From positions 70,422-134,421 of the forward strand of contig NYVG01000016.1 of NCBI GenBank assembly GCA_002684495.1: 64,000 bases of DNA, given 5' to 3'. Shown here one piece after another: positions 1 to 64,000 of this stretch. Numbering within the stretch: position 1 is the stretch's first letter; the number at the start of each line of letters is the position of its first letter. Source of the DNA: Gammaproteobacteria bacterium. Its GTDB lineage: Bacteria; Pseudomonadota; Gammaproteobacteria; Pseudomonadales; Azotimanducaceae. A program made the translations under genes and the position numbers. The notes beneath the pieces were generated by a model. It saw only the letters and a program-made list of their open reading frames with translations, had not been told where the DNA came from and made no database searches.

Positions 1-503
1 CGATGGTAATTTGGGCGCTTTCAATGAGTGTTGCGCCTTTTGTTGGGCAAAATTGGGGCGCAGGAAAACGTGATCGTGTGCGCCGCGCAGTATTTCTGGG
101 ACATAGCTTTGCGCTTGGTTGGGGCCTATTCGCCTATCTGATTCTTTATGTGTTTTCGCCAATCGCGATTGGACTGGCAACGGACGATGAATCTGTGGCT
201 AAAGCAGCGCAGACTTACCTATTGATAGTGCCACTGGGTATGGGTCTTATGGGTGTTTGTGCAAATGCTTGGAATAGCTTTAATGCGCTTGGGAGCCCCA
301 TGCCGCCGCTGCTGATGTCGGCGGTACAAATGCTCTGTCTAACGATTCCGCTGGCTATTCTGGGTAATAATTTGTTTGGTTTCGCCGGGATCTTTATCGG
401 TGGGTTAGTGTCGCAATTGGCCATTGCAGTCGCCGCGTTTGTCTGGCTGCGAAGAAGTATTCAAGGTGAACCGAACGTGCCTAGTTATGCAAACAACGAA
501 TAG
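1..503 (+). CDS. MATE family efflux transporter, C-terminal part (5' end outside window)
   Basis: The reading frame is open from the window edge and ends with TAG at 501-503, so only the last ~166 residues are seen. They hold about four hydrophobic helices, including one near residues 35-55 and a glycine-rich pair near 115-150, and the segment SVAPFVGQNWGAGKRDRVRRA. Such a G-Q-N-x-G-A loop is typical of MATE (NorM/DinF-type) exporters, inner-membrane pumps that use Na+ or H+ gradients to expel drugs or metabolites. The substrate cannot be told. No good terminator follows, and the next gene starts about 100 bases downstream on the same strand. Confidence 0.8.
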   Translation, partial: MVIWALSMSVAPFVGQNWGAGKRDRVRRAVFLGHSFALGWGLFAYLILYVFSPIAIGLATDDESVAKAAQTYLLIVPLGMGLMGVCANAWNSFNALGSPMPPLLMSAVQMLCLTIPLAILGNNLFGFAGIFIGGLVSQLAIAVAAFVWLRRSIQGEPNVPSYANNE

Positions 504-605
504 CTAAACCGTGCTTAAAATCGTGTAGCAGTGAAAATTGCTGTATTTATTCCAATCGACACATTTTGCTAAAATCGAAGTGGTAGCTTTTAACAGGTAA
601 AAGCC

Positions 606-1424
606 ATGCAAGATCCTATGCCAAAGCGCTATACAGATACGCTCGCGCCTGCAGCAGTATCAGATGAACTTCTGCCGTTGGTTGAAGACTTAGGTCTTTT
701 AGACAATTGCAGGGAACTGGCGGATAGAGGTTGGACGGTTGTGGAGAATGTAGGAAGTGCAGAATTCACCGCAGCGCTGCGAGCCACGATTCTCAGTCGA
801 AGCTCAAAAGGCGGCGCCAATATGCTGCTCAGTAAAGATAAGATATTTGCTGAGGCGGTGCTGCAACCTGAGCTGTTGGCCCTTGCCGAATTTTCTGTGG
901 GCCGCGGTTTTCTGCTTAGTCAGGTCGCAGCCAGTGTTCGTGACAAGGGTGCTCCCTGCATAGGATTGCATGCTGATCACAACTGGCTACCGGCACCGTT
1001 TCCCGAGCACAATATGCTGTTAACTGCCTGTTGGGCTTGTGATGAATACTCCGAGGACGGTGGCGCAACATTGATTGTTCCCGGCAGCGGGGCCCTGCGG
1101 CGGCATCCCAATGAACAGGAATGTGCCGAAATGCAGGGGGCGATTGCGGTGGAGTGTCCTGCGGGTTCCGTAGTCCTTTGGGACGGTAACGTTTGGCACT
1201 CAAATTACCCACGCATCGTTGACGGGCAGCGAATCGTTTGTCATATCACCTACAGTCGTCTGATGATGCGACCGGTAGAGAACTATGCGCTTGTAAAAAC
1301 AGAGCTAATAGAACTCTACGGTAAGCCTATGGCGCAATTACTCGGTGATGATGACTTTCTCGACAGCCCCAACGGCGCAGATTACTCGAAGTTGACTCAA
1401 ACCTTTAATAACGCCAAGCGCTGA
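606..1424 (+). CDS. Phytanoyl-CoA dioxygenase (PhyH) family protein
   Basis: A 272-aa protein of the PhyH superfamily of Fe(II)/2-oxoglutarate-dependent oxygenases, which hydroxylate acyl-CoA, lipid or small-molecule substrates. The iron-binding facial triad can be placed: His122-x-Asp124 in GLHADHNW and the distal His198 in NVWHSN, followed by Arg209, a candidate for binding the 2-oxoglutarate carboxylate. The ATG at 606 follows an AGG-containing ribosome site (AACAGGTAAAAGCC). The substrate is unknown. The nearby crotonase-fold genes suggest acyl-CoA chemistry, but they are separate transcription units and this is weak inference. Confidence 0.75.
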   Translation: MQDPMPKRYTDTLAPAAVSDELLPLVEDLGLLDNCRELADRGWTVVENVGSAEFTAALRATILSRSSKGGANMLLSKDKIFAEAVLQPELLALAEFSVGRGFLLSQVAASVRDKGAPCIGLHADHNWLPAPFPEHNMLLTACWACDEYSEDGGATLIVPGSGALRRHPNEQECAEMQGAIAVECPAGSVVLWDGNVWHSNYPRIVDGQRIVCHITYSRLMMRPVENYALVKTELIELYGKPMAQLLGDDDFLDSPNGADYSKLTQTFNNAKR

Positions 1425-1521
1425 CTGATTCGCCGCGCCAACGGGGCGCCATTAACCCAGGCGTACTAGCAAGAGGATCCGTGTGCGGCGCTATAGTGGT
1501 CACTTGACTACAGATACCTTT

Positions 1522-1547
1522 GCCAGTTAACACAGCTGTTAACTGGC
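1522..1547. terminator. Perfect 11-bp inverted repeat at the 3' end of the crotonase gene
   Basis: GCCAGTTAACA and TGTTAACTGGC form a perfect 11-bp stem around the 4-base loop CAGC. The stem includes the TAA stop codon of the minus-strand enoyl-CoA hydratase gene (1539-1541). No T-run follows on either strand, so it is not a classical intrinsic terminator. It could stabilise a transcript end or stop convergent transcription from the dioxygenase gene. Confidence 0.35.
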
Positions 1548-2330
1548 GTCTTGATTAAAGATGGGTTCGCGCTTTTCCAAAAATGCGGACATACCTTCTT
1601 TGGCATCTCCAGTGCCCCGAGTTGCTCTTACGGCTTCGCGTTCGGCAGATAAAAGTTGCTCTAGGTTTTTGGAGTCGCTGTTCACGAGTACCGACATCAT
1701 GGCGCGCACTGCAGTTGCCGGCATTGCCGCTAACTCTTCAGCAAGCTGCAGAGCCTTATCCTTGAGTTCGCTTAGTGGCCATACTTCGTGCACTAATCCG
1801 ACTTCTAACGCTCTGGAGCCGGAGATTTTTTTTGCTCGCAAAATCATGTCCAGTGCATGTTGTTCACCCACGCACTTGGCTAAGCGAGCACTGCCGCCCC
1901 AGGCCGGCACGGCGCCCAAGTCCAATTCTGGCAAGCCAATTTGCGCGCCTTCAGAGGCTGCAAGGCGAAAATGGCAGCCTAAGGGCAGCTCAAGGCCGCC
2001 GCCTAAACAGTAGCCAAAAAGTGTAGCAACCCAGGGTTTGCCCATATTTTCGATCGACGCGATGACGCGCAAACGCTGGTCAAAAACTGCGTCCGCACTG
2101 CCCATTTTCTCAATACCCTCGGGCAGTTGTTTTAGATTCATCCCAACAGAGAAGTTTTCAAGCCCAGCTGCAGTGAGCACCACCGAGCGGATTTGCTTAT
2201 TTGCGGCAATTTCTTCTACTTTTGCTTCCAGCTCATCCATAAAGTCTAGGGACATTCGGTTATACGGGGCGTCGTTAATGGTCAAAACAGCGACTGCTGA
2301 ATTCACCTCGTATATAAGAGCATTTTTCAT
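1539..2330 (-). CDS. Enoyl-CoA hydratase/isomerase family protein
   Basis: A 263-aa crotonase-fold protein. The oxyanion-hole and active-site regions are recognisable: LGGGLELPLGCHFRLA carries one candidate catalytic Glu and IGLPELDLGAVPAWGG the second, matching the two-glutamate arrangement of true hydratases. This would allow hydration of trans-2-enoyl-CoA in fatty-acid or related acyl-CoA breakdown; the chain-length preference is unknown. The start at 2330 is the only sensible ATG. It is convergent with the dioxygenase gene and divergent from the second crotonase at 2570, so the 240 bases between them should hold promoters for both. Confidence 0.8.
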   Translation of the reverse strand: MKNALIYEVNSAVAVLTINDAPYNRMSLDFMDELEAKVEEIAANKQIRSVVLTAAGLENFSVGMNLKQLPEGIEKMGSADAVFDQRLRVIASIENMGKPWVATLFGYCLGGGLELPLGCHFRLAASEGAQIGLPELDLGAVPAWGGSARLAKCVGEQHALDMILRAKKISGSRALEVGLVHEVWPLSELKDKALQLAEELAAMPATAVRAMMSVLVNSDSKNLEQLLSAEREAVRATRGTGDAKEGMSAFLEKREPIFNQDAS

Positions 2331-2499
2331 AGTGACTTCCTGGCAGTTAATTGAGTCTCAAAGGCCAAGTGATCAGCATAAATCAACATGCCTTAACAAC
2401 AATAGGCTAATGCAGGCCTAATGCGAACTGTCGCAGTGCATCGAACTGAAATCTTCTACTGGCATATTGATCAATTGCGGTTAACGGCTATATTTTTTT

Positions 2500-2531
2500 A
2501 CCAGTTAGTATTTTTACCAGTTAGTATTTTT
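2500..2531. repeat. Two tandem copies of a 16-bp AT-rich repeat
   Basis: The unit ACCAGTTAGTATTTTT occurs at 2500-2515 and again, identical, at 2516-2531, followed by a degenerate third start (AGCAGTAGG). It lies just upstream of the ribosome site of the crotonase gene at 2570, in the spacer between two divergent crotonase genes. It may be a slipped-strand duplication in a promoter or an operator pair. Confidence 0.7.
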
Positions 2532-2569
2532 AGCAGTAGGTGAAAACCACAGTCTAGGAGGGAAGGGAT

Positions 2570-3391
2570 ATGACGACGGAGCAAGCGGTTCTTTTTGGGG
2601 TCGAAGGTGGGGTGGCTACAATAAGTTTGAACAGGCCTGAGCGGCTCAATGCCATGAGTGATGAGTTGATGGGGAGCATTAGCGACGCCATTGATCAGGT
2701 GCGTAAGGATCAATCAGTGCGTGTTGTCGTTTTGACCGGTAATGGGCGAGGCTTCTGTGCTGGAGCCGATTTACAGCAAGTCGCCCAGCCAGAGTCGCAA
2801 CCGGCCGATTCCACTGCAGCAGCAGATGACCACGCACAAAACAAACAAGATACGTTCAATCAAGCTCTGACCGATGTGATGAATTGTCCGGTTCCCACGG
2901 TAGCTCGAGTTAATGGTGCCGCGGCAGGGGGAGGATTTGGTTTAGCGCTCGCTTGCGATATAACCATTGCCGCTGAGTCTGCTTTTTTCGTTGCTACCTT
3001 CGGTCCAAATTTAGGCATCGTCCCGGACATGGGAACGACGTGGAATGTACCTCTCCGCGCGGGTAGAGCCCGCGCTCTGGGAATTACTCTGCTGGGAGAG
3101 AGAATTACGGCGGCTCAGGCGGTTGCTTGGGGCCTAATATGGGGTTCGGTCGAAGATACCCAGCTAGACAGTGAGGTCGCTCGGGTCTGCGAAATTCTTA
3201 AAGCTTCGTCGCCAGATGCATCCGTGCGGATAAGAGAAACCATAAATGAATCCATTCATTCCAGTTTTGAGGAACAATTGGCATTGGAGATGAGACATCA
3301 GGCGGTATTAATACCCAAGAACATGCAGGAAGGCGCCCGTGCTTTCGTTGAAAAGAGACGCCCAAAATTCGATGGATCTCGAAGGCGATGA
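2570..3391 (+). CDS. Crotonase family protein, PaaG-like enoyl-CoA isomerase
   Basis: A 273-aa crotonase-fold protein with a strong ribosome site (GGAGGGAAGGG) before ATG 2570. Its active site differs from that of the gene at 1539: the first catalytic Glu position is in GGGFGLALACD, without Glu, and the second region reads LGIVPDMGTTW, with Asp in place of Glu. A P-D motif followed by G-x-T-W is typical of PaaG-type isomerases, such as the 1,2-epoxyphenylacetyl-CoA isomerase and related double-bond isomerases. No other phenylacetate genes are present, so a general enoyl-CoA isomerase role is as likely. An Ala/Gln-rich insertion sits around residues 70-95. Confidence 0.75.
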   Translation: MTTEQAVLFGVEGGVATISLNRPERLNAMSDELMGSISDAIDQVRKDQSVRVVVLTGNGRGFCAGADLQQVAQPESQPADSTAAADDHAQNKQDTFNQALTDVMNCPVPTVARVNGAAAGGGFGLALACDITIAAESAFFVATFGPNLGIVPDMGTTWNVPLRAGRARALGITLLGERITAAQAVAWGLIWGSVEDTQLDSEVARVCEILKASSPDASVRIRETINESIHSSFEEQLALEMRHQAVLIPKNMQEGARAFVEKRRPKFDGSRRR

Positions 3392-3510
3392 GATGCATAG
3401 TTAGGACGGCTTTGCTTTCGAGAACATATCAAAAAGCTGCGCAAGATTGACTTCGGTCTAGACCTGGGGAGGTTTGATCAAATCAGGAGGTCAAAGGGGG
3501 GGAGCGTTAG

Positions 3511-4998
3511 ATGAGCAAAGAATTAGCCGATAGCTCGGGACGTGCTGCTACGGCAGGTGATGGCTTGCGGGTCGCCACTCGGACGAAATTTTACTTCGGT
3601 GTGGGTGCCGGCGGTGAAGCCGCTTCCAATTGGATTTTCCACGCCTTGGGAATGATTTTTTACCAGCAGGTACTCGGTTTGCCGGCGGGGCTAGCTGGCC
3701 TAGCCTTTTTTTTGGCGATATTGGCCGACGCAATAACCGATCCCCTTATAGGCGCGATTTCCGATCGTTTTAGATCTAAGTGGGGCAGAAGGCATCCTTT
3801 TCTTTTTATTGCACCGATACCGTTGGCGTTGTTCGTTTTTTTGATTTTTCACCCGCCCGCTTATGTTGTCGAATCCCATACTCTATTGTTCATATGGCTG
3901 ACGGTTTTCACTGTCTTGCAGAGAGCCTGCCAAACCTTTTACGTTGTTCCTCATCTTGCGATGGGCGCGGAGTTAAGCGCCGATTATCTAGAGCGCACTA
4001 GGATCATGGCGTTCAATAACCTATTTACCCTCTATGGAGGGACAATAATCCACGTAATCGCTTGGTTTTTGGTTTTTGGCTTTATTTTTGCGGACCAAGG
4101 CGGTCAGCTCTACCGGCCCGCACACACTTGGACAGCGCTAACCGTCTGCACAATTATAATCGTGTCCATTTTTGCCTGCGCATTCGGAACAAAAGATCAG
4201 ATTCCGTTGCTCAAACAAAATCAGATGAATGAAGATCGCAAGATCTCCATCGGTACATTTTATGCAGATATCTGGGGAGTGCTGCAGAATCGTAATTATT
4301 TGTATTTGTTACTGGGCCTGTTCTTCTTATCGCTTACGATTGGAACTCACGAAACATTAGCGATTTATATGGGCACGTTCTTTTGGGAACTTACGCCCTA
4401 TCAAATTGGATTTTTAATACTGAACAATATTTTCGGTGTGCATATCGGTTTCTTTTTGGCCGCAAGGCTGCATGATCGATTCGATAAGCGCTGGACGATC
4501 TCGCTCTCCTCCGTAGGGTTAAGCATTTTTTGGTCTATGACGGTCAACCTTGCGCTGCTTGGTTTTGCGCCCGCAAATTCCTCATGGGCGTTAGTCGCCT
4601 TTATTATATTTTTTGGAACGTTTTCCTCTTTTTTTGGTGCTGTACTTAACATATCGGTGATGTCAGCACTTGCGGATATTGCTGATGAACACGAACTCAA
4701 CACTGGCCTAAGATTAGAGGGGATCTTTTATTCTCTACGATCTTTCTTTGCTAAAGCAATGAATGGTATCGGCCACTTCGTTACCGGGTTGGCCTTGCAG
4801 TACTACATCGAACTTCCAGCGTATTCTGTTCCCGGTGAAGTTCCACAAGACATTATTTTCCGCTTGGGTATCGTAGACGGTCCCTTGGCGATGATTGGCG
4901 GCATAATTGCTGGCGTGTTGTATCTGGGTTACCGGCTTGATAGATCGGCCCACCATCAGATCAGAGAATCTCTCGAGGCTAGACGAGTCGGATTGTAA
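3511..4998 (+). CDS. MFS transporter of the GPH (glycoside/sugar:cation symporter) family
   Basis: A 495-aa polytopic membrane protein with about 12 hydrophobic segments. The segment ADAITDPLIGAISDRFRSKWGRRHPF, split over residues ~70-98, is the GPH/MelB signature between helices 2 and 3, with the D-P-x-x-G and R-x-G-R-R motifs. GPH transporters import sugars, glycosides or other solutes with Na+ or H+. The substrate is unknown; several marine homologues are found near lipid or steroid breakdown genes. A very purine-rich ribosome site (AGGAGGTCAAAGGGGGGG) precedes ATG 3511. It lies 119 bases after the crotonase gene and could be co-transcribed with it. Confidence 0.75.
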   Translation: MSKELADSSGRAATAGDGLRVATRTKFYFGVGAGGEAASNWIFHALGMIFYQQVLGLPAGLAGLAFFLAILADAITDPLIGAISDRFRSKWGRRHPFLFIAPIPLALFVFLIFHPPAYVVESHTLLFIWLTVFTVLQRACQTFYVVPHLAMGAELSADYLERTRIMAFNNLFTLYGGTIIHVIAWFLVFGFIFADQGGQLYRPAHTWTALTVCTIIIVSIFACAFGTKDQIPLLKQNQMNEDRKISIGTFYADIWGVLQNRNYLYLLLGLFFLSLTIGTHETLAIYMGTFFWELTPYQIGFLILNNIFGVHIGFFLAARLHDRFDKRWTISLSSVGLSIFWSMTVNLALLGFAPANSSWALVAFIIFFGTFSSFFGAVLNISVMSALADIADEHELNTGLRLEGIFYSLRSFFAKAMNGIGHFVTGLALQYYIELPAYSVPGEVPQDIIFRLGIVDGPLAMIGGIIAGVLYLGYRLDRSAHHQIRESLEARRVGL

Positions 4999-5146
4999 GA
5001 CCAAGACCGGGAACTCTAGGCCGAAGATTTAGTCGCTTGTCTTCAAGCATTTCAGTGGTTGCTAGTGTATTATGCCGCGCTCATTTTAGGCGACCTGAGC
5101 AGTCAGAGAGCCTATGTTATCCAGTAGCAGTTCTTGAAAAATAAGC

Positions 5147-6529
5147 ATGAATGTATCCATCGAAACAATGACCGGCCTAGAGCGCCGTTTGACCATCGCC
5201 ATCGCCAGTGAGGAGTTTGAAACGCAAATCACCCAGCGTCTCCAGGAAGCACGTGGTCGAGTAAATATTCCAGGATTTCGAGCCGGTAAGGTACCGTTGA
5301 AAGAGGTTCGCCGTCGCTATGGCTCTGCGGTGCGAGCGGAAGTCGCCAGTGAGCTAATGCAAAGCAGCTTCGTACAAGCTGTGCAGCAGGAGCAAATGAA
5401 TCCGGCCGGATCCCCGAAGCTGGATGTGGTGAAGATGGACCCGGGTATAGACTTTGAATTCACCGCAACGTTCGACGTTTATCCGACCATAGACCTCGCT
5501 GATTTCAGCAAAATCAACATCAAAAGGCCGAGTGCTGAGATCGTTGAAGAAGACATCGAAACAATGATCGGTAAGCTGCAAGAGCAGCACACTAGTTTTG
5601 AAGTTGCAGAGCGAGCTGCAGCGAGCGGTGATCAGCTGAAAATCGACTTCAGTGGAACCTTGGATGGCGAGCGCGTTGAATCTGCATGCGGAGAAGACTT
5701 CACTTTTAAAGTGGGTGAAGGACAAATGATTGAAGATTTCGATCAAGCTGTTTTGGGAATGGCCGCAGGAGAAGAGAAATCCTTCGACGCAACCTTCCCG
5801 GAAGATTACCGAGCAGAGGAATTGCAAAACAAAACGTTACAATTCTCTGTCACTGTCCACGAGGTCAGTGAGGCCGTCGCACCAGAGCTCAATGACGAGT
5901 TCTTTGAAAAGTTTGGCGTTACCGAAGGTGGCGAAAGCAGCTTTCGCGAGGAAGTCAAAAAGAACATGGTGCGCGAACTCGATTCGGCCATAAAAAATCA
6001 AATAAAACAGCAAGTTATGGATAGTTTGTCGAAAGCGCATGACTTCTCGTTGCCCCACGATGTGGTGCAGAGAGAGATCAGCGCTCTGAAGAATCAGATG
6101 CTCAGCCAATTTCAAATGCCACAAGGTCAAGCGCCGCAACTAGATTTGCCTGACGCGCTGTTCCAAGACCAGGCTGAACAACGGGTTAAAGTGGGCCTAG
6201 TCGTCAACGAAATCATCGTCAAACACGAGATGCAGGCGGATACCGCACTGGTTGATGAACAACTCAAAACCATTGCCGAGCCATACGATGAGCCGGATCA
6301 GGTGATTGAATGGTACCGAAGTAATCCCGAACAAATGCAAAATGTTGAGATGGGTGTACTTGAAGATCAGGTTGTTAACCTCATATTGGATCAATCGGCC
6401 ATTGAAGAGGTCGTTGCGAGTTACGCGGACGTGCTGAGTGGGGCGGCGATAGCGGACCCTGATGCGGACGCAGATTCGTTGGACAGCGACGCGGCTGATG
6501 CGCAAGAAAAAGCTGAATCTGCCGATTGA
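5147..6529 (+). CDS. tig: Trigger factor (ribosome-associated chaperone)
   Basis: A 460-aa trigger factor, which binds nascent chains at the ribosome exit tunnel and has peptidyl-prolyl isomerase activity. The ribosome-docking signature GFRAGKVP is at residues 43-50. An FKBP-like PPIase domain follows at roughly 150-250 (KIDFSGTLDGERV ... FKVGEGQMIEDFD), then the helical substrate-binding C-terminal domain. The last ~30 residues form an acidic D/A-rich tail that makes it longer than E. coli Tig (432 aa). It is first in the tig-clpP-clpX-lon-hupB-ppiD order. A TATTAT box at 5068-5073 is a candidate -10, though no convincing -35 was found. Confidence 0.97.
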   Translation: MNVSIETMTGLERRLTIAIASEEFETQITQRLQEARGRVNIPGFRAGKVPLKEVRRRYGSAVRAEVASELMQSSFVQAVQQEQMNPAGSPKLDVVKMDPGIDFEFTATFDVYPTIDLADFSKINIKRPSAEIVEEDIETMIGKLQEQHTSFEVAERAAASGDQLKIDFSGTLDGERVESACGEDFTFKVGEGQMIEDFDQAVLGMAAGEEKSFDATFPEDYRAEELQNKTLQFSVTVHEVSEAVAPELNDEFFEKFGVTEGGESSFREEVKKNMVRELDSAIKNQIKQQVMDSLSKAHDFSLPHDVVQREISALKNQMLSQFQMPQGQAPQLDLPDALFQDQAEQRVKVGLVVNEIIVKHEMQADTALVDEQLKTIAEPYDEPDQVIEWYRSNPEQMQNVEMGVLEDQVVNLILDQSAIEEVVASYADVLSGAAIADPDADADSLDSDAADAQEKAESAD

Positions 6530-6597
6530 ATATCAGCGGCATAGCAGGCATACACAGTGGAGCGATTTGATATCGCCATAAAGAGGTAAAAGAAAGA

Positions 6598-7245
6598 ATG
6601 TCCTACGATCACGATCGACTGGCGCAACCAGTGCACAACCTAGGTATGGTGCCTATGGTGGTTGAGCAAACCGCACGGGGTGAGCGCGCCTATGATATTT
6701 ATTCGCGTCTGCTGAAGGATCGAATCATCTTTCTGGTAGGGCCGGTGGAAGATCATATGGCAAACCTGGTGGTCGCGCAGATGCTGTTCTTGGAGTCAGA
6801 GAACCCAGATAAAGACATTCACCTCTACATTAATTCGCCTGGGGGTTCCGTAACCGCGGGCATGTCAATTTATGACACGATGCAGTTTATTCGCCCCGAT
6901 GTGAGCACCCTATGTGTTGGTCAGGCGGCCAGTATGGGTGCATTTTTGTTGGCTGCAGGCACTGCAGGGAAGCGCTATGCCTTGCCAAATTCGCGCATGA
7001 TGTTGCACCAGCCCTCAGGCGGTTCTCGAGGCGTTGCGGCAGACATCGAAATCCAGGCCCAGGAGATATTGTTGATGCGTGAGCGTTTGAACAAACTCAT
7101 CGCAGAACACACAGGTAAGGACGAGGCTACGGTTGCCAAAGACACGGACCGCGACTTCTGGATGAGTCCTGATGCGGCCCTAGAATATGGGCTGGTGGAC
7201 AAGGTACAGAAGACGCGCAGCGAACTGGCAACTAAGGGCGATTAA
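6598..7245 (+). CDS. clpP: ATP-dependent Clp protease proteolytic subunit
   Basis: A 215-aa serine protease that forms the double-heptamer chamber working with ClpX and ClpA. The catalytic triad can be placed at Ser112 (QAASMGAFL), His137 (MMLHQPSGG) and Asp186 (DTDRDFW). Length and the cleavable N-terminal stretch fit the family. The gene is 68 bases after tig, with GAGG upstream of ATG 6598. clpX follows 89 bases later; the second partner, clpA, is 50 kb away. Confidence 0.98.
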
Positions 7246-7334
7246 TGTTCGCAACTTAGCGACTTGCAATCCATCTAGAGGTTACGCAATCTACATCAAG
7301 TGGATACGCGATAGATTTACAGGTAGAGAAAAAT

Positions 7335-8615
7335 ATGTCCGACGATAGTGGCAAAGGCGACGACTCTGGCAAACTGCTGTACTGCTCTTTTTGCGGCAAG
7401 AGTCAGCATGAGGTTCGCAAGTTAATCGCTGGCCCTTCAGTCTTTATTTGCGACGAATGTGTTGAATTATGTAACGATATTATTCGTGAGGAAGTGGCGG
7501 AAGCCGCAGAGTCGACGGAGTCCAGTAAACTTCCTGTTCCAACCGAGATTAATCGGATTCTGGATGAGTACGTTATTGGCCAAGCCCATGCCAAGAAGGT
7601 ACTGTCTGTTGCCGTATACAACCATTATAAGCGGCTTAACTACGGCGCAAAGAAAGACGATGTTGAGCTGTCCAAGTCCAATATCTTGCTTATTGGGCCA
7701 ACAGGCTGTGGTAAGACACTGCTTGCAGAGACGTTGGCCCGGTTACTTGATGTGCCGTTCACAATCGCCGATGCGACGACCCTGACCGAAGCAGGATATG
7801 TCGGTGAGGACGTCGAAAATATCATCCAAAAGCTGCTGCAAAAATGCGATTACGATGTCGATCGTGCGCAAGTCGGCATTGTTTATATCGACGAAATTGA
7901 CAAAATTTCGCGTAAGTCAGACAACCCATCCATAACCCGAGACGTATCGGGCGAAGGTGTACAGCAGGCATTGCTCAAGCTTATCGAAGGCACGGTTGCG
8001 TCGGTTCCGCCACAAGGCGGGCGCAAGCATCCGCAGCAAGAATTTTTACAGGTAGATACCTCGAAGATTTTATTCATATGTGGGGGTGCGTTCGCGGGGC
8101 TTGATCGGGTAATTCTTGACCGCTCTGACAAGTCAGGCATCGGCTTCGGTGCAGATGTTAAAAGCGAAGCAGATCGCGGCACGATAGGCGAGACATTGCG
8201 CTCTGTAGAGCCCGAAGACCTTGTCCGCTACGGCTTGATCCCGGAATTTGTTGGCCGCTTGCCGGTTGTTGCAACCCTCAGTGAGCTCGATAACGACGCC
8301 TTGATACGTATTCTCACCGAGCCAAAAAACTCGCTCACCAAGCAGTACACTAAGCTGTTCGAAATGGAAGGGGTCGAAGTGGATTTTCGTGAGGACGCAT
8401 TGCGGGCCGTCGCGGAAAAAGCTACCGAACGCAAGACCGGCGCACGTGGTTTGCGTTCCATACTTGAAGCTGTGCTTTTAGACACCATGTATGAACTACC
8501 GTCGTCGGAGTCGGTGAGCAAAGTGGTGATCGATGAAAGCGCCATCAAGGGCGATAGCGAACCAATGCTCATCTATGAAAACGTAGATAAGGCCAAAGCT
8601 GCCCCTGAAGAGTAG
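7335..8615 (+). CDS. clpX: ATP-dependent Clp protease ATP-binding subunit ClpX
   Basis: A 426-aa AAA+ unfoldase that delivers substrates such as ssrA-tagged proteins to ClpP. The N-terminal zinc-binding domain has Cys17, Cys20, Cys39 and Cys42. Walker A GPTGCGKT is at 121-128 and Walker B is VYIDEIDKI. The IGF loop that docks on ClpP is visible in SGIGFGADV. The arginine-bearing sensor region [10 protein letters not shown] is present. It lies directly downstream of clpP in the same orientation. Confidence 0.98.
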
Positions 8616-8727
8616 TGAATGGCGTCGCGATGCGGCGCTCACTGATCGGAAGAGTATTCACGGCCTATCCACGACACAAATGAGACGCTCCGACGTCTAA
8701 TTTAGTGTTATTCAAATGAGAGCGAAT

Positions 8728-11187
8728 ATGGCCAAAACTCTTCCAGAACAACTTCCAGTATTGCCACTCCGCGACATGGTGGTTTACCCCCACGGTGTTC
8801 ACCCGCTTTTCGTGGGTACGGAAAGTTCCATCAGAGCCCTTGAAGCTGCCATGGCTGACAGCAAGAAAATTTTCCTGATCGCGAAGCGCGATTCGGATAA
8901 GACGGATTTGGGTGCTGAGGACCTTTATTCGTTAGGGACTGTCGCGACGATATTACAGTTGCTCAAATTGCCTGACGGCACTGTAAAAGTGCTGGTTGAA
9001 GGCGGGCAGCGTGCTGAAATAGCCACTATCGAGTTCGCTGAAGAGTACATTCGTGCTGAAGTTACGCCTTGTGAAGAAGAACCTATGGAGGGGCGTGAAG
9101 CCGAGGCATTGGTGCGCACGTTGCTTTCCCAATTTGAACAATTTGCCCAGAGTAACAAAAAAATTCCCCAAGAGGTTTTGGCCTCGCTCTCCGGCATCGA
9201 CGATCCATCGCGCTTGATGGATACGGTAGCTGCACAGATTTCATTGGAACTGGAAGAGCGGCAACGCATCCTCGAGACTTTGGAACCGAGCAAGCGCATG
9301 GAACTCTTACTCAGTTTGATGGACGCCGAAATTGATGTGCAAGAAATGGAGAAACGCATTCGCGGCCGGGTCAAGAAACAAATGGAGCAAAGCCAGCGCG
9401 ACTACTACCTAAACGAGCAGATGAAAGCCATCCAGAAAGAGATGGGTGACGACTCGCAAAGCGAAGTAGATGAACTTCAGCAGAAAATTAACGATATAGG
9501 GATGCCTACGGAGGCCAAGGAGAAGGCCCAGGGTGAGCTCAATAAGCTAAAAAATATGGCGCCAATGTCTGCGGAAGCGACCGTTGTGCGCAGTTTCATC
9601 GATTGGATGCTGAACATTCCATGGAGTAAAAAAAGCCGGGTGCGTAAAGACCTGGCCGCGGCCCAACGTATTCTCGATGAAGACCACTATGGGCTGGAAG
9701 AGGTGAAAGACCGCATCATCGAATATCTGGCGGTACAAAATCGAGTTAAGCATTCAAGAGGGCCAGTCTTATGTCTAGTTGGTCCTCCCGGCGTGGGCAA
9801 AACCAGTCTTGGCGAGAGCATCGCCCGGGCAACAAACCGTAAGTTTGTTCGAATGGCCCTTGGCGGGGTTCGCGACGAAGCAGAAATACGTGGTCATAGA
9901 CGCACCTATATCGGCTCGATGCCTGGCAAGATCATGCAAAAAATGTCTAAGACAGCAGTGGTGAACCCACTGTTTCTGCTTGATGAGATCGATAAAATGG
10001 GCATGGACATGCGCGGTGATCCAGCAAGCGCACTGCTCGAGGTGTTGGACCCAGAGCAGAATAATTCCTTCAACGATCACTATTTGGAAGTGGACTACGA
10101 TTTGTCCAATGTGTTCTTTATCTGCACCTCGAACTCCATGAACATTCCCGCGCCATTGTTGGACCGGATGGAGATTATCCGGTTACCGGGCTATACCGAG
10201 GATGAAAAGCTGAACATTGCGCGCCGCTATCTTGTGCCTAAGCAAGTGAAGAATAATGGCCTTAGCGATGGCGAGTTAGAGATTACCGACGACGCGCTTA
10301 TTGATCTGATCCGTTACTATACCAAGGAGGCAGGGGTTCGCGGTCTGGAGCGAGAAATCGCTAAGTTGGCGCGCAAGGTCGTTAAAGAACAAGCATTAAG
10401 CGCTGTAGCTAAGCGGTCGGGTAAAAAATCCGGCAAGAGCGCAAAAAGTACCAAGGCGGAAACTGTCGTGGTCAAACCTGCCGATCTCGAAGAGTACAAT
10501 GGCGTCGCCAAGTTCACCTACGGGCTTGCCGAAGAGGACAATAAAGTCGGCATCGTTACCGGCTTGGCTTGGACTCAGGTGGGCGGTGAGTTATTGAATA
10601 TCGAAGCTGTTGCCATGCCAGGCAAAGGCCAGCAGATCAAAACTGGATCCCTAGGCGATGTCATGCAGGAATCTATTCAGGCTGCACTGACGGTTGTACG
10701 TAGTCGTAGTGAATCCCTCGGCATCGATAACAACTTCTTTGAGACTTCCGATTTGCATATCCACGTGCCCGAAGGCGCGACACCGAAAGATGGCCCTAGT
10801 GCGGGCATTGGTATGTGCACGGCAATGATTTCAGTGATTACGGGTATTCCAGTCAAAGCCGAAGTGGCGATGACAGGGGAGATCAACCTGCGTGGACAGG
10901 TATTACCCATTGGCGGGCTAAAGGAGAAACTCTTGGCCGCGCATCGTGGTGGCGTTAAGCAGGTCATCATTCCCGCTGAGAATGAAAAGGATCTGAAAGA
11001 AATCCCGGACAACGTGAAATCAAAACTAAAGATCCATGCGGTGAAGTGGATTGAAGAGGTCTTACATATCGCGCTTGAGGAAATACCGAAACCGTCAGTG
11101 AAAACAACCAAGCCAATGATGGAAGAATCTGATATCGCGGCGAAGCCCCGCAGAAAAACTAAGGGCCAGCCGCTAAGTCCGCATTAA
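8728..11187 (+). CDS. lon: ATP-dependent protease Lon (La)
   Basis: An ~819-aa Lon protease that degrades misfolded and regulatory proteins in the cytoplasm. It has the N-terminal LON substrate domain (LPVLPLRDMVVYPHG), AAA+ Walker A GPPGVGKTS and a C-terminal Ser-Lys protease domain with Ser691 (PKDGPSAGIGM) and Lys734 (GGLKEK), the 43-residue spacing of the family. ATG 8728 is preferred to the in-frame ATG 8716 because GAGAG lies 5 bases before it and nothing resembles a ribosome site before 8716. A basic Lys/Ser-rich insert (KRSGKKSGKSAKSTK) lies before the protease domain. No heat-shock sigma-32 promoter was recognised upstream. Confidence 0.97.
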   Translation: MAKTLPEQLPVLPLRDMVVYPHGVHPLFVGTESSIRALEAAMADSKKIFLIAKRDSDKTDLGAEDLYSLGTVATILQLLKLPDGTVKVLVEGGQRAEIATIEFAEEYIRAEVTPCEEEPMEGREAEALVRTLLSQFEQFAQSNKKIPQEVLASLSGIDDPSRLMDTVAAQISLELEERQRILETLEPSKRMELLLSLMDAEIDVQEMEKRIRGRVKKQMEQSQRDYYLNEQMKAIQKEMGDDSQSEVDELQQKINDIGMPTEAKEKAQGELNKLKNMAPMSAEATVVRSFIDWMLNIPWSKKSRVRKDLAAAQRILDEDHYGLEEVKDRIIEYLAVQNRVKHSRGPVLCLVGPPGVGKTSLGESIARATNRKFVRMALGGVRDEAEIRGHRRTYIGSMPGKIMQKMSKTAVVNPLFLLDEIDKMGMDMRGDPASALLEVLDPEQNNSFNDHYLEVDYDLSNVFFICTSNSMNIPAPLLDRMEIIRLPGYTEDEKLNIARRYLVPKQVKNNGLSDGELEITDDALIDLIRYYTKEAGVRGLEREIAKLARKVVKEQALSAVAKRSGKKSGKSAKSTKAETVVVKPADLEEYNGVAKFTYGLAEEDNKVGIVTGLAWTQVGGELLNIEAVAMPGKGQQIKTGSLGDVMQESIQAALTVVRSRSESLGIDNNFFETSDLHIHVPEGATPKDGPSAGIGMCTAMISVITGIPVKAEVAMTGEINLRGQVLPIGGLKEKLLAAHRGGVKQVIIPAENEKDLKEIPDNVKSKLKIHAVKWIEEVLHIALEEIPKPSVKTTKPMMEESDIAAKPRRKTKGQPLSPH

Positions 11188-11215
11188 AGCGGCTTTAATC
11201 AGGGGGTGGAATACC

Positions 11216-11244
11216 TTGCTTCCGCATATCGGTGTTGGTATAAA
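11216..11244 (+). promoter_or_regulatory. Sigma-70 promoter for hupB
   Basis: TTGCTT at 11216-11221 and TATAAA at 11239-11244 are separated by exactly 17 bases, in the lon-hupB spacer and about 95 bases upstream of the HU start. This should give hupB its own transcript independent of lon. Confidence 0.6.
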
Positions 11245-11340
11245 ACTCCAACCCGCGAGGGAAAACCTTTCAACAAGTATAGCCATAGTCTTGGGGCGGA
11301 ATTCATTGAGACAGGCGAGCACAGCAGCTAAGGGGCGAAA

Positions 11341-11613
11341 GTGAATAAAAGCGAATTAATCGATCAAATTGCCGAATCGGCAGACATTTCAAAAACAGCA
11401 GCAAGCAGGGCTTTGGATGCGACCATTGAGGCCGTCACAAGCTCATTAAAGAATGCTGAGTCGGTTGCCTTGGTGGGCTTTGGGACGTTTTTAGTCCGGG
11501 AGCGAGCCGCGCGTACTGGACGTAATCCAAAAACTGGCGAAACGATACAAATTGCAGCGGCAAAGGTTCCTGCCTTCAAGCCAGGCAAGGCGCTAAAAGA
11601 TGCTTTAAACTAA
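11341..11613 (+). CDS. hupB: DNA-binding protein HU-beta
   Basis: A 90-aa histone-like HU protein, which bends and compacts DNA as a dimer. The family signature [20 protein letters not shown] lies at the start of the beta-arm, and the C-terminus [12 protein letters not shown] is canonical. The start is GTG at 11341, with AAGGGGCGAAA before it. Its place after lon and before ppiD is conserved in gammaproteobacteria. It has its own promoter at 11216 and an intrinsic terminator at 11631, so it probably forms a monocistronic transcript. Confidence 0.97.
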
Positions 11614-11630
11614 GCTTAAAGTTTATAAAG

Positions 11631-11661
11631 AAAGGGCGCGAAATCCGCGCCCTTTTTATTT
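11631..11661 (+). terminator. Rho-independent terminator after hupB
   Basis: AAGGGCGCG and CGCGCCCTT pair around a short AATC-type loop and are followed by a T-rich tract (TTTTTATTTT). It begins 17 bases after the hupB stop codon. This is the clearest intrinsic terminator downstream of a gene in the window. Confidence 0.85.
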
Positions 11662-11728
11662 TGGGCGTTATAATTTCGGCGCTCGCATGAGCATACGTTT
11701 AGATCAACAGAGATACGGACACAGTTAG

Positions 11729-13654
11729 ATGTTGCAACAGCTTCGCGACCAGACTCAAAGCACCGGCTTCAAGGTCTTGGTTATCGCCATAATCGCAGTT
11801 TTAGTTTTTTTTGGTTTTGGTGCCACCAATGTATTTTCGGGAGGGGATCCAGAAGTAGCCGAAGTAGGCAGCTTTGCGATCACGGAAAATGTCCTCGGTG
11901 TTGAGACCGAACGCGAGCGTCGACGCATACTCGGGCAAATGGGCCCGGACTTCGATCCGAATGACATTGATCGGTTACAGCTGCAACAGTACGCACTATC
12001 ACAGTTGATCAACAGACAGGTTCTTTATCAAACTGCGGCGAACCTGGACATCAAAGTTTCGGCGGATTCGGTAGATCGAGAGCTTTTACAAAGTCCCGCG
12101 TACCAACGCGACGGTAAGTTCGACCAGGCGCTGTACTTGCAGCAGGTACAGATGTTGGGTTATCGCCCTGAAGAATTTATCAATGAATACGCAAGTGCGA
12201 TGGGTTCCGGCCAACTGCAACAGGGTATTCAGAACAGTTCACTACTTGCGGAGTGGGAAGTCGCAGAAATTTACAGCGTTATGGAACAGCGCCGCGATGT
12301 CGCTTATCTGCCGTTGTTGGTGGATGACTTTGCCAACACAGTCAGTGTCAGCGATGCAGAAGTTGCAGAGCGTTATGAGGCCGCTCAGGGCGCCTATATG
12401 ACCGAGCGCAAAGTAGATGTTGAGTATCTGGAGTTTTCGGTAGATTCGGTAGCAGCGGCCAGTAGCGTAGATGTTAGCGAGGACGAGCTGCGCTCAATGT
12501 ATGCAAGCGATCGGGACGCCGCCTTGGAAGCCACCGAGCGAGATAGCGCGCATATATTATTCGAGGTGACAGACGAGCGAGACGACGCGGCAACACTGGA
12601 GCTTGCGCGTTCGGTCCGCGCGAGGATCGATGCGGGTGATGATTTCGCTGAGCTAGCAAAAGAGCTATCAGATGATGTTGGTTCAGCTTTGGTTGGCGGT
12701 GCTTTAGGCCTATCCGGTAAAGGCGTCTTCGATCCGATGTTTGAGCAAGCATTGTGGGCGTTGGCGGCGCCTGGCGATGTATCTGATCCGGTGCGTACTG
12801 AATTTGGTTACCATCTGATCAAATTGGTGGCTATTTCCGAGGCCACGTACCCAACTTTTGCTGAAGAGCGAGACGCGTTGTTACAACGTCTGCGCCGTGA
12901 GCAGGCGCTTGACGCTTATGCCGAGTTGCAGGAAGAAGTCGAACGCAGTGCCTATGACGAGCGCTATGCATTGTCCGAAACATCAGCGCTATTTGCGCTG
13001 ATGCTAAAGCGGGTTGATGGTGTTACCCAGGGCGCAGCGGTAAGTGAGGACGCACAAGTATTGAATGCCGATGTCGTCAAGGCGGCGTTATTTTCTGCAG
13101 ATTTGATCGAAGGTGAGAACAGCTCTGTGATCAATGTGGACGATGAGACCAGTGTCATGGTTCGAGTGGCGCAAAACTATCCCCCAGAAGTTATTCCGTT
13201 GGAGCAAGTACGCACCCAAATCAGCTCCGCAGTGCGTCGCGAGAAGGCCCTTGATTTAATCGATGAGGCAAGTGCCAATGCGCTGAGCATGTTGGAGCAG
13301 GGTGAGGGCGTTAGTCAGGTGGCATCGGGTCTGGGCAAGCGCTGGACGACTCTGGAGTCGGTTAATAGAACGCGCGCGGATGATGATGTGACCCGCGAGG
13401 TAATAAGATACGCGTTTACCTTACCGCGACCGGATGAAAATGGCAGATCCGTTGGCAGCGTCGTGCTTGCAGACGGCAGCAGTGCCTTGGTCGCGGTAAC
13501 ACGTGTGGTTATGGGGGACATAAGCTCCGCTCCGGATGAGTACCGCGAGCAATTACGTAACGCCATTGCACAACGCAATTCTCAAGCGGAATTCGCGGCA
13601 TTTTATCGGGGTGCCGAAGAATTTGTGGGTGTCACCCGACGAGTTGAATTCTAA
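11729..13654 (+). CDS. ppiD: Periplasmic peptidyl-prolyl isomerase/chaperone PpiD
   Basis: A 641-aa protein anchored in the inner membrane by one N-terminal helix (residues ~13-31) with a large periplasmic part. It has a SurA-like N-terminal domain, a parvulin (PpiC) domain at about 260-355 (ERDSAHILFEV ... GGALGLSGKGVFDPMFEQAL) and a C-terminal SurA-like region. In E. coli PpiD works at the SecYEG exit on newly translocated proteins. The start begins with MLQQLRDQTQS, typical of the family. A TATAAT at 11669-11674 could be its -10, although no -35 stands out. It is convergent with mltD, only 8 bases apart. Confidence 0.93.
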   Translation: MLQQLRDQTQSTGFKVLVIAIIAVLVFFGFGATNVFSGGDPEVAEVGSFAITENVLGVETERERRRILGQMGPDFDPNDIDRLQLQQYALSQLINRQVLYQTAANLDIKVSADSVDRELLQSPAYQRDGKFDQALYLQQVQMLGYRPEEFINEYASAMGSGQLQQGIQNSSLLAEWEVAEIYSVMEQRRDVAYLPLLVDDFANTVSVSDAEVAERYEAAQGAYMTERKVDVEYLEFSVDSVAAASSVDVSEDELRSMYASDRDAALEATERDSAHILFEVTDERDDAATLELARSVRARIDAGDDFAELAKELSDDVGSALVGGALGLSGKGVFDPMFEQALWALAAPGDVSDPVRTEFGYHLIKLVAISEATYPTFAEERDALLQRLRREQALDAYAELQEEVERSAYDERYALSETSALFALMLKRVDGVTQGAAVSEDAQVLNADVVKAALFSADLIEGENSSVINVDDETSVMVRVAQNYPPEVIPLEQVRTQISSAVRREKALDLIDEASANALSMLEQGEGVSQVASGLGKRWTTLESVNRTRADDDVTREVIRYAFTLPRPDENGRSVGSVVLADGSSALVAVTRVVMGDISSAPDEYREQLRNAIAQRNSQAEFAAFYRGAEEFVGVTRRVEF

Positions 13655-13662
13655 GCCGCTAC

Positions 13663-15261
13663 TTAGCTGTTGGCCGCGTCTACGTAGACCGTTAGGCGTT
13701 GGCCGGGCTGCAGGTATTTTTGCAGATCTAATCGGTTCCATTCCGCTAGTTCAGAAACGCCGACGCCAAAGCGTTTGGCGATCCGTGCAAGGGAATCGCC
13801 TTTACGCACGGTATAGGCGATTTTTCGCGTTACCTCCAGCGGTTCGCCTAGGACCGGCAGAGGCACGGCCGTGGGCACATTGAGTTTGCGTCCAATTGGT
13901 AAGACCTCTCGAGGAGCGATTCGGTTAGTTTTTACCAAGCTCGCAATGCTGACATTATGGGCTTTAGCGATTGACCAGAGTGAGTCCCCTGCTTGTACGG
14001 TGTATGGAAGATGGTTGGTTGTTCGGTAAGCGCTAACTGATTGGCTGTTTTGATTTACCGGCACCAGTAATGGTCTGCCTGCACGTATCGTGGTGGTGCC
14101 TAGTCTATTGGCCGCCTTTAATGTTGTGATGTCGGTGTTGTAGCGCTCGGCAAGGACGCTCAACGAGTCACCGTTGCGCACGATAATTTCGTTCCAGTGC
14201 ATGCGCTCATTCTGCTGGGTAGCAGCTACGATTGCCTGCAGTTTTGTGATGTCTAGTGGCGTGTTTGCTGCGTCTTTATGATGCAGCGGAACGATCAGGT
14301 GATGGTCCTCCAGAGCCGGAGTAGCCCAGCGTTTGAGTGCTGGATTCCACGCTTGTAATTCAGCCAGTGGCAGCTTTATTAGGTCGCTGACGATTTGCAA
14401 ATCGAACTGGCTTGGAAGCTCCAGTAGAGTAAAGCTCTGTTCATTGGTTACTTCAGGCAGGGTCACAGCATGGTTCTCAGGCGCTGAGATAAGCGCAGCT
14501 AAGGCTAATACTTTGGGCAGATAGTACTGGGTCTCGCGCGGTAGTCTGAGCGCAAAAAAATCGCTGCTGTCTGCGCGCCGCACGGCACGCTGTACCCGTG
14601 CGCCGCCAGAGTTATACGCAGCGATCGCTAATGGCCAGTGACCGAGACGAGTATGCAAAGCTTCTAAGTAATCGAGTGCTGCCTCTGTAGCTGCAACAAT
14701 GTCGCGCCTGCCGTCGTACCAACGATCAATAATCAGGCCATACTCTAGCGCGGTAGGCCGCATGAATTGCCACGGACCGCTGGCGCCGCCTGGTGAGAAT
14801 GCATAGGGGTCGAGTGCGCTCTCGACAATTGGAATCAGTGCCAGTTCGCTAGGTAGGCCCCGTTCGACAGTTCTTTGCAGCACGTAGGGTAGATATTTTT
14901 GCATACGTGGCTGTAATCGCTCGAGATAGCGGGGGTTGCGACGGAGCCAATTTATTTCCTGTTGTACGCGCCGTTGCTCCAATTGGTGGCTCAATGCCAT
15001 TGCTCCCCGAAGATCAGGCCAAATACTTTGGTCTGCTGCAGTAACTGGGGTGTTTTTTTGGGCAGGTTCGAGTTCGACCGTATGCCTAGTTTCTTCGGCC
15101 ACAGGCCTCTGCTCTGTCTTGGAAAGAGCCTCGCCTGTAACTGCGGTGGCTTCCGGTTGCAGTTCCGCTGTAGTGGTCGGCGATGCAATACGAGCTTGGC
15201 AACCAGTAAGCAATAGGAGGGTCGCGCCGAGCAAAGACGCGGCAGGTAATTTTATAGGCAT
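13663..15261 (-). CDS. mltD: Membrane-bound lytic murein transglycosylase D with three LysM domains
   Basis: A 532-aa outer-membrane lipoprotein that cleaves peptidoglycan to 1,6-anhydro-muropeptides. A signal peptide ends in the lipobox LLTGC (Cys21). The SLT/GH23 domain has the catalytic Glu147 (IPIVESALDPYAFS) and the GASGPWQFM motif. Three LysM repeats follow, each with a GDSL core (NGDSLSVLA, AGDSLWSIA, KGDSLARIA). The family usually has two to three LysM domains. It is divergent from the methyltransferase gene. The gloB gene that often stands here is absent. Confidence 0.95.
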   Translation of the reverse strand: MPIKLPAASLLGATLLLLTGCQARIASPTTTAELQPEATAVTGEALSKTEQRPVAEETRHTVELEPAQKNTPVTAADQSIWPDLRGAMALSHQLEQRRVQQEINWLRRNPRYLERLQPRMQKYLPYVLQRTVERGLPSELALIPIVESALDPYAFSPGGASGPWQFMRPTALEYGLIIDRWYDGRRDIVAATEAALDYLEALHTRLGHWPLAIAAYNSGGARVQRAVRRADSSDFFALRLPRETQYYLPKVLALAALISAPENHAVTLPEVTNEQSFTLLELPSQFDLQIVSDLIKLPLAELQAWNPALKRWATPALEDHHLIVPLHHKDAANTPLDITKLQAIVAATQQNERMHWNEIIVRNGDSLSVLAERYNTDITTLKAANRLGTTTIRAGRPLLVPVNQNSQSVSAYRTTNHLPYTVQAGDSLWSIAKAHNVSIASLVKTNRIAPREVLPIGRKLNVPTAVPLPVLGEPLEVTRKIAYTVRKGDSLARIAKRFGVGVSELAEWNRLDLQKYLQPGQRLTVYVDAANS

Positions 15262-15361
15262 AAAAGCTAAAGACTTGTTGGGGCGGCAATAAAGCCCGTA
15301 AACTTAAACGTATAAGTCGTGCCAAGCAACAATAAGCCACTTCACAGGGGGTACCGCTGCT

Positions 15362-16192
15362 TTGAATACGCGCAAGACGCTTCGTGGTGATTCAAGAATC
15401 TTGTGGGAAAGTGTGATTGGTCGTCGAGTGCTGCAAGTGCAGCAGTCTGAATTAGCAACTCAGGTACGTCGATTGCACGGCAATTCGGCGTTATGGGTTG
15501 GCGAAACTTTTGAGCCTGCGCAGATACTGCAGCAATGTATGGTTCGCGATGCGGTTTTTCTTCATTCGGATATTCAGCGTAATGCGGCTGGGAATGCTGG
15601 ACTGGCAAAAGCTTCGGGGGTTGCTGCTCCCTTTATACAGGGCCAGCTTGAGGCTTTGCCATTTGCCAAACATCAGTTTGACGGCCTGGTTTTACATCAC
15701 GCGCTGGAGTCTGCTGCTGATCCTCGCGCTGGTTTGCGCGAAGCTGCGCGTGTGCTCGCGCCCGGGGGGCGAATGGTTATCGTAGGATTCAATCCTTTTA
15801 GTCTTTTTGGCTTGCGTTGGGGTTACGCAAAATGGCGTCCTGACCTTTTAAGCGATCGGCAGTTGATAAATCCGTTACGTTTGTTTGACTGGCTCGAACT
15901 GCTAGGCTTTGTACTTGATGCAAAGCCCAGATATTTCGATTATCGACCGCCATTTGTAAAGCCCAGAGGGTTAGCATCAGCTGCAGCATGGATTCAGAGC
16001 AGGCCCATTACTTGGCCCTTTATGGGCTATATGGAGCGTTTGCCGTTAGGCGGTCTGCTGATAGTGAGTGCAACCAAACGTGCGCTGCCACTGTCCCTGA
16101 TGCGTTCAAAGGCGCGTTCGCGGCGGGCGTTGGCGCCTGTTGGATACTCTAAAGTTACACATTTTCGGTTAGTGGCGAAGGATAGAAATTGA
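15362..16192 (+). CDS. Class I SAM-dependent methyltransferase (Methyltransf_11-like)
   Basis: A 276-aa protein encoded immediately upstream of rnhA, a position held by an uncharacterised methyltransferase in many gammaproteobacteria. The post-motif region is clear: [18 protein letters not shown] and [20 protein letters not shown], which match motifs IV to VI of class I enzymes. The glycine-rich SAM-binding motif I is poorly conserved ([12 protein letters not shown]), so substrate and even activity are uncertain. The start is TTG at 15362 after an AGGGGG ribosome site. Its TGA stop overlaps the rnhA ATG by one base, implying translational coupling. Confidence 0.75.
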
Positions 16193-16635
16193 TGCCAGAG
16201 GTAGAGATCTTCACGGATGGCGCTTGTCGTGGTAACCCTGGACCAGGAGGGTGGGCTGCGTTATTGCGTAGCCAAGGCCTTGAAAAGATGTTCTCGGGAG
16301 CCGAGCAGGAAACAACCAATAACCAGATGGAGCTTATGGCCGCAATTCAAGGGCTTGAGGCTCTCAAGCGCGCGTCCTCAGTGGTTTTAACGACGGATTC
16401 ACAATATGTTCGCCAAGGCATCACGCAATGGATTCATGGATGGAAACGTAACGGTTGGAGAACGTCGCAAAAACAACCGGTGAAGAATCAGACGCTCTGG
16501 CAGCGACTCGACGCTGCGGTAGCAAAACACCAGGTTGAGTGGCACTGGGTAAAGGGGCACAGTGGCCATGAGGAAAACGAGCGTGTGGACATGGCAGCAA
16601 ACGATGCGATAGATGTTATGCAGGCCCAGACATGA
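16192..16635 (+). CDS. rnhA: Ribonuclease HI
   Basis: A 147-aa RNase H1 that degrades RNA in RNA-DNA hybrids. All catalytic residues are in place: Asp9, Glu47, Asp69 and Asp133, with His123 in the KGHSGH loop. The ATG at 16192 is chosen over the TTG directly before it; it gives the canonical start [17 protein letters not shown] and a TGATG junction with the upstream gene. It overlaps dnaQ by four bases (ATGA), the conserved rnhA-dnaQ pairing, although here both genes are on the same strand. Confidence 0.97.
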
Positions 16636-17390
16636 GACAGGTTGTTCTTGATACTGAAACCACAGGGCTTGAAACCGAACGTGGGCACCGGATCATTGAA
16701 ATTGGTGCAGTAGAGTTAGTCGATCGTCGCCATACCGGCAGACGTTTTCACAAGTACGTTAACCCCCAGAGAGAAATCGACGAGGGCGCCCAAGAGGTCC
16801 ACGGCATTAGTGCGGAATTTCTTGAGGATAAACCCCGTATTGCGGACATCTGGCCAGAATTTTTGGAATTTATTAGTGACGCAGAGTTGGTCATCCATAA
16901 CGCACCATTCGATGTCGGGTTTTTGAATGCGGAAATCAGCCACATATTGGCCGACGGTGTAGATACACCTGACAGCATTGAAAAAATTTGCCAGGTAACC
17001 GACTCCTTAGCGTTAGCGCGGCACAAGCATCCTGGTCAGAAAAATAATCTCGATGCGCTGTGTCGACGTTACATGGTCGACAATTCTCAACGTCAGTTAC
17101 ACGGGGCACTGCTCGACGCAGAAATCCTTGCGGATGTCTTTCTGTTAATGACCGGAGGACAGACTCAGCTATTTGGCGCTAATGATGATCAGGACAAAGG
17201 GGCGGAAGCTGGGAGAGGCGAACAGCAGCTACAGCCTTTTGACGTGTCCCGACTGCGGGTGATTCAAGCCGATGCGGCAGAGCTTCAAGCCCATGAGCAG
17301 TTCGTCACTCTCTTGGCGGAAAAGAGCGGTGCGACGCCAATATGGCGGCAAATTGGGTCGCTCGCCGCTGCTAGTAATTGTGACGAGTAA
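16632..17390 (+). CDS. dnaQ: DNA polymerase III epsilon subunit (3'-5' proofreading exonuclease)
   Basis: A 252-aa DEDDh exonuclease that proofreads within the polymerase III core. ExoI is VVLDTETTG (Asp7, Glu9), Exo[15 protein letters not shown] and Exo[17 protein letters not shown], with the His and Asp of the DEDDh class. The C-terminal ~65 residues are the segment expected to bind the alpha subunit. Translation probably couples to rnhA through the ATGA overlap. It is convergent with nhaB, 11 bases away. Confidence 0.96.
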
Positions 17391-17401
17391 TTTGCTTAGC
17401 A

Positions 17402-18910
17402 CTACAGGAAGTAGTGCACGCAAACCCAGCCAGTTATGCCCATTACTATCGTATAAGGCAGTGCCATGGTCACCATGCGCATATAGCTGAGTCCAATCAG
17501 CGGAGCGATTGATGAGGTCAGCAAAAATAAGAAGGCTGCCTGACCGTTAGGTGTGGCAACACTGGGAATGTTCGTTCCGGTATTGATGGCTACGGCCAGC
17601 AGATCAAATTGTTCACGGCTCAAAATACCGTTGTCGAATGCCGCCTTAACTTCGCCAATGTAGACCGTCGCGACAAAGACGTTGTCGCTGATGGCGGACA
17701 GCACACCGTTAGCGATGTAGAACATGCCGGGCTGCATGTCTTCCGGCAGTGACAGTACGTAGCCGATCACTGGTGAGAACAGGTGCTGATCATGAATCAC
17801 GCCGACCACCCCAAAGAACACCACCAATAGGGCGGTAAAGGGCAAGGCTTCCTCAAAAGCGTGTCCGAGCTTGTGTTCTTCGATTACTCCATTAAATGCG
17901 GTTTGTAGAACGATGATTGTTAGTCCAATAAGGCCTACTTCAGCGACATGAAAGGCAAGTGCGAACACTAGAAACAGTGCGGCAACCGCTTGCACAACCA
18001 GCCTGGCGTTGTCTTGGGCGGTGCGAATGGATGCTTCGTGGGCATCGAATTCAACTAGAATCTCGCGAACTCGCTCCGGTATTTGGGCGCCGTAGTCAAA
18101 TATCTTAACTTGCTCTAGCAAAATACAGGTGGTCAGGCCGGCTACTAGCACGGGCATAGTGACCGGTGACATGCGCCAGAAAAATTCCATAAATTCCCAG
18201 CCTGTATAGCTGGCTATAAGTAGGTTTTGCGGCTCGCCCACGGTGGTACAAACACCGCCCAGAGCGGTACCAATGGCAGCATGCATAAGTAAGTTGCGTA
18301 GAAACCGCCGAAACTTTTCCAGTTCCTCTTGCCGCTCTTCGAGGATGCTACTGTCCTCAGAGTGGATATGTTCATCATTAAAGTGTTTGCCCGAGGCGAC
18401 CCGGTGGTAAACCGAGTAGAAGCCTACGGCGACGCTAATGACCACTGCGGTTACAGTTAGGGCATCTAAGAACGCGGATAAAACCGCGGAAATAAGACAG
18501 AACAGAAACGAAATAACAGTTTTTGAGCGTACCGACAGCAAGATTTTCGTAAAGGTGAAGAGCAGTAATTCCTTCATGAAATATATGCCAGCGACCATAA
18601 AGATCAGCAACAAGATCACCGGAAATGCGGCTTCGACCTCATGTAAGACCGTGGTGGGGTTGGTCATGCCCAATATGATGCCCTCGAAAGCGAGCAATCC
18701 GCCCGGCTGCAGCGGGTAGCATTTCAACGCCATCGCCAGAGTAAAAATGAATTCGAGAACCAATACCCATCCGGCAATGTATGGCCCTGCAATAAGGAGC
18801 AACACCGGATTAAGCAGTAAAAAGGCGACGATGGTTTTCTTGTACCAATCGGGCGCATGGCCAAGAAAATTCTGGGTAAAAGAACTTAGGGATAGGCCTT
18901 GCATATACAC
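17402..18910 (-). CDS. nhaB: Na+/H+ antiporter NhaB
   Basis: A 502-aa inner-membrane antiporter with about 12 hydrophobic segments that exports Na+ in exchange for H+. The N-terminus ([18 protein letters not shown]) and the segments [21 protein letters not shown] (split) and [14 protein letters not shown] are characteristic of NhaB. The length matches the family (about 500-515 aa). It is a single gene with 228 bases upstream before the divergent nudC. I saw no recognisable riboswitch in that spacer. It fits life in salt water. Confidence 0.93.
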
Positions 18911-19138
18911 ACCTTGGTTAATAATAGTTGATGGAAGGTTCGGGTGACTTGGGAGTGTCTATTAGCCGCTTTGTCTGCCCAGCAGCAGGGTCTATGCCTC
19001 ATACTGCTGATCACCCTAAACCGCCCACGCGGTAAAGATAGCGCGCATTGAGGTTACGCTTCAACCGCAAGTCTCTAAGTTTATGAATCTGGTTTGGCTG
19101 CGGAAGTATGCTATGTTTTTAACTCCGAATAACAAAAA

Positions 19139-19981
19139 GTGAACACCCCGATGTGGCCAAACGAACCGGATGAATTTGTTCCCAATCACGAGATGTCAGC
19201 AGCAGACGACAGCGGTGATGCATGGTACTTCGCATTTCTTGGAACAGAGTTGGTTTGCAAGAGCCACCAGGGTGCGCCCGAGCCGATTACTGCCGACGAC
19301 TTTCGCTGGTTGGACTTAGAGGTCGGCAGCAAACATTTCTTGGGCCACTATGCCAACCGCCCCTGTTTTGCGTTGCGTGTGAAAGGGCAGGTGCCTGAAG
19401 GTTTTATGGCTGTGGGCCTGCGCGGCTTATTGGGTCGGACGGTCCAATCATTATTTTACCTCGCTGGGCGGGCTCTGCAGATTGTCGAGTGGTCAGAAAA
19501 TCATCAGTTTTGCGGTCGTTGTGGCAGCCCTACTCAAGATCATAAGAGTGATCGCGCCAAGGTCGGTAGTTGTGGCCTGATCAGCTACCCGAGGCTGTCG
19601 CCGAGCATCATTGTTCTGGTAACACGCGGTGACGAGATGCTGCTCGCACGTAATGCCAATTGGCCGAATGGTATGTACAGCACTTTGGCGGGCTTTGTTG
19701 AGGCGGGCGAATCCATCGAGCAAACCGTGCACCGGGAAGTATTTGAGGAAGTAGGTTTAAAGGTCGAAAACTTACGCTATTTCGGTTCGCAAAGCTGGCC
19801 GTTTCCAAATTCGCTGATGCTTGGGTTTCATGCCGAATATAAATCTGGCGATATCGTATGTCAGCCCGGCGAGATCGCTGATGCCCAGTGGTTTACCCGA
19901 GATACGCTGCCGCAAACGCCGCCCAAGACGGCAATATCTGGATGGTTAATTGACGAGTTCATCCAACAGCTCGCACCCTAG
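19139..19981 (+). CDS. nudC: NAD+/NADH diphosphatase (NudC), incomplete zinc site
   Basis: A 280-aa Nudix hydrolase that cleaves NADH/NAD+ to NMN(H) and AMP and can remove NAD caps from RNA. The Nudix box GFVEAGESIEQ...REVFEEVGL and the NudC-specific SQSWPFPNSLM motif are intact. The zinc ribbon has Cys125, Cys128 and Cys145, but the partner of Cys145 is Val142 (KVGSCG) where the family has Cys, so only three of four ligands remain. The start is taken as GTG 19139; an in-frame ATG at 19151 is possible, and neither has a strong ribosome site. The stop codon overlaps that of the next, opposite gene. Confidence 0.9.
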   Translation: MNTPMWPNEPDEFVPNHEMSAADDSGDAWYFAFLGTELVCKSHQGAPEPITADDFRWLDLEVGSKHFLGHYANRPCFALRVKGQVPEGFMAVGLRGLLGRTVQSLFYLAGRALQIVEWSENHQFCGRCGSPTQDHKSDRAKVGSCGLISYPRLSPSIIVLVTRGDEMLLARNANWPNGMYSTLAGFVEAGESIEQTVHREVFEEVGLKVENLRYFGSQSWPFPNSLMLGFHAEYKSGDIVCQPGEIADAQWFTRDTLPQTPPKTAISGWLIDEFIQQLAP

Positions 19982-20343
19982 GCGCGGGGAGGACGGAAAG
20001 CTGCCATGGTATGGAAGACCCAAATTAAATGGCCGCTGGCGCGGAATTGACTCTGCATAAAGGCGTTGACCGGGTCAGCCTCACCGCTTAGCAGCTCGCG
20101 CGCTAGAGACTCGCTGTGAAAATACAGGGTCATTTCCACAGGGTCATCGCAGTTCAGTTCTAACTGGCTCTCGCGCACGGCAAAATGAATTCCGCCATCG
20201 CCCCAGTCGAGGCGAATACAGGCATCTAAGCCAGTGTTGTGGTTGGCGTTGAAGTGCTGGGCGAGAAAATCGTGCATAACATAGTTTGCTCTATGGATCG
20301 GCGATTGTACTGAAACGTCGCGGGTAAGCGAGCGTAATTGCAC
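19978..20343 (-). CDS. Small SCP2 sterol-binding-like protein
   Basis: A 121-aa protein resembling the SCP-2 fold: a hydrophobic N-terminal helix, then DWGDGGIHFAVRESQLELN, MTLYFHSESLARELLSGEAD and a final helix. SCP-2-like domains bind lipids or acyl-CoA, and in bacteria some act with ubiquinone synthesis. Assignment rests on pattern only, so the specific role is unknown. It shares the palindrome CTAG with nudC, so each gene reads TAG on its own strand. It is divergent from sohB. Confidence 0.55.
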   Translation of the reverse strand: MQLRSLTRDVSVQSPIHRANYVMHDFLAQHFNANHNTGLDACIRLDWGDGGIHFAVRESQLELNCDDPVEMTLYFHSESLARELLSGEADPVNAFMQSQFRASGHLIWVFHTMAAFRPPRA

Positions 20344-20414
20344 AACGCTGGACGAAAGAACCCTGCACTCTATAAAGTACGCGACCTTAACTCGACGCCA
20401 TTTTGGAAAGCGCT

Positions 20415-21479
20415 ATGGACTATATATTCGACTATCTGATGTTTTTGGCCCAAGCGGTCACCGTGGTAGTGGCGATCATTGTGGTTGTGTCATTTGCTGC
20501 TGGCGCAAAGATGCGGCAGCAGGGGGGCGATCAAGGTTATTTGACCGTTACTAAAATAAACGAGCGGCTGCGCAATCTTCGTTATGTGATGGAAGATGCG
20601 TTGCTAACATCTCAAGAAGTAAAACGGCGCCACAAATCTGAACAGAAGTCGCAGAAAGTGACGGACAAAGAGAACGCTGCTAAAGCCAAGAAGGCGGCTA
20701 AAAATGCCCTTCAGGAAGGCGTCGAAAGCGACGCTCCCGGGCGAGTTTTTGTGGTGCGTTTTGAAGGCGATGTTGCTGCATCGGATGTGGATAATTTTCG
20801 CCTGGAAATTAGCGCCATACTGACTATGGCCGACAGCAACGACGAAGTTGTGATCTGCTTGGAAAGCCCAGGGGGTATGGTTCACAGCTATGGTCTGGCA
20901 GCTTCCCAAATGATGCGTGTACGCAATAAGGGCATTCCGTTGACTGCTGTGGTAGACAAAGTCGCCGCGAGTGGAGGTTATCTGATGGCAGCAGTGGCGA
21001 ATAAAATTGTCGCGGCGCCGTTCGCCGTAGTGGGATCGATAGGGGTGGTGGCACAAGTGCCGAATGTGCATCGCCTGCTGAAGAAAAATGATGTTGATGT
21101 CGAGGTTCTTACCGCAGGCAAGTACAAGCGCACGCTCACATTTCTGGGGGAGAATACCGAGGAGGGGCGTGAGAAATTCCAACAAGAGCTTGAGGACGTA
21201 CACGCGCTGTTTCAGGAATTTGTTGTCGATAATCGCCCCGAAATGGATATCGCCACGGTAGCCACCGGCGAAGCATGGTATGGGTCTAGGGCGTTGGAGC
21301 TGAATCTAGTGGACAGCTTGGCAACCAGTGATGAATATCTTATGGCGGCCTGCGCAGACAAAGACGTTTTCCAAGTTGCCTGGAAGCAGAACAGTAAGCC
21401 TATCGATCGACTCTTAGGTAAGGCCAGTGGCATCCTCGATCGAGTCACGCATTTGCTGGAATTTTCGCGGCGCTCGTAA
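20415..21479 (+). CDS. sohB: Inner-membrane serine protease SohB (S49 family)
   Basis: A 354-aa signal-peptide-peptidase-like protease. One N-terminal membrane helix (residues ~10-30) is followed by a charged Lys/Ala-rich stretch (70-105) and the S49 domain. The catalytic Ser186 (AASGGY) and Lys238 (GKYKRT) have the 52-residue spacing of the family. ATG 20415 is preferred to an upstream TTG (20403) because GGAAAG lies just before it. Its substrates are unknown; in E. coli it acts as a multicopy suppressor of degP loss. Confidence 0.93.
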   Translation: MDYIFDYLMFLAQAVTVVVAIIVVVSFAAGAKMRQQGGDQGYLTVTKINERLRNLRYVMEDALLTSQEVKRRHKSEQKSQKVTDKENAAKAKKAAKNALQEGVESDAPGRVFVVRFEGDVAASDVDNFRLEISAILTMADSNDEVVICLESPGGMVHSYGLAASQMMRVRNKGIPLTAVVDKVAASGGYLMAAVANKIVAAPFAVVGSIGVVAQVPNVHRLLKKNDVDVEVLTAGKYKRTLTFLGENTEEGREKFQQELEDVHALFQEFVVDNRPEMDIATVATGEAWYGSRALELNLVDSLATSDEYLMAACADKDVFQVAWKQNSKPIDRLLGKASGILDRVTHLLEFSRRS

Positions 21480-21529
21480 GGCGCGTGTTGCCTGCCGCTG
21501 TATGAATCATAACTGAGAGGGATTAGCTA

Positions 21530-22522
21530 ATGTCATTTAGAGCGTTTCAAGTAGAGAAAACCGATACTGGATTTGTACGCAGCGTTGTTGATCGCGAGGT
21601 TGATCAATTACCCCCGGGTGAACTGCTTATTGATGTTCACTATTCTTCTTTAAATTACAAAGACGCATTGTCAGCTACCGGCAATCCGGGTGTTACACGT
21701 GTATTCCCGCATACCCCAGGCATCGATGCTGCAGGTGTAGTGCTAAGCAGTAATGACAGCGCCTTTGCAGAAGGAGACCCAGTCATTGTTATTGGCTTTG
21801 ACCTCGGCATGGGCACCGCGGGTGGCTTCGCCCAAAGAATCCGCGTACCCGCAGCTTGGGCAGTGAAGATGCCAGAAGGTCTCAATGCGCTTACAAGCAT
21901 GCGCATTGGTACCGCCGGATTTACCGCTGCTGAGTGTGTGCAAAAGCTCGAACAGGGCGGCATGACGCCAGCTTCTGGCCCAGTACTGGTTACCGGGGCG
22001 ACAGGTGGAGTAGGTTCTGTCGCGGTGAAGCTACTTGCCGGTTTGGGCTATGAGGTCGTTGCGGTAACGGGCAAGGCTGATCAGCACGATTTTTTGCGCA
22101 GCTTAGGCGCGGTTGAATTTATGACTCGCGAGGAAGCCGCGGAAGGAGCGGAAAAGCCATTGTTGCCTGAACGCTGGGGCGGTGTGGTCGATACCGTGGG
22201 CGGTGATATTTTGTTCAACGCGGTCAAAGGCCTTCGTTATGGCTGCAGTGCTGCGGCCTGTGGACTAGTGGCCGCGCCCAATTTCGCAGCCTCTGTACTG
22301 CCGTTTATTTTGCGCCATGTGAATCTGCTTGGCATTGACTCGGTACAGTTGCCGATAACGGAAAAAGCGGCGATTTGGTCGCGTTTAGCAACAGATTGGA
22401 AGATGGATTTAGCTGATCTGGAGGAAGCGCTGACGTTGAACACCTTATCCGATGCTATTGATCGGATATTGGCAGGACAAATGGTGGGGCGAGGTGTTGT
22501 TGATCTGTCCGTTGAGGATTAA
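21530..22522 (+). CDS. acuI: Acryloyl-CoA reductase AcuI / YhdH-type quinone oxidoreductase
   Basis: A 330-aa zinc-independent MDR-family reductase. It has the YhdH/AcuI N-terminus (YSSLNYKDALSATGNPGVTR), a Rossmann NADPH site (GATGGVGSVAVKLLAGLGYEV, split around residue 155) and the C-terminal DLADLEEALTL region. AcuI reduces acryloyl-CoA to propionyl-CoA with NADPH, a step in DMSP, acrylate or 3-hydroxypropionate breakdown. The symbol is given by family resemblance. The methylcitrate cycle genes 20 kb away could consume the product. The ribosome site is GAGAGGGATTAGCTA. The stop overlaps that of the opposite gene. Confidence 0.8.
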   Translation: MSFRAFQVEKTDTGFVRSVVDREVDQLPPGELLIDVHYSSLNYKDALSATGNPGVTRVFPHTPGIDAAGVVLSSNDSAFAEGDPVIVIGFDLGMGTAGGFAQRIRVPAAWAVKMPEGLNALTSMRIGTAGFTAAECVQKLEQGGMTPASGPVLVTGATGGVGSVAVKLLAGLGYEVVAVTGKADQHDFLRSLGAVEFMTREEAAEGAEKPLLPERWGGVVDTVGGDILFNAVKGLRYGCSAAACGLVAAPNFAASVLPFILRHVNLLGIDSVQLPITEKAAIWSRLATDWKMDLADLEEALTLNTLSDAIDRILAGQMVGRGVVDLSVED

Positions 22523-23691
22523 TCCCGACGTAGACTCGGGTTTGCCGCGATTGGACTAGGGTAGCGAGAGACTACCCAATAGCTGTTGATGACCATGGTA
22601 AGTACTGTAGCGGTTTGTAATACGGCCGCTGCGGCTTCACCGAGTAGGGCATTACCAACGGCGATGTAACTCAATAGCAGGGCGAACTCTGAGCCTTGGC
22701 CAAGCCGAGCCCCAACCTCTTTGGCCGTGCTTGTGGGCTCGCCCTGGACCTTTAACAGCACGCCAAATACCAGGGGTTTTGACACCACTACAACGACACT
22801 GGTGACTAAGATCGGTAACCATAGGGTACCGATTAAACTGGTATTTAAATCTGCGCCAACAGAAAAAAAGAACATAATCAGGAAAAAGTCCCGTAACGGC
22901 CGCAAATGCTCAGCAATGTATTGAGCGATTGGGCTGGTTGCGAGGCTCACGCCTGCGGTAAATGCGCCAATCTCGAACGACAGATTGAGACTGTGGGACA
23001 GGCTTGCTAGGCCTAAGCACCAAGCGATAGCGAGTAAAAAAATGTACTCGTGAAAGGCGTCAAATCGTCGAATCAGCGGTAACAGTACGAAGCGCACTCC
23101 TGCGAAAGCGCATAGCCCTAAAACGGGTAACGCAAGCAAGACCGCGCCGAGATTTTGCATTAGCGCGGATAATTCAGGTGTAAATTCACTGACAACGACG
23201 ATGGCGATGATGGCCAATAGGTCTTGGATTAACAGCAAACTGATAACCAGTTGGCCAATGTGCCGATGGTGTAGTGCTGTGGTTGGTAGCAGTTTTAAGC
23301 CAAGAATTGTGCTGGAGAAAGTCAGCGCCAAGCCAACCACAATGGACTCAGTGATGGCAAAGTCAAAAAACAGCATCACCCCTGCGCCCAGCACAAAAAA
23401 TGCTAGGGTTGTTCCAAGTGCTGTAAGCATGGACTCGCCCACCATGTTGCGCAATTTGCTGGGCTGCAGATCAAGGCCGACTAAGAACAGTAAGAACATG
23501 ATGCCGATTTCGGCAATTTCGCTGAGATGCCTGTCATCGTTGATTAGGGCAAATCCGTGAGGACCGATCACGCAGCCCAGCACAATGTAGGCCACTAACA
23601 TCGGTTGCCTAGTGTATAGGCTCAGTGTTGCGAGCACGGCTGCGCCGCTGAAAATAATGAAAAACGAATCAATAAGGTTAGGGTGTGCCAT
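22519..23691 (-). CDS. Cation:proton antiporter (CPA2/KefB-like), no RCK domain
   Basis: A 390-aa membrane protein with about 11-12 hydrophobic segments, matching the Na+/H+ exchanger domain of KefB/KefC/YbaL. Family features include FLLFLVGLDLQPSKL, TFSSTILGLKLL and LLLIQDLLAI. Unlike KefB and KefC (about 600 aa) it ends right after the membrane domain and has no TrkA-N/RCK nucleotide-binding domain, so it is probably a plain cation/H+ exchanger rather than a glutathione-gated K+ efflux system. Its stop shares TTAA with acuI. Confidence 0.82.
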   Translation of the reverse strand: MAHPNLIDSFFIIFSGAAVLATLSLYTRQPMLVAYIVLGCVIGPHGFALINDDRHLSEIAEIGIMFLLFLVGLDLQPSKLRNMVGESMLTALGTTLAFFVLGAGVMLFFDFAITESIVVGLALTFSSTILGLKLLPTTALHHRHIGQLVISLLLIQDLLAIIAIVVVSEFTPELSALMQNLGAVLLALPVLGLCAFAGVRFVLLPLIRRFDAFHEYIFLLAIAWCLGLASLSHSLNLSFEIGAFTAGVSLATSPIAQYIAEHLRPLRDFFLIMFFFSVGADLNTSLIGTLWLPILVTSVVVVVSKPLVFGVLLKVQGEPTSTAKEVGARLGQGSEFALLLSYIAVGNALLGEAAAAVLQTATVLTMVINSYWVVSRYPSPIAANPSLRRD

Positions 23692-23735
23692 GGCTTTAGC
23701 ATAGCAGCTGCAGCGCTGCGCGTGCGGGCACTAAA

Positions 23736-24152
23736 TCATCGCAACAGTGCAGGCAACGGATCCATTACTGAACCCTGATAATGATCACTATAGGGGGCTA
23801 ATAGTTCAAGTGCGATGGCGGGATCACGTTCAGCTGGGAGCTCAAAACTGCTGAAGCCACAGCGCAGCATAAAGTGCAGTAGATCCTCGTGCACGGCGCC
23901 TACAGCGCGAAGATCACCCTCATAACCAACGCGTTGTCGTAGCAGTGCTGCCAAAGACAGTCCACGTCCGTCCGTGAGCGCAGGAAAGTCTACGGCTATC
24001 AGGCTTGCGCTTGCCCAAGCTTTTTCTGGTTCAGCGTCAACAGAAAGTTTCAGTGCGCTGCCGGCGGTAAAGGATTCAGCGGCGCTCCAATCAGTAGGTT
24101 GATTGTCGGTTACCTGCCATAGGCCGTCCTGTTGTCTAAGCAGCTGAGTCAT
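23736..24152 (-). CDS. DUF934 family protein linked to sulfite reductase
   Basis: A 138-aa protein of the DUF934 family, which is encoded next to the one-component sulfite/nitrite reductase in many proteobacteria. Recognisable parts are AVDFPALTDGRGLSLAALLRQ and GDLRAVGAVHEDLLHFMLRCGF. The start at ATG 24152 is chosen because TTAGGAG lies 8 bases before it; the frame runs farther upstream, but that part is antisense-like sequence inside cysI. The start lies 17 bases inside the 3' end of cysI, so translation is probably coupled. Its role is likely in sulfite reduction, perhaps assembly or electron supply, and is unproven. Confidence 0.85.
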   Translation of the reverse strand: MTQLLRQQDGLWQVTDNQPTDWSAAESFTAGSALKLSVDAEPEKAWASASLIAVDFPALTDGRGLSLAALLRQRVGYEGDLRAVGAVHEDLLHFMLRCGFSSFELPAERDPAIALELLAPYSDHYQGSVMDPLPALLR

Positions 24153-25812
24153 GTGCGTCGCTCCTAAGGCTGGCTTTGAAAGGTTGGATGCCAACCCGAC
24201 GAAAGCACGCGAGGAAACTTTCGTTCTGATGGCGCAATGACAGGTGGATGTTAATGATATTGTCGATAACTGTAGGCACCTGATGGCGCGACACCGAGGG
24301 GCCAATAATCTGGCCCAGGGAGGCTGATTCGCCAGAGTGACCCGCATGGCCGCCTAGGGAAATTTGGTAGAATTCCTGGCCTTTCTTGTCTACGCCCAAA
24401 ATACCGATGTGGCCCACATGGTGATGCCCACAGGCGTTCATGCAGCCAGAAATATTCAGATCCAGATCGCCCAGGTCGTGTAGGAAATCGGCATCGTCCA
24501 ATTGGTGTTGAATTGCTTCGGCAATTGGGATGGATTTGGCATTTGCTAACGAGCAAAAATCCCCCCCCGGGCAACAGATAATGTCGGTTATCAGGCCAGC
24601 GTTAGCCGTCGCTAGGTCATGGTCGCTAGCGAGTTGCCAGAGCGGGAATAAGTCCTGCTGGCGAATATGTGGCAGTGCGAAATTCTGCTCGTGGCTGATG
24701 CGGACCTCACCGCAGCCGAACTGATCTGCCCAATCTGCGACGGCCAGCATTTGCTCCGCGCTAACATCGCCGGGTGGGACGCCAGGGGCTTTGGTCGACA
24801 AAATCACATTGGCATAACCGTCACTTTTGTGGGCACTGACGTTACGTTCGATCCAACGGCTGAACTCCGGTTGTTTGAGGCGTTGCTCATCGAGATTAAA
24901 GTCTGGATTATCTATGGCCGGTAGCGTTGGGATTTGAAAGAAACCTTGCATTTTCGTTATCGCAGCATCGGCGAGCGGCTCGCTCTCCTGAATAACCTGT
25001 TGCCATTCTTCGTCAACGCGTTGGGTGAATGCTTCTGCGCCAAGCGCGCGTAGCAAGATTTTTATCCGGGCTTTGTATTTGTTGTCGCGCCGACCGTAGC
25101 GGTTGTATACACGCAGGATGGCGTGAAGGTAAGTAAGCAGATGATGCGCGGGCAAGCCTTCGCGAATGGTTGTGCCGATAACGGGTGTTCTACCTAGCCC
25201 GCCGCCAACAATGACATCAAATACCGGCTGTTGTGCGACCTCGTAGACACGCAAACCAATGTCATGCACGTCAATGGCAGCGCGATCTACTTTGCCGCCG
25301 CTTACCGCAATTTTAAACTTGCGCGGCAGCCACTCGAACTCAGGATGCAGTGTCGACCACTGACGTATCAACTCGCAGTAGGGGCGGGGATCGATGGATT
25401 CGTCAGCCGCTGCACCCGCAAAGTGGTCCGTGGTGACATTGCGGATACAACTGCCACTGGTTTGGATTGCGTGCATGTTGACGGCGGCAAGTTGTTCCAA
25501 AATATCTGGCACATCGGCAATCTCAGGCCAGTTAAATTGCATATTCTGGCGAGTACTTAAGTGGCCATAACCCCGGTCGTAGGTATTAGCGATGGATGCC
25601 AGGGCACGCAGCTGCTTAGTTGATAGGGTGCCGTAGGGAATCGCCACTCTCAGCATTGGCGCTAAACGTTGTATGTAGAGTCCATTGCGCAGACGTAATT
25701 GCAGGAATTCGTCCTCGCTGAGGGCGCCGTTAAGATAGCGTTGCGTCTGATCACGGTAATGAGCAACACGCTCGTTAACAAACTGGCGATCAAAGTCGTT
25801 GTATTGATACAT
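24136..25812 (-). CDS. cysI: Sulfite reductase (nitrite/sulfite reductase hemoprotein), siroheme and 4Fe-4S type
   Basis: A 558-aa reductase catalysing the six-electron reduction of sulfite to sulfide for cysteine synthesis. The two-part Fe4S4-siroheme motif is intact: CPGGDFCSLANAKS (C-x5-C) and NISGCMNACGHH (C-x3-C). The N-terminal segment YGHLSTRQNMQFNW is typical of the single-subunit type found in pseudomonads. ATG 25812 (MYQYNDFDRQF) fits homologues; the frame also opens 17 codons upstream. No cysJ flavoprotein is nearby. CysB, encoded at 39933, is the probable regulator by analogy. Confidence 0.93.
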   Translation of the reverse strand: MYQYNDFDRQFVNERVAHYRDQTQRYLNGALSEDEFLQLRLRNGLYIQRLAPMLRVAIPYGTLSTKQLRALASIANTYDRGYGHLSTRQNMQFNWPEIADVPDILEQLAAVNMHAIQTSGSCIRNVTTDHFAGAAADESIDPRPYCELIRQWSTLHPEFEWLPRKFKIAVSGGKVDRAAIDVHDIGLRVYEVAQQPVFDVIVGGGLGRTPVIGTTIREGLPAHHLLTYLHAILRVYNRYGRRDNKYKARIKILLRALGAEAFTQRVDEEWQQVIQESEPLADAAITKMQGFFQIPTLPAIDNPDFNLDEQRLKQPEFSRWIERNVSAHKSDGYANVILSTKAPGVPPGDVSAEQMLAVADWADQFGCGEVRISHEQNFALPHIRQQDLFPLWQLASDHDLATANAGLITDIICCPGGDFCSLANAKSIPIAEAIQHQLDDADFLHDLGDLDLNISGCMNACGHHHVGHIGILGVDKKGQEFYQISLGGHAGHSGESASLGQIIGPSVSRHQVPTVIDNIINIHLSLRHQNESFLACFRRVGIQPFKASLRSDAHDSAA

Positions 25813-26021
25813 AGCTATCCATCGGTAACAGCGGGGTGTCTTAGGGGATTTGTGCAATTCCATTTGCTTAGCGGCGAGACCTTAGCAGTGGCTATTTTCG
25901 GCAACAACTGACGGAAAGTTATATGCATATTCTTCTGTGACATTTGCAATACAAGCAGATTTCCGCAGTTCATTTATGTAAGCCGTGGTGGCTGGGATTT
26001 TGGTCATTGAATACTCTAAGG

Positions 26022-26049
26022 TTGAGATCGAACCATGTCCGCCTATAAT
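26022..26049 (+). promoter_or_regulatory. Strong sigma-70-like promoter for the 48-codon ORF
   Basis: TTGAGA at 26022-26027 and a perfect TATAAT at 26044-26049 are 16 bases apart. The predicted transcript start near 26056 is about 23 bases before ATG 26079. This is the best-matching -10 box in the window. Confidence 0.65.
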
Positions 26050-26078
26050 GCGCAGCGCAATATTCCTATGGAGCTACC

Positions 26079-26225
26079 ATGACCGAGACCACGCCAGAAA
26101 ACGAAACCAAACAGCAGCAAGGCAGTAACGACAGTAAGGCCGATACAGTTGCGATCGCAGTAATCTTCACTGCGGCGGTATTGATGGCGGCGCACCTGAT
26201 TTCAGGATTTACCGTCGATCTGTAG
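26079..26225 (+). CDS. Small single-pass membrane protein, 48 aa, function unknown
   Basis: A 48-codon ORF: a polar, Glu/Gln/Asn/Lys-rich N-terminal half (MTETTPENETKQQQGSNDSK), then one hydrophobic helix from about residue 24 to 45 (DTVAIAVIFTAAVLMAAHLI), ending at TAG 26223-26225. GGAG lies 5 bases before ATG 26079 and a consensus promoter is 30 bases upstream, so expression is well supported. It lies alone between divergent cysI and convergent metH. I do not recognise the family. The likely topology is a cytoplasmic polar tail and one inner-membrane helix. Confidence 0.6.
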   Translation: MTETTPENETKQQQGSNDSKADTVAIAVIFTAAVLMAAHLISGFTVDL

Positions 26226-26285
26226 GGGCCTCGTATACGTTGGGCTTAGGACCAGCGAACCTGCTAAGCTGACCAGCTAGCGGCA

Positions 26286-29200
26286 TCAGTTCACCAGATT
26301 AGGCGTAAGCAGGCGGCGCGCTTCTTTCACACTGACTTGCTTGCGCTCGGCGTAGCTCTGCAGCTGATCTTCATCAATTTTGCCAACGCCAAAATAGCGG
26401 CTCTCCGGATGCGAGAAGTACCACCCGCTGACTGCGGCTGCGGGTGTCATGGCATAACTTTCTGTTAACGCTATATCTGTCCTGGCTGTGGCGTCCAATA
26501 ATTGGAACAAGATTTCTTTCTCACTGTGCTCTGGGCAAGCCGGATATCCCGGAGCAGGTCGTATACCTTGGTAGCGCTCCTTTATCAGCGCTTCTGAATC
26601 AAAGTTTTCGTCTTCCGCATAGCCCCAATATTGTTGCCTCACTCGGGCATGTAGATACTCTGCGAACGCTTCAGCAAGACGATCTGCCAGCGCTTTAACC
26701 ATAATCTGCGTGTAATCATCGTCACCGAACTCAGCAAGGATGGCGTCGATGTTTTTGCCGGCAGTAACCGCAAATCCACCTATATAGTCGGCGATGCCGG
26801 TGGGGGCAACAAAATCTGCCAGACAATAGTTGGGGCTTAAATCGTCTGGCTTAGGCGCTTGTTGGCGTAAGTGGTGTAATTGCGCCAGAGCGTGTGTTCG
26901 GGATTCGTCGGTGAACAGCGAGATATCATCGCTGCCGGATTTATTCGCAGGCCAAAACCCATATACTCCGGCAGCGGCTAGACGCCCGTCCTCTATAAGC
27001 CATTGCAATCGTGACCGCGCGTCTGCAAACAACTGGGTCGCGGCTTCACCAACGACTTCGTCTTCAAGAATTGCCGGGTAGCGTCCTGCCAGTTCCCAAG
27101 TCATAAAAAATGGCGTCCAGTCGATGTAGGGCACCAGCTCTGTAAGGGATGGCGTCACCGTGTGAACACCTAAATTTGTTGGAACTGGCGGCTGATAGCT
27201 CGACCAATTAAGCGCCGCCGCATTCGCTTGGGCATCGCTCAAAGCAAGGAATGCGCGTTTTTCGCGTCGTGCTTCCACGCGATTTCGAATCAATGCATAT
27301 TCCTCGCGAATTTCTTTAGCGTAGGTTTGGTACTGCTGTTCTTCAGCCAGCAGGCTGGCGGTTACGTTCACTGCCCGCGACGCATCAGAAACGTAGACGG
27401 TGGCGCGGTTGTCGTACTCAGGGGCGATTTTTGCAGCAGTATGTGCCTTACTGGTTGTAGCTCCGCCGATTAGCAGCGGTATTTTCAGCCCGCGTCGTTG
27501 CATCTCATTTGCGATATTTACCATTTCGTCTAAGGAGGGCGTAATAAGGCCAGAAAGACCGATGACGTTAGCCTCGCAATCAATGGCGGTTTGAATGATC
27601 ATGTCGGCCGGCACCATCACGCCCAAATCAATGACCTCGTAGTTATTGCATTGCAACACCACGCCAACAATATTTTTGCCGATGTCATGCACATCGCCTT
27701 TTACCGTAGCCAGCACAATTTTGCCTTTGGCGGAGCGTTCTCGGTCCGGATTCCGCCGCTTTTCTTCTTCGATAAATGGCACTAGATGGCCCACGGCCTG
27801 CTTCATGACCCGGGCGCTTTTGACCACTTGGGGCAGAAACATTTTGCCGCTACCGAACAGGTCACCGACAACACCCATGCCATCCATGAGCGGCCCTTCG
27901 ATAACCTCCAACGGGTGGTCAGCCAACTGCCGAGCTTCTTCAGTATCGGCGACGACAAAGTCACCAATGCCTTTGACGAGGGCATGGCTCAGCCGCGCAT
28001 GGACATCGAGTTCGCGCCATGCTTCCTGAGTCTGTTCGCTGGATTTTTTATCTGTGGTATCAACCAGACTTTGTGCCATTTCCAATAGGCGCTCGGTTGC
28101 GTCCTCACGACGATTCAATACCAAGTCTTCGACGGCTTCTAGTAAAGTGCCAGGCAGTTCCTCGTAGATGCCGAGTTGGCCCGCATTGACTATGCCCATG
28201 GTCAAGCCTGCTTGCACGGCGTGATAGAGAAATACTGTGTGAATGGCTTCGCGAACCAGGTTATTACCGCGAAACGCGAAGGATACGTTGCTGAGGCCTC
28301 CGGAGGTACTTGCGCCAGGTAAATTTTGGTGAATCCAGCGTACCGCTTCGATGAAGTCTACGGCGTAATTTCGGTGCTCGTCGATGCCGGTGCCAATGGC
28401 GAAAATATTGGCATCAAAAATAATATCGGTTGCCGGCACGCCGACATGCTCGGTGAGTATCCGGTAGCTGCGTTCGCAGATTTCAACCTTGCGCGCTTGG
28501 GTGTCCGCTTGGCCATCTTCATCGAATGCCATGACGACCATTGCAGCGCCATATTCGACACACTTATTCGCGGCCGCGATAAACGCTTCTTCACCTTCCT
28601 TGAGACTGATGGAGTTGACGATGGCTTTGCCTTGGACACATTTCAGTCCGGCTTCGATGATGTCCCACTTGCTAGAGTCCAGCATGATCGGCACCCGAGA
28701 GATATCCGGCTCGGAGGCGATCAGGTTAAGAAAGTGCACCATCGCCTGCTCGCCATCCAACATGCCTTCGTCCATGTTGATGTCAATAATTTGTGCGCCG
28801 TTTTCGACCTGTTGACGGGCAACGTTCAACGCCTCGTCGAATTTGTTCTCGCGTATAAGGCGTGCAAAGCGTGCGGAGCCTGTGACGTTAGTACGTTCGC
28901 CAACGTTTACAAATAGACTGTCAGACTGCAATCTCAAGGGCTCTAATCCAGATAATTTCAGCCAGCCAGCTTCGTCGTCTGCCGGTGTCGTTACTGATTC
29001 TGGGAGCTCTCGCGGAGAGAACTGTGCCATGGTTTGGGCTATAGCGCTGATGTGCTCGGGGGTTGTTCCACAACAGCCGCCGATTATATTCAGCCAACCG
29101 GCTTCGGCGTATTCCCGGACAATATCGGCCATCTGCTCGGCGGTTTGCGTGTATTCACCGAAGGCGTCCGGTAACCCAGCGTTGGGATGCACGCTGACGC

Positions 29201-30050
29201 CGGTTGAGCATAATTTTGAGAGCTCAGCCACATACGGCCGCAGTTGCTCAGCGCCGAGTGCGCAGTTTAAACCGACTGCGAGGGGCTTGGCGTGTTCTAT
29301 GGAATAAAGAAAGGCTTCGCAGGTTTGACCGGATAACGTGCGGCCGCTGGCGTCGGTTATCGTGCCCGAGATGATCAGGGGCAACTCCTCTTCGAGTGCT
29401 TTATTGACCTGATTTGCCGCATAGATGGCTGCTTTTGCGTTTAGTGTGTCGAATATTGTTTCGATTAATAATATGTCAGCACCGCCGGCTATCAGGCCCT
29501 GCATTGCCTCGGTATACGCAGCCACTAATTCGTCAAAACTGATGTTCCGATATCCAGGTTGGTTAACATCTGGGGACAAGCTGGCGGTGCGATTGGTGGG
29601 TCCAACGCTGCCCGCAACAAAGCGTGGTTTAGCCTCGTTGCTGAATTCATTGGCAACACGTTTAGCTATTTCAGCCGACGCCTTGTTGATTTCAAAACAG
29701 ATGTTTTCGGTGCCAAAGTCAGCCTGGGCTATTGTGGTGGCGTTGAATGTGTTGGTGCAGATAATATCGCTGCCTGCCAGAAGGTAGTTGCGATGTACCT
29801 CTTCGACAACGTCTGGGCGGGTTAAGCACAAGATATCGTGATTGCCCTGTAACGGCAGATTATGCTCAGCAAAGCGCTCGCCACGGTAAGCATCCTCTTC
29901 AAGCTTGTAGCCTTGGAAGGCAGTGCCGTAGGCACCGTCCAACAGCAAGATGCGCTGCTCCATGAGCTCCTGCAATTTCGACAACTTTGATTGGTTGGGA
30001 TCGGTGGGCTGGGCTGCGGTGGCGGTTGCGCCGGGCATAGGGGTTCTCAT
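26286..30050 (-). CDS. metH: Cobalamin-dependent methionine synthase
   Basis: A 1254-aa modular enzyme that moves a methyl group from 5-methyltetrahydrofolate to homocysteine through B12. Domains in order are: homocysteine-binding with zinc Cys residues ([10 protein letters not shown] and [11 protein letters not shown], within ~1-350); pterin-binding ([13 protein letters not shown] onward); the B12 cap and binding domains with [12 protein letters not shown], whose His is the lower cobalt ligand; and the AdoMet-binding reactivation domain, with [15 protein letters not shown] near the end. It is slightly longer than E. coli MetH (1227), mostly through an N-terminal extension. The start could also be the ATG at 30038. 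There is no room for a full cobalamin riboswitch upstream (171 bases to nfuA). Confidence 0.96.
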
Positions 30051-30221
30051 TGATAATCAGGGCTCAGCCTAACGAAGCCTTCGGCGCGGAACAATTGAAC
30101 GAGTTAGACGCTTCTTTGAGCAAAACTAATAGTCATTTACCTGACCCGCAGGCTCGGGTATATACTGCGCACTCACAGACGCGCACCAAGCGTCAAATTT
30201 ATAAGAGTAAATGCAGTCAAA

Positions 30222-30803
30222 ATGATCAACATATCATCTAGTGCCCAAACCTATCTGCAAGGACTGTTGGCGAAGCAAGAAGACGCCGATGTCGCAATCC
30301 GCATCTTCGTGGCCCAACCTGGCACGCCCCAGGCTGAGACCTGTATAGCGTATTGTCGGCCTGGTGAAGAGCAGGAAGGCGATATTGCGGTGGAATACGA
30401 CGGCTTTCGGGCCTGGTTTGAGGGTCGGAGCGAGCCGTACCTGGAAGACGCTGAAGTAGACTATCAAGAAGACCAGATGGGTGGCCAATTGACCATTAAG
30501 GCGCCTAATGCACGGGTACCAAAGGTTGGCCCGGATGCGCCTATTGAGGATCGCATCAACTATGTTCTGTACAACGAAATAAACCCGGGTTTAGCCGCTC
30601 ATGGTGGTGTGGTCTCATTAGTCGAGGTCACAGCACAAAATCAGGCAGTCTTGCAGTTTGGCGGTGGTTGCCAGGGCTGCTCGGCGGTAGACATCACGCT
30701 GAAAAGCAGCGTTGAGGGTACGTTATTGGAACAGGTGCCTGAGCTCAGCGGCGTAGTGGACCATACGGACCACTCAATCACTGAAAACGCATACTACAGT
30801 TAG
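30222..30803 (+). CDS. nfuA: Fe-S biogenesis protein NfuA
   Basis: A 193-aa Fe-S carrier that passes 4Fe-4S clusters to apo-proteins. A degenerate A-type-like N-terminal domain (~1-95) is followed by a NifU-like domain with the cluster motif [11 protein letters not shown] (C-x2-C). It is divergent from metH, with a shared 171-base spacer containing a TATACT at 30161-30166 as a possible -10. It is convergent with the DAHP synthase gene, 8 bases apart. Adjacency to metH recalls pseudomonads. Confidence 0.95.
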
Positions 30804-30811
30804 CCGCCGGA

Positions 30812-31867
30812 TTATCGGAAACGAACGCTAAGCTGGCTATGTAAACCACGCAGCATCGTCTCTGTTTCAGCCCAGCCCACGCATGCATCGGTAATAGACA
30901 CACCGTAAGCTAGGTCAGCACCGTTACCGATACTCTGATTGCCAGAATGCAAATGGCTCTCAATCATCACTCCGGTGATCGCGTTATTGCCGCCAGCGAT
31001 TTGCTTCGCTACCGACTCCAAGACAACGGGCTGGTTGCGGTAGTCCTTGTTGGAGTTGGCGTGGGAGCAATCCACCATGATCGAAGAATTAAGGCCGCCA
31101 GAGTTGAGACGGCGCTCGCATTCGTCGATATTGGCCGCGTCGTAATTCGGGCCGTTTGCGCCGCCGCGTAGCACAATATGTGCGAACGCATTACCGCGTG
31201 TGTGGACGACGCTGACCTGGCCGTCAGTGCTGATGCCGAGAAATCGATGAGGTTGAGCCACCGACTGCAACGCGTTGATCGCAACGTCTAATGACCCATC
31301 GGTGCCATTTTTGAAACCTACCGCACAACTCAGGCCCGAAGCCATTTCTCGGTGGGTTTGGGATTCAGTAGTGCGCGCACCAATAGCACTCCAGGAAAAT
31401 AACTCTTGCAGGTACTGGGGTGTGATTGGGTCCAACGCCTCGGTCGCTAAGGGTAGGCCCAATGCGGCAATATCCAGCAATAACTCGCGGGCGATATGTA
31501 GGCCTTCATTGACTTTAAAGCTGTCATCCAGGAAGGGATCATTGATTAAACCTTTCCAGCCGACGGTGCTACGTGGTTTTTCGAAATAGCTGCGCATAAC
31601 GAGAAGCAGTCGGTCGTCAAGTTGCTCGGCGAGGAGCTTCAGGCGCTTGGCATACTCTAAGGCACTGCTTGGGTCATGAATTGAACATGGTCCAACCACA
31701 ACGAGTAAGCGCTTATCGGTTTTTTCGACGATTTCACGAACGCTGTCCCGATGCTGGTTTACCTGCTCGCGTACGGTCTCCGGTACCGGTAAGCGACGTT
31801 TTAGCTGTTCGGGTGTAATTAACACTTCATGGGACTCAACGTTTAAGTTTTCTAACTGCACTGGCAT
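30812..31867 (-). CDS. aroG: 3-deoxy-7-phosphoheptulonate (DAHP) synthase, class I
   Basis: A 351-aa enzyme of the AroF/G/H family that condenses phosphoenolpyruvate and erythrose 4-phosphate, the first step of the shikimate pathway. Family segments include VVVGPCSIHDP, YFEKPRSTVGWKGL, GARTTESQTHRE and IMVDCSHANSNKD, covering substrate and metal sites. The isozyme type (Tyr-, Phe- or Trp-sensitive) cannot be decided, so the symbol is generic. GAGGAG lies directly before ATG 31867. Expression is probably controlled by the attenuator and aromatic leader peptide at 31914-32093. Confidence 0.93.
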   Translation of the reverse strand: MPVQLENLNVESHEVLITPEQLKRRLPVPETVREQVNQHRDSVREIVEKTDKRLLVVVGPCSIHDPSSALEYAKRLKLLAEQLDDRLLLVMRSYFEKPRSTVGWKGLINDPFLDDSFKVNEGLHIARELLLDIAALGLPLATEALDPITPQYLQELFSWSAIGARTTESQTHREMASGLSCAVGFKNGTDGSLDVAINALQSVAQPHRFLGISTDGQVSVVHTRGNAFAHIVLRGGANGPNYDAANIDECERRLNSGGLNSSIMVDCSHANSNKDYRNQPVVLESVAKQIAGGNNAITGVMIESHLHSGNQSIGNGADLAYGVSITDACVGWAETETMLRGLHSQLSVRFR

Positions 31868-31913
31868 CTCCTCTTGGTCCTGCTCAGCATTGGGTCAACG
31901 ACATTTGGGGCAT

Positions 31914-31946
31914 AAAAAAACCCCGCTCGACGTCTGCCTTGCGGGG
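31914..31946 (-). terminator. Intrinsic terminator of the aro attenuator
   Basis: Read on the minus strand, CCCCGC (31941-31946) pairs with GCGGGG (31921-31926) and is followed by seven T residues (31914-31920), 47 bases before the DAHP synthase ATG. A terminator placed inside a 5' leader implies attenuation rather than simple termination. Confidence 0.85.
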
Positions 31947-31987
31947 TTCAGCGAAGGCAGGAGGCTGCCTTCATATAATTAGGAAGG
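31921..31987 (-). promoter_or_regulatory. Mutually exclusive attenuator stems before DAHP synthase
   Basis: On the minus strand, in order: CCTTC (31983-31987), GAAGGCAG (31965-31972), CTGCCTT (31954-31960), CCCCGC, AAGGCAG (31934-31940), GCGGGG. CTGCCTT can pair perfectly with either copy of AAGGCAG. Pairing with the first leaves the terminator free to form; pairing with the second encloses CCCCGC and prevents it. CCTTC can in turn sequester the first copy. This is the standard pause, antiterminator and terminator logic of ribosome-mediated attenuation. Confidence 0.7.
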
Positions 31988-31991
31988 TCAG

Positions 31992-32093
31992 CTAGTCGCT
32001 AACAAAAAATCGGTAGCCCTGCCAAGAAACAACGGCGCCAGCACAAAAACTTGCGCGCTCGGAGCCGAAGATTAGGTGGATTGCATATCTCAT
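31992..32093 (-). CDS. Aromatic-rich leader peptide of the DAHP synthase attenuator, 33 aa
   Basis: A 33-codon ORF from ATG 32093 to TAG 31992. Its end reads SWQGYRFFVSD, placing Trp24, Tyr27, Phe29 and Phe30 within seven codons, about 20 bases before the first attenuator stem. Ribosome stalling here would report shortage of Trp, Tyr or Phe, the three end products of the pathway. ATG 32093 is the only possible start, since a TGA lies two codons upstream and no other ATG, GTG or TTG is in frame. The weak point is the lack of a ribosome site; the predicted transcript start lies only a few bases before it. Confidence 0.6.
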   Translation of the reverse strand: MRYAIHLIFGSERASFCAGAVVSWQGYRFFVSD

Positions 32094-32101
32094 GCGTCAG
32101 G

Positions 32102-32129
32102 ATAGTAAAGCACTTTAAGTAAAAAGCAA
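32102..32129 (-). promoter_or_regulatory. Candidate promoter of the aro leader transcript
   Basis: On the minus strand, TTGCTT (32124-32129) and TACTAT (32102-32107) are 16 bases apart. The -35 box lies inside the last unit of the 20-bp repeat array, so anything bound to the repeats would affect this promoter. The predicted transcript would start at about 32095. Confidence 0.4.
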
Positions 32130-32198
32130 TTTACTTAGGTAAAAAGCTATTTACTTACGCAAAAAGCAATTTACTTAAGTAAAAAGCAAATTACTTAG
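32112..32198. repeat. Tandem array of a 20-bp palindrome-containing repeat
   Basis: Four and a half units of about 20 bp with consensus TTACTTAAGTAAAAAGCAAT. The core TTACTTAAGTAA is a palindrome. Units begin near 32112 (first bases diverged), 32131, 32151 and 32171, with a partial TTACTTAG at 32191. Units differ by one to three bases. The array fills the spacer between the addA stop codon and the aro leader. The 20-bp period is close to two helical turns, so the palindromes face the same side of the helix, as in a multi-site operator. Confidence 0.85.
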
Positions 32199-32203
32199 TT
32201 GAC

Positions 32204-35200
32204 TCAAAGTTCATGCAGTTCCCCGAGCCCGGTAAAGTACAGTGCAATATGGACGGGTTTAGGGTTGTCAGCAAACAGGCGGTCTATTAGTGCACGGTAA
32301 CGCAATAATTGTGGCCTATAGCGATCCCTTTGCTCTTGCAAAAATTGCTCTTGCAAAAATTGCTCTTGAAAAGATTGCTCTTGGGGCGCGCTTGCAGGCA
32401 TGGCGGTTTTGTAGTCAACAATCCAACGTTGCTCTGCGCTTTCGAAAAAACGATCGAGCACTGCATTTTGCAATTGGCCGCTGGCGTCCACGCCGCTGAT
32501 GGCCCACTCGCAGCGAGCCTCTGGATGGTCAGCCAGCACCCATTGCCCGTCGTCATCGGCGAGCATTCTAGCGATATGCTGTTCAGCAGTTGCAATAAGT
32601 AGTGGTAATTGAGCCGGCTCGATATCCTGCTCTGCGGCCCAGACGCCTATACGATCAGTCAATGCCCCGGCGCTTTGGCGCTGGGTGCTGCCAATCCAAG
32701 CCAGTGCTTTGTGCACCAGATGGCCCAAGGCCACCTCGAAACGACCGCCGATCAGATCTTCACTTATGTTGAGAGTATCTGCGCTGACGTCGGCTTTGCT
32801 GTCCGTTGGCGGCCGCCATTGATAATCGGCGGGTAATGCAGTCAATAACGGCGGGGCCGAATTCTGCGGTGGCGGCGCGCTGATTTGCGACTCTACCGCC
32901 GTAGCTTGGTGCTTGATCCATCCCGCCATATCCCGAGCTTTATCGATGTCGTCTGTCTGATAGCTCAGCCATAAGCTATTGCGTGCACGAGTACATGCGA
33001 CATAGAGCAGGCGTTTGCGTTCGTTAGCAGCACGGATTTTCTCTTCGTAGTGCAGCCATGCGTGAATTGGGTCCTCCTTCGCGCCAATTAATAGACTGCT
33101 TTCACCCCGTTGCCACAGCATAAGTGGCGCTTGATCATGGCGAGTGCCGCGCTGCAGGAACGGTACGATGACGTGATCAAACTCTAACCCCTTAGATTTA
33201 TGAATGGTCATTACTTCGACCTGCTCTGTGCCGGTACGATTAGCAAATAACCGCGCAACACCGCGCTCGAGGGAAGGCAGGTGGTAGGCGTCGCGTCCAA
33301 GTTCCTCGACCAGCTCGAACCAGTGCAGAGCATGCTCGCACGCTACCTCGTCATAAGCATTAAGGCCACCTAGTCGCAGCCATAGACCCTCAATGATTTC
33401 GCGTAATGGAAATTCATAGAGATGGCGTTTAGCCCAATCCAGACCCTTGGTGAAACGCTCCAGTGCGGGAAGCCGGTGTTGTAGCGCCGGCAGTTCTATG
33501 ACGAAATTTTCCACATCGTTAAGCAGCTGCAGCTCGCTAAGTCGTAAGCCAACGAGAGGGCTGCGTAAGATGCTGAACCACGCGAGTTTGTTCTCAGGAT
33601 TTTGCAGAATTCGATGCGCGTTCATAAGATCCTGAATGACCGGAACCTCGGCCAGTAGGTCGATGTCCGTTGACCGCCATGGAATACCGGCGGCGCTCAA
33701 TTCGCTAACCAGTGGCAAAAGGTGGCTGCGCGAGCGGCATAGAATGCCAACACTGCCATCACCGATATTGCGCAGGTGCGCGACGATGCCCCGTATCTCT
33801 TGATTGCCATCAACGTAGGCATTGCAGACTACGGGGTCGTGCATTGGCCTTGCCGTGCTGGCGGCTTGGGATTGGGCAAAGTTCACGGCGCCGAGGCGCG
33901 GATTGCCGTGCGGTGGCAGCAGACTACGGAATAGATCATTGCACCAACTCACCAAATCGGGCACCGAGCGAAAATTGGCGACTAGATCAAGGGCCTCAAG
34001 CGGCAGGCCGGCTAGGCCTTGGGCTCGACACTTAGCGAATAGTGATACATCAGCGTCGCGAAAACGATAGATAGATTGCATTGGATCGCCAACAGCGAAA
34101 AAAGTGTTGTTGTCGTCCGCCTGCCAACCCTCAGTGAGCAATTTAAAAAAGTGCATCTGGCTGTGGGAGGTGTCTTGAAATTCGTCAACGAGCAAATGGC
34201 AGATTCTGTAGTCGAAGTGCAGTGCTAGGTCCGTCGGCCCGGATTCATCTCGTAGGCCGGCGCTGGCGCGCAGTTGTAACTCGGTGAAGTCGATTGCGCC
34301 CTCGCTAACAAATACGTTGTTCAGAGCGATTGCGCTGAGGGCTAGGCAAATACTCATGGTGGTAAGGGTTTGCGATTGTGCCTCCGTCGCTTGTGCGGGG
34401 GGTAGATGCTTTATGTGTCTGAAATGCTCTGCTGCGGATGTTGCTGCCAGCTCCGGTAGCCAAGCTTTGACCTCGTCGCGTAGATTTTTGTCGGCAAACG
34501 CCGGGTGGGTGCGACGATCGACGGTTTTACGCAGACTATTTTGCGAGGTCAGTAATAACGGTGCTACGGCACTCAGAGCTAGGTCAAAGGTTTCAGGATC
34601 CGTTTCGGGAAAAAGGGCTGCATAAATAGACTCAATTCTGTGTTGGTCCCTAGCCGATAAACTTTCCTTTGCAGCCTCCAGAACCTGAGCGCGTAATTCA
34701 GTTAAGGCATGTTGCAGTACGCTTTGCATCTCTTCTGATGCCCCGGCAGTTTGCAGTGCCAGTTGGTTGTTGATATCCAGCCACTGGTCACGGCGAGCCA
34801 GCATATTGTTCAGTAGGGTAATTGCGTTGGCGGCATTGTTATTCAGAAACGCTAAAAATTCGGCAATCACGGGCGCTGTAGCCGCGCCGTTTGTGAGTTG
34901 TTGTAGTAATGCCTCGCTGGCCTGCTGATACAAATGATCGGCTGATTCTAATAATGTCAGGCCCGTAACACTGCTCTGTTTCGGAATTCTGGTAGCCAGT
35001 TCCATTGCAAAACTGTCAATGGTTTGTACTTTCAGTCGATTAGGGTTCAGGCGCAGTCCCCAGCCTGCTTCGGCATCGCGTCGGCGAATCCTCATGGCGA
35101 TAGGACTATCGGTTTCCAATGCACTGAGAATGCGCTGTTTCATCTCAGTGGCGGCCTTGCGTGTAAAGGTAATCGCGAGGATTTCCTCTGGCCGACTAAC

Positions 35201-35347
35201 TCGCTCCAGTAGGTTCAAATAGCGTTGTACCAGCAGGGTAGTCTTGCCTGAGCCAGCAGGCGCCTGAACGATACACGAGCGACTGGGGTCCATGGCTTTG
35301 GCGCGAGCAGACTGATCCACAGGTGGCGATAGATCAGTCGAATTCAT
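32204..35347 (-). CDS. addA: AddA-like UvrD-family helicase/nuclease for double-strand break repair
   Basis: A ~1047-aa superfamily 1 helicase with a C-terminal RecB-like nuclease. Walker A is APAGSGKTT (residues ~29-37), motif II is LVDEFQDTSHSQ, motif V MTIHKSKGLEFDHV, and the nuclease motif is WIVDYKTA. With the next gene it resembles AddAB, which processes DNA ends for RecA and replaces RecBCD in many bacteria. ATG 35347 is chosen: ACGAGG precedes it and it overlaps the end of addB by 14 bases, implying coupling. Near the C-terminus a 15-bp repeat encodes repeated Q-E-Q-F-L units. Confidence 0.85.
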   Translation of the reverse strand: MNSTDLSPPVDQSARAKAMDPSRSCIVQAPAGSGKTTLLVQRYLNLLERVSRPEEILAITFTRKAATEMKQRILSALETDSPIAMRIRRRDAEAGWGLRLNPNRLKVQTIDSFAMELATRIPKQSSVTGLTLLESADHLYQQASEALLQQLTNGAATAPVIAEFLAFLNNNAANAITLLNNMLARRDQWLDINNQLALQTAGASEEMQSVLQHALTELRAQVLEAAKESLSARDQHRIESIYAALFPETDPETFDLALSAVAPLLLTSQNSLRKTVDRRTHPAFADKNLRDEVKAWLPELAATSAAEHFRHIKHLPPAQATEAQSQTLTTMSICLALSAIALNNVFVSEGAIDFTELQLRASAGLRDESGPTDLALHFDYRICHLLVDEFQDTSHSQMHFFKLLTEGWQADDNNTFFAVGDPMQSIYRFRDADVSLFAKCRAQGLAGLPLEALDLVANFRSVPDLVSWCNDLFRSLLPPHGNPRLGAVNFAQSQAASTARPMHDPVVCNAYVDGNQEIRGIVAHLRNIGDGSVGILCRSRSHLLPLVSELSAAGIPWRSTDIDLLAEVPVIQDLMNAHRILQNPENKLAWFSILRSPLVGLRLSELQLLNDVENFVIELPALQHRLPALERFTKGLDWAKRHLYEFPLREIIEGLWLRLGGLNAYDEVACEHALHWFELVEELGRDAYHLPSLERGVARLFANRTGTEQVEVMTIHKSKGLEFDHVIVPFLQRGTRHDQAPLMLWQRGESSLLIGAKEDPIHAWLHYEEKIRAANERKRLLYVACTRARNSLWLSYQTDDIDKARDMAGWIKHQATAVESQISAPPPQNSAPPLLTALPADYQWRPPTDSKADVSADTLNISEDLIGGRFEVALGHLVHKALAWIGSTQRQSAGALTDRIGVWAAEQDIEPAQLPLLIATAEQHIARMLADDDGQWVLADHPEARCEWAISGVDASGQLQNAVLDRFFESAEQRWIVDYKTAMPASAPQEQSFQEQFLQEQFLQEQRDRYRPQLLRYRALIDRLFADNPKPVHIALYFTGLGELHEL
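32328..32379. repeat. 15-bp coding repeat in the AddA nuclease domain
   Basis: CTCTTGCAAAAATTG occurs twice in tandem, with a third diverged copy (CTCTTGAAAAGATTG) and a partial fourth. On the minus strand these encode QEQFL, QEQFL and QEQSF. The period is a multiple of three, so changes in copy number keep the frame. It lies between the DYK nuclease motif and the RYRPQLLRY segment. Confidence 0.8.
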
Positions 35348-37940
35348 GGACTGAATCCTCGTCGTTCGCTGTATTGATTCGACACAGCCCCTGGAGATGA
35401 CAATAACGACATGCGCCCTTGCGCGGGGTAACGGTAGCGTCACCGTCGCGAAGTGCTTGGGCTAGGTCGACGAGCGCAAGCTGCCATTGCTGACGCTGTT
35501 CAGTCCAAGGCTCGGGCGTTGGCTTAATCTGTAGCGTGCCTGAGGCGGCCTCGGACAATGCTTGCTCGCCGATACCTACGGCTTTCACTGCCTTGTCGCT
35601 TATGCATGCATAGGCAACGCTGGCAATTTGCTCATCAAGCAGGCTGTAGATCGGTAATTGCAGATCTGTGGGCGGTGACTTTGTCGCGCCGCTCGCGGAT
35701 TTGCTGGATGATTTATAGTCGATAACCACAGCACGATTATTGACATTGTCTATGCGGTCTACGCGTAGCGCAAAGGTTAGTCCCGCGAGTTCTAGCTGAA
35801 ACTCGCGTTCAACGGCGTCGATAGTGAATGGCAGCCGCTGGCCCTCGATATCCAACCATTGCCTGACTAAATTGGCGAGCCTTGTACATTCATTGTCGAA
35901 GAATGCCTCAGGCAAGGGCGCACGTCGTTGCAGTACCTCGGTGCAGGCCTGATAAATCTGCGCTTCGGTAAGCTCGGTGAGGTGAGTGCTGGTTTTGCAG
36001 TGTTCGGCTAGATGCTGCATAACAGCGTGCAAGGTTAACCCGCGCTCCAGAGCATCTGGGAATTCGGATGGATCTCGTTCTTGCCTGAGTCCAAGCCGCT
36101 GGTGGGCAAAGGCCCGGAACGGACACTCTAATTGATCTTGCAGTGCACTAGTGCCACCAAGCATGCGCTGATCTTGTACAGGCAAGCCTTTGAAATCCTC
36201 GGTTCTGATTAATTGCACGCCGTCGCGACGATAGAAAGGGTGGTATATCTCGGGTTTCGGCAGCATCGCCACGGTTGCTTCAGCCGCGATATCGGCAATG
36301 GCCTGGCTCGGCAGCAGCTCATAACCGTCGAGTTGGCTGACATAACTGAAGTTCAATTCAGCGTCACTGTTGAGCCATTGGTTGAGCGTGCGTTGTGCAA
36401 ACTCCAATTCTTGATCAGGGGTGACTCGTGGGAGTTTATGCTGCCGTGCAACTGCAGTTGGAATAAACGGATTGAGCGATGCGGTCTGAGGGAAGCTGTT
36501 GGCATCCATACCGCACACCCAGAGATGCGAGTAATCGAATCCGGTGGTTTCAAGTAAGCCTAGCACCTGAACCTGGGAGGCGGGCCTCTGGGGTGCGAAC
36601 ATTTTGGATTGCAGATGCAGTGTCAGGAGTTCTAGGGCGGCTTCGAAAGAGATGAATTGATCATCTGCCATTTGTTCCCGACCAAGCTCTGTCATGGATT
36701 GTTGAATTTGCGTAACCGCTTGAAACTGCCCGGATTCAAGCTCGCTCAAGTTAGGCCAGTTTACCTGGCGCAATAACTCGTCGATAAAGGTCAGCCAATA
36801 GGTGAAGCGTTCGCTTGTAGGCGCATGCTCTAGATGTTGCAGCAGGGTATTGGCGGTACTATCGTCAGCAACAGAGCTTATGTCGATAACACGCTGCTCG
36901 GATGGCCAGCTGTGCAATGAGGTTATACACCACGGTGCAGTAACGAACGGCGAAAACGACAAGCTCTCTAGAGCTTCTTTCGTGATCGGGGTATGGCACC
37001 AGTTAAGTAGTACGCTGGCGTGCAGCCATGCCGGTTGATCCGCCAATGGACTGCCACCAGATAAGTCGAAACAGCGCGTAGCGCTTCCCGCCTCAGGGTC
37101 AAAGGTTACCGAAAACTGGCGCTGTACTCGGTGGTATATCTGCGCCAACTTAGGCACCACTACCGCCACTCTGGCGTTCGGTTGTTGCCGGCATACGTCC
37201 GCTGACCAACGAGCGGCTGCTGCTAGCTCAGTGGCGATGGAATCGAAAGCAAAAAGGCGTGGTTGCTGGCGTGGTGTGCGCGGTTGAGGGGGGTGTTGCC
37301 CCAACTCGATCGTGGCGAAATCAAGAATGTGTTCTGAATCCTTAAGCCATTTTACGCCGCTCGCGTCATTGCACGCTTCGAGGTAGCGCCGTTCTGTCAC
37401 GCTTAGGTGGTCAAATGCCAATAGAAGCAGTGGTTTTGTTGGTGGTTTGGCCTGCTGCAATAATGTTTTTGCCAGCTGGCCGACATAAATTTCGTCAGGC
37501 TGAGAAAGCTCAAGTACCGCTCGCGCCCAGGGTACAAACAATTCTCCACCCTCGCTGCCATCAGCCAAGGCATCGATTTCAATATCGTATCGGTACAGTA
37601 AATCTAGGGCTTGTGCAGCACTTGGGCTCAGGTGCCGGTTGCTCGGATTGGCACATTGATAAAATCGCGACAATAGCTGGCTATTGGTGAGTAGGCGCAT
37701 CGCTGTGTCGGTGTAGTCCTGCCAGGTAGCAAAGTGTTGCTGTAGCAATTGATTCAAACTCAAGCAGTGGGGGCTCGGCCATGCCTCGAGTCCGCGCGCT
37801 TGGTGTGCCTGATTGAGGCCGCGGCGCAGCTCACGCGCAAGCCGCTCGTTGGGCGTGACGATGGTGAAATCGCGACTCGCATCGAGCAGCGCGGCAGAAA
37901 TTTTTACGAACGCATTAACCACCTTGAGAGTGTAACTCAA
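35334..37940 (-). CDS. addB: AddB-like PD-(D/E)XK nuclease subunit
   Basis: An ~868-aa partner of the helicase downstream. The C-terminal RecB-like nuclease has RVDRIDNVNNRAVVIDYKSSS (split), with the D...D-Y-K catalytic set. Four Cys suited to a 4Fe-4S cluster are present: LECPFRAF before the nuclease and CRYCHLQGLC after it, as in AddB. The N-terminal half is a degenerate helicase fold (FTIVTPNERLARELRRGL). The start is uncertain: the listed codon is TTG 37940; GTG at 37922 is an alternative, and neither has a good ribosome site. It is annotated in related genomes simply as a PD-(D/E)XK nuclease or probable DNA repair protein. Confidence 0.8.
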   Translation of the reverse strand: MSYTLKVVNAFVKISAALLDASRDFTIVTPNERLARELRRGLNQAHQARGLEAWPSPHCLSLNQLLQQHFATWQDYTDTAMRLLTNSQLLSRFYQCANPSNRHLSPSAAQALDLLYRYDIEIDALADGSEGGELFVPWARAVLELSQPDEIYVGQLAKTLLQQAKPPTKPLLLLAFDHLSVTERRYLEACNDASGVKWLKDSEHILDFATIELGQHPPQPRTPRQQPRLFAFDSIATELAAAARWSADVCRQQPNARVAVVVPKLAQIYHRVQRQFSVTFDPEAGSATRCFDLSGGSPLADQPAWLHASVLLNWCHTPITKEALESLSFSPFVTAPWCITSLHSWPSEQRVIDISSVADDSTANTLLQHLEHAPTSERFTYWLTFIDELLRQVNWPNLSELESGQFQAVTQIQQSMTELGREQMADDQFISFEAALELLTLHLQSKMFAPQRPASQVQVLGLLETTGFDYSHLWVCGMDANSFPQTASLNPFIPTAVARQHKLPRVTPDQELEFAQRTLNQWLNSDAELNFSYVSQLDGYELLPSQAIADIAAEATVAMLPKPEIYHPFYRRDGVQLIRTEDFKGLPVQDQRMLGGTSALQDQLECPFRAFAHQRLGLRQERDPSEFPDALERGLTLHAVMQHLAEHCKTSTHLTELTEAQIYQACTEVLQRRAPLPEAFFDNECTRLANLVRQWLDIEGQRLPFTIDAVEREFQLELAGLTFALRVDRIDNVNNRAVVIDYKSSSKSASGATKSPPTDLQLPIYSLLDEQIASVAYACISDKAVKAVGIGEQALSEAASGTLQIKPTPEPWTEQRQQWQLALVDLAQALRDGDATVTPRKGACRYCHLQGLCRINTANDEDSVHEFD

Positions 37941-38114
37941 GCGTAGCAGGAAAGAGGTCTATCACTTTGGCGGTGCCCTGGAACAGCCGTAAATAGTAAT
38001 CCCGGTGGTGGGGCATTATGGCTAAGGCGAAAAAATACAAAGACTTTGCGGTTTTGCTATCCAGTAGGTGGCGAGAACAGCTAAAATAGAGGCGAAATTT
38101 AACGGAGCCCTGCA

Positions 38115-38234
38115 ATGTGGCATTTGATCGAAGATTTCTTTGACCAAGGTCTGGTAATGAAAGGATTGATTGGCGTTGGTTGGTTGGCTGTGATCATTAT
38201 GATCTTTAGCCTCGGTCAGCAGCTTCTCTCCTAA
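38115..38234 (+). CDS. Tiny membrane protein, 39 aa, function unknown
   Basis: A 39-codon ORF (ATG 38115, TAA 38232) with GGAG seven bases before the start. A short amphipathic head (MWHLIEDFFDQGLVMKG) is followed by one hydrophobic helix (LIGVGWLAVIIMIFSLG) of about 17 residues. It lies 24 bases before the TerB-like gene on the same strand and could share its transcript. I do not recognise the family. Such small single-pass proteins often stabilise or regulate membrane complexes, but nothing here shows a target. Confidence 0.5.
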   Translation: MWHLIEDFFDQGLVMKGLIGVGWLAVIIMIFSLGQQLLS

Positions 38235-38258
38235 TCCTCAGCATAGGTATAAGCGGCT

Positions 38259-38651
38259 ATGTGGCTATCCTCGTTCAGCACCGATCAACGTCATGTGATG
38301 TTGGGTCTTGCCCACAATGTTATTGTATCTGATGGCCTACTGGACCCTAATGAAGAAGGAATGTTGCTTGAACTCAAGCAGGAAATGGGTCTCAGCGAAG
38401 TACAGGAACTTGAATATCTCGAGCTGGAAGGGATTCAATACGTTTTCCAAGACAAGCGTTCGCGCATGGTTGTGGTCATTAACTTAATCAAGTTGAGTTA
38501 TGTCGACGGCGCGTTTGAAATTGAAGAAGAGTGTTTGCTGAAAGAGATTGCTCGTAGCTTCGACATTTCCGACAACGACTTTTTGCTCCTCGATAACTGG
38601 GTGCGCAGATTGTCCGCACTTGAAGAAGAGGCTCAAGCTTTCTTCAATTGA
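38259..38651 (+). CDS. TerB-like (DjlA N-terminal type) helical domain protein
   Basis: A 130-aa soluble, acidic, all-helical protein resembling the TerB/DjlA domain family. The two related halves carry the characteristic acidic D-G motifs: VSDGLLDPNEEGML and YVDGAFEIEEECLLKEI. TerB domains occur in tellurite-resistance and stress proteins, and their molecular action is poorly known. The start at ATG 38259 is 24 bases after the 39-aa ORF. It is probably co-transcribed with that ORF and with the downstream YdcH-like gene. Confidence 0.65.
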   Translation: MWLSSFSTDQRHVMLGLAHNVIVSDGLLDPNEEGMLLELKQEMGLSEVQELEYLELEGIQYVFQDKRSRMVVVINLIKLSYVDGAFEIEEECLLKEIARSFDISDNDFLLLDNWVRRLSALEEEAQAFFN

Positions 38652-38713
38652 CTCAAAAAACAGGTTAGCGTGCTCGGTGTACGCACCAATGAGCGCTTAC
38701 GACGAGGCCAGTT

Positions 38714-38923
38714 TTGACCCAGGCAGATGAACAAAAGAAGATACTTGAGTGGTTAGAAGGGCTGCGGGTCGAGCACAGTGACCTAGACGTAGTCATAAAC
38801 CATCTTCTTGAAGCGCGCCATCACGACACCATGCGTATTCAGCGTTTGAAACGACGCAAGCTTAAAATCAAAGACATGATCCATCGCCTAGAAAGCGAAC
38901 TGATCCCTGATCTAGATGCCTGA
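38714..38923 (+). CDS. YdcH/DUF465-like small coiled-coil protein
   Basis: A 69-aa highly charged helical protein matching the DUF465/YdcH pattern: LRVEHSDLDVVINHLLE followed by DTMRIQRLKRRKLKIKDMIHRLE. The K-K/R-x-K-L-x-L-K-D segment is the family hallmark. It likely forms a helical hairpin. The function of the family is unknown. The start is TTG 38714 with GAGG six bases before it. Its end overlaps the start of the 5'-nucleotidase gene by 8 bases, so translation is probably coupled. Confidence 0.8.
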   Translation: MTQADEQKKILEWLEGLRVEHSDLDVVINHLLEARHHDTMRIQRLKRRKLKIKDMIHRLESELIPDLDA

Positions 38924-39827
38924 AACCATACCAGCCAAGCCGTTAACAGTGGCGATCTCGTCTACCGCCTTATTCGACTTATCTACTTCAAATGAAATTT
39001 ATGAAAGCCAGGGTCTAGAGGCCTATCGACGTTATCAGATTGATCAGGAAGATGTGGTTCTAGAGCCCGGCGATGGCTACTATCTGGTAAAAAAAATACT
39101 AAATATCAATAAATTACTCGACAAACCTAGAGTCGAAGTAATACTACTGTCGCGAAATTCTGCAGATACTGGTTTACGGGTTTTCAACTCTATACGGGCC
39201 CACGATCTGGGAATAACTCGTGCAGCATTCTGCTCTGGCGCATCACCGTATCGCTATATCAATGGATTTGGCTGCGACTTATTTCTGTCGACTCATGGTG
39301 ATGATGTGCGGCTGGCCCTTGAGGAAAACGTTGCCGCGGCCACCTTGTTGGGCGGTGGCGGGGGCGCCACGGATGCAGCCGATTCGGCACTGCGGTTAGC
39401 GTTCGATGGTGACTCGGTGCTCTTTTCTGATGAGGCTGAACAGGTCTACCAACGGCATGGACTTGATGCATTTAGCCAACATGAACAGGCAAAAGCGTCA
39501 GATGTGCTTGGCGGTGGCCCATTCAAAGCTTTTCTGGCAGCCCTTCAGAGCCTGCAGCAGGAGTTTCCAGAGGGTCAAAGTCCCATTCGCACGGCCCTGG
39601 TCACCGCGCGGGGGGCGCCTGCCCACGAGCGCGTGATTCGTACCTTGCGCGAGTGGGATATAAGACTGGACGAGTCCCTGTTTTTAGGCGGCATGGACAA
39701 GACCGAGTTTTTACGCGGTTTCGCGGCAGATATCTTTTTTGACGACCACGAGTTGCATTGCAATCGCGCGGCGGGTCATTTGGCTACCGGCCATGTGCCT
39801 CATGGCGTTGTTAATCGTAAAGATTAA
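38916..39827 (+). CDS. Cytosolic 5'-nucleotidase (NT5C1-like)
   Basis: A 303-aa protein of the bacterial 5'-nucleotidase family related to eukaryotic cytosolic NT5C1. Matching segments are VAISSTALFDLSTSNEIYE at the N-terminus, VILLSRNSADTGLRVFNSI, ICR-like CSGASPYRYI, VLFSDEAEQVYQRHGLDAF and LFLGGMDKTEFLRGF. It hydrolyses nucleoside monophosphates and so may tune nucleotide pools. It overlaps the YdcH-like gene by eight bases. The context gives no further hint on the preferred nucleotide. Confidence 0.85.
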   Translation: MPETIPAKPLTVAISSTALFDLSTSNEIYESQGLEAYRRYQIDQEDVVLEPGDGYYLVKKILNINKLLDKPRVEVILLSRNSADTGLRVFNSIRAHDLGITRAAFCSGASPYRYINGFGCDLFLSTHGDDVRLALEENVAAATLLGGGGGATDAADSALRLAFDGDSVLFSDEAEQVYQRHGLDAFSQHEQAKASDVLGGGPFKAFLAALQSLQQEFPEGQSPIRTALVTARGAPAHERVIRTLREWDIRLDESLFLGGMDKTEFLRGFAADIFFDDHELHCNRAAGHLATGHVPHGVVNRKD

Positions 39828-39853
39828 GGTGAATAGGCGTAAAACAGGCTTTT

Positions 39854-39902
39854 GATAATATAAAAAATATTTTTAATATTAAAAAAGTATATTAAAATTG
39901 GT
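39854..39902. promoter_or_regulatory. Extremely AT-rich segment upstream of cysB
   Basis: About 50 bases between the 5'-nucleotidase and cysB genes are nearly all A/T (TAATATAAAAAATATTTTTAA and similar), with short inverted AATATT elements. It contrasts with the surrounding ~50% GC coding DNA. It is probably the cysB promoter and possible autoregulatory site, and may be bound by nucleoid proteins. No clean -35/-10 pair can be chosen because many match. Confidence 0.4.
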
Positions 39903-39932
39903 ATCTTGCCAATTTTACCAAAGGTTAACGCC

Positions 39933-40907
39933 ATGAAACTGCAGCAGCTTCGATACATCTGGGAAGTAGCTAATAACGGTTTAAACGTTTCTGCGGCCGC
40001 CGAATCTCTGTATACCTCTCAGCCCGGCGTCAGCAAGCAGATTCGCCTTTTGGAGCATGAATTAGGCGTAGAGATCTTTGCCCGTAATGGCAAACACCTT
40101 TCAGAAATTACCACGGTAGGGCAGCAAATTATTGCCATGGCTGGGGACATTCTGCGCCAGACGCAAACGATTAAACAAATGGCCCAAGAGTGCTCAGATG
40201 AGACTCAGGGGGCTCTGAGTATCGCCACCACCCATACCCAAGCGCTCTACGCCTTACCGCCAGTGATTCAGTCTTTTCGTCAGGCCTATCCAGATGTGAG
40301 TTTGCATATGAATCAGGGTTCGCCAGAGCAAATTGCCCAGCTCGCAGATGCGGGTACTGCTGATTTTGCGATTGCAACGGAAGGCATGGACTTGTTTCAC
40401 GACCTTGTAATGATGCCCTGCTACAGCTGGAACCGGTGTGTGGTGGTGCCCAAGGATCACCCGCTGGCACTGGTCTCGCGACTAACATTAGAAGATCTAG
40501 CGGATCTACCGATTGTGACCTATGTATTTGGTTTTACCGGGCGTTCGAAGTTGGACGATGCCTTTGGTTCGGCGAATATCACGCCCAACGTGGTCTTCAC
40601 TGCTACAGATACGGATGTCATCAAAACCTATGTTCGGCTTGGCCTAGGAGTGGGCATTATCGCCAGTATGGCTTTCGACGAAGCCCTAGACCAAGATCTT
40701 GTGCGCATCGATGCCAGCCATTTGTTCGAGCCTAGTGTGGCCTATATCGGTTTTCGGCGTGGCACCTTTTTGCGGCGCTACATGCTCAGTTTTATCAAAT
40801 TGTTTGCACCGCATTTAGATGAATGGACGGTGCAAGATGCACTGGCGTGTAAGACCCGCAAAGAGCGTGTAGAGCTGTTTGCCAAGACATCGTTACCGCA
40901 CAAATAG
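39933..40907 (+). CDS. cysB: LysR-type regulator CysB of sulfur assimilation
   Basis: A 324-aa LysR-family activator, exactly the length of E. coli CysB. The start MKLQQLRYIWEVANNGLNVS and the helix-turn-helix AAESLYTSQPGVSKQIRLLE are diagnostic. The effector domain includes the THTQALYALP segment. In known systems CysB with N-acetylserine activates cysteine-synthesis genes. Here cysH is directly next to it and cysI is 14 kb away. ATG 39933 with AAAGG upstream is chosen over an in-frame codon at 39906. Its TAG stop directly abuts the cysH stop codon. Confidence 0.96.
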   Translation: MKLQQLRYIWEVANNGLNVSAAAESLYTSQPGVSKQIRLLEHELGVEIFARNGKHLSEITTVGQQIIAMAGDILRQTQTIKQMAQECSDETQGALSIATTHTQALYALPPVIQSFRQAYPDVSLHMNQGSPEQIAQLADAGTADFAIATEGMDLFHDLVMMPCYSWNRCVVVPKDHPLALVSRLTLEDLADLPIVTYVFGFTGRSKLDDAFGSANITPNVVFTATDTDVIKTYVRLGLGVGIIASMAFDEALDQDLVRIDASHLFEPSVAYIGFRRGTFLRRYMLSFIKLFAPHLDEWTVQDALACKTRKERVELFAKTSLPHK

Positions 40908-41630
40908 CTAACCTTGTGCGATCAGATTCTGGCGATGTAACCCGCATTCTTTGTGGGTAGCGCTTTCCCACCACCAGCGTCCTGCGCGCTCGTGTTCATG
41001 GGGTGCGACAGCACGTGTACATGGCTCGCAGCCAATAGAGATAAAGCCTTGCTCATGTAGAGGATTGAAGGGTACGTGGCGGGCGCGAATGTAATCCCAC
41101 ACATCTGCTGAGCGCCAATTGGCCAAAGGGTTAAACTTTTCCAGATCCCCATTGCGGCCAGTAAATACGCTATCGATATGTACTTCGGCGAGTTCGGTTC
41201 GGGTAACACTTTGGTCGATACGCTGACCGGTAATCCAAGCATCCAACTGTGCCAGTTTGCTGCGCAACGGCTTGATCTTACGTGCGCCACAACACTCTTC
41301 GTGGCCATCATTGCGAAAACTGAAGAGACCTTTTTGCTGTACGAGTTCCGCGACGTCGTTGGGATCCGGCATAACGACTTTGATGGGTAAGTTGTAGTGG
41401 TCTCTTACGGTTTCAATAAAGCTGTAGGTTTGCGGGTGCAAACGCCCGGTGTCGAGGCTGAAAACCTCACAGTGCTGTCCCAATTGACTCATTAGGTCGA
41501 TCAAAATAACGTCTTCGGCACCGCTGAAGGAGATAGCAATGCTCTCGGCCGGGTGGCGCTCGAATGCTGACTGGATCAATTTAGTACTGTTGTTGACGAG
41601 TTGTTGTTGGTGCAGGGAGAGGGTGGTCAT
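40908..41630 (-). CDS. cysH: Assimilatory adenylyl-sulfate (APS) reductase, 4Fe-4S type
   Basis: A 240-aa reductase that makes sulfite from activated sulfate. Besides the catalytic ECGLH near the C-terminus it has CCGARKIKPL and GCEPCTRAV, the CC...CxxC ligands of a 4Fe-4S cluster. These are found in APS-reducing CysH of plants and pseudomonads and lacking in the PAPS-specific E. coli enzyme. The cell therefore probably bypasses APS kinase. The P-loop-like region ISFSGAEDVILIDL binds the nucleotide. It is convergent with cysB and divergent from thrH. Confidence 0.93.
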   Translation of the reverse strand: MTTLSLHQQQLVNNSTKLIQSAFERHPAESIAISFSGAEDVILIDLMSQLGQHCEVFSLDTGRLHPQTYSFIETVRDHYNLPIKVVMPDPNDVAELVQQKGLFSFRNDGHEECCGARKIKPLRSKLAQLDAWITGQRIDQSVTRTELAEVHIDSVFTGRNGDLEKFNPLANWRSADVWDYIRARHVPFNPLHEQGFISIGCEPCTRAVAPHEHERAGRWWWESATHKECGLHRQNLIAQG

Positions 41631-41744
41631 GACGGTTTGAACCTGTCTCTGGGTTGATTGGCGCGCAGGTTAACAACGGTTTTGGTGAATAAAAAAGAAT
41701 CTGTTGCTATATGCTTACACCTTAGACAAGGAATAAGGACGATT

Positions 41745-42338
41745 GTGGACCTACTGTGTTTAGATCTCGAAGGGGTACTAGTACCTGAAGTTTGGCAGGC
41801 GGTCGCGCGGGCGACTAAAGTGGACGGATTGTTGAAAACAACCCGAGATATCCCGGTATACGAAGACCTGATGAACTATCGTTTGGAATTGCTTGATGAG
41901 CACGACATCACTTTGTCTGATGTCCAGGCGCAAATAGCCAAGCTGCAGCCGCTGCCGGGTGCCTTCGAATTTTTACAGTGGGCACGATTGCATTATCAGG
42001 TCGCAATTATCTCCGATACCTTCTACGAGTTTGCCGCGCCGTTGATGGCGCAACTGCAGCAGCCGTTTTTGCTTTGTCACAAGTTGGTGGTAGAGCAAGA
42101 TAGGATTGTCGGATTCAAATTGCGCCAGACGGATCCGAAGCGATGCTCGGTAAAAGCGTTCAAATCATTGGATCTTCGCGTCATTGCGGCGGGAGATTCG
42201 TTCAATGATGTATCAATGTTGGAAGAAGCTGATCGCGGGATCTTTTTTCAGGCACCGGACAATGTGCGGGAACTATACCCGCAGTACCCGCTGGCTAATG
42301 ATTATGCAGAATTGCAGGCGCTGATCACCGCGCCTTAG
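41745..42338 (+). CDS. thrH: Phosphoserine/homoserine phosphotransferase ThrH
   Basis: A 197-aa HAD-family phosphatase/phosphotransferase. The first HAD motif is LCLDLEGVLVPEVW, with the nucleophile Asp and the unusual D-L-E of ThrH. Motif II is IISDTFYEF and motif IV AAGDSFNDVSML. ThrH dephosphorylates phosphoserine and can phosphorylate homoserine. GTG 41745 is chosen: AAGGA lies six bases before it, and the frame farther upstream (from 41658) encodes no family sequence. The cysB-cysH-thrH order is conserved in pseudomonads. Confidence 0.92.
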   Translation: MDLLCLDLEGVLVPEVWQAVARATKVDGLLKTTRDIPVYEDLMNYRLELLDEHDITLSDVQAQIAKLQPLPGAFEFLQWARLHYQVAIISDTFYEFAAPLMAQLQQPFLLCHKLVVEQDRIVGFKLRQTDPKRCSVKAFKSLDLRVIAAGDSFNDVSMLEEADRGIFFQAPDNVRELYPQYPLANDYAELQALITAP

Positions 42339-42362
42339 TTCATAAATTTAATTTCGATCATT

Positions 42363-42378
42363 GGTTATCTCCGTAACC
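42363..42378. promoter_or_regulatory. Inverted repeat upstream of prpB, possible operator
   Basis: GGTTA-TCTCCG-TAACC forms a 5+5 bp inverted repeat, 14 bases upstream of a TAGAAT box (42392-42397) that could be the prpB -10. A dyad beside a promoter suits a transcription factor dimer. No prp regulator gene is in the window, and the match to any known site is not established. Confidence 0.3.
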
Positions 42379-42431
42379 GGTCGGTTCAAGGTAGAATGAT
42401 CGTCGCTGAATTTCGAACACAGGAATAAATT

Positions 42432-43307
42432 ATGAGTCAAGGAGCGAAATTTCGTGCGGCTTATACGGACGAATCGCCGTTACAAATTCCGGGCACCATC
42501 AACGCATATACCGCGCTTATGGCCGAGCAAGTAGGCTATAAAGCAATCTACCTGTCTGGTGGGGGAGTGGCCAATGCGTCTTACGGGCTGCCTGACTTGG
42601 GAATGACCTCACTTAATGACGTATTGGAGGATGTTCGCCGCATTACCGCTGCTACTGAAGTGCCGTTACTGGTAGACATCGACACCGGTTGGGGTGGTGC
42701 GTTCAATATTGCGCGGACGATTCGAGATATGACGGCTGCGGGTGCGGCTGCCGTGCATATTGAAGATCAGGTTGCGCAAAAGCGCTGTGGCCACCGGCCA
42801 AATAAAGCTATTGTGTCGATCGCCGAAATGGTTGATCGCATTAAAGCAGCTGTGGATGCTAAGACCGATGCCGACTTCGTGGTTATGGCACGAACCGACG
42901 CGCTATCAGTAGACGGTTTTAATGCTGCAGTAGATCGCGCTGGCGCGTTCGCAGAGGCGGGGGCCGACGCGATTTTTGCAGAGGCTATGACCGAGATTGA
43001 CATGTATCAATCCATTGTCAGTGCAGCGGGTATACCGGTGCTGGCCAATCTTACTGAGTTCGGGCAAACGCCTCTATATACCAACAAAGAACTGGCTGGA
43101 GTCGGTATTGCTATGGCGCTGTATCCCTTATCGGCGTTTCGCGCGATGAATAAAGCGGCACTCAACGTGTATAAGGAAATTCGTGAACAAGGGACCCAAG
43201 CGGCGGTTGTAGATACGATGCAAACCCGCATGGAACTTTATGATTTTCTTGGCTACCACGAATACGAGAAAAAGCTCGACCAGTTGTTTGCAGAACAAGC
43301 AGGCTAG
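42432..43307 (+). CDS. prpB: 2-Methylisocitrate lyase
   Basis: A 291-aa lyase of the isocitrate lyase/PEP mutase superfamily that splits 2-methylisocitrate to pyruvate and succinate in the methylcitrate cycle. The active-site KRCGH is at residues 117-121 (Cys119), and VDIDTGWGG supplies the metal-binding acids. The segment [18 protein letters not shown] (residues 40-57) is typical of PrpB. The ribosome site is CAGGAATAAATT before ATG 42432. prpC follows on the same strand. The usual GntR or PrpR regulator gene is not upstream; thrH is there instead. Confidence 0.96.
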
Positions 43308-43367
43308 GTTGCGTAGTGGCGAAAATAGGTAAGCTCGGCTGCTGTGCTGAGCAAACGGGAGGAACTA

Positions 43368-44492
43368 ATGGTTGATAAAAAACTTGGGGGCGCAGGCTTG
43401 CGTGGGCAAAGCGCGGGCAGCACAGCATTGTGTACCGTGGGAGTATCCGGTACGGGACTAACCTATCGCGGCTACGACATCACAGATTTGGCAGAAAACA
43501 CGTGTTTTGAGGAAGTCGCGTATTTGATTTTCCATGGTCATTTGCCGAACCAGCAGGAGTTGGATGCCTATCGCGAGGTGCTTATGGCAAACAGGGAGTT
43601 ACCGTCCACCTTGTTAGAGGTCCTCGAACGTATTCCTGCCAGCGCCCATCCCATGGATGTCATGCGCACGGGCTGCTCCATGTTGGGCAATCTAGAGCCT
43701 GAGGGTGATTTTGAGAACCAGCAGCGCACCGCAGATCGACTGTTAGGAGCGTTGCCGGGCATTATCAATTACTGGTATCGCTTCAGTCACGATGGTGTGC
43801 GCATAGATACCGCGACTGACGAGCCAACCTTAGCTGCGCACTTTTTGCGTACTCTCAGTGGCGAGTCGCCTAATGAGTTGCACCAGCGGGTAATGGATAC
43901 GTCGTTGATTCTTTATGCTGAGCACGAATTTAATGCTTCGACCTTTACCGCACGCGTATGCGCGTCGACCCTTTCAGATATGCATTCCTGCGTAACTGGC
44001 GCTATTGGTTCGCTGCGCGGGCCGCTACACGGTGGTGCGAACGAAGCTGCTATGGAGCTAATTGAGAAGTTCACCACGCCGGATGCGGCCACCGAAGGCG
44101 TGCGCGGCATGTTAGAGCGTAAAGACAAGATAATGGGCTTTGGTCATGCCATCTATCGTACCAGCGATCCGCGCAATGTGATCATTAAGCAGTGGGCAGA
44201 AAAGCTTGCTGATGATGTTGGTGACAAGGTTCTGTATCCGGTGTCCTGTGCCATTGAAAAGTTGCTGTGGGACGAAAAGGAACTGTTTGCGAATGCAGAC
44301 TTCTTCCATGCTTCGGCCTATAACGCCATGGGCATTCCGACCAAGTTATTTACACCGATTTTCGTCTGCTCAAGAGTCTCTGGTTGGACCGCACACGTAA
44401 TGGAACAGCGGGAAAATAACCGGATTATTCGGCCTAGTGCAGACTACGTAGGGCCAGAGCCGCGCAAGGTGGTGCCGATCGCCGAACGCTAG
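43368..44492 (+). CDS. prpC: 2-Methylcitrate synthase
   Basis: A 374-aa citrate-synthase-family enzyme joining propionyl-CoA and oxaloacetate. It has LRGPLHGGANEAAME, with the catalytic His, and MGFGHAIYRTSDPR; the short length (about 370-380) and the GYDITDLAENTCFEEVAYL segment distinguish PrpC from GltA. ATG 43368 is chosen because GGGAGG lies just before it; the frame also opens at 43344. The stop shares CTAG with prpF, which runs in the opposite direction. Confidence 0.94.
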   Translation: MVDKKLGGAGLRGQSAGSTALCTVGVSGTGLTYRGYDITDLAENTCFEEVAYLIFHGHLPNQQELDAYREVLMANRELPSTLLEVLERIPASAHPMDVMRTGCSMLGNLEPEGDFENQQRTADRLLGALPGIINYWYRFSHDGVRIDTATDEPTLAAHFLRTLSGESPNELHQRVMDTSLILYAEHEFNASTFTARVCASTLSDMHSCVTGAIGSLRGPLHGGANEAAMELIEKFTTPDAATEGVRGMLERKDKIMGFGHAIYRTSDPRNVIIKQWAEKLADDVGDKVLYPVSCAIEKLLWDEKELFANADFFHASAYNAMGIPTKLFTPIFVCSRVSGWTAHVMEQRENNRIIRPSADYVGPEPRKVVPIAER

Positions 44493-45679
44493 GCGATAGC
44501 TGGCACGCGAACAGCGCCTTCCATAAGGATTCTGGCGCTGCGGCTCATGCTGGCCTGACGAATGGTCCACCCATCGCTGGTTTGTTCGGCGATTGCCCCT
44601 ACACCAAGGGTGCCGGATGGATGCCCGAAGACAACATGGTCGCGATCGCCGCCGCCGGCCGCGAGGTTGACTAAGGTGCCAGGAATAGCTGCGGCGGCGC
44701 CGATGGCCACTGCCGCGGTGCCCATCATGGCATGATGCAACTTGCCCATGGACAGGGCGCGCACAAGTAAATCAATGTCTTGCTCTTGGACTGGTTTACC
44801 GCTGGATGCGGTATAGCCCTTGGCCTCATTTACAAACGCTACCTTGGGGGTGTGTTGACGGGAAACAGCTTCTGCGGCTGTGTCGATCAAACCCATTGCC
44901 AGCGCCCCTGCGGTTCTGATTTTTTCAAACCGCGCCAAGGCCTCACTGTCAGCATTGATATCCGCCTGCAATTCCGTGCCACTGTAGCCTAGAGCATCAG
45001 CATTGATGAAAATGGTCGGAATGCCCGCATTGATCATACTTGCATCAAGCTCACCGACTCCGGGAACCTGCAACGTGTCGACCACATTACCGGTGGGGAA
45101 GAGCGCTTCATTTTGGGTGTCGACTGGTTGCATAAAGTCCAAGCGCACCTCAGCGGCAGCAAAGGTCACGCCGTCCAATTCGAAATCGCCGGTTTCCTGA
45201 ACTCGGCCGCCGCTGATTGGCACGTGGGCGACAATGGTTTTATGAATGTTGGCCTGCCATATGCGAATTTCCGCGATGCCATTGGTGGGTATACGTGTAG
45301 GATCCACCAGCCCCCGTTCTATTGCGAAAGGGCCAACCGCAGCCGACAGATTGCCGCAGTTGCCGCTCCAGTCGACAAAATTCTGGTCGATTGCTACCTG
45401 GCCGAACAGATAGTCAACGTCATGATCAGGCTTCTCGCTGGCTTGAACGATAACGGTTTTACTGGTGCTGGAAGTGGCTCCGCCCATGCCGTCGATCTGT
45501 TTTTCGTAGGGATCGGGGCTGCCAATAACCCGTTGCAGCAGTGCGTCCCGCGCCGCGCCGGGTTGTTTTACCGCGTCGGGCAGGTCAGCGTGATTAAAAA
45601 ACACCCCCTTACTTGTGCCGCCACGCATGTAGGTGGCAGGAACGGAAATCTGTGGGGCAAAAAATGGGGCGTTACTCAT
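44489..45679 (-). CDS. prpF: 2-Methylaconitate cis-trans isomerase PrpF
   Basis: A 396-aa isomerase of the diaminopimelate-epimerase-like fold. It converts 2-methylaconitate made by AcnD into the isomer used by aconitase, replacing PrpD. N-terminal ATYMRGGTSKGVFF is the family signature, with GNCGNLSAAVGPFAI further on. It lies 30 bases after acnD on the same strand and is the last gene of that run. It is convergent with prpC. Confidence 0.95.
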   Translation of the reverse strand: MSNAPFFAPQISVPATYMRGGTSKGVFFNHADLPDAVKQPGAARDALLQRVIGSPDPYEKQIDGMGGATSSTSKTVIVQASEKPDHDVDYLFGQVAIDQNFVDWSGNCGNLSAAVGPFAIERGLVDPTRIPTNGIAEIRIWQANIHKTIVAHVPISGGRVQETGDFELDGVTFAAAEVRLDFMQPVDTQNEALFPTGNVVDTLQVPGVGELDASMINAGIPTIFINADALGYSGTELQADINADSEALARFEKIRTAGALAMGLIDTAAEAVSRQHTPKVAFVNEAKGYTASSGKPVQEQDIDLLVRALSMGKLHHAMMGTAAVAIGAAAAIPGTLVNLAAGGGDRDHVVFGHPSGTLGVGAIAEQTSDGWTIRQASMSRSARILMEGAVRVPAIA

Positions 45680-45709
45680 GACAGCGGTTTATCCTTTTAT
45701 GCGTATTAC

Positions 45710-48301
45710 TCAGCCAGACTTAGCTTGCAGGAAATCTTCAGCAAAGCGCTGTAAGACACCGCCGGCGCTGTAAATGGAGACCTCCTCGGCAGTATCTAGG
45801 CGGCAGCGCACCGGAATAGCTATGGTGCTGTCGTCGGCGCGGGTCATTATTAATTCAAGTTCGGCTCCGGGACTCACAGTACCTAGAACATCAAAGCGCT
45901 CACTGCCATCTATGGCGTAAGTTTTGCGGTCGTTACCCGGCATAAATTCCAGAGGTAGAACGCCCATGCCAACAAGATTAGTTCGGTGTATGCGTTCAAA
46001 ACCTTCGGCCACGATGGCTTCTACGCCGGCTAGTCGAACGCCCTTGGCTGCCCAGTCGCGCGAGGAGCCTTGGCCATAATCTTTGCCAGCAATGATGATC
46101 AACGGCTGCGCTCTTTGCATATAGGTTTCGATAGCCTCCCACATGCGTACTACCTCGCCCTCGGGTTCTATGCGGGCCAGTGAGCCTTGTTGCACCTCAT
46201 TGTTTTGCTGAACCATCTCGTTAAGCAATTTCGGGTTCGCGAACGTCGCGCGCTGGGCTGTTAGATGATCCCCGCGGTGAGTTGCATAAGAGTTAAAGTC
46301 CTCCTCGGGTAAGCCCATTTTGTGCAGGTATTCGCCCGCCGCACTGTCGCGCAGGATGGCATTGGATGGCGATAAATGGTCTGTGGTGATGTTGTCACCC
46401 AAAACTGCCAACGGCCGCATGCCGCTCAAGCTGCGCTCGCCGGCTAACGCGCCTTCCCAATAGGGTGGGCGACGAATATAGGTGCTCTGTTCGCGCCACT
46501 GATATAGGGGATCTGTGTGATCGGTAACGTCCTTGAGCGAGACAAACATGGGGTCATAGACCGCGCTGAATTGTTCTGGTTTTACCGCTTGCTCGACGAT
46601 GGCATCGATCTCTGTGTCACTGGGCCAAATATCCGCTAGGCGCACCGGTTGGCCCTCGGCATCCAAGCCAAGAATGTCCTGTTCGATATCAAAGCGAATA
46701 GTGCCGGCGATGGCGTAGGCGACAACCAGAGGTGGTGAGGCGAGAAATGCCTGCTTGGCGTGAGGGTGGATCCGCCCGTCGAAGTTTCGGTTGCCGGAAA
46801 GCACCGCCGTGGCGTAGAGATCACGAGTGATTATCTCGTCTTGTATCTTTGGGTCTAAGGCGCCACTCATGCCGTTACAGGTTGTGCAGGCGAAGGCGAC
46901 GATGCCGAAGCCAAGTTGTTCCAACTCGCCGAGTAGATTCGCCTCTTCCAGATACAGTTGCACGGCTTTAGAGCCTGGCGCCAAAGAGGATTTAACCCAA
47001 GGCTTGCGGGTCAGGCCCCGGGCGTTGGCATTGCGTGCCAACAGTGCTGCAGCGATAACGTTGCGTGGATTACTGGTATTGGTGCAACTGGTGATTGCCG
47101 CAATAATTACCGCGCCATCGGGCATTTCGCCCTCATTAGTCTCTACAGTGCCACTGATGCCCTGAGCTGATAGATCGCTGGTTGCTACTCGGCGGTGCGG
47201 ATTTGAGGGACCTGCGATGTTGCGACACACTGTAGAAAGGTCAAACTGCAACACGCGTTCGTAATCTGCCTTGGCCATAGCGTCTGCCCACAGGCCTGTT
47301 GTCTTGGCGTAGTGCTCGACCAACTGCACTTGCTGCTCCTGGCGCCCGGTCAAGCGTAAGTAGTCCAGAGTATGCTGGTCGATGTAAAACATGGCTGCGG
47401 TGGCGCCAAATTCTGGGGTCATATTGGAAATGGTTGCGCGATCCCCAAGTGTTAGCGCAGCCGCACCTGGGCCAAAAAATTCTAAGTAGGTTGAGACCAC
47501 CCGCTGCGCGCGCAGGAATTCGGTTATGGCCAGTACGATATCGGTGGCGGTTATGCCTGGTTGCCGTTCGCCGATCAGTTCCACACCAACGATGTCGGGC
47601 AGTCGCATGTAGGAGGCTCTGCCGAGCATCACGCTCTCGGCCTCTAGGCCGCCGACACCAATGGCGATGACGCCTAGGGCGTCCACATGGGGAGTGTGGC
47701 TATCGGTGCCCACTAGGGTGTCCGGGAAAGCAATACCATCTTGGGCATGCACAACCGGTGACATGCGCTCTAGATTGATCTGGTGCATGATACCGTTGCC
47801 CGGTGGAATTACGTCGACGTTTTTGAACGCAGTTTTGGTCCAGTTAATGAAGTGAAAGCGATCGTCGTTGCGGCGGTCTTCAATGGCCCTGTTTTTTTCG
47901 AATGCATCTTGCTCGAAGCCCGCGTGTTCTACCGCTAATGAGTGGTCAACGATCAGTTGGGTGGGTACTACCGGATTTACTTGGGCTGGATCGCCGCCTT
48001 TTGCCGCTATGGCGTCGCGCAGTCCCGCTAGGTCTACTAGCGCGGTTTGACCGAGAATGTCATGACAAACCACACGGGCCGGATACCAGGGAAAATCAAG
48101 ATCGCGTTTGCGCTCAATGATCTGCTGTAGCGCGGCATTCAATTGCTCAGGCTCACAACGTCGTACTAGGTTCTCTGCCAGCACCTTTGAGGTGTAGGGA
48201 AGCCGCGCATAGGCGCCATCCTCTAGGCTGTTAACCGCTGCTTCTGCGTCGAAATAATCGAGACCGCTGTCGCCAAGTGGTTTGCGATAATCTGTATTCA
48301 T
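45710..48301 (-). CDS. acnD: Fe/S-dependent 2-methylcitrate dehydratase AcnD
   Basis: An 863-aa aconitase-family enzyme that dehydrates 2-methylcitrate. The three cluster ligands are in ITSCTNTSNPRN and FACTTCNGMSG. The aconitase swivel domain is seen at the C-terminus (DYGQGSSRDWAAKGVRLAG). The N-terminus MNTDYRKPLGDSGLDYFD is typical of AcnD. It is followed by prpF, the usual pairing. Upstream on the same strand, 17 bases away, is a GNAT gene, so transcription probably comes from the mnmA-purB run rather than from a prp promoter. Confidence 0.95.
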   Translation of the reverse strand: MNTDYRKPLGDSGLDYFDAEAAVNSLEDGAYARLPYTSKVLAENLVRRCEPEQLNAALQQIIERKRDLDFPWYPARVVCHDILGQTALVDLAGLRDAIAAKGGDPAQVNPVVPTQLIVDHSLAVEHAGFEQDAFEKNRAIEDRRNDDRFHFINWTKTAFKNVDVIPPGNGIMHQINLERMSPVVHAQDGIAFPDTLVGTDSHTPHVDALGVIAIGVGGLEAESVMLGRASYMRLPDIVGVELIGERQPGITATDIVLAITEFLRAQRVVSTYLEFFGPGAAALTLGDRATISNMTPEFGATAAMFYIDQHTLDYLRLTGRQEQQVQLVEHYAKTTGLWADAMAKADYERVLQFDLSTVCRNIAGPSNPHRRVATSDLSAQGISGTVETNEGEMPDGAVIIAAITSCTNTSNPRNVIAAALLARNANARGLTRKPWVKSSLAPGSKAVQLYLEEANLLGELEQLGFGIVAFACTTCNGMSGALDPKIQDEIITRDLYATAVLSGNRNFDGRIHPHAKQAFLASPPLVVAYAIAGTIRFDIEQDILGLDAEGQPVRLADIWPSDTEIDAIVEQAVKPEQFSAVYDPMFVSLKDVTDHTDPLYQWREQSTYIRRPPYWEGALAGERSLSGMRPLAVLGDNITTDHLSPSNAILRDSAAGEYLHKMGLPEEDFNSYATHRGDHLTAQRATFANPKLLNEMVQQNNEVQQGSLARIEPEGEVVRMWEAIETYMQRAQPLIIIAGKDYGQGSSRDWAAKGVRLAGVEAIVAEGFERIHRTNLVGMGVLPLEFMPGNDRKTYAIDGSERFDVLGTVSPGAELELIMTRADDSTIAIPVRCRLDTAEEVSIYSAGGVLQRFAEDFLQAKSG

Positions 48302-48318
48302 AGTTCCGTCCTGATCCC

Positions 48319-48753
48319 TTATTGAGCGAGATGGCGCTGCATACCAATGTGCGGTATGCCGGCCTCGATAAATGTCTCACCATTGCTGATGAATCCGTGT
48401 CGCGCGTAGAACTCCGCAGCGTCTGTTTGTGCGTGTAAAAACACGGCGTTGCTGCCGCTATGTCGGGCGCACTGAAGGATATGCTGCAGTATCGCGGAAC
48501 CGATACCAGTCTGGCGCAATACTGCTTGCACGGCCATGCGGCCAATCTGCCCCTCTGGGGTTAAACGGCCACAACCAATAACGGTATCGTCGCCGCACAG
48601 CGCCACAAAGTGTCGGCATTCCGGGTCCTTTGGGTCCCGCTCATCCGTTGCTGCGATACCCTGTTCGCCTACAAATACCGCAAACCGCAGCGCCATTAGT
48701 TGCTGCTGATGCGTGGCCCAAGAGACCTCGGTTACCGAATATTCTTTGCTCAT
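48319..48753 (-). CDS. GNAT family N-acetyltransferase (ElaA-like)
   Basis: A 144-aa acetyltransferase. The fold begins with LRFAVFVGEQGIAATDERDP, typical of ElaA-type GNATs, and has the acetyl-CoA loop RMAVQAVLRQTGIGSAILQHI (split), in the Q/R-x-x-G-x-G/A position. The substrate is unknown. The start ATG 48753 overlaps the end of the purB region to within 2 bases, and the gene sits between purB and acnD in one five-gene run. Confidence 0.8.
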   Translation of the reverse strand: MSKEYSVTEVSWATHQQQLMALRFAVFVGEQGIAATDERDPKDPECRHFVALCGDDTVIGCGRLTPEGQIGRMAVQAVLRQTGIGSAILQHILQCARHSGSNAVFLHAQTDAAEFYARHGFISNGETFIEAGIPHIGMQRHLAQ

Positions 48754-48755
48754 TA

Positions 48756-50132
48756 TTAGCTATACGGTTTGCGCGCAAGCTCAGCTGCCATACCAATATA
48801 AAGTTCTGGTGTGAGATCGCATAGTTCTTGCACCGCAGATTCCGGTAGCTCCAGTTCCGTCAGGAGTTGGGAAAATAAATCTGCTGATAGACGTCTGCCA
48901 CGAGTTGCGGCCTTCAACTTTTCATAAGGCTCGGCGATTCCATGCTTGCGCATTACTGTCTGCACAGGCTCTGCTAAAACCTCCCAGCTTTGTGCCAGAT
49001 CTTCGGCAATCACCTCAGCGTTAACCTCAAGTCGTGACAGACCCTTCACGGTCGCCTGATAGGCAATACTACAGTGCCCCAAACAAGCGCCAATATTACG
49101 CAACACGGTAGAGTCCGAAAGATCCCGCTGCCAGCGTGAGACGGGCAGCTTGTCGGCCATATGCGCAAGCATGGCGTTGGCCATGCCCACATTGCCCTCG
49201 GAGTTTTCAAAATCTATCGGATTGATTTTGTGTGGCATGGTCGAAGATCCGGTTTCGCCTTCGACTTTGCGCTGTTTGAAGTAATCATTGGATATGTAAG
49301 CCCAAATGTCTCGGTCAAAATCCAACAACACCTGATTAAAGCGCATAAGACAATGAAACAGCTCTGCGATGTAGTCATGGGGTTCTATTTGGGTGGTCCA
49401 GGGATTATTTGTAAGCCCAATTGAAGCGATGAAATCTGCCGAGACATTGGGCCAATCGACATCCGGATAGGCACTTAAGTGGGCATTAAAGTTGCCGACA
49501 GCACCATTGAATTTGCCCAAGATCTCGACGCCGGCTACTTGGTTGCGCTGGCGTTGCAGACGCACCGAAACGTTCTTCATTTCTTTGCCGAGGGTGGTTG
49601 GCGACGCGGTTTGTCCATGTGTGCGCGACAGCATGGGTCGCTCTGCTTGACCCATGGCAAGGTTGTCAATCGCGGCTATGAGTATGTCCATTTGTGGTAA
49701 CAGCACGGAGTCGACGGCCGTTTTTATCATCAAGCCGTAAGCCGTGTTGTTGATGTCCTCGGAGGTGCAAGCGAAATGAATCCATTCGCTGATCGGCTGT
49801 AGTGTTGGGCGCTCGCTGAAACGTTCCTTCACATAATATTCCACTGCCTTAACATCATGATTGGTTGTGGCCTCGAAGTGTTTAATGCGCAACGCCGCCG
49901 CCTCGTCAAATTTGGTAGCGACCGCATCAATGAATGCGCTGTCTTCAGCGCTGAGCGTTGCAAGCTCCGGCACCCCCGGCAGATCGCTGAGAAATTGCAC
50001 CCAGCGACACTCTACCTGGGTGCGAAATTTCATCAGCCCCAGCTCACTGCAGATATGCGCGAGTGGTTCTACTTTGCTGCGATATCGACCATCAATGGCA
50101 GAAATAGCGTTTATGTGACTCGATTCAGACAT
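48756..50132 (-). CDS. purB: Adenylosuccinate lyase
   Basis: A 458-aa fumarase/aspartase-superfamily enzyme used twice in purine synthesis: SAICAR to AICAR and adenylosuccinate to AMP. The signature loop [16 protein letters not shown] is intact, as are [12 protein letters not shown] and [17 protein letters not shown] 50132 gives the family start [19 protein letters not shown] and nearly the E. coli length (456); the frame extends to 50186 inside mnmA. It overlaps the mnmA end by eight bases, and the pairing of mnmA with purB is conserved in gammaproteobacteria (with hflD between in some). Confidence 0.96.
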
Positions 50133-51273
50133 AGGCCGTAGACTCCGAAAAAGACGTTGTAGTTTGGGTGCGCGGGCAAAGGTCAATACAGCCTCCGCCC
50201 AGCAGTCGTTTGTTGTCGTAGAAAGCTATGTACTGTCCTTCTGCAACTGCCCGTTGTGGTTCATCAAAGTGCACAAGCAGGCGATGATTACAGGCGCGTT
50301 CTACCCGACAGTGCTGATCCTGTTGTCGATAACGGACTTTCGCCTGACAACGTAAGGGTAGGGCGATGTCTTCAAGCCAATTGACATCAACTGCATGCAG
50401 CCATGCGCTTTGCAAAGTGCGTTCGTCCTGTGTCACCTCAAGGCGATTATCCGCTGGGTGTTTGGTGGCGACATACCAGGGTGATTCGCGTCTGCCGGCT
50501 TTGCCGCCGATATTGATGCCCTGACGCTGACCAATAGTGTAGTAGTGAAGGCCGCGGTGAGTGCCTAAAACCCGACCCTCAGGATCGGTAATCGGACCGG
50601 GTTGATCAGTGATATAGGCGCGTAAAAAGTCTGCAAAGCGGCGCTCACCGATAAAACAGATGCCGGTACTGTCTTTCTTGCGGTGGTTTTGTAATCCCAG
50701 ATCTGCAGCAAGTTTGCGCACGTCTGATTTGAGCCAGTCACCGAGCGGAAACAGGCATTTTTCTAACTGCGGTTTCGGTACAGCCTGTAAAAAGTAAGTT
50801 TGATCCTTATTGGCATCAACACCTTTTTCGATAATGACGCGACCAGGCTGATCAATGCGTTTTACATAGTGGCCTGTGGCTATGTAGTCAGCGCCAAGCG
50901 TCTGCGCGTAGTCGACGAACTGGCGAAATTTAATTTCGCGATTACACAGAATGTCGGGATTTGGAGTTCTTAGCCGACGATACTCGGCAAGAAAATACTC
51001 AAAGACATTGTCCCAATATTCGGCGGCAAAATTGGCGCAATGCAACGGTATATTAAGTGCGTCGCAAGTTGCTTGGGCATCGGCTAGATCGGCAATTGCC
51101 GTACAATATTCGCTGCCATCGTCTTCGTCCCAATTTTTCATGAACAAACCTGCAACAGCATAGCCCTGCTGTTTGAGCAGATAGGCGGCCACAGAGGAGT
51201 CTACGCCGCCGGACATGCCGACGATGACGGAGATATTGGATAGGTCTTTTTGATGATTCGCAGCGCTGTGCAT
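50125..51273 (-). CDS. mnmA: tRNA-specific 2-thiouridylase MnmA
   Basis: A 382-aa enzyme that thiolates U34 of tRNA-Lys, -Glu and -Gln. The PP-loop [15 protein letters not shown] is near the N-terminus (residues ~19-33). The two catalytic Cys are in [12 protein letters not shown] and [13 protein letters not shown]. It heads the minus-strand run mnmA-purB-GNAT-acnD-prpF. It is divergent from moaC, with 111 bases between. The C-terminal tail beyond the barrel domain has a few extra residues, without motif. Confidence 0.96.
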
Positions 51274-51384
51274 TTCGGCAATATTGAACCGGCAATAACA
51301 AGGGCGGAATTTTACATCACTCAGTCGAGCGGGTCAGTCTAAGATTGGGGCGCGTGATACAGTGGAGCAAATTGGGAATCAATC

Positions 51385-51897
51385 ATGACCACACGATTAA
51401 GTCACATTAATGCGGCTGGCGAAGCCAATATGGTGGATGTAGGCGATAAAGACCGGAGTCAGCGGGTTGCCGTTGCCGCAGGGGTGCTCGTTATGCAAGG
51501 GGCTACTATGGCGGCCATAAAGGGCAATCAGTTGGCCAAGGGTGAGGTGCTAGCGGTGGCCCGCGTTGCTGGCATACAGGCGGCTAAACGCTGCGCAGAT
51601 TTAATTCCGCTATGTCATCCGCTGGCGTTAACCAAGGTGCAAATTGAGTTCGCTGAATTATCCGATACCGAACTCGAAGTGCGTGCTCTGTGTAAGGTTA
51701 CAGGCCAAACCGGTGTGGAGATGGAAGCTTTAAGCGCGGTCAGCGTGGCAGCTCTTACGGTTTATGATATGTGTAAAGCAATCGACAAAGGTATGTTCAT
51801 TGAAAATATCCGGTTGTTAGAGAAAACCGGCGGTAAGAGTGGTGCTTGGTTGCGCGACGAGCAAAACTCAAACACTTTCGGGGGCACGATAAAGTAA
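51385..51897 (+). CDS. moaC: Cyclic pyranopterin monophosphate synthase MoaC
   Basis: A 170-aa protein catalysing the second half of the first molybdenum-cofactor step, after MoaA. The N-terminus [20 protein letters not shown] and the segments [32 protein letters not shown] (split) and KAIDKGMFI are diagnostic. It heads the tight operon moaC-moaD-moaE. No moaA or moaB lies nearby, so these must be elsewhere. The 111-base upstream spacer is too short for a full Moco riboswitch. Confidence 0.96.
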
Positions 51898-51899
51898 TC

Positions 51900-52142
51900 A
51901 TGGTGAGCGTTAAATTTTTTGCCCAACTAAGGGATGTGACGGGAATTGAGGCTTTGCAAATCAACGCAGCAGACCTCAATGCCGTGTTTGATGAGCTAGC
52001 GAAGCGGTATCCAGAGGATGTACTTGCGCAACTGCGTGGGGACAACGTACGCATTGCCGTGAACCAAGAACTGGTTAATGGTAATCCAGCCCTTACTGCT
52101 GGTGATGAAGTGGCTTTGTTGCCGCCGGTTACCGGAGGCTGA
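51900..52142 (+). CDS. moaD: Molybdopterin synthase small subunit MoaD
   Basis: An 80-aa ubiquitin-like sulfur carrier. Its C-terminus ends in PPVTGG, the Gly-Gly that is activated and thiocarboxylated to donate sulfur to the pterin. ATG 51900 is chosen; it lies two bases after the moaC stop, and the longer frame from 51846 runs inside moaC. The stop TGA at 52140-52142 is one base before the moaE start. Confidence 0.95.
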   Translation: MVSVKFFAQLRDVTGIEALQINAADLNAVFDELAKRYPEDVLAQLRGDNVRIAVNQELVNGNPALTAGDEVALLPPVTGG

Positions 52143-52143
52143 G

Positions 52144-52626
52144 ATGGATTCGAGAGTTCAGATTCAAGTTGCAGAGTTTGATGTCGCCCGCATTTATCAG
52201 GAATTGCGCGAGGAATCTGCAGGCCAGGCAGGTGCCATTGTTACTTTTGTTGGACTGGTGCGAGACCGAAATGAAATCGCCGGTGATGGCGCCGCGGTCG
52301 ATACTCTGACACTAGAGCATTACCCGGGGATGACGGAGCGCAGTATTGAGGCGATTTTAGAGCAGGCACAAAGTCGCTGGCCGGTGCCTTGGATCCGGGT
52401 TGTGCACCGAGTTGGCGAACTGACACCGAGCGAACAAATAGTCCTAGTTATGGTGGGTTCAGCGCACCGAGAGGCTGCGTTTGCCGCAGCAGAGTTCATT
52501 ATGGATGATCTGAAGACCGATGCAGTGCTGTGGAAGCGCGAACGCACGCACCTCGGGCAGACTTGGCTAAAGTCCACAGCACAAGATGCCGTTCGAGCAA
52601 AAAAATGGCGGCAACCAGGCGCATAG
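52144..52626 (+). CDS. moaE: Molybdopterin synthase catalytic subunit MoaE
   Basis: A 160-aa subunit that forms the heterotetramer with MoaD and makes the dithiolene of molybdopterin. Family segments are AIVTFVGLVRD, LEHYPGMTERSI, VVHRVGELTPSEQIVLV and FIMDDLKTDAVLWKRE, the last holding the catalytic Lys. ATG 52144 follows moaD by one base with GGAGGCTGAG upstream, so translation is coupled. The frame from 52078 is an overlap with moaD and is not used. Confidence 0.95.
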   Translation: MDSRVQIQVAEFDVARIYQELREESAGQAGAIVTFVGLVRDRNEIAGDGAAVDTLTLEHYPGMTERSIEAILEQAQSRWPVPWIRVVHRVGELTPSEQIVLVMVGSAHREAAFAAAEFIMDDLKTDAVLWKRERTHLGQTWLKSTAQDAVRAKKWRQPGA

Positions 52627-52740
52627 AGCGACCCAGCAGCAGCTTGCTGGAGACGTTGAAAGTTGCAGAGCGGGATTGGGAGCTTTATATTCCACGGCTT
52701 CTGCGGAAGGGGGGGCTTTCGCTGGATTCAAAGTGCACAC

Positions 52741-52767
52741 ACCCACCGTGTTGACGGGTGGGCGGCA
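52741..52767. terminator. Hairpin in the moaE-icd spacer
   Basis: CCCACC and GGTGGG pair around GTGTTGACGG-type sequence in the 179-base spacer between moaE and icd. No T-run follows, so termination would be weak or Rho-assisted. It may instead be part of the icd leader. The rest of the spacer shows no clear gene or promoter. Confidence 0.3.
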
Positions 52768-52805
52768 TATTCGCCGAGCAATTCCACTACAACGAGAGCC
52801 TATTT

Positions 52806-55028
52806 ATGAGCGATCAGCAAAAGATCATTTACACGGAAACAGACGAAGCCCCTAGATTAGCAACCTTTTCATTGTTGCCCATCATCAAGGCGTTTACAGA
52901 CGCGGCGGGCGTACAGGTAGAAACCCGTGATATCTCCCTAGCAGGGAGAATTCTGGCCGCATTCCCAGAGCGCTTAACAGATGCCCAACGCATCCCTGAT
53001 GATTTGGCTGAACTGGGCCGGCTGACCCAAGATCCGGGCGCGAATATCATTAAGTTGCCTAATATCAGCGCCTCGAATCCGCAGATGCATGCAGCGATTA
53101 AGGAGTTGCAGAGTCAAGGTTACGATCTGCCGGATTATCCAGAAGAACCGGTGAGCGATGCTGAACACGATATCAAAGCGCGCTACGACGGTGTAAAAGG
53201 CAGTGCCGTAAATCCGGTATTGCGTGAGGGCAATTCAGATCGTCGCGCACCGGCTTCTGTTAAAATGTTTGCGAAAAAGCATCCGCATTCTATGGGCGCT
53301 TGGGCGAGTGATTCAAAATCCCATGTCTCGCATATGCAAGATGGTGATTTCTACAGCTCAGAGCAATCTACAACCATGGCTGCTGATGATACGTTGAATG
53401 TGGTGTTCCGGGCTGACAACGGTACAACCCAGTCTCTGGCTGCTGGTGTCGTAGTTACCGCCGGTGAGGTGGTGGACGCGGCCACACTGAGCAAACAAAA
53501 GCTGTGTGAATTTTTCCACCAACAGATTGCTGATACCGAAGATGGGGTGCTGTTTTCCCTGCATCTTAAAGCCACCATGATGAAGGTTTCGGATCCCATC
53601 ATATTCGGGCATGCCGTCAGGGCCTATTACCAAGCAGCATTTGCGGTTCATGAAGAGGTATTCGCTGAGCTGGGTGTAGACCCAAATAATGGCATCGGCG
53701 ACGCGTATGAAAAGATTCTAAGTCTGCCTGCTGAGCAGTGTGAGCGTATTCGCGCCGACCTAGACGCCTGTTTAGTAAACGGCCCAGATATGGCTATGGT
53801 GAATTCCGATAAGGGCATTACAAATCTGCATATCCCTAGCGACATTATCATTGACGCATCGATGCCAGCAGCAATTAGAGAGTCTGGCAAGATGTGGGGG
53901 CCTGATGGCGATCTGCATGACATGAAGGCGGTTATTCCAGATCGTTGCTACGCCGGTGTGTATGCGGCTGTAGTCGATGACTGCAAGCGTTTTGGGGCGT
54001 TTGATCCGACCACACTTGGTTCGGTGCCCAATGTAGGGCTGATGGCGCAGAAAGCGGAAGAATACGGCTCTCACGATACAACTTTTGAAGCCCCAGGGGC
54101 GGGATCGATCGCTGTGGTTAACAGCGATGGCGATGTGCTAATGGAGCATACGGTTGCAGAAGGCGACATCTGGCGCCTGTGCAGAGTGAAAGATGAGCCA
54201 ATTCGCGATTGGGTTAAGCTCGCTGTTACCCGCGCGCGGATTACCGGCGAGCCCATAGTGTTTTGGCTCGATGCGGAGCGCGCCCACGACGCTGAGTTGA
54301 TCAAGAAAGTGCAAGCGTATTTGCCAGATCATGATCTAACGGGCGTCGAGCACAGCGTTTTAGCGCCCACCGAGGCAACGAAATTTTCGTTGCAACGCAT
54401 GCGTCAGGGTGACGATACGATATCGGTTACGGGGAATGTGTTACGTGATTACCTGACCGATCTTTTCCCGATTATGGAACTGGGAACCAGCGCCAAAATG
54501 TTGTCGGTAGTACCACTGATAAACGGTGGGGGTTTGTTTGAAACCGGCGCTGGTGGCTCAGCGCCAAAACATGTGCAGCAATTTGAGGCAGAGGGTCATC
54601 TGCGTTGGGATAGCTTGGGGGAGTTTCTTGCTTTGGCGGCCTCCCTCGAACATCTGGCACACACTTATGATAACTCGGCGGCGCAACTGCTAGCCTCTAC
54701 CCTTGATGAAGCGATAGCTAAATTCCTGGAGAGCAACAAATCGCCGTCACGCAAAGTGAATGAGATAGATAATCGGGGCAGCCATTTCTACCTAGCAATG
54801 TATTGGGCTGAGGCCATGGCTGCGCAGCAAGAGGATCCGGGTTTGAGCGAGCGCTTTGCCCGTATGCATGCACAGTTGCAAGACAACGATGGGGCGATCA
54901 GTAATGAACTGATCGCCGCACAGGGTGCTGCAGTAGATGTGGGTGGTTATTATGCACCGGATGGCGAGCGGGCAAGCATGGCTATGCGCCCGTCGGCCAC
55001 CTTCAACCGAATCCTGGCGTCTCTGTAG
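52806..55028 (+). CDS. icd: NADP-dependent isocitrate dehydrogenase, monomeric type
   Basis: A ~740-aa monomeric isocitrate dehydrogenase, oxidatively decarboxylating isocitrate to 2-oxoglutarate with NADP+. The length and N-terminus [20 protein letters not shown] mark the monomeric class, unrelated in size to the ~415-aa dimeric enzyme. Other family segments are [33 protein letters not shown] and [23 protein letters not shown] 52806 follows GAGAG; the frame opens earlier at 52758 without family sequence. The enzyme competes with glyoxylate-shunt use of isocitrate. It is convergent with cspD. Confidence 0.96.
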
Positions 55029-55121
55029 AAATTATCTGCACATTTTTTGTGGATCCAGAACCGACTATTATCTCTAGAGAGTGTTGGGCATAGCGCGGAC
55101 TACTCTTACTTTTGCGTGGGT

Positions 55122-55415
55122 CTAGAGGGGCTTGTTTTCAACAGCAGCGCACGGTCGCTCGGATGCAACAGTGTCGAGCGGCGCCGCGTGTGTTGTTGGT
55201 TCCTCAGCAGCGTGCAAGCGGCGGATGTTTTTCGCTTGCAGTCCTTTGTCGCTTTGCTCAATGTCGAACTCTACGGCTTCACCATCTACTAGGGCTTTGT
55301 AGCCGGGCATGCTGATTGCAGAGTAGTGGGCAAAAAGCTCTTGAGGATTTTCCTCATTGACAATGAAGCCGTAACCCTTTGCGCTATTAAACCACTTAAC
55401 TGAACCCTTAGGCAT
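55122..55415 (-). CDS. cspD: Cold-shock domain protein, CspD-like
   Basis: A 97-aa protein: a ~68-residue cold-shock domain and a ~29-residue C-terminal tail. RNP1 is KGYGFI and RNP2 is LFAHYSAI, where most relatives have F-V-H-F, so the aromatic surface is slightly altered. CspD binds single-stranded DNA/RNA and in E. coli inhibits replication in stationary phase. Its position between icd and clpS is conserved; in E. coli cspD and clpS are also divergent neighbours. It is read away from clpS, so the 120-147-base spacer holds both promoters. Confidence 0.92.
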   Translation of the reverse strand: MPKGSVKWFNSAKGYGFIVNEENPQELFAHYSAISMPGYKALVDGEAVEFDIEQSDKGLQAKNIRRLHAAEEPTTHAAPLDTVASERPCAAVENKPL

Positions 55416-55562
55416 GTAGATCCTCCAAACGAATGCAAACTGTGTTGCATAAGTGACGCAGAGTCAAGCGACTGTTGCTGGTGTTGTGGTTGGGTGGCTG
55501 TTCGTATTTTGGCTGGGAAATGTTGCTTGTGTTGAATGCGTACTGCACACAAATTACACGCT

Positions 55563-55976
55563 ATGATTGTTACTCTTGGCACAGACAATGGACGAATATT
55601 AGACGTGGACATAAATCACAAGTCAGCAGGCTTGATTTGCCGCGCCAGCGCTGGCGATGATGAGGTTGAGGGCGATCATGACCTGGGTACGATTGCGGAA
55701 GTAGCCGAGCCCGAATTAAAGCGGCCGCCGATGTATAAGGTTATTTTGTTAAACGACGACTACACGCCAATGGAGTTCGTTGTGCACATCTTGGAGAGCT
55801 TTTTTTCTATGAACCGGGAAAAGGCCACGCAAATAATGCTCGTAGTCCATTCTGAGGGCGCTGCGGTGGTCGGAATTTTCCCCCGGGATATTGCGGAAAC
55901 CAAATCAGAGCAGGTCAACAATTACGCGCAAGAGAATAATCATCCGTTGATGTCGACTGTTGAAATGACAGATTGA
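55563..55976 (+). CDS. clpS: ClpS adaptor for ClpAP (N-degron recognition)
   Basis: A ~137-aa adaptor that binds Leu, Phe, Tyr or Trp at protein N-termini and hands them to ClpA. The conserved core begins at [20 protein letters not shown] and includes [19 protein letters not shown]. The N-terminal extension before the core (~55 residues) is longer than in E. coli ClpS (106 aa in all). The start is uncertain: ATG 55563, ATG 55536 or a later TTG; none has a convincing ribosome site. clpA follows after 208 bases. Confidence 0.93.
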
Positions 55977-56063
55977 AAATTCATCTCGAGGACACATTGT
56001 TTAAACATTCGAGCACAAAGTTACTGCTAGAGTGAGGATGAAAGGTGATAAAGAGGTCATAAA

Positions 56064-56094
56064 AAGACCAAAGTAAGACCAAAGAAAGACCAAA
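56064..56094. repeat. Three direct repeats of AAGACCAAA at 11-bp spacing, upstream of clpA
   Basis: AAGACCAAA starts at 56064, 56075 and 56086, exactly 11 bases apart, close to one helical turn. A GGTC at 56055-56058 can pair with the first GACC. The repeats lie 20 bases upstream of the candidate -35 of clpA, a position typical for an activator binding site. Confidence 0.7.
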
Positions 56095-56113
56095 CAGCTG
56101 TCATATTGCAGAC

Positions 56114-56143
56114 TTGACCGTGAATTGGACGGCTCAAACTAAT
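56114..56143 (+). promoter_or_regulatory. Candidate clpA promoter
   Basis: TTGACC at 56114-56119 and ACTAAT at 56138-56143 are 18 bases apart, about 40 bases before the clpA ATG. The -35 is near consensus and the -10 is weak, so activation may be needed. Confidence 0.35.
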
Positions 56144-56184
56144 CAAATAAAGGGTGTTAAAGCCCAAAAAACGACGAGTAAAAC

Positions 56185-58449
56185 ATGCTGAGCAAAGACC
56201 TAGAAAAATCACTGAATGGCGTCGCCCAGGAAGCAAGCATCAAGCGTCATGAGTTTGTAACTGTGGAGCACTTGCTGCTGGCTCTGCTCGCCAATGATCA
56301 GGCCGTTAAAGTCTTGGTCAACGTTGGTGCGGATGTCGATGTACTGCGTGCCGAAGTTGAAAAATACATCGACGATACGACGCCAACGCTGGAAACCGGT
56401 GATGATGAACGTGGCACCCAGACCACCTTGGGGTTTCAAAGGGTGGTATCTAGAGCGTTATTTCATGTCCAATCATCCGGGCGTAAGGAAGTTACAGGCG
56501 CGAATGTCTTGGTCGCAATCTTTAGTGAGCAAGAGAGCCAGGCTGTTTATCTTTTGAAATCCCAAGAGGTATCGCGAATCGATGTGGTGAATTATATCTC
56601 CCATGGAATCAGCAAGATCGAAGATTCCAGCGACGCCGAAGAAGACGCCGAAGTAACTGGTGCCGAAGAGGGCGAAGGAGAGCAACGATCGAGTGCGCTG
56701 GATTCTTTTGCAACCAATCTAAACGAAGAAGCCAAAGCTGGCCGAATTGATCCGTTGGTGGGTCGCGACGAAGAGGTTGAACGAGCGATCCAAATTCTTT
56801 GTCGTCGGCGTAAGAATAATCCATTGCTTGTTGGTGAATCAGGGGTCGGAAAAACGGCAATAGCCGAGGGACTAGCAAAGCGTATCGTTGATGCTCAGGT
56901 GCCTGATGTTGTTGCTGACAGCACGATTTATGCACTGGATCTCGGTGCCTTGGTCGCCGGAACCAAATATCGTGGAGATTTTGAGAAGCGTTTCAAAGCA
57001 GTGCTGGGTGAGCTGAAAAAGCAAGAGGGCTCAATTCTCTTTATCGATGAAATTCATACCATTATCGGTGCTGGAGCGGCATCTGGCGGGGTAATGGATG
57101 CCTCCAATTTGCTCAAGCCTCTGCTTACCTCCGGGCAGTTGCGTTGTATGGGTTCCACAACCTATCAAGAGTTCCGCGGCATCTTTGATAAGGACCGCGC
57201 ATTGTCGCGGCGCTTTCAAAAGATCGATGTAATCGAGCCAGATGTCGATGATACCTATCGAATTCTTAAGGGGCTGAAAAGCCGCTTTGAGGATCATTAT
57301 AACCTCCGCTATACGGATAAGGCCTTGCGCACCGCTTCGGAATTGGCGGCCCGTTACATTAATGACCGGTTTATGCCGGATAAAGCCATTGATGTAATAG
57401 ACGAAGCGGGAGCTGCACAGCAGCTACAACCGCCGAGCCGACGTAAAAAGAGCATTGGGGTTACGGATGTGGAGCAGGTGGTCGCGAAGATTGCGCGGAT
57501 TCCGTCCAGTCAAGTCACAGCTTCGGACAAAGCCTCGCTCCGCGATCTAGACACGAACTTGAAGATGGCAGTGTTTGGTCAAAATGAAGCGATCGAGCAG
57601 CTCGCCACAGCGATTAAACTGTCCAGAGCGGGCTTAAAAAGCGGCGAAAAACCCATTGGCTCGTTTCTATTTGCTGGCCCCACAGGGGTGGGTAAGACAG
57701 AAGTGTGCAAGCAACTTGCGCATACCATGGGCGTAGAGTTGCTGCGCTATGACATGTCGGAATATATGGAGCGGCATACGGTATCGCGACTTATCGGGGC
57801 GCCACCAGGGTATGTGGGTTTTGATCAGGGCGGTTTGTTAACCGAGGCGGTAACTAAGCACCCGCACAGTATTGTGTTGCTGGATGAAATCGAAAAAGCC
57901 CACCCTGAGGTCTTCAACTTGCTCTTGCAGGTAATGGATCATGGCACGCTGACCGATAACAACGGGCGTAAAGCTGATTTCCGTAACGTCGTTTTGGTGA
58001 TGACCACTAACGCCGGAGCGCAAGAAATGAATCGGGCGTCGATTGGTTTCGCTGAGCAAGATAATTCGACCGATGGAATGGAAGTCATCAAGCGTATGTT
58101 TACGCCTGAATTCCGTAACCGCCTAGATGCCATTGTGCAATTCAGCGCGCTCAGCATAGAGGTAGTTAAGACGGTAGTGGATAAATTTCTTACCGAGCTA
58201 CAGGCGCAGTTGGACGAAAAACGCGTAACCCTAGAGGTCGATGCCGCCGCCGGCGAGTGGCTGGCGCGTGAGGGTTATGATGAAAAAATGGGGGCTCGCC
58301 CCATGCAGCGCTTGATACAAGAGAAGATTAAACGCCAGTTGGCTGAGGATCTCTTGTTTGGCGAGCTAGCCAACGGCGGCGGCATCGTACGCGTTAGCGT
58401 GGCCGACGGAGAGCTGTCAGTAGAGGTCGATTCGCCAGTGGAAGCCTAG
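56185..58449 (+). CDS. clpA: ATP-dependent Clp protease ATP-binding subunit ClpA
   Basis: A 754-aa two-ring AAA+ unfoldase for ClpP. It has the N-domain (HEFVTVEHLLLALL) that binds ClpS, a Glu-rich linker near 150-170, D1 Walker A GESGVGKTA and D2 Walker A GPTGVGKTE. The ClpP-docking loop reads SIGFAEQDN, an IGF variant of the E. coli IGL. The C-terminus matches full-length ClpA. clpS is upstream on the same strand, and clpA is convergent with infA, 35 bases apart. Confidence 0.97.
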   Translation: MLSKDLEKSLNGVAQEASIKRHEFVTVEHLLLALLANDQAVKVLVNVGADVDVLRAEVEKYIDDTTPTLETGDDERGTQTTLGFQRVVSRALFHVQSSGRKEVTGANVLVAIFSEQESQAVYLLKSQEVSRIDVVNYISHGISKIEDSSDAEEDAEVTGAEEGEGEQRSSALDSFATNLNEEAKAGRIDPLVGRDEEVERAIQILCRRRKNNPLLVGESGVGKTAIAEGLAKRIVDAQVPDVVADSTIYALDLGALVAGTKYRGDFEKRFKAVLGELKKQEGSILFIDEIHTIIGAGAASGGVMDASNLLKPLLTSGQLRCMGSTTYQEFRGIFDKDRALSRRFQKIDVIEPDVDDTYRILKGLKSRFEDHYNLRYTDKALRTASELAARYINDRFMPDKAIDVIDEAGAAQQLQPPSRRKKSIGVTDVEQVVAKIARIPSSQVTASDKASLRDLDTNLKMAVFGQNEAIEQLATAIKLSRAGLKSGEKPIGSFLFAGPTGVGKTEVCKQLAHTMGVELLRYDMSEYMERHTVSRLIGAPPGYVGFDQGGLLTEAVTKHPHSIVLLDEIEKAHPEVFNLLLQVMDHGTLTDNNGRKADFRNVVLVMTTNAGAQEMNRASIGFAEQDNSTDGMEVIKRMFTPEFRNRLDAIVQFSALSIEVVKTVVDKFLTELQAQLDEKRVTLEVDAAAGEWLAREGYDEKMGARPMQRLIQEKIKRQLAEDLLFGELANGGGIVRVSVADGELSVEVDSPVEA

Positions 58450-58484
58450 ATGTCAATGCATCTAAGCTGTACTGCAAAAGGAGT

Positions 58485-58700
58485 TTAGTTCCTAAAAGTG
58501 ATGCGTCCTTTGGAGAGATCGTAGGGCGTCAGCTCAACCTTAACCTGGTCACCAGTAAGAATACGAATGTAGTTCTTGCGCATCTTTCCGGAAATGTGAG
58601 CGGTTACTGTGTGACCGTTCTCAAGTTCAACCCGAAACATGGTATTCGGTAAGGTGTCGACGACGGTGCCGTCCATCTCAATTTGTTCTTCTTTTGGCAT
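58485..58700 (-). CDS. infA: Translation initiation factor IF-1
   Basis: A 71-aa OB-fold protein that binds the ribosomal A site with IF-2 and IF-3. The sequence [20 protein letters not shown] and the end [18 protein letters not shown] are canonical (each quoted part only). Length is normal for the family (72 in E. coli). It lies 72 bases after bpt on the same strand and probably also has its own promoter in that gap. The location between clpA and the aminoacyl-transferases is conserved. Confidence 0.98.
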
Positions 58701-58772
58701 TCAAAGTTAAGCCGTATTTTTGAAGGGGCGCATTGTGCCGTATCGGTTAGGCAATTAGAAGTGTGACTATCG

Positions 58773-59486
58773 TTATTCCAAACGCGTCCATTGATTGTTT
58801 TGGAATAACTCGGCGGGGCGAAAATTGGTCTTATAGGACATTTTCGCGCAGTCCTGAACCCAGTATCCAAGATAAAGATAGGGCAGTCCCAATGATCGGC
58901 ATACCTCGATCTGCTGCAATATGCTCAGCACGCCGAGGCTGCGGCGTTCCTCGTCAGGTTCGAAAAAGGTATAGATTGCGGATAAGCCATTGGGTTGCTG
59001 GTCGGTTACTGCCACGCTGATAAGTCTTTGCCCCTGATATAGACAGACAAAAAAGCTTGCCGACCATGGACTTAGAAGAAAGGAGCGGAACTGGTCTTCG
59101 CTGGCTGGATACATGTCACCGTCCGCGTGGCGCAGGCTGATGTAGCGCGCATACAGGTTGTAGTGTCTGCGGCTAAAGCGGGCATCCTCAATCTCTAGAC
59201 GCAAATCTTGGTTATTTTTCATCACACGGCGTTGGGTACGTCGCGGTTGGAACTCCGCAACCGGGATTCTTGTTGCTACGCAGGCATTGCAATGGTTGCA
59301 GCGGGGTTGATACAGATGGCTGCCGCTGCGACGAAAGCCACGATCGGTTAGGGTCTGATAAAGATCCGAACTGATAATACGTCGCGGATCGACAAATAAT
59401 GTTTGGGCATCATTGCGCGGTAGATATGAACAGGGATGCGGCGGCGTCAAAAAAAACTGAATCTGTTCCCGATGATCGTCTTGCAT
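58773..59486 (-). CDS. bpt: Aspartate/glutamate leucyltransferase Bpt (Ate-like)
   Basis: A 237-aa transferase that uses Leu-tRNA to add leucine to proteins beginning with Asp or Glu, turning them into ClpS substrates. The N-terminal Cys set is in HPCSYLPR and YQPRCNHCNACVATRIPV. The C-terminal half has the GNAT-like fold (YLYLGYWVQDCAKMSYKTNF). The first Met is followed by DDHREQIQFFLTPPHPC. It lies nine bases after aat, consistent with one operon. It is absent from E. coli, present in Vibrio and pseudomonads. Confidence 0.95.
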   Translation of the reverse strand: MQDDHREQIQFFLTPPHPCSYLPRNDAQTLFVDPRRIISSDLYQTLTDRGFRRSGSHLYQPRCNHCNACVATRIPVAEFQPRRTQRRVMKNNQDLRLEIEDARFSRRHYNLYARYISLRHADGDMYPASEDQFRSFLLSPWSASFFVCLYQGQRLISVAVTDQQPNGLSAIYTFFEPDEERRSLGVLSILQQIEVCRSLGLPYLYLGYWVQDCAKMSYKTNFRPAELFQNNQWTRLE

Positions 59487-59495
59487 TATTGACCT

Positions 59496-60227
59496 TTATC
59501 GCCCGTTATCAGGATTCGCCGTTGCTGCTGGCCGCCACGACCAGGTGCCAACTTTAGTCGGTTTATCCCGGTTAGTCCGCAGTTGCGCTAAAAATTCCGC
59601 TCGTGCCATTGGGCGTACGCCTAATGTCTCAAGATGCGGGTTCATCATTTGGCAATCGATAAGGCTGTAGTTCTCTGCCAGCAGGTATTTCTGAAGGTGG
59701 TAGAAGGCGACTTTAGACGCATCCGGCGTTTGGCTGAACATTGATTCGCCAAAAAACATCTGGCCAAGAGCGATGCCATATAAGCCGCCGACGAGTTTAT
59801 CGTCCTGCCAAACTTCAACACTGTGCGCGACACCTCTTTGGAACAGCGCGTGATATGCCGATTGCATGCGCTGGGTTATCCAGGTTCCAGTCTGATCATT
59901 TCTCGGTGTGCTAGCGCAGCACTCGATTACTTTATCGAAGTTTTCATCTGCACTTATCCGAAACGAAGCGTTGCGGATACGCTTGCGTAAACTCCGAGTT
60001 ATGCGCATCTGGCCGGGCTTTATGACACCGCGAGTCTTAGGGCTCCACCAGTAAATGGGTTCTTCGTCGCTGTTAAACCACGGGAATATGCCAAAGCTAT
60101 ATGCCGTCAGTAACCACTCGACAGTCAGATCGCCGCCAGCAGCGAGCAGTCCGTCGGGTTCGTCCAAAGCCTGGTTTGGATCTGGAAACTGGACCGTGGA
60201 TTTGTTGAGGAAAGGAATTCCAGCCAC
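59496..60227 (-). CDS. aat: Leucyl/phenylalanyl-tRNA--protein transferase
   Basis: A 243-aa transferase that adds Leu or Phe to proteins with N-terminal Lys or Arg. The N-terminal region FPDPNQALDEPDGLLAAGGD, the substrate-tunnel WFNSDEEPIYWWSPKTRGVI (split) and FFGESMFSQTPDASKVAF are family markers. With Bpt and ClpS/ClpA it completes the N-degron pathway. The gene lies seven bases after the small PA4642-like gene and probably shares its transcript. Confidence 0.96.
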   Translation of the reverse strand: MAGIPFLNKSTVQFPDPNQALDEPDGLLAAGGDLTVEWLLTAYSFGIFPWFNSDEEPIYWWSPKTRGVIKPGQMRITRSLRKRIRNASFRISADENFDKVIECCASTPRNDQTGTWITQRMQSAYHALFQRGVAHSVEVWQDDKLVGGLYGIALGQMFFGESMFSQTPDASKVAFYHLQKYLLAENYSLIDCQMMNPHLETLGVRPMARAEFLAQLRTNRDKPTKVGTWSWRPAATANPDNGR

Positions 60228-60234
60228 GTGCTAT

Positions 60235-60519
60235 TTAGCTGTGCTGTTGCAGAATACTCGTGAATGCGGCTGACTTTTGATGGCTTTTTATCACTTGGGC
60301 AAGGGTTAAGCCGTCTTTGCTCTTCGCGTTAACGTCGCCGCCGCTCGCAGTGAATGCCTTGATGAAGCGTTCAAAATCCTCTGGTCGCATACTTCGATAA
60401 GCAAACAGCAGTTGGCTGTAGTGCTCGGGCTCTTGTCCCATGGCCGGTTTATTGAGAAAGCTTTGGATACGTTGCTCGTCCCATATCTCATCAGTAACTT
60501 TAGCTTTGTCTGCGCGCAT
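60235..60519 (-). CDS. Small PA4642-like protein of unknown function
   Basis: A 94-aa soluble protein resembling the family annotated as PA4642-like in pseudomonads: KVTDEIWDEQRIQSFLNK, followed by HYSQLLFAYRSMRPEDFERFI and the end GGDVNAKSKDGLTLAQVIKSH. The repeat-like tail recalls an ankyrin half-unit (N-A-K-x-x-D-G-x-T). Start ATG 60519 is chosen because GGAAG lies upstream; ATG 60549 is an alternative. It occupies the place where pseudomonads carry trxB, between aat and ftsK. Confidence 0.65.
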   Translation of the reverse strand: MRADKAKVTDEIWDEQRIQSFLNKPAMGQEPEHYSQLLFAYRSMRPEDFERFIKAFTASGGDVNAKSKDGLTLAQVIKSHQKSAAFTSILQQHS

Positions 60520-60665
60520 CAATCTTCCGAGTAACTTTGAGCTGAGCATTGTACGGTGGCGAGCCTTGTTCTGTCCCGGTTTTCGACGAATCTGGCTGAG
60601 TTGATGATTTGTGCGTATTTCGGTGAATGCGTACACTGACGGCCATACGCTATCGGAGCCCTTTG

Positions 60666-62942
60666 TTGCCAGATTCAGCACCTAATCGATCGATTCCGTT
60701 CAAGGAAATGGCACTGGTTGTGCTGGGCACGAGTGCGCTGTTTTTGTTCTTAGCGATCGCCTCTTATTCGCCAGACGACCCATCCTTTAACTTCACAGGA
60801 ACGGGAGACGAAGTACGCAATTTGGTTGGTGCCAGTGGTGCGTTCTTCGCTGATTTGGCCTTGCTCGTATTCGGTTGGGTGGCGTACTCGATACCACTGT
60901 TATTGACCCTATTCGGTATACGTTTACTGCAGCGAGATCGATCTCCATGGTCGCTCATACTCTGGTGTGTGCGTGCTAGCGGATGGCTTGGGTTAGTGGT
61001 GTGTTCGTGTATTTTGTTCGAATTGCACAGTTCTCAGGCGCCAGAATTACCCTCGGGTAGCGGCGGATTTTTAGGCATATGGCTTGGCCAGGCTGGCGTT
61101 GCTTTGTTTGGGCGGGTAGGCCTGACGGTGTTGTCCAGTGCCGGTGTGTTGATCGGATTGCAGGCAGCGGTGGGGTTTTCCTGGCTCGATGTGGCGCGGT
61201 TGATCGTTAGATTAATCGCTGGGCTGTGGCGTCAGAGCTTGATATTTTTTGACGGTCAGTACGACCGCTACAAGGCCCGTCGGGTGCAGCGGGTTGCTGC
61301 GCGTAAAGAGACAAAATTGCGCATCGAGCATCGGCAAGCCACTTTGAAAAAGGTTAGTCAACAACAAGAGACCAAGCCCGAAATCGAAATTATACCGAAG
61401 GCCAAAGAGCAGCAGCCGGTCACCAAAGTCAGCCAAAAGCGCCTCTTTGACAGTAAGGGGGTGGGGGAACTGCCCGACATTGATCTGCTAGATGCCCAAG
61501 CAAAAGATCTGGGTTTGGGCTTTTCCGCTGATGTCCTTGCGGCCATGTCCAAGCAGCTTGAGTTGAAGCTGGCGGATTTCGGTGTTGAAGCCGAGGTGGT
61601 ATCGGTACTTCCGGGTCCTGTTGTTACCCGATTTGAGGTGCAACCAGCGGCCGGCGTTAAGGTACAAAAAATTAGTGCTTTGGCGAAGGACTTGGCGCGC
61701 TCCTTAGCAGTTATCAGCGTGCGCATCGTGGAGGTTATTCCAGGTAAGTCTTTTGTCGGCATTGAAATACCCAACGAGCATCGCGAAATCGTGCAGTTGC
61801 AGGAAGTCATTCGCTCTGCGGCATTCCAGGACGCCTCGTCGGTGTTGACGCTGGCGCTGGGTAAGGACATTTCCGGTGCATCGATTGTTGCCGACTTGGC
61901 AAAAATGCCCCACCTGTTAGTGGCTGGAACAACGGGATCCGGTAAATCCGTTGGGGTGAATGCCATGCTTTTGAGCTTGTTGCTCAAAAGCACTCCGGAT
62001 CAGGTCCGCATGATCCTAGTTGACCCGAAGATGTTGGAGCTGTCTGTCTATGAGGGAGTACCACACCTGCTGACCCCGGTAGTAACGGACATGAAAGAAG
62101 CCGCCCATGCCTTGAATTGGTGTGTTGCAGAAATGGAACGCCGCTACCGCTTGATGGCGGCCTTGGGTGTGCGCAATCTGGCGGGTTTTAATCGTCAAGT
62201 TAAAGACGCGGCGCAAAAGGGCGAACCATTAAAGGATCCATTGTGGAAGGATGAGGTCGAGCCCGCCCCTGACTTGCAAGCACTGCCTGCTATCGTTGTC
62301 GTGATCGATGAATTTGCCGACATGATGATGGTGGTGGGCAAGAAGGTGGAGCAATTGATCGCGCGTATCGCCCAAAAAGCGCGCGCTGCGGGAATTCATT
62401 TGGTACTAGCGACCCAGCGGCCCTCGGTGGACGTGATAACGGGCTTGATTAAGGCGAATATTCCAAGTCGTATCAGCTTTCAGGTGTCATCGAAAATTGA
62501 CTCGCGCACGGTACTCGATCAAGGCGGTGCAGAGCAATTGCTAGGACATGGCGACATGCTTTATCTGCCCCCCGGCACAGCGCTGCCACAGCGCGTACAT
62601 GGCGCCTTCGTGTCGGATGATGAGGTGCACCGAGTCGTGAATGACTGGAAACAACGCGGTCAGCCCGAGTATTTGACAGACATTATCAGTGGTGGCGGTG
62701 CTGAAGAACCCTTCCTGCAACTTGAGGGTGATGGCGACACCGAACAGGACGATGCCCTGTACGATGAAGCAGTACAATTTGTTTTGGAGTCCAGGCGCGC
62801 ATCAATTTCCTCCGTACAGCGTAAGTTGCGAGTGGGTTATAACCGCGCCGCGCGACTGATCGAGGCGATGGAAGCCGCAGGCGTGGTCTCGCCAATGAAC
62901 TCTAATGGCAGTCGAGAAATCCTTGTTCCTGACCGTAAATAA
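60666..62942 (+). CDS. ftsK: DNA translocase FtsK
   Basis: A ~758-aa septal DNA pump for chromosome segregation and dimer resolution. Four hydrophobic segments at the N-terminus anchor it at the division site. A short basic/Gln linker leads to the RecA-like motor with Walker A GTTGSGKS and [18 protein letters not shown] (split). The gamma winged-helix that reads KOPS sites is at the end ([21 protein letters not shown]). The start is uncertain: TTG 60663/60666 follow GGAG, while ATG 60627 has no ribosome site. The linker is much shorter than in E. coli (1329 aa), as in pseudomonads. Confidence 0.96.
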
Positions 62943-63573
62943 ATTTTGGCTGAGTTGGCTGGTCATTCTGGCTGCGGGGGCTGTGATTGCGAGCGAGGAG
63001 CCTCAGGCTGAAGCGGATAATTTGGCCTCAGCTGGGCTGATAGCGCTGATAGACGCTTTTGACGGCGTTTCCGCTCGTTTTGTACAGACCGTAGTTGACG
63101 CTTCGCTGCAGACCCTTGAAGAGTCCTCAGGCAGGCTGGCTTTGCAGCGCCCAAAATTTAGGTGGCAGGTGGATATGCCATTTGCGCAATTGATCGTTGC
63201 GGATGGCGCACAGATGCAAATTTACGATCCCGACCTGGTTCAGGTGACCGTTCACGATATCGATCAACGTTTAGGACCCACTCCCCTTACGATTCTTTTA
63301 GGCGATACGGGGACGCTGGCGGCAGAGTTTGCAGTGAGCCTTACTGTCGAGGGCACTAGACAAAATTTTATATTACGCCCCCGATCTGAGTCCGCGCTGT
63401 TTCTGCAGGTCGAACTGGTTTTTCAAGGCCAGTTGCTTGAGGCGCTTTCAATTTGGGATGGTGCCGGCCAATTAACGCGTATTCAGTTCAGTGAGATGCA
63501 GCTCGACCAACCCATTGATGCGGAGCAATTCGAGCTGACATTGCCAGCAGGCACCGATGTGATCCGTGGGTGA
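62905..63573 (+). CDS. lolA: Outer-membrane lipoprotein carrier LolA
   Basis: A 222-aa periplasmic chaperone that ferries lipoproteins from LolCDE to LolB. A signal peptide ([17 protein letters not shown]) precedes the mature part with family segments [28 protein letters not shown] and [14 protein letters not shown]. It starts 38 bases inside ftsK and overlaps the rarA start, implying tight coupling of ftsK-lolA-rarA. The listed ATG lacks a clear ribosome site; a TTG at 62923 is an alternative. Confidence 0.93.
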
Positions 63574-64000
63574 TTTATTCGATCAGAATGACCGTGCTGG
63601 TCAGCCGCTGGCTGAGCGTTTACGTCCTCTGTCTTTGGCTGAGTATGTGGGCCAAAGGCACCTCCTAGCTCAGGGGGAACCTTTGCAGCGCTTGGCTGCA
63701 GGGGAGGCTATCCACTCAATGATTTTGTGGGGACCGCCGGGAACGGGTAAGACCACGTTAGCGCGTTTGCTCGCGGTAAGCGCTGATTGTTATTGGATTA
63801 ATCTCTCGGCGGTGCTTGCAGGTGTTAAAGATATCCGCCAAGCCGTTGCAGAGGCGCAAATGCACAAAGGGCAGGGTCGGCGCACAGTATTATTCGTGGA
63901 TGAAGTGCATCGTTTCAATAAGGCTCAGCAGGATGCATTTTTGCCCCATGTTGAGGACGGGACGCTGACCTTTATCGGCGCGACCACCGAGAACCCATCT
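63566..64000 (+). CDS. rarA: Replication-associated recombination protein RarA (MgsA), N-terminal part
   Basis: The first 145 codons of an AAA+ ATPase of the clamp-loader clade that acts at stalled replication forks. It begins with GTG 63566 ([21 protein letters not shown]), followed by Walker [11 protein letters not shown] and Walker [20 protein letters not shown] (sensor IGATTENPS at the edge). The frame is open to the window end, so the gene is truncated by the window. It overlaps the lolA stop by eight bases. Confidence 0.9.

Follow-up and report, generated by a model that had tools for sequence, protein, structure and literature searches.

How is the gene for DAHP synthase, an enzyme that supplies all three aromatic pathways, adjusted to the supply of three different end products? 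The question is raised by a 64,000-nucleotide stretch of DNA from a marine gammaproteobacterium (the whole of which is called the window here), in which a short region with a leader reading frame lies directly upstream of such a gene. An earlier note on this DNA, made from the sequence alone, had proposed that the region is an attenuator whose leader peptide carries codons for all three aromatic amino acids. Our analysis makes it highly likely that transcription of the DAHP synthase gene is attenuated here by a ribosome-mediated mechanism, with one leader peptide carrying Trp, Tyr and Phe codons. The evidence comes from the anatomy of the element, its conservation, the covariation of two of its stems, and a switch between structures that can be computed.

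The note had listed a 33-codon open reading frame, two copies of AAGGCAG facing a single CTGCCTT, and a terminator that ends in seven T residues. All of these are present, on the minus strand of the window, which carries the whole element and its gene. The reading frame (31992-32093) encodes MRYAIHLIFGSERASFCAGAVVSWQGYRFFVSD followed by a stop codon and is conserved in relatives. Its C-terminus is SWQGYRFFVSD, and the codons that we take as regulatory from the W/Y/F content of relatives span 32004-32024, with Trp at 32024-32022, Tyr at 32015-32013, and Phe at 32009-32007 and 32006-32004. Immediately 3′ of the stop codon lies segment 1 (CTGACCTTC, 31983-31991), whose partner is segment 2 (GAAGGCAG, 31965-31972) in a 1:2 hairpin of -7.9 kcal/mol. 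Segment 2 can pair instead with segment 3 (CTGCCTTC, 31953-31960), as covariation of the 2:3 stem indicates. Covariation and folding assign segment 3 two partners, which are segment 2 in the terminating state and segment 4 (AAGGCAG, 31934-31940) in the antiterminator. Segment 4 is located within the terminator loop, and the 3:4 pairing, recognized by pairing counts and folding, loops out the 5′ arm of the terminator. The AAGGCAG copies thus stand at 31971-31965 and 31940-31934, facing CTGCCTT(C) at 31960-31953.

The intrinsic terminator (31914-31948), identified by sequence, folding and covariation, is formed by the arms AACCCCGC (31948-31941) and GCGGGGTT (31926-31919), with the seven T residues at 31920-31914. 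Downstream of it is the regulated gene (30812-31867), a DAHP synthase of the aroF/G/H type that matches NCBIfam TIGR00034 at 511.8 bits (cut-off 173.2). As in the attenuator class generally, codons for end products lie near the stop codon of the leader and a terminator separates the reading frame from the gene. An AGGAG directly abuts the ATG of the DAHP synthase gene at 31867 (window 31867-31859) and is better spaced for a GTG at 31861, which may be the real start.

General-purpose searches listed nothing for this region. A generic consensus scan for promoters and terminators listed none at the leader; it missed the terminator because its loop limit of 8 nt is shorter than the terminator loop, and its loop and hexamer limits make it uninformative here. 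A comparison of the window with 4227 Rfam families at the curated cut-off, the trp leader and other leader families included, gave no matches.

A covariance model (R1) was built from 10 leaders. In a first test it matched all 20 leader loci, 10 of which had served for training, and none of 9 loci that lack a leader. Within the window's own genome it finds one strong place (109.7 bits, with the next best at 16.3), and in the window's family it matches 104 of 206 genomes and 28 of 37 genera, with just 17 of 40 genomes matched in the window's own genus. DAHP synthase follows 100 of the 119 matches that were fetched, in 99 of 103 genomes. The remaining 19 include 14 that precede a thrS-like gene and 3 that precede other genes, and two of the 19 (L140 and L228) seem to be cut by a contig end.

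Five loci from the same genus as the window (L007, L012, L088, L093 and L094) have no attenuator and carry, as judged by eye, a promoter-like TTGC(T/A)...TTTACCAT block ahead of the gene. The retention of this block suggests that the attenuator was lost from between promoter and gene in these relatives. At another locus (L087:1290-1456, the same as L129) the structures are retained and the W-Q-G-F frame runs on with no in-frame stop, which may reflect a frameshift, a sequencing error or a decaying leader.

The leader peptides were compared for the 96 of 100 DAHP synthase loci in which a terminator was recognized and the leader could be read; four tails contain ambiguous bases. Within the last 16 residues, W, Y and F occur together in 74 leaders, W and Y in 10, Y and F in 9, W and F in 2, and none of the three in 1. 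For each locus the frame richest in W/Y/F was taken as the leader, Thr tails were likewise those richest in Thr, and manual correction was applied to three leader rows. Given that frames were picked for aromatic richness, the fair controls are shuffled sequences and the 60 order-level regions described below, where no enrichment is seen.

The leaders that precede thrS-like genes carry a different set of codons. In eight of the 14, the best tail counts 8 or 9 Thr among its 16 residues, as in ...TTATTTTTTTRGG, and the best tails of the other six hold 3-5 Thr. The 14 loci include L197, L198, L200, L202, L203, L218, L231 and L233. The identity of thrS was checked against NCBIfam for one locus and by eye for the others. 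At these genes the leader is likely to be a Thr attenuator of threonyl-tRNA synthetase. That the same scaffold appears before thrS with codons for a different amino acid argues that the codons themselves are what the ribosome would read. The leader could serve as a portable sensor of aromatic limitation, and its scaffold is seen with codon sets that suit either of two genes.

Covariation was assessed in a model-based alignment (A4) of 77 distinct rows. For the 2:3 stem and the terminator together, 95.8% of cells are paired, compared with at most 61% in slid versions, and cells with double changes number 126 versus a shuffled mean of 31, in an alignment fitted to a model that contains both stems and is thereby biased in their favor. 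The terminator alone is paired in 97.2% of cells, with double changes in six of its eight pairs. The 3:4 antiterminator lies outside the model; it is paired in 89.4% of cells versus 28.6-51.7% when slid, and of five measures compared with shuffles, two are unremarkable (117 and 90 of 500). Its covariation comes mainly from one position, U/C-A/G, that changes jointly in segments 2, 3 and 4 (ATA in 29 and GCG in 26 of the 77 rows). By count this joint change had seemed strong proof of the antiterminator. On a tree, however, segment 3 changes five times, which leaves too few independent pairs for significance of the 3:4 pairing, and because the independent changes are few we give the joint change little weight.

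Folding calculations for the window reproduce a switch. With the ribosome at the stop codon, the free RNA folds the 2:3 stem and then the terminator, whereas with the ribosome on the W, Y or F codons and the transcript ending at segment 4, the 1:2 and 3:4 pairings fold. Mutually exclusive structures set by the position of the ribosome, a hallmark of the attenuator class, are thus found by computation. Among 69 leaders, P(3:4) averages 0.10 when the ribosome sits at the stop codon, 0.50 when it stalls at the last aromatic codon and 0.75 when it stalls at the first. The rise exceeds 0.3 in 36 leaders for the last aromatic codon and in 53 for the first of the tail (33 and 16 leaders, respectively, show no such rise), and in one leader a stall at the last aromatic codon lowers P(3:4) by more than 0.3. 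Shuffling the segment upstream of segment 2 reduced the mean from 0.75 to 0.27 in 62 leaders, and 55 of these exceed their own shuffles, a test whose p-values are not to be taken at face value since the sequences are related. Full-length window RNA at equilibrium always prefers the terminator, and antitermination must therefore be kinetic.

As far as sequence evidence goes, the attenuation reading of the earlier note holds. Across the family the same kinds of W/Y/F codons are retained, where the note had named a lack of conservation in relatives as grounds for giving up its reading; the 2:3 stem and the terminator covary in relatives, as the alignment that it had called for was meant to reveal; and the competing pairings that it had named are those that folding predicts.

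In the mechanism that we propose, transcription would start at or beside the leader AUG, and the leader would be translated from a leaderless mRNA. When Trp-, Tyr- and Phe-tRNA are all charged, the ribosome would proceed to the stop codon and cover segment 1. Segments 2 and 3 would then pair, the terminator would form, and transcription would end ahead of the gene. If any of the three tRNAs were short, the ribosome would stall upstream and the 1:2 hairpin would form. Segment 3, freed in this way, would pair with segment 4 before the 3′ arm of the terminator is made, and the polymerase would read on. Translation of the leader, its leaderless start, the kinetics and the response to each amino acid are the parts of this scheme that we infer. 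All three aromatic amino acids would be sensed, and one RNA could integrate three signals at the first step that their pathways share.

The wiring differs from that of a classical attenuator. In E. coli trp, the antiterminator is the 2:3 pairing. In the window, pairing of 2 with 3 accompanies termination, and the prediction for a leader without translation is therefore that 1:2 and 3:4 pair early, before the terminator is complete. This is the opposite of the trp case as it is commonly understood.

The proposed promoter of the leader consists of a -35-like hexamer, TTGCTT (32124-32129), suggested by its sequence, and a -10-like hexamer, TACTAT (32102-32107), backed by a count over 90 leaders. 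They are arranged as TTGCTT-16-TACTAT, with 8 nt between the second hexamer and the ATG of the leader. Many of 25 relatives have, as judged by eye, a TTGC(T/A) block about as far from their own leader ATG. The leader start was taken to be the farthest upstream ATG in frame within the range of lengths considered, and promoters were ignored when choosing. Such an ATG exists in 91 of 96 leaders (90 distinct upstream sequences) and is absent within that range in 5. Among the 90, -10-like hexamers ending 5-10 nt before the ATG number 42, versus 18 over gaps of 11-44 nt. A motif resembling a Shine-Dalgarno sequence precedes 17 of 90 leader ATGs, compared with 81 of 93 DAHP synthase starts. With the leader AUG only 8 nt after the -10-like box, the mRNA is probably leaderless, and the leader would probably be translated from it in that form.

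A narrower reading accepts the attenuator and supposes that in practice it answers one or at most two of the three aromatic amino acids, for example Phe and Tyr, the remaining codons being incidental. At least one of W, Y and F is missing from 22 of the 96 leaders, and for C. glutamicum aroR the available part of PMC11802643 reports that limitation for Phe matters but that for Tyr does not. We nevertheless judge this narrower reading unlikely, given that 86 of the 96 leaders contain Trp and that the 10 leaders with W and Y but without F would be superfluous to a Phe sensor. In the window itself, the single Trp and Tyr codons form a weak sensor compared with codon runs.

The attenuator might also be worked by the peptide in place of its codons. 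Many leaders share, as seen by eye, a W-x-G-(Y/F) core, and a nascent W-x-G-Y/F-...-F-F chain could halt its ribosome on sensing an aromatic amino acid or a metabolite, with tRNA shortage playing no part. However, residues between and after the aromatic ones vary widely, the core is absent from some leaders (WYWFF, GYAYVS and FYTNSFF), and the Thr runs of several thrS versions fit codon reading, which together make an arrest peptide quite improbable.

Control at the level of DNA deserves consideration since the region upstream of the leader (window 32115-32197) holds about four copies of a partly palindromic 20-bp repeat, TTAAGTAAAAAGCAATTTAC, that contains the -35-like TTGCTT. A repressor or activator bound to these repeats could govern the gene, with the RNA structures being merely an ordinary terminator. 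The copy number of the repeat varies among close relatives, as judged by eye, and about one copy is left in L005 and L006, relatives that nonetheless keep the leader; moreover, the repeat overlaps the proposed -35 region. In E. coli, separate DAHP synthase isoenzymes are under TyrR and TrpR. Neither TrpR (PF01371) nor a TyrR-type HTH (TIGR04381) was found in the window's genome, which is 98.66% complete, by searches that were positive in E. coli. We consider DNA-level control of this kind highly improbable. Signal integration by the attenuator RNA would occur in a genome where neither regulator was found. A Trp leader was not seen ahead of the genome's own trpE.

We also asked how often chance would yield a comparable arrangement. 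A rule that demands a terminator and an upstream reading frame with at least 4 W/Y/F among its last 16 residues was applied automatically to 97 distinct upstream regions, obtained from 110 DAHP synthase loci (80 from named contigs, the others from genomes of the genus). The rule is passed by 17 of the 97, the window's own region among them, compared with 3 of 1940 mononucleotide shuffles and 1 of the 97 reverse complements; the terminator pattern search by itself is positive in 20 of the 97. The upstream region of the second DAHP synthase copy in the window's genome (G000:C48:511449-512462, L002) fails this rule, and inspection by eye found no terminator and no aromatic leader there. The folding energy of a 136-nt region of the window is only modestly below that of shuffles (z of -2.15, with 7 of 200 shuffles equally low), and the evidence is therefore comparative and not thermodynamic. 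That a chance reading frame precedes an ordinary intrinsic terminator is scarcely credible despite this weak z-score for a single sequence, and is already contradicted by the comparative data, namely the shuffle and reverse-complement controls, conservation across the family, covariation, and the thrS versions with Thr codons.

A second covariance model (R2), used at E ≤ 0.01, matches 83 of 390 genomes of the order and 37 of 369 of the class, and many of the loci examined resemble plain terminators of other genes. Fifteen of 28 order-level loci examined precede DAHP synthase, 5 from the window's family and 10 from other families, while none of 28 class-level loci examined does so. The 10 in other families carry leaders such as YWYFGYGYFSQEP; the leader of L241 and the second leader of L240 were read by eye. 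At several loci (L237, L240, L248, L252 and L386-L391) a second short reading frame with a WRF motif is situated between the terminator and DAHP synthase, and this is possibly a second, translational leader.

To gauge how general such leaders are, 63 regions were chosen, one per genus, among the DAHP synthase matches listed for the order, and 60 were fetched, of which 59 are from other families and 1 is from the window's family and has no leader. In these 60 regions the best aromatic reading frame scores like shuffles, with no enrichment of aromatic leaders. The idea that a leader is general for DAHP synthase in the order does not hold in this sample of 60 regions from among the matches listed. 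Some of the sampled families have other DAHP synthase copies that do carry leaders.

One of the order-level loci led to a known RNA family. L240 weakly matches RF00627, "Pseudomonas sRNA P15" (23.9 bits with a cut-off of 70, E of 0.45), an RNA that reportedly goes back to Livny et al. in 2006. RF00627 matches 40 of 381 genomes of the order, 19 of them above the gathering cut-off of 70 bits, and none of the 40 falls in the window's family. It likewise fails to match the window at the gathering cut-off, locus L112 at E ≤ 1, or any part of the window's genome at E ≤ 0.001. All 30 of the P15 loci that were fetched from these 40 matches (L380-L409) precede DAHP synthase, and 28 of the 30 encode a W/Y/F-rich leader, for example ...FYFGYWFSHWRA with its stop codon. 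On the strength of this position and these leaders, P15 is very probably a DAHP synthase attenuator; it looks like an attenuator leader and not a trans-acting sRNA. A literature search found no link of P15 to DAHP synthase, although one may exist elsewhere.

The window element and P15 have in common a location upstream of DAHP synthase and a W/Y/F leader, a trait that is outside Rfam's definition of P15. They differ in other respects: the DAHP synthases that follow P15 are about 50-56% identical to that of the window, the P15 terminator is unlike the window's in sequence, and P15 often has a second leader with the WRF motif. If the reading of P15 is true, "sRNA P15" would be a leader RNA that arises by termination ahead of a DAHP synthase gene, and the RNA would gain a testable function. 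We put at about even the chances of a broader proposal, in which an order-wide class of DAHP synthase attenuators would join three aromatic amino acids in one leader and comprise the leaderless version of the window's family, the tandem-leader version of other families and P15, with an additional use at thrS with Thr codons and, unlike trp, read-through when untranslated.

The C. glutamicum aroR-aroF attenuator was reportedly described by Neshat et al. in 2014, and Panina (2001) and Vitreschak (2004) are said to represent older work on attenuation in gammaproteobacteria. Attenuation of DAHP synthase is a known kind of control with at least this one precedent, in which a Phe-Tyr-Phe leader precedes the gene (PMC4046766 and PMC11802643, in their available parts). 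We liken aroR to the window by description only, as an analogous feature: both have an aromatic-codon leader before DAHP synthase, while aroR, in those same parts, belongs to an actinobacterium, gives read-through on aromatic limitation and is reported to answer Phe and not Tyr. The E. coli trp, pheA and pheST attenuators share with the window the selection of terminator or antiterminator by the position of a ribosome on a short leader (PMC11802643, available part), but each serves one amino acid whereas the window leader has W, Y and F codons.

In Shewanella, the accessible portion of PMC2659441 predicts RNA motifs before aroF and aroH, and its table gives aroF as an attenuator that senses Tyr-tRNA, annotated from older E. 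coli work. Set beside the window by description, these motifs are likewise RNA elements 5′ of DAHP synthase genes, but that portion describes no W/Y/F leader peptide for them. TyrR and TrpR control aroF, aroG and aroH in gammaproteobacteria, according to the available part of PMC5343134, and like the window leader they tune DAHP synthase to aromatic end products, but do so as DNA-binding regulators. No leader with W, Y and F before DAHP synthase appears in the accessible portions of PMC5343134 (proteobacterial regulons), PMC1262725 (Actinobacteria), PMC2659441 (Shewanella), PMC8079986 (Streptomyces), PMC2965389 (premature terminators) or PMC11332353 (Hfq, P. stutzeri). Within the literature searched we had not met before the family of three-amino-acid leaders, its probable leaderless start, its wiring, the thrS versions or the link to P15, and we do not claim that they are absent from print.

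Upstream of the leader and its 20-bp repeats, the window contains a further repetitive element. A 15-bp repeat at 32330-32383 falls where an AddA/RecB-like helicase gene encodes the C-terminal part of its product, and gives FLQEQ repeats there.
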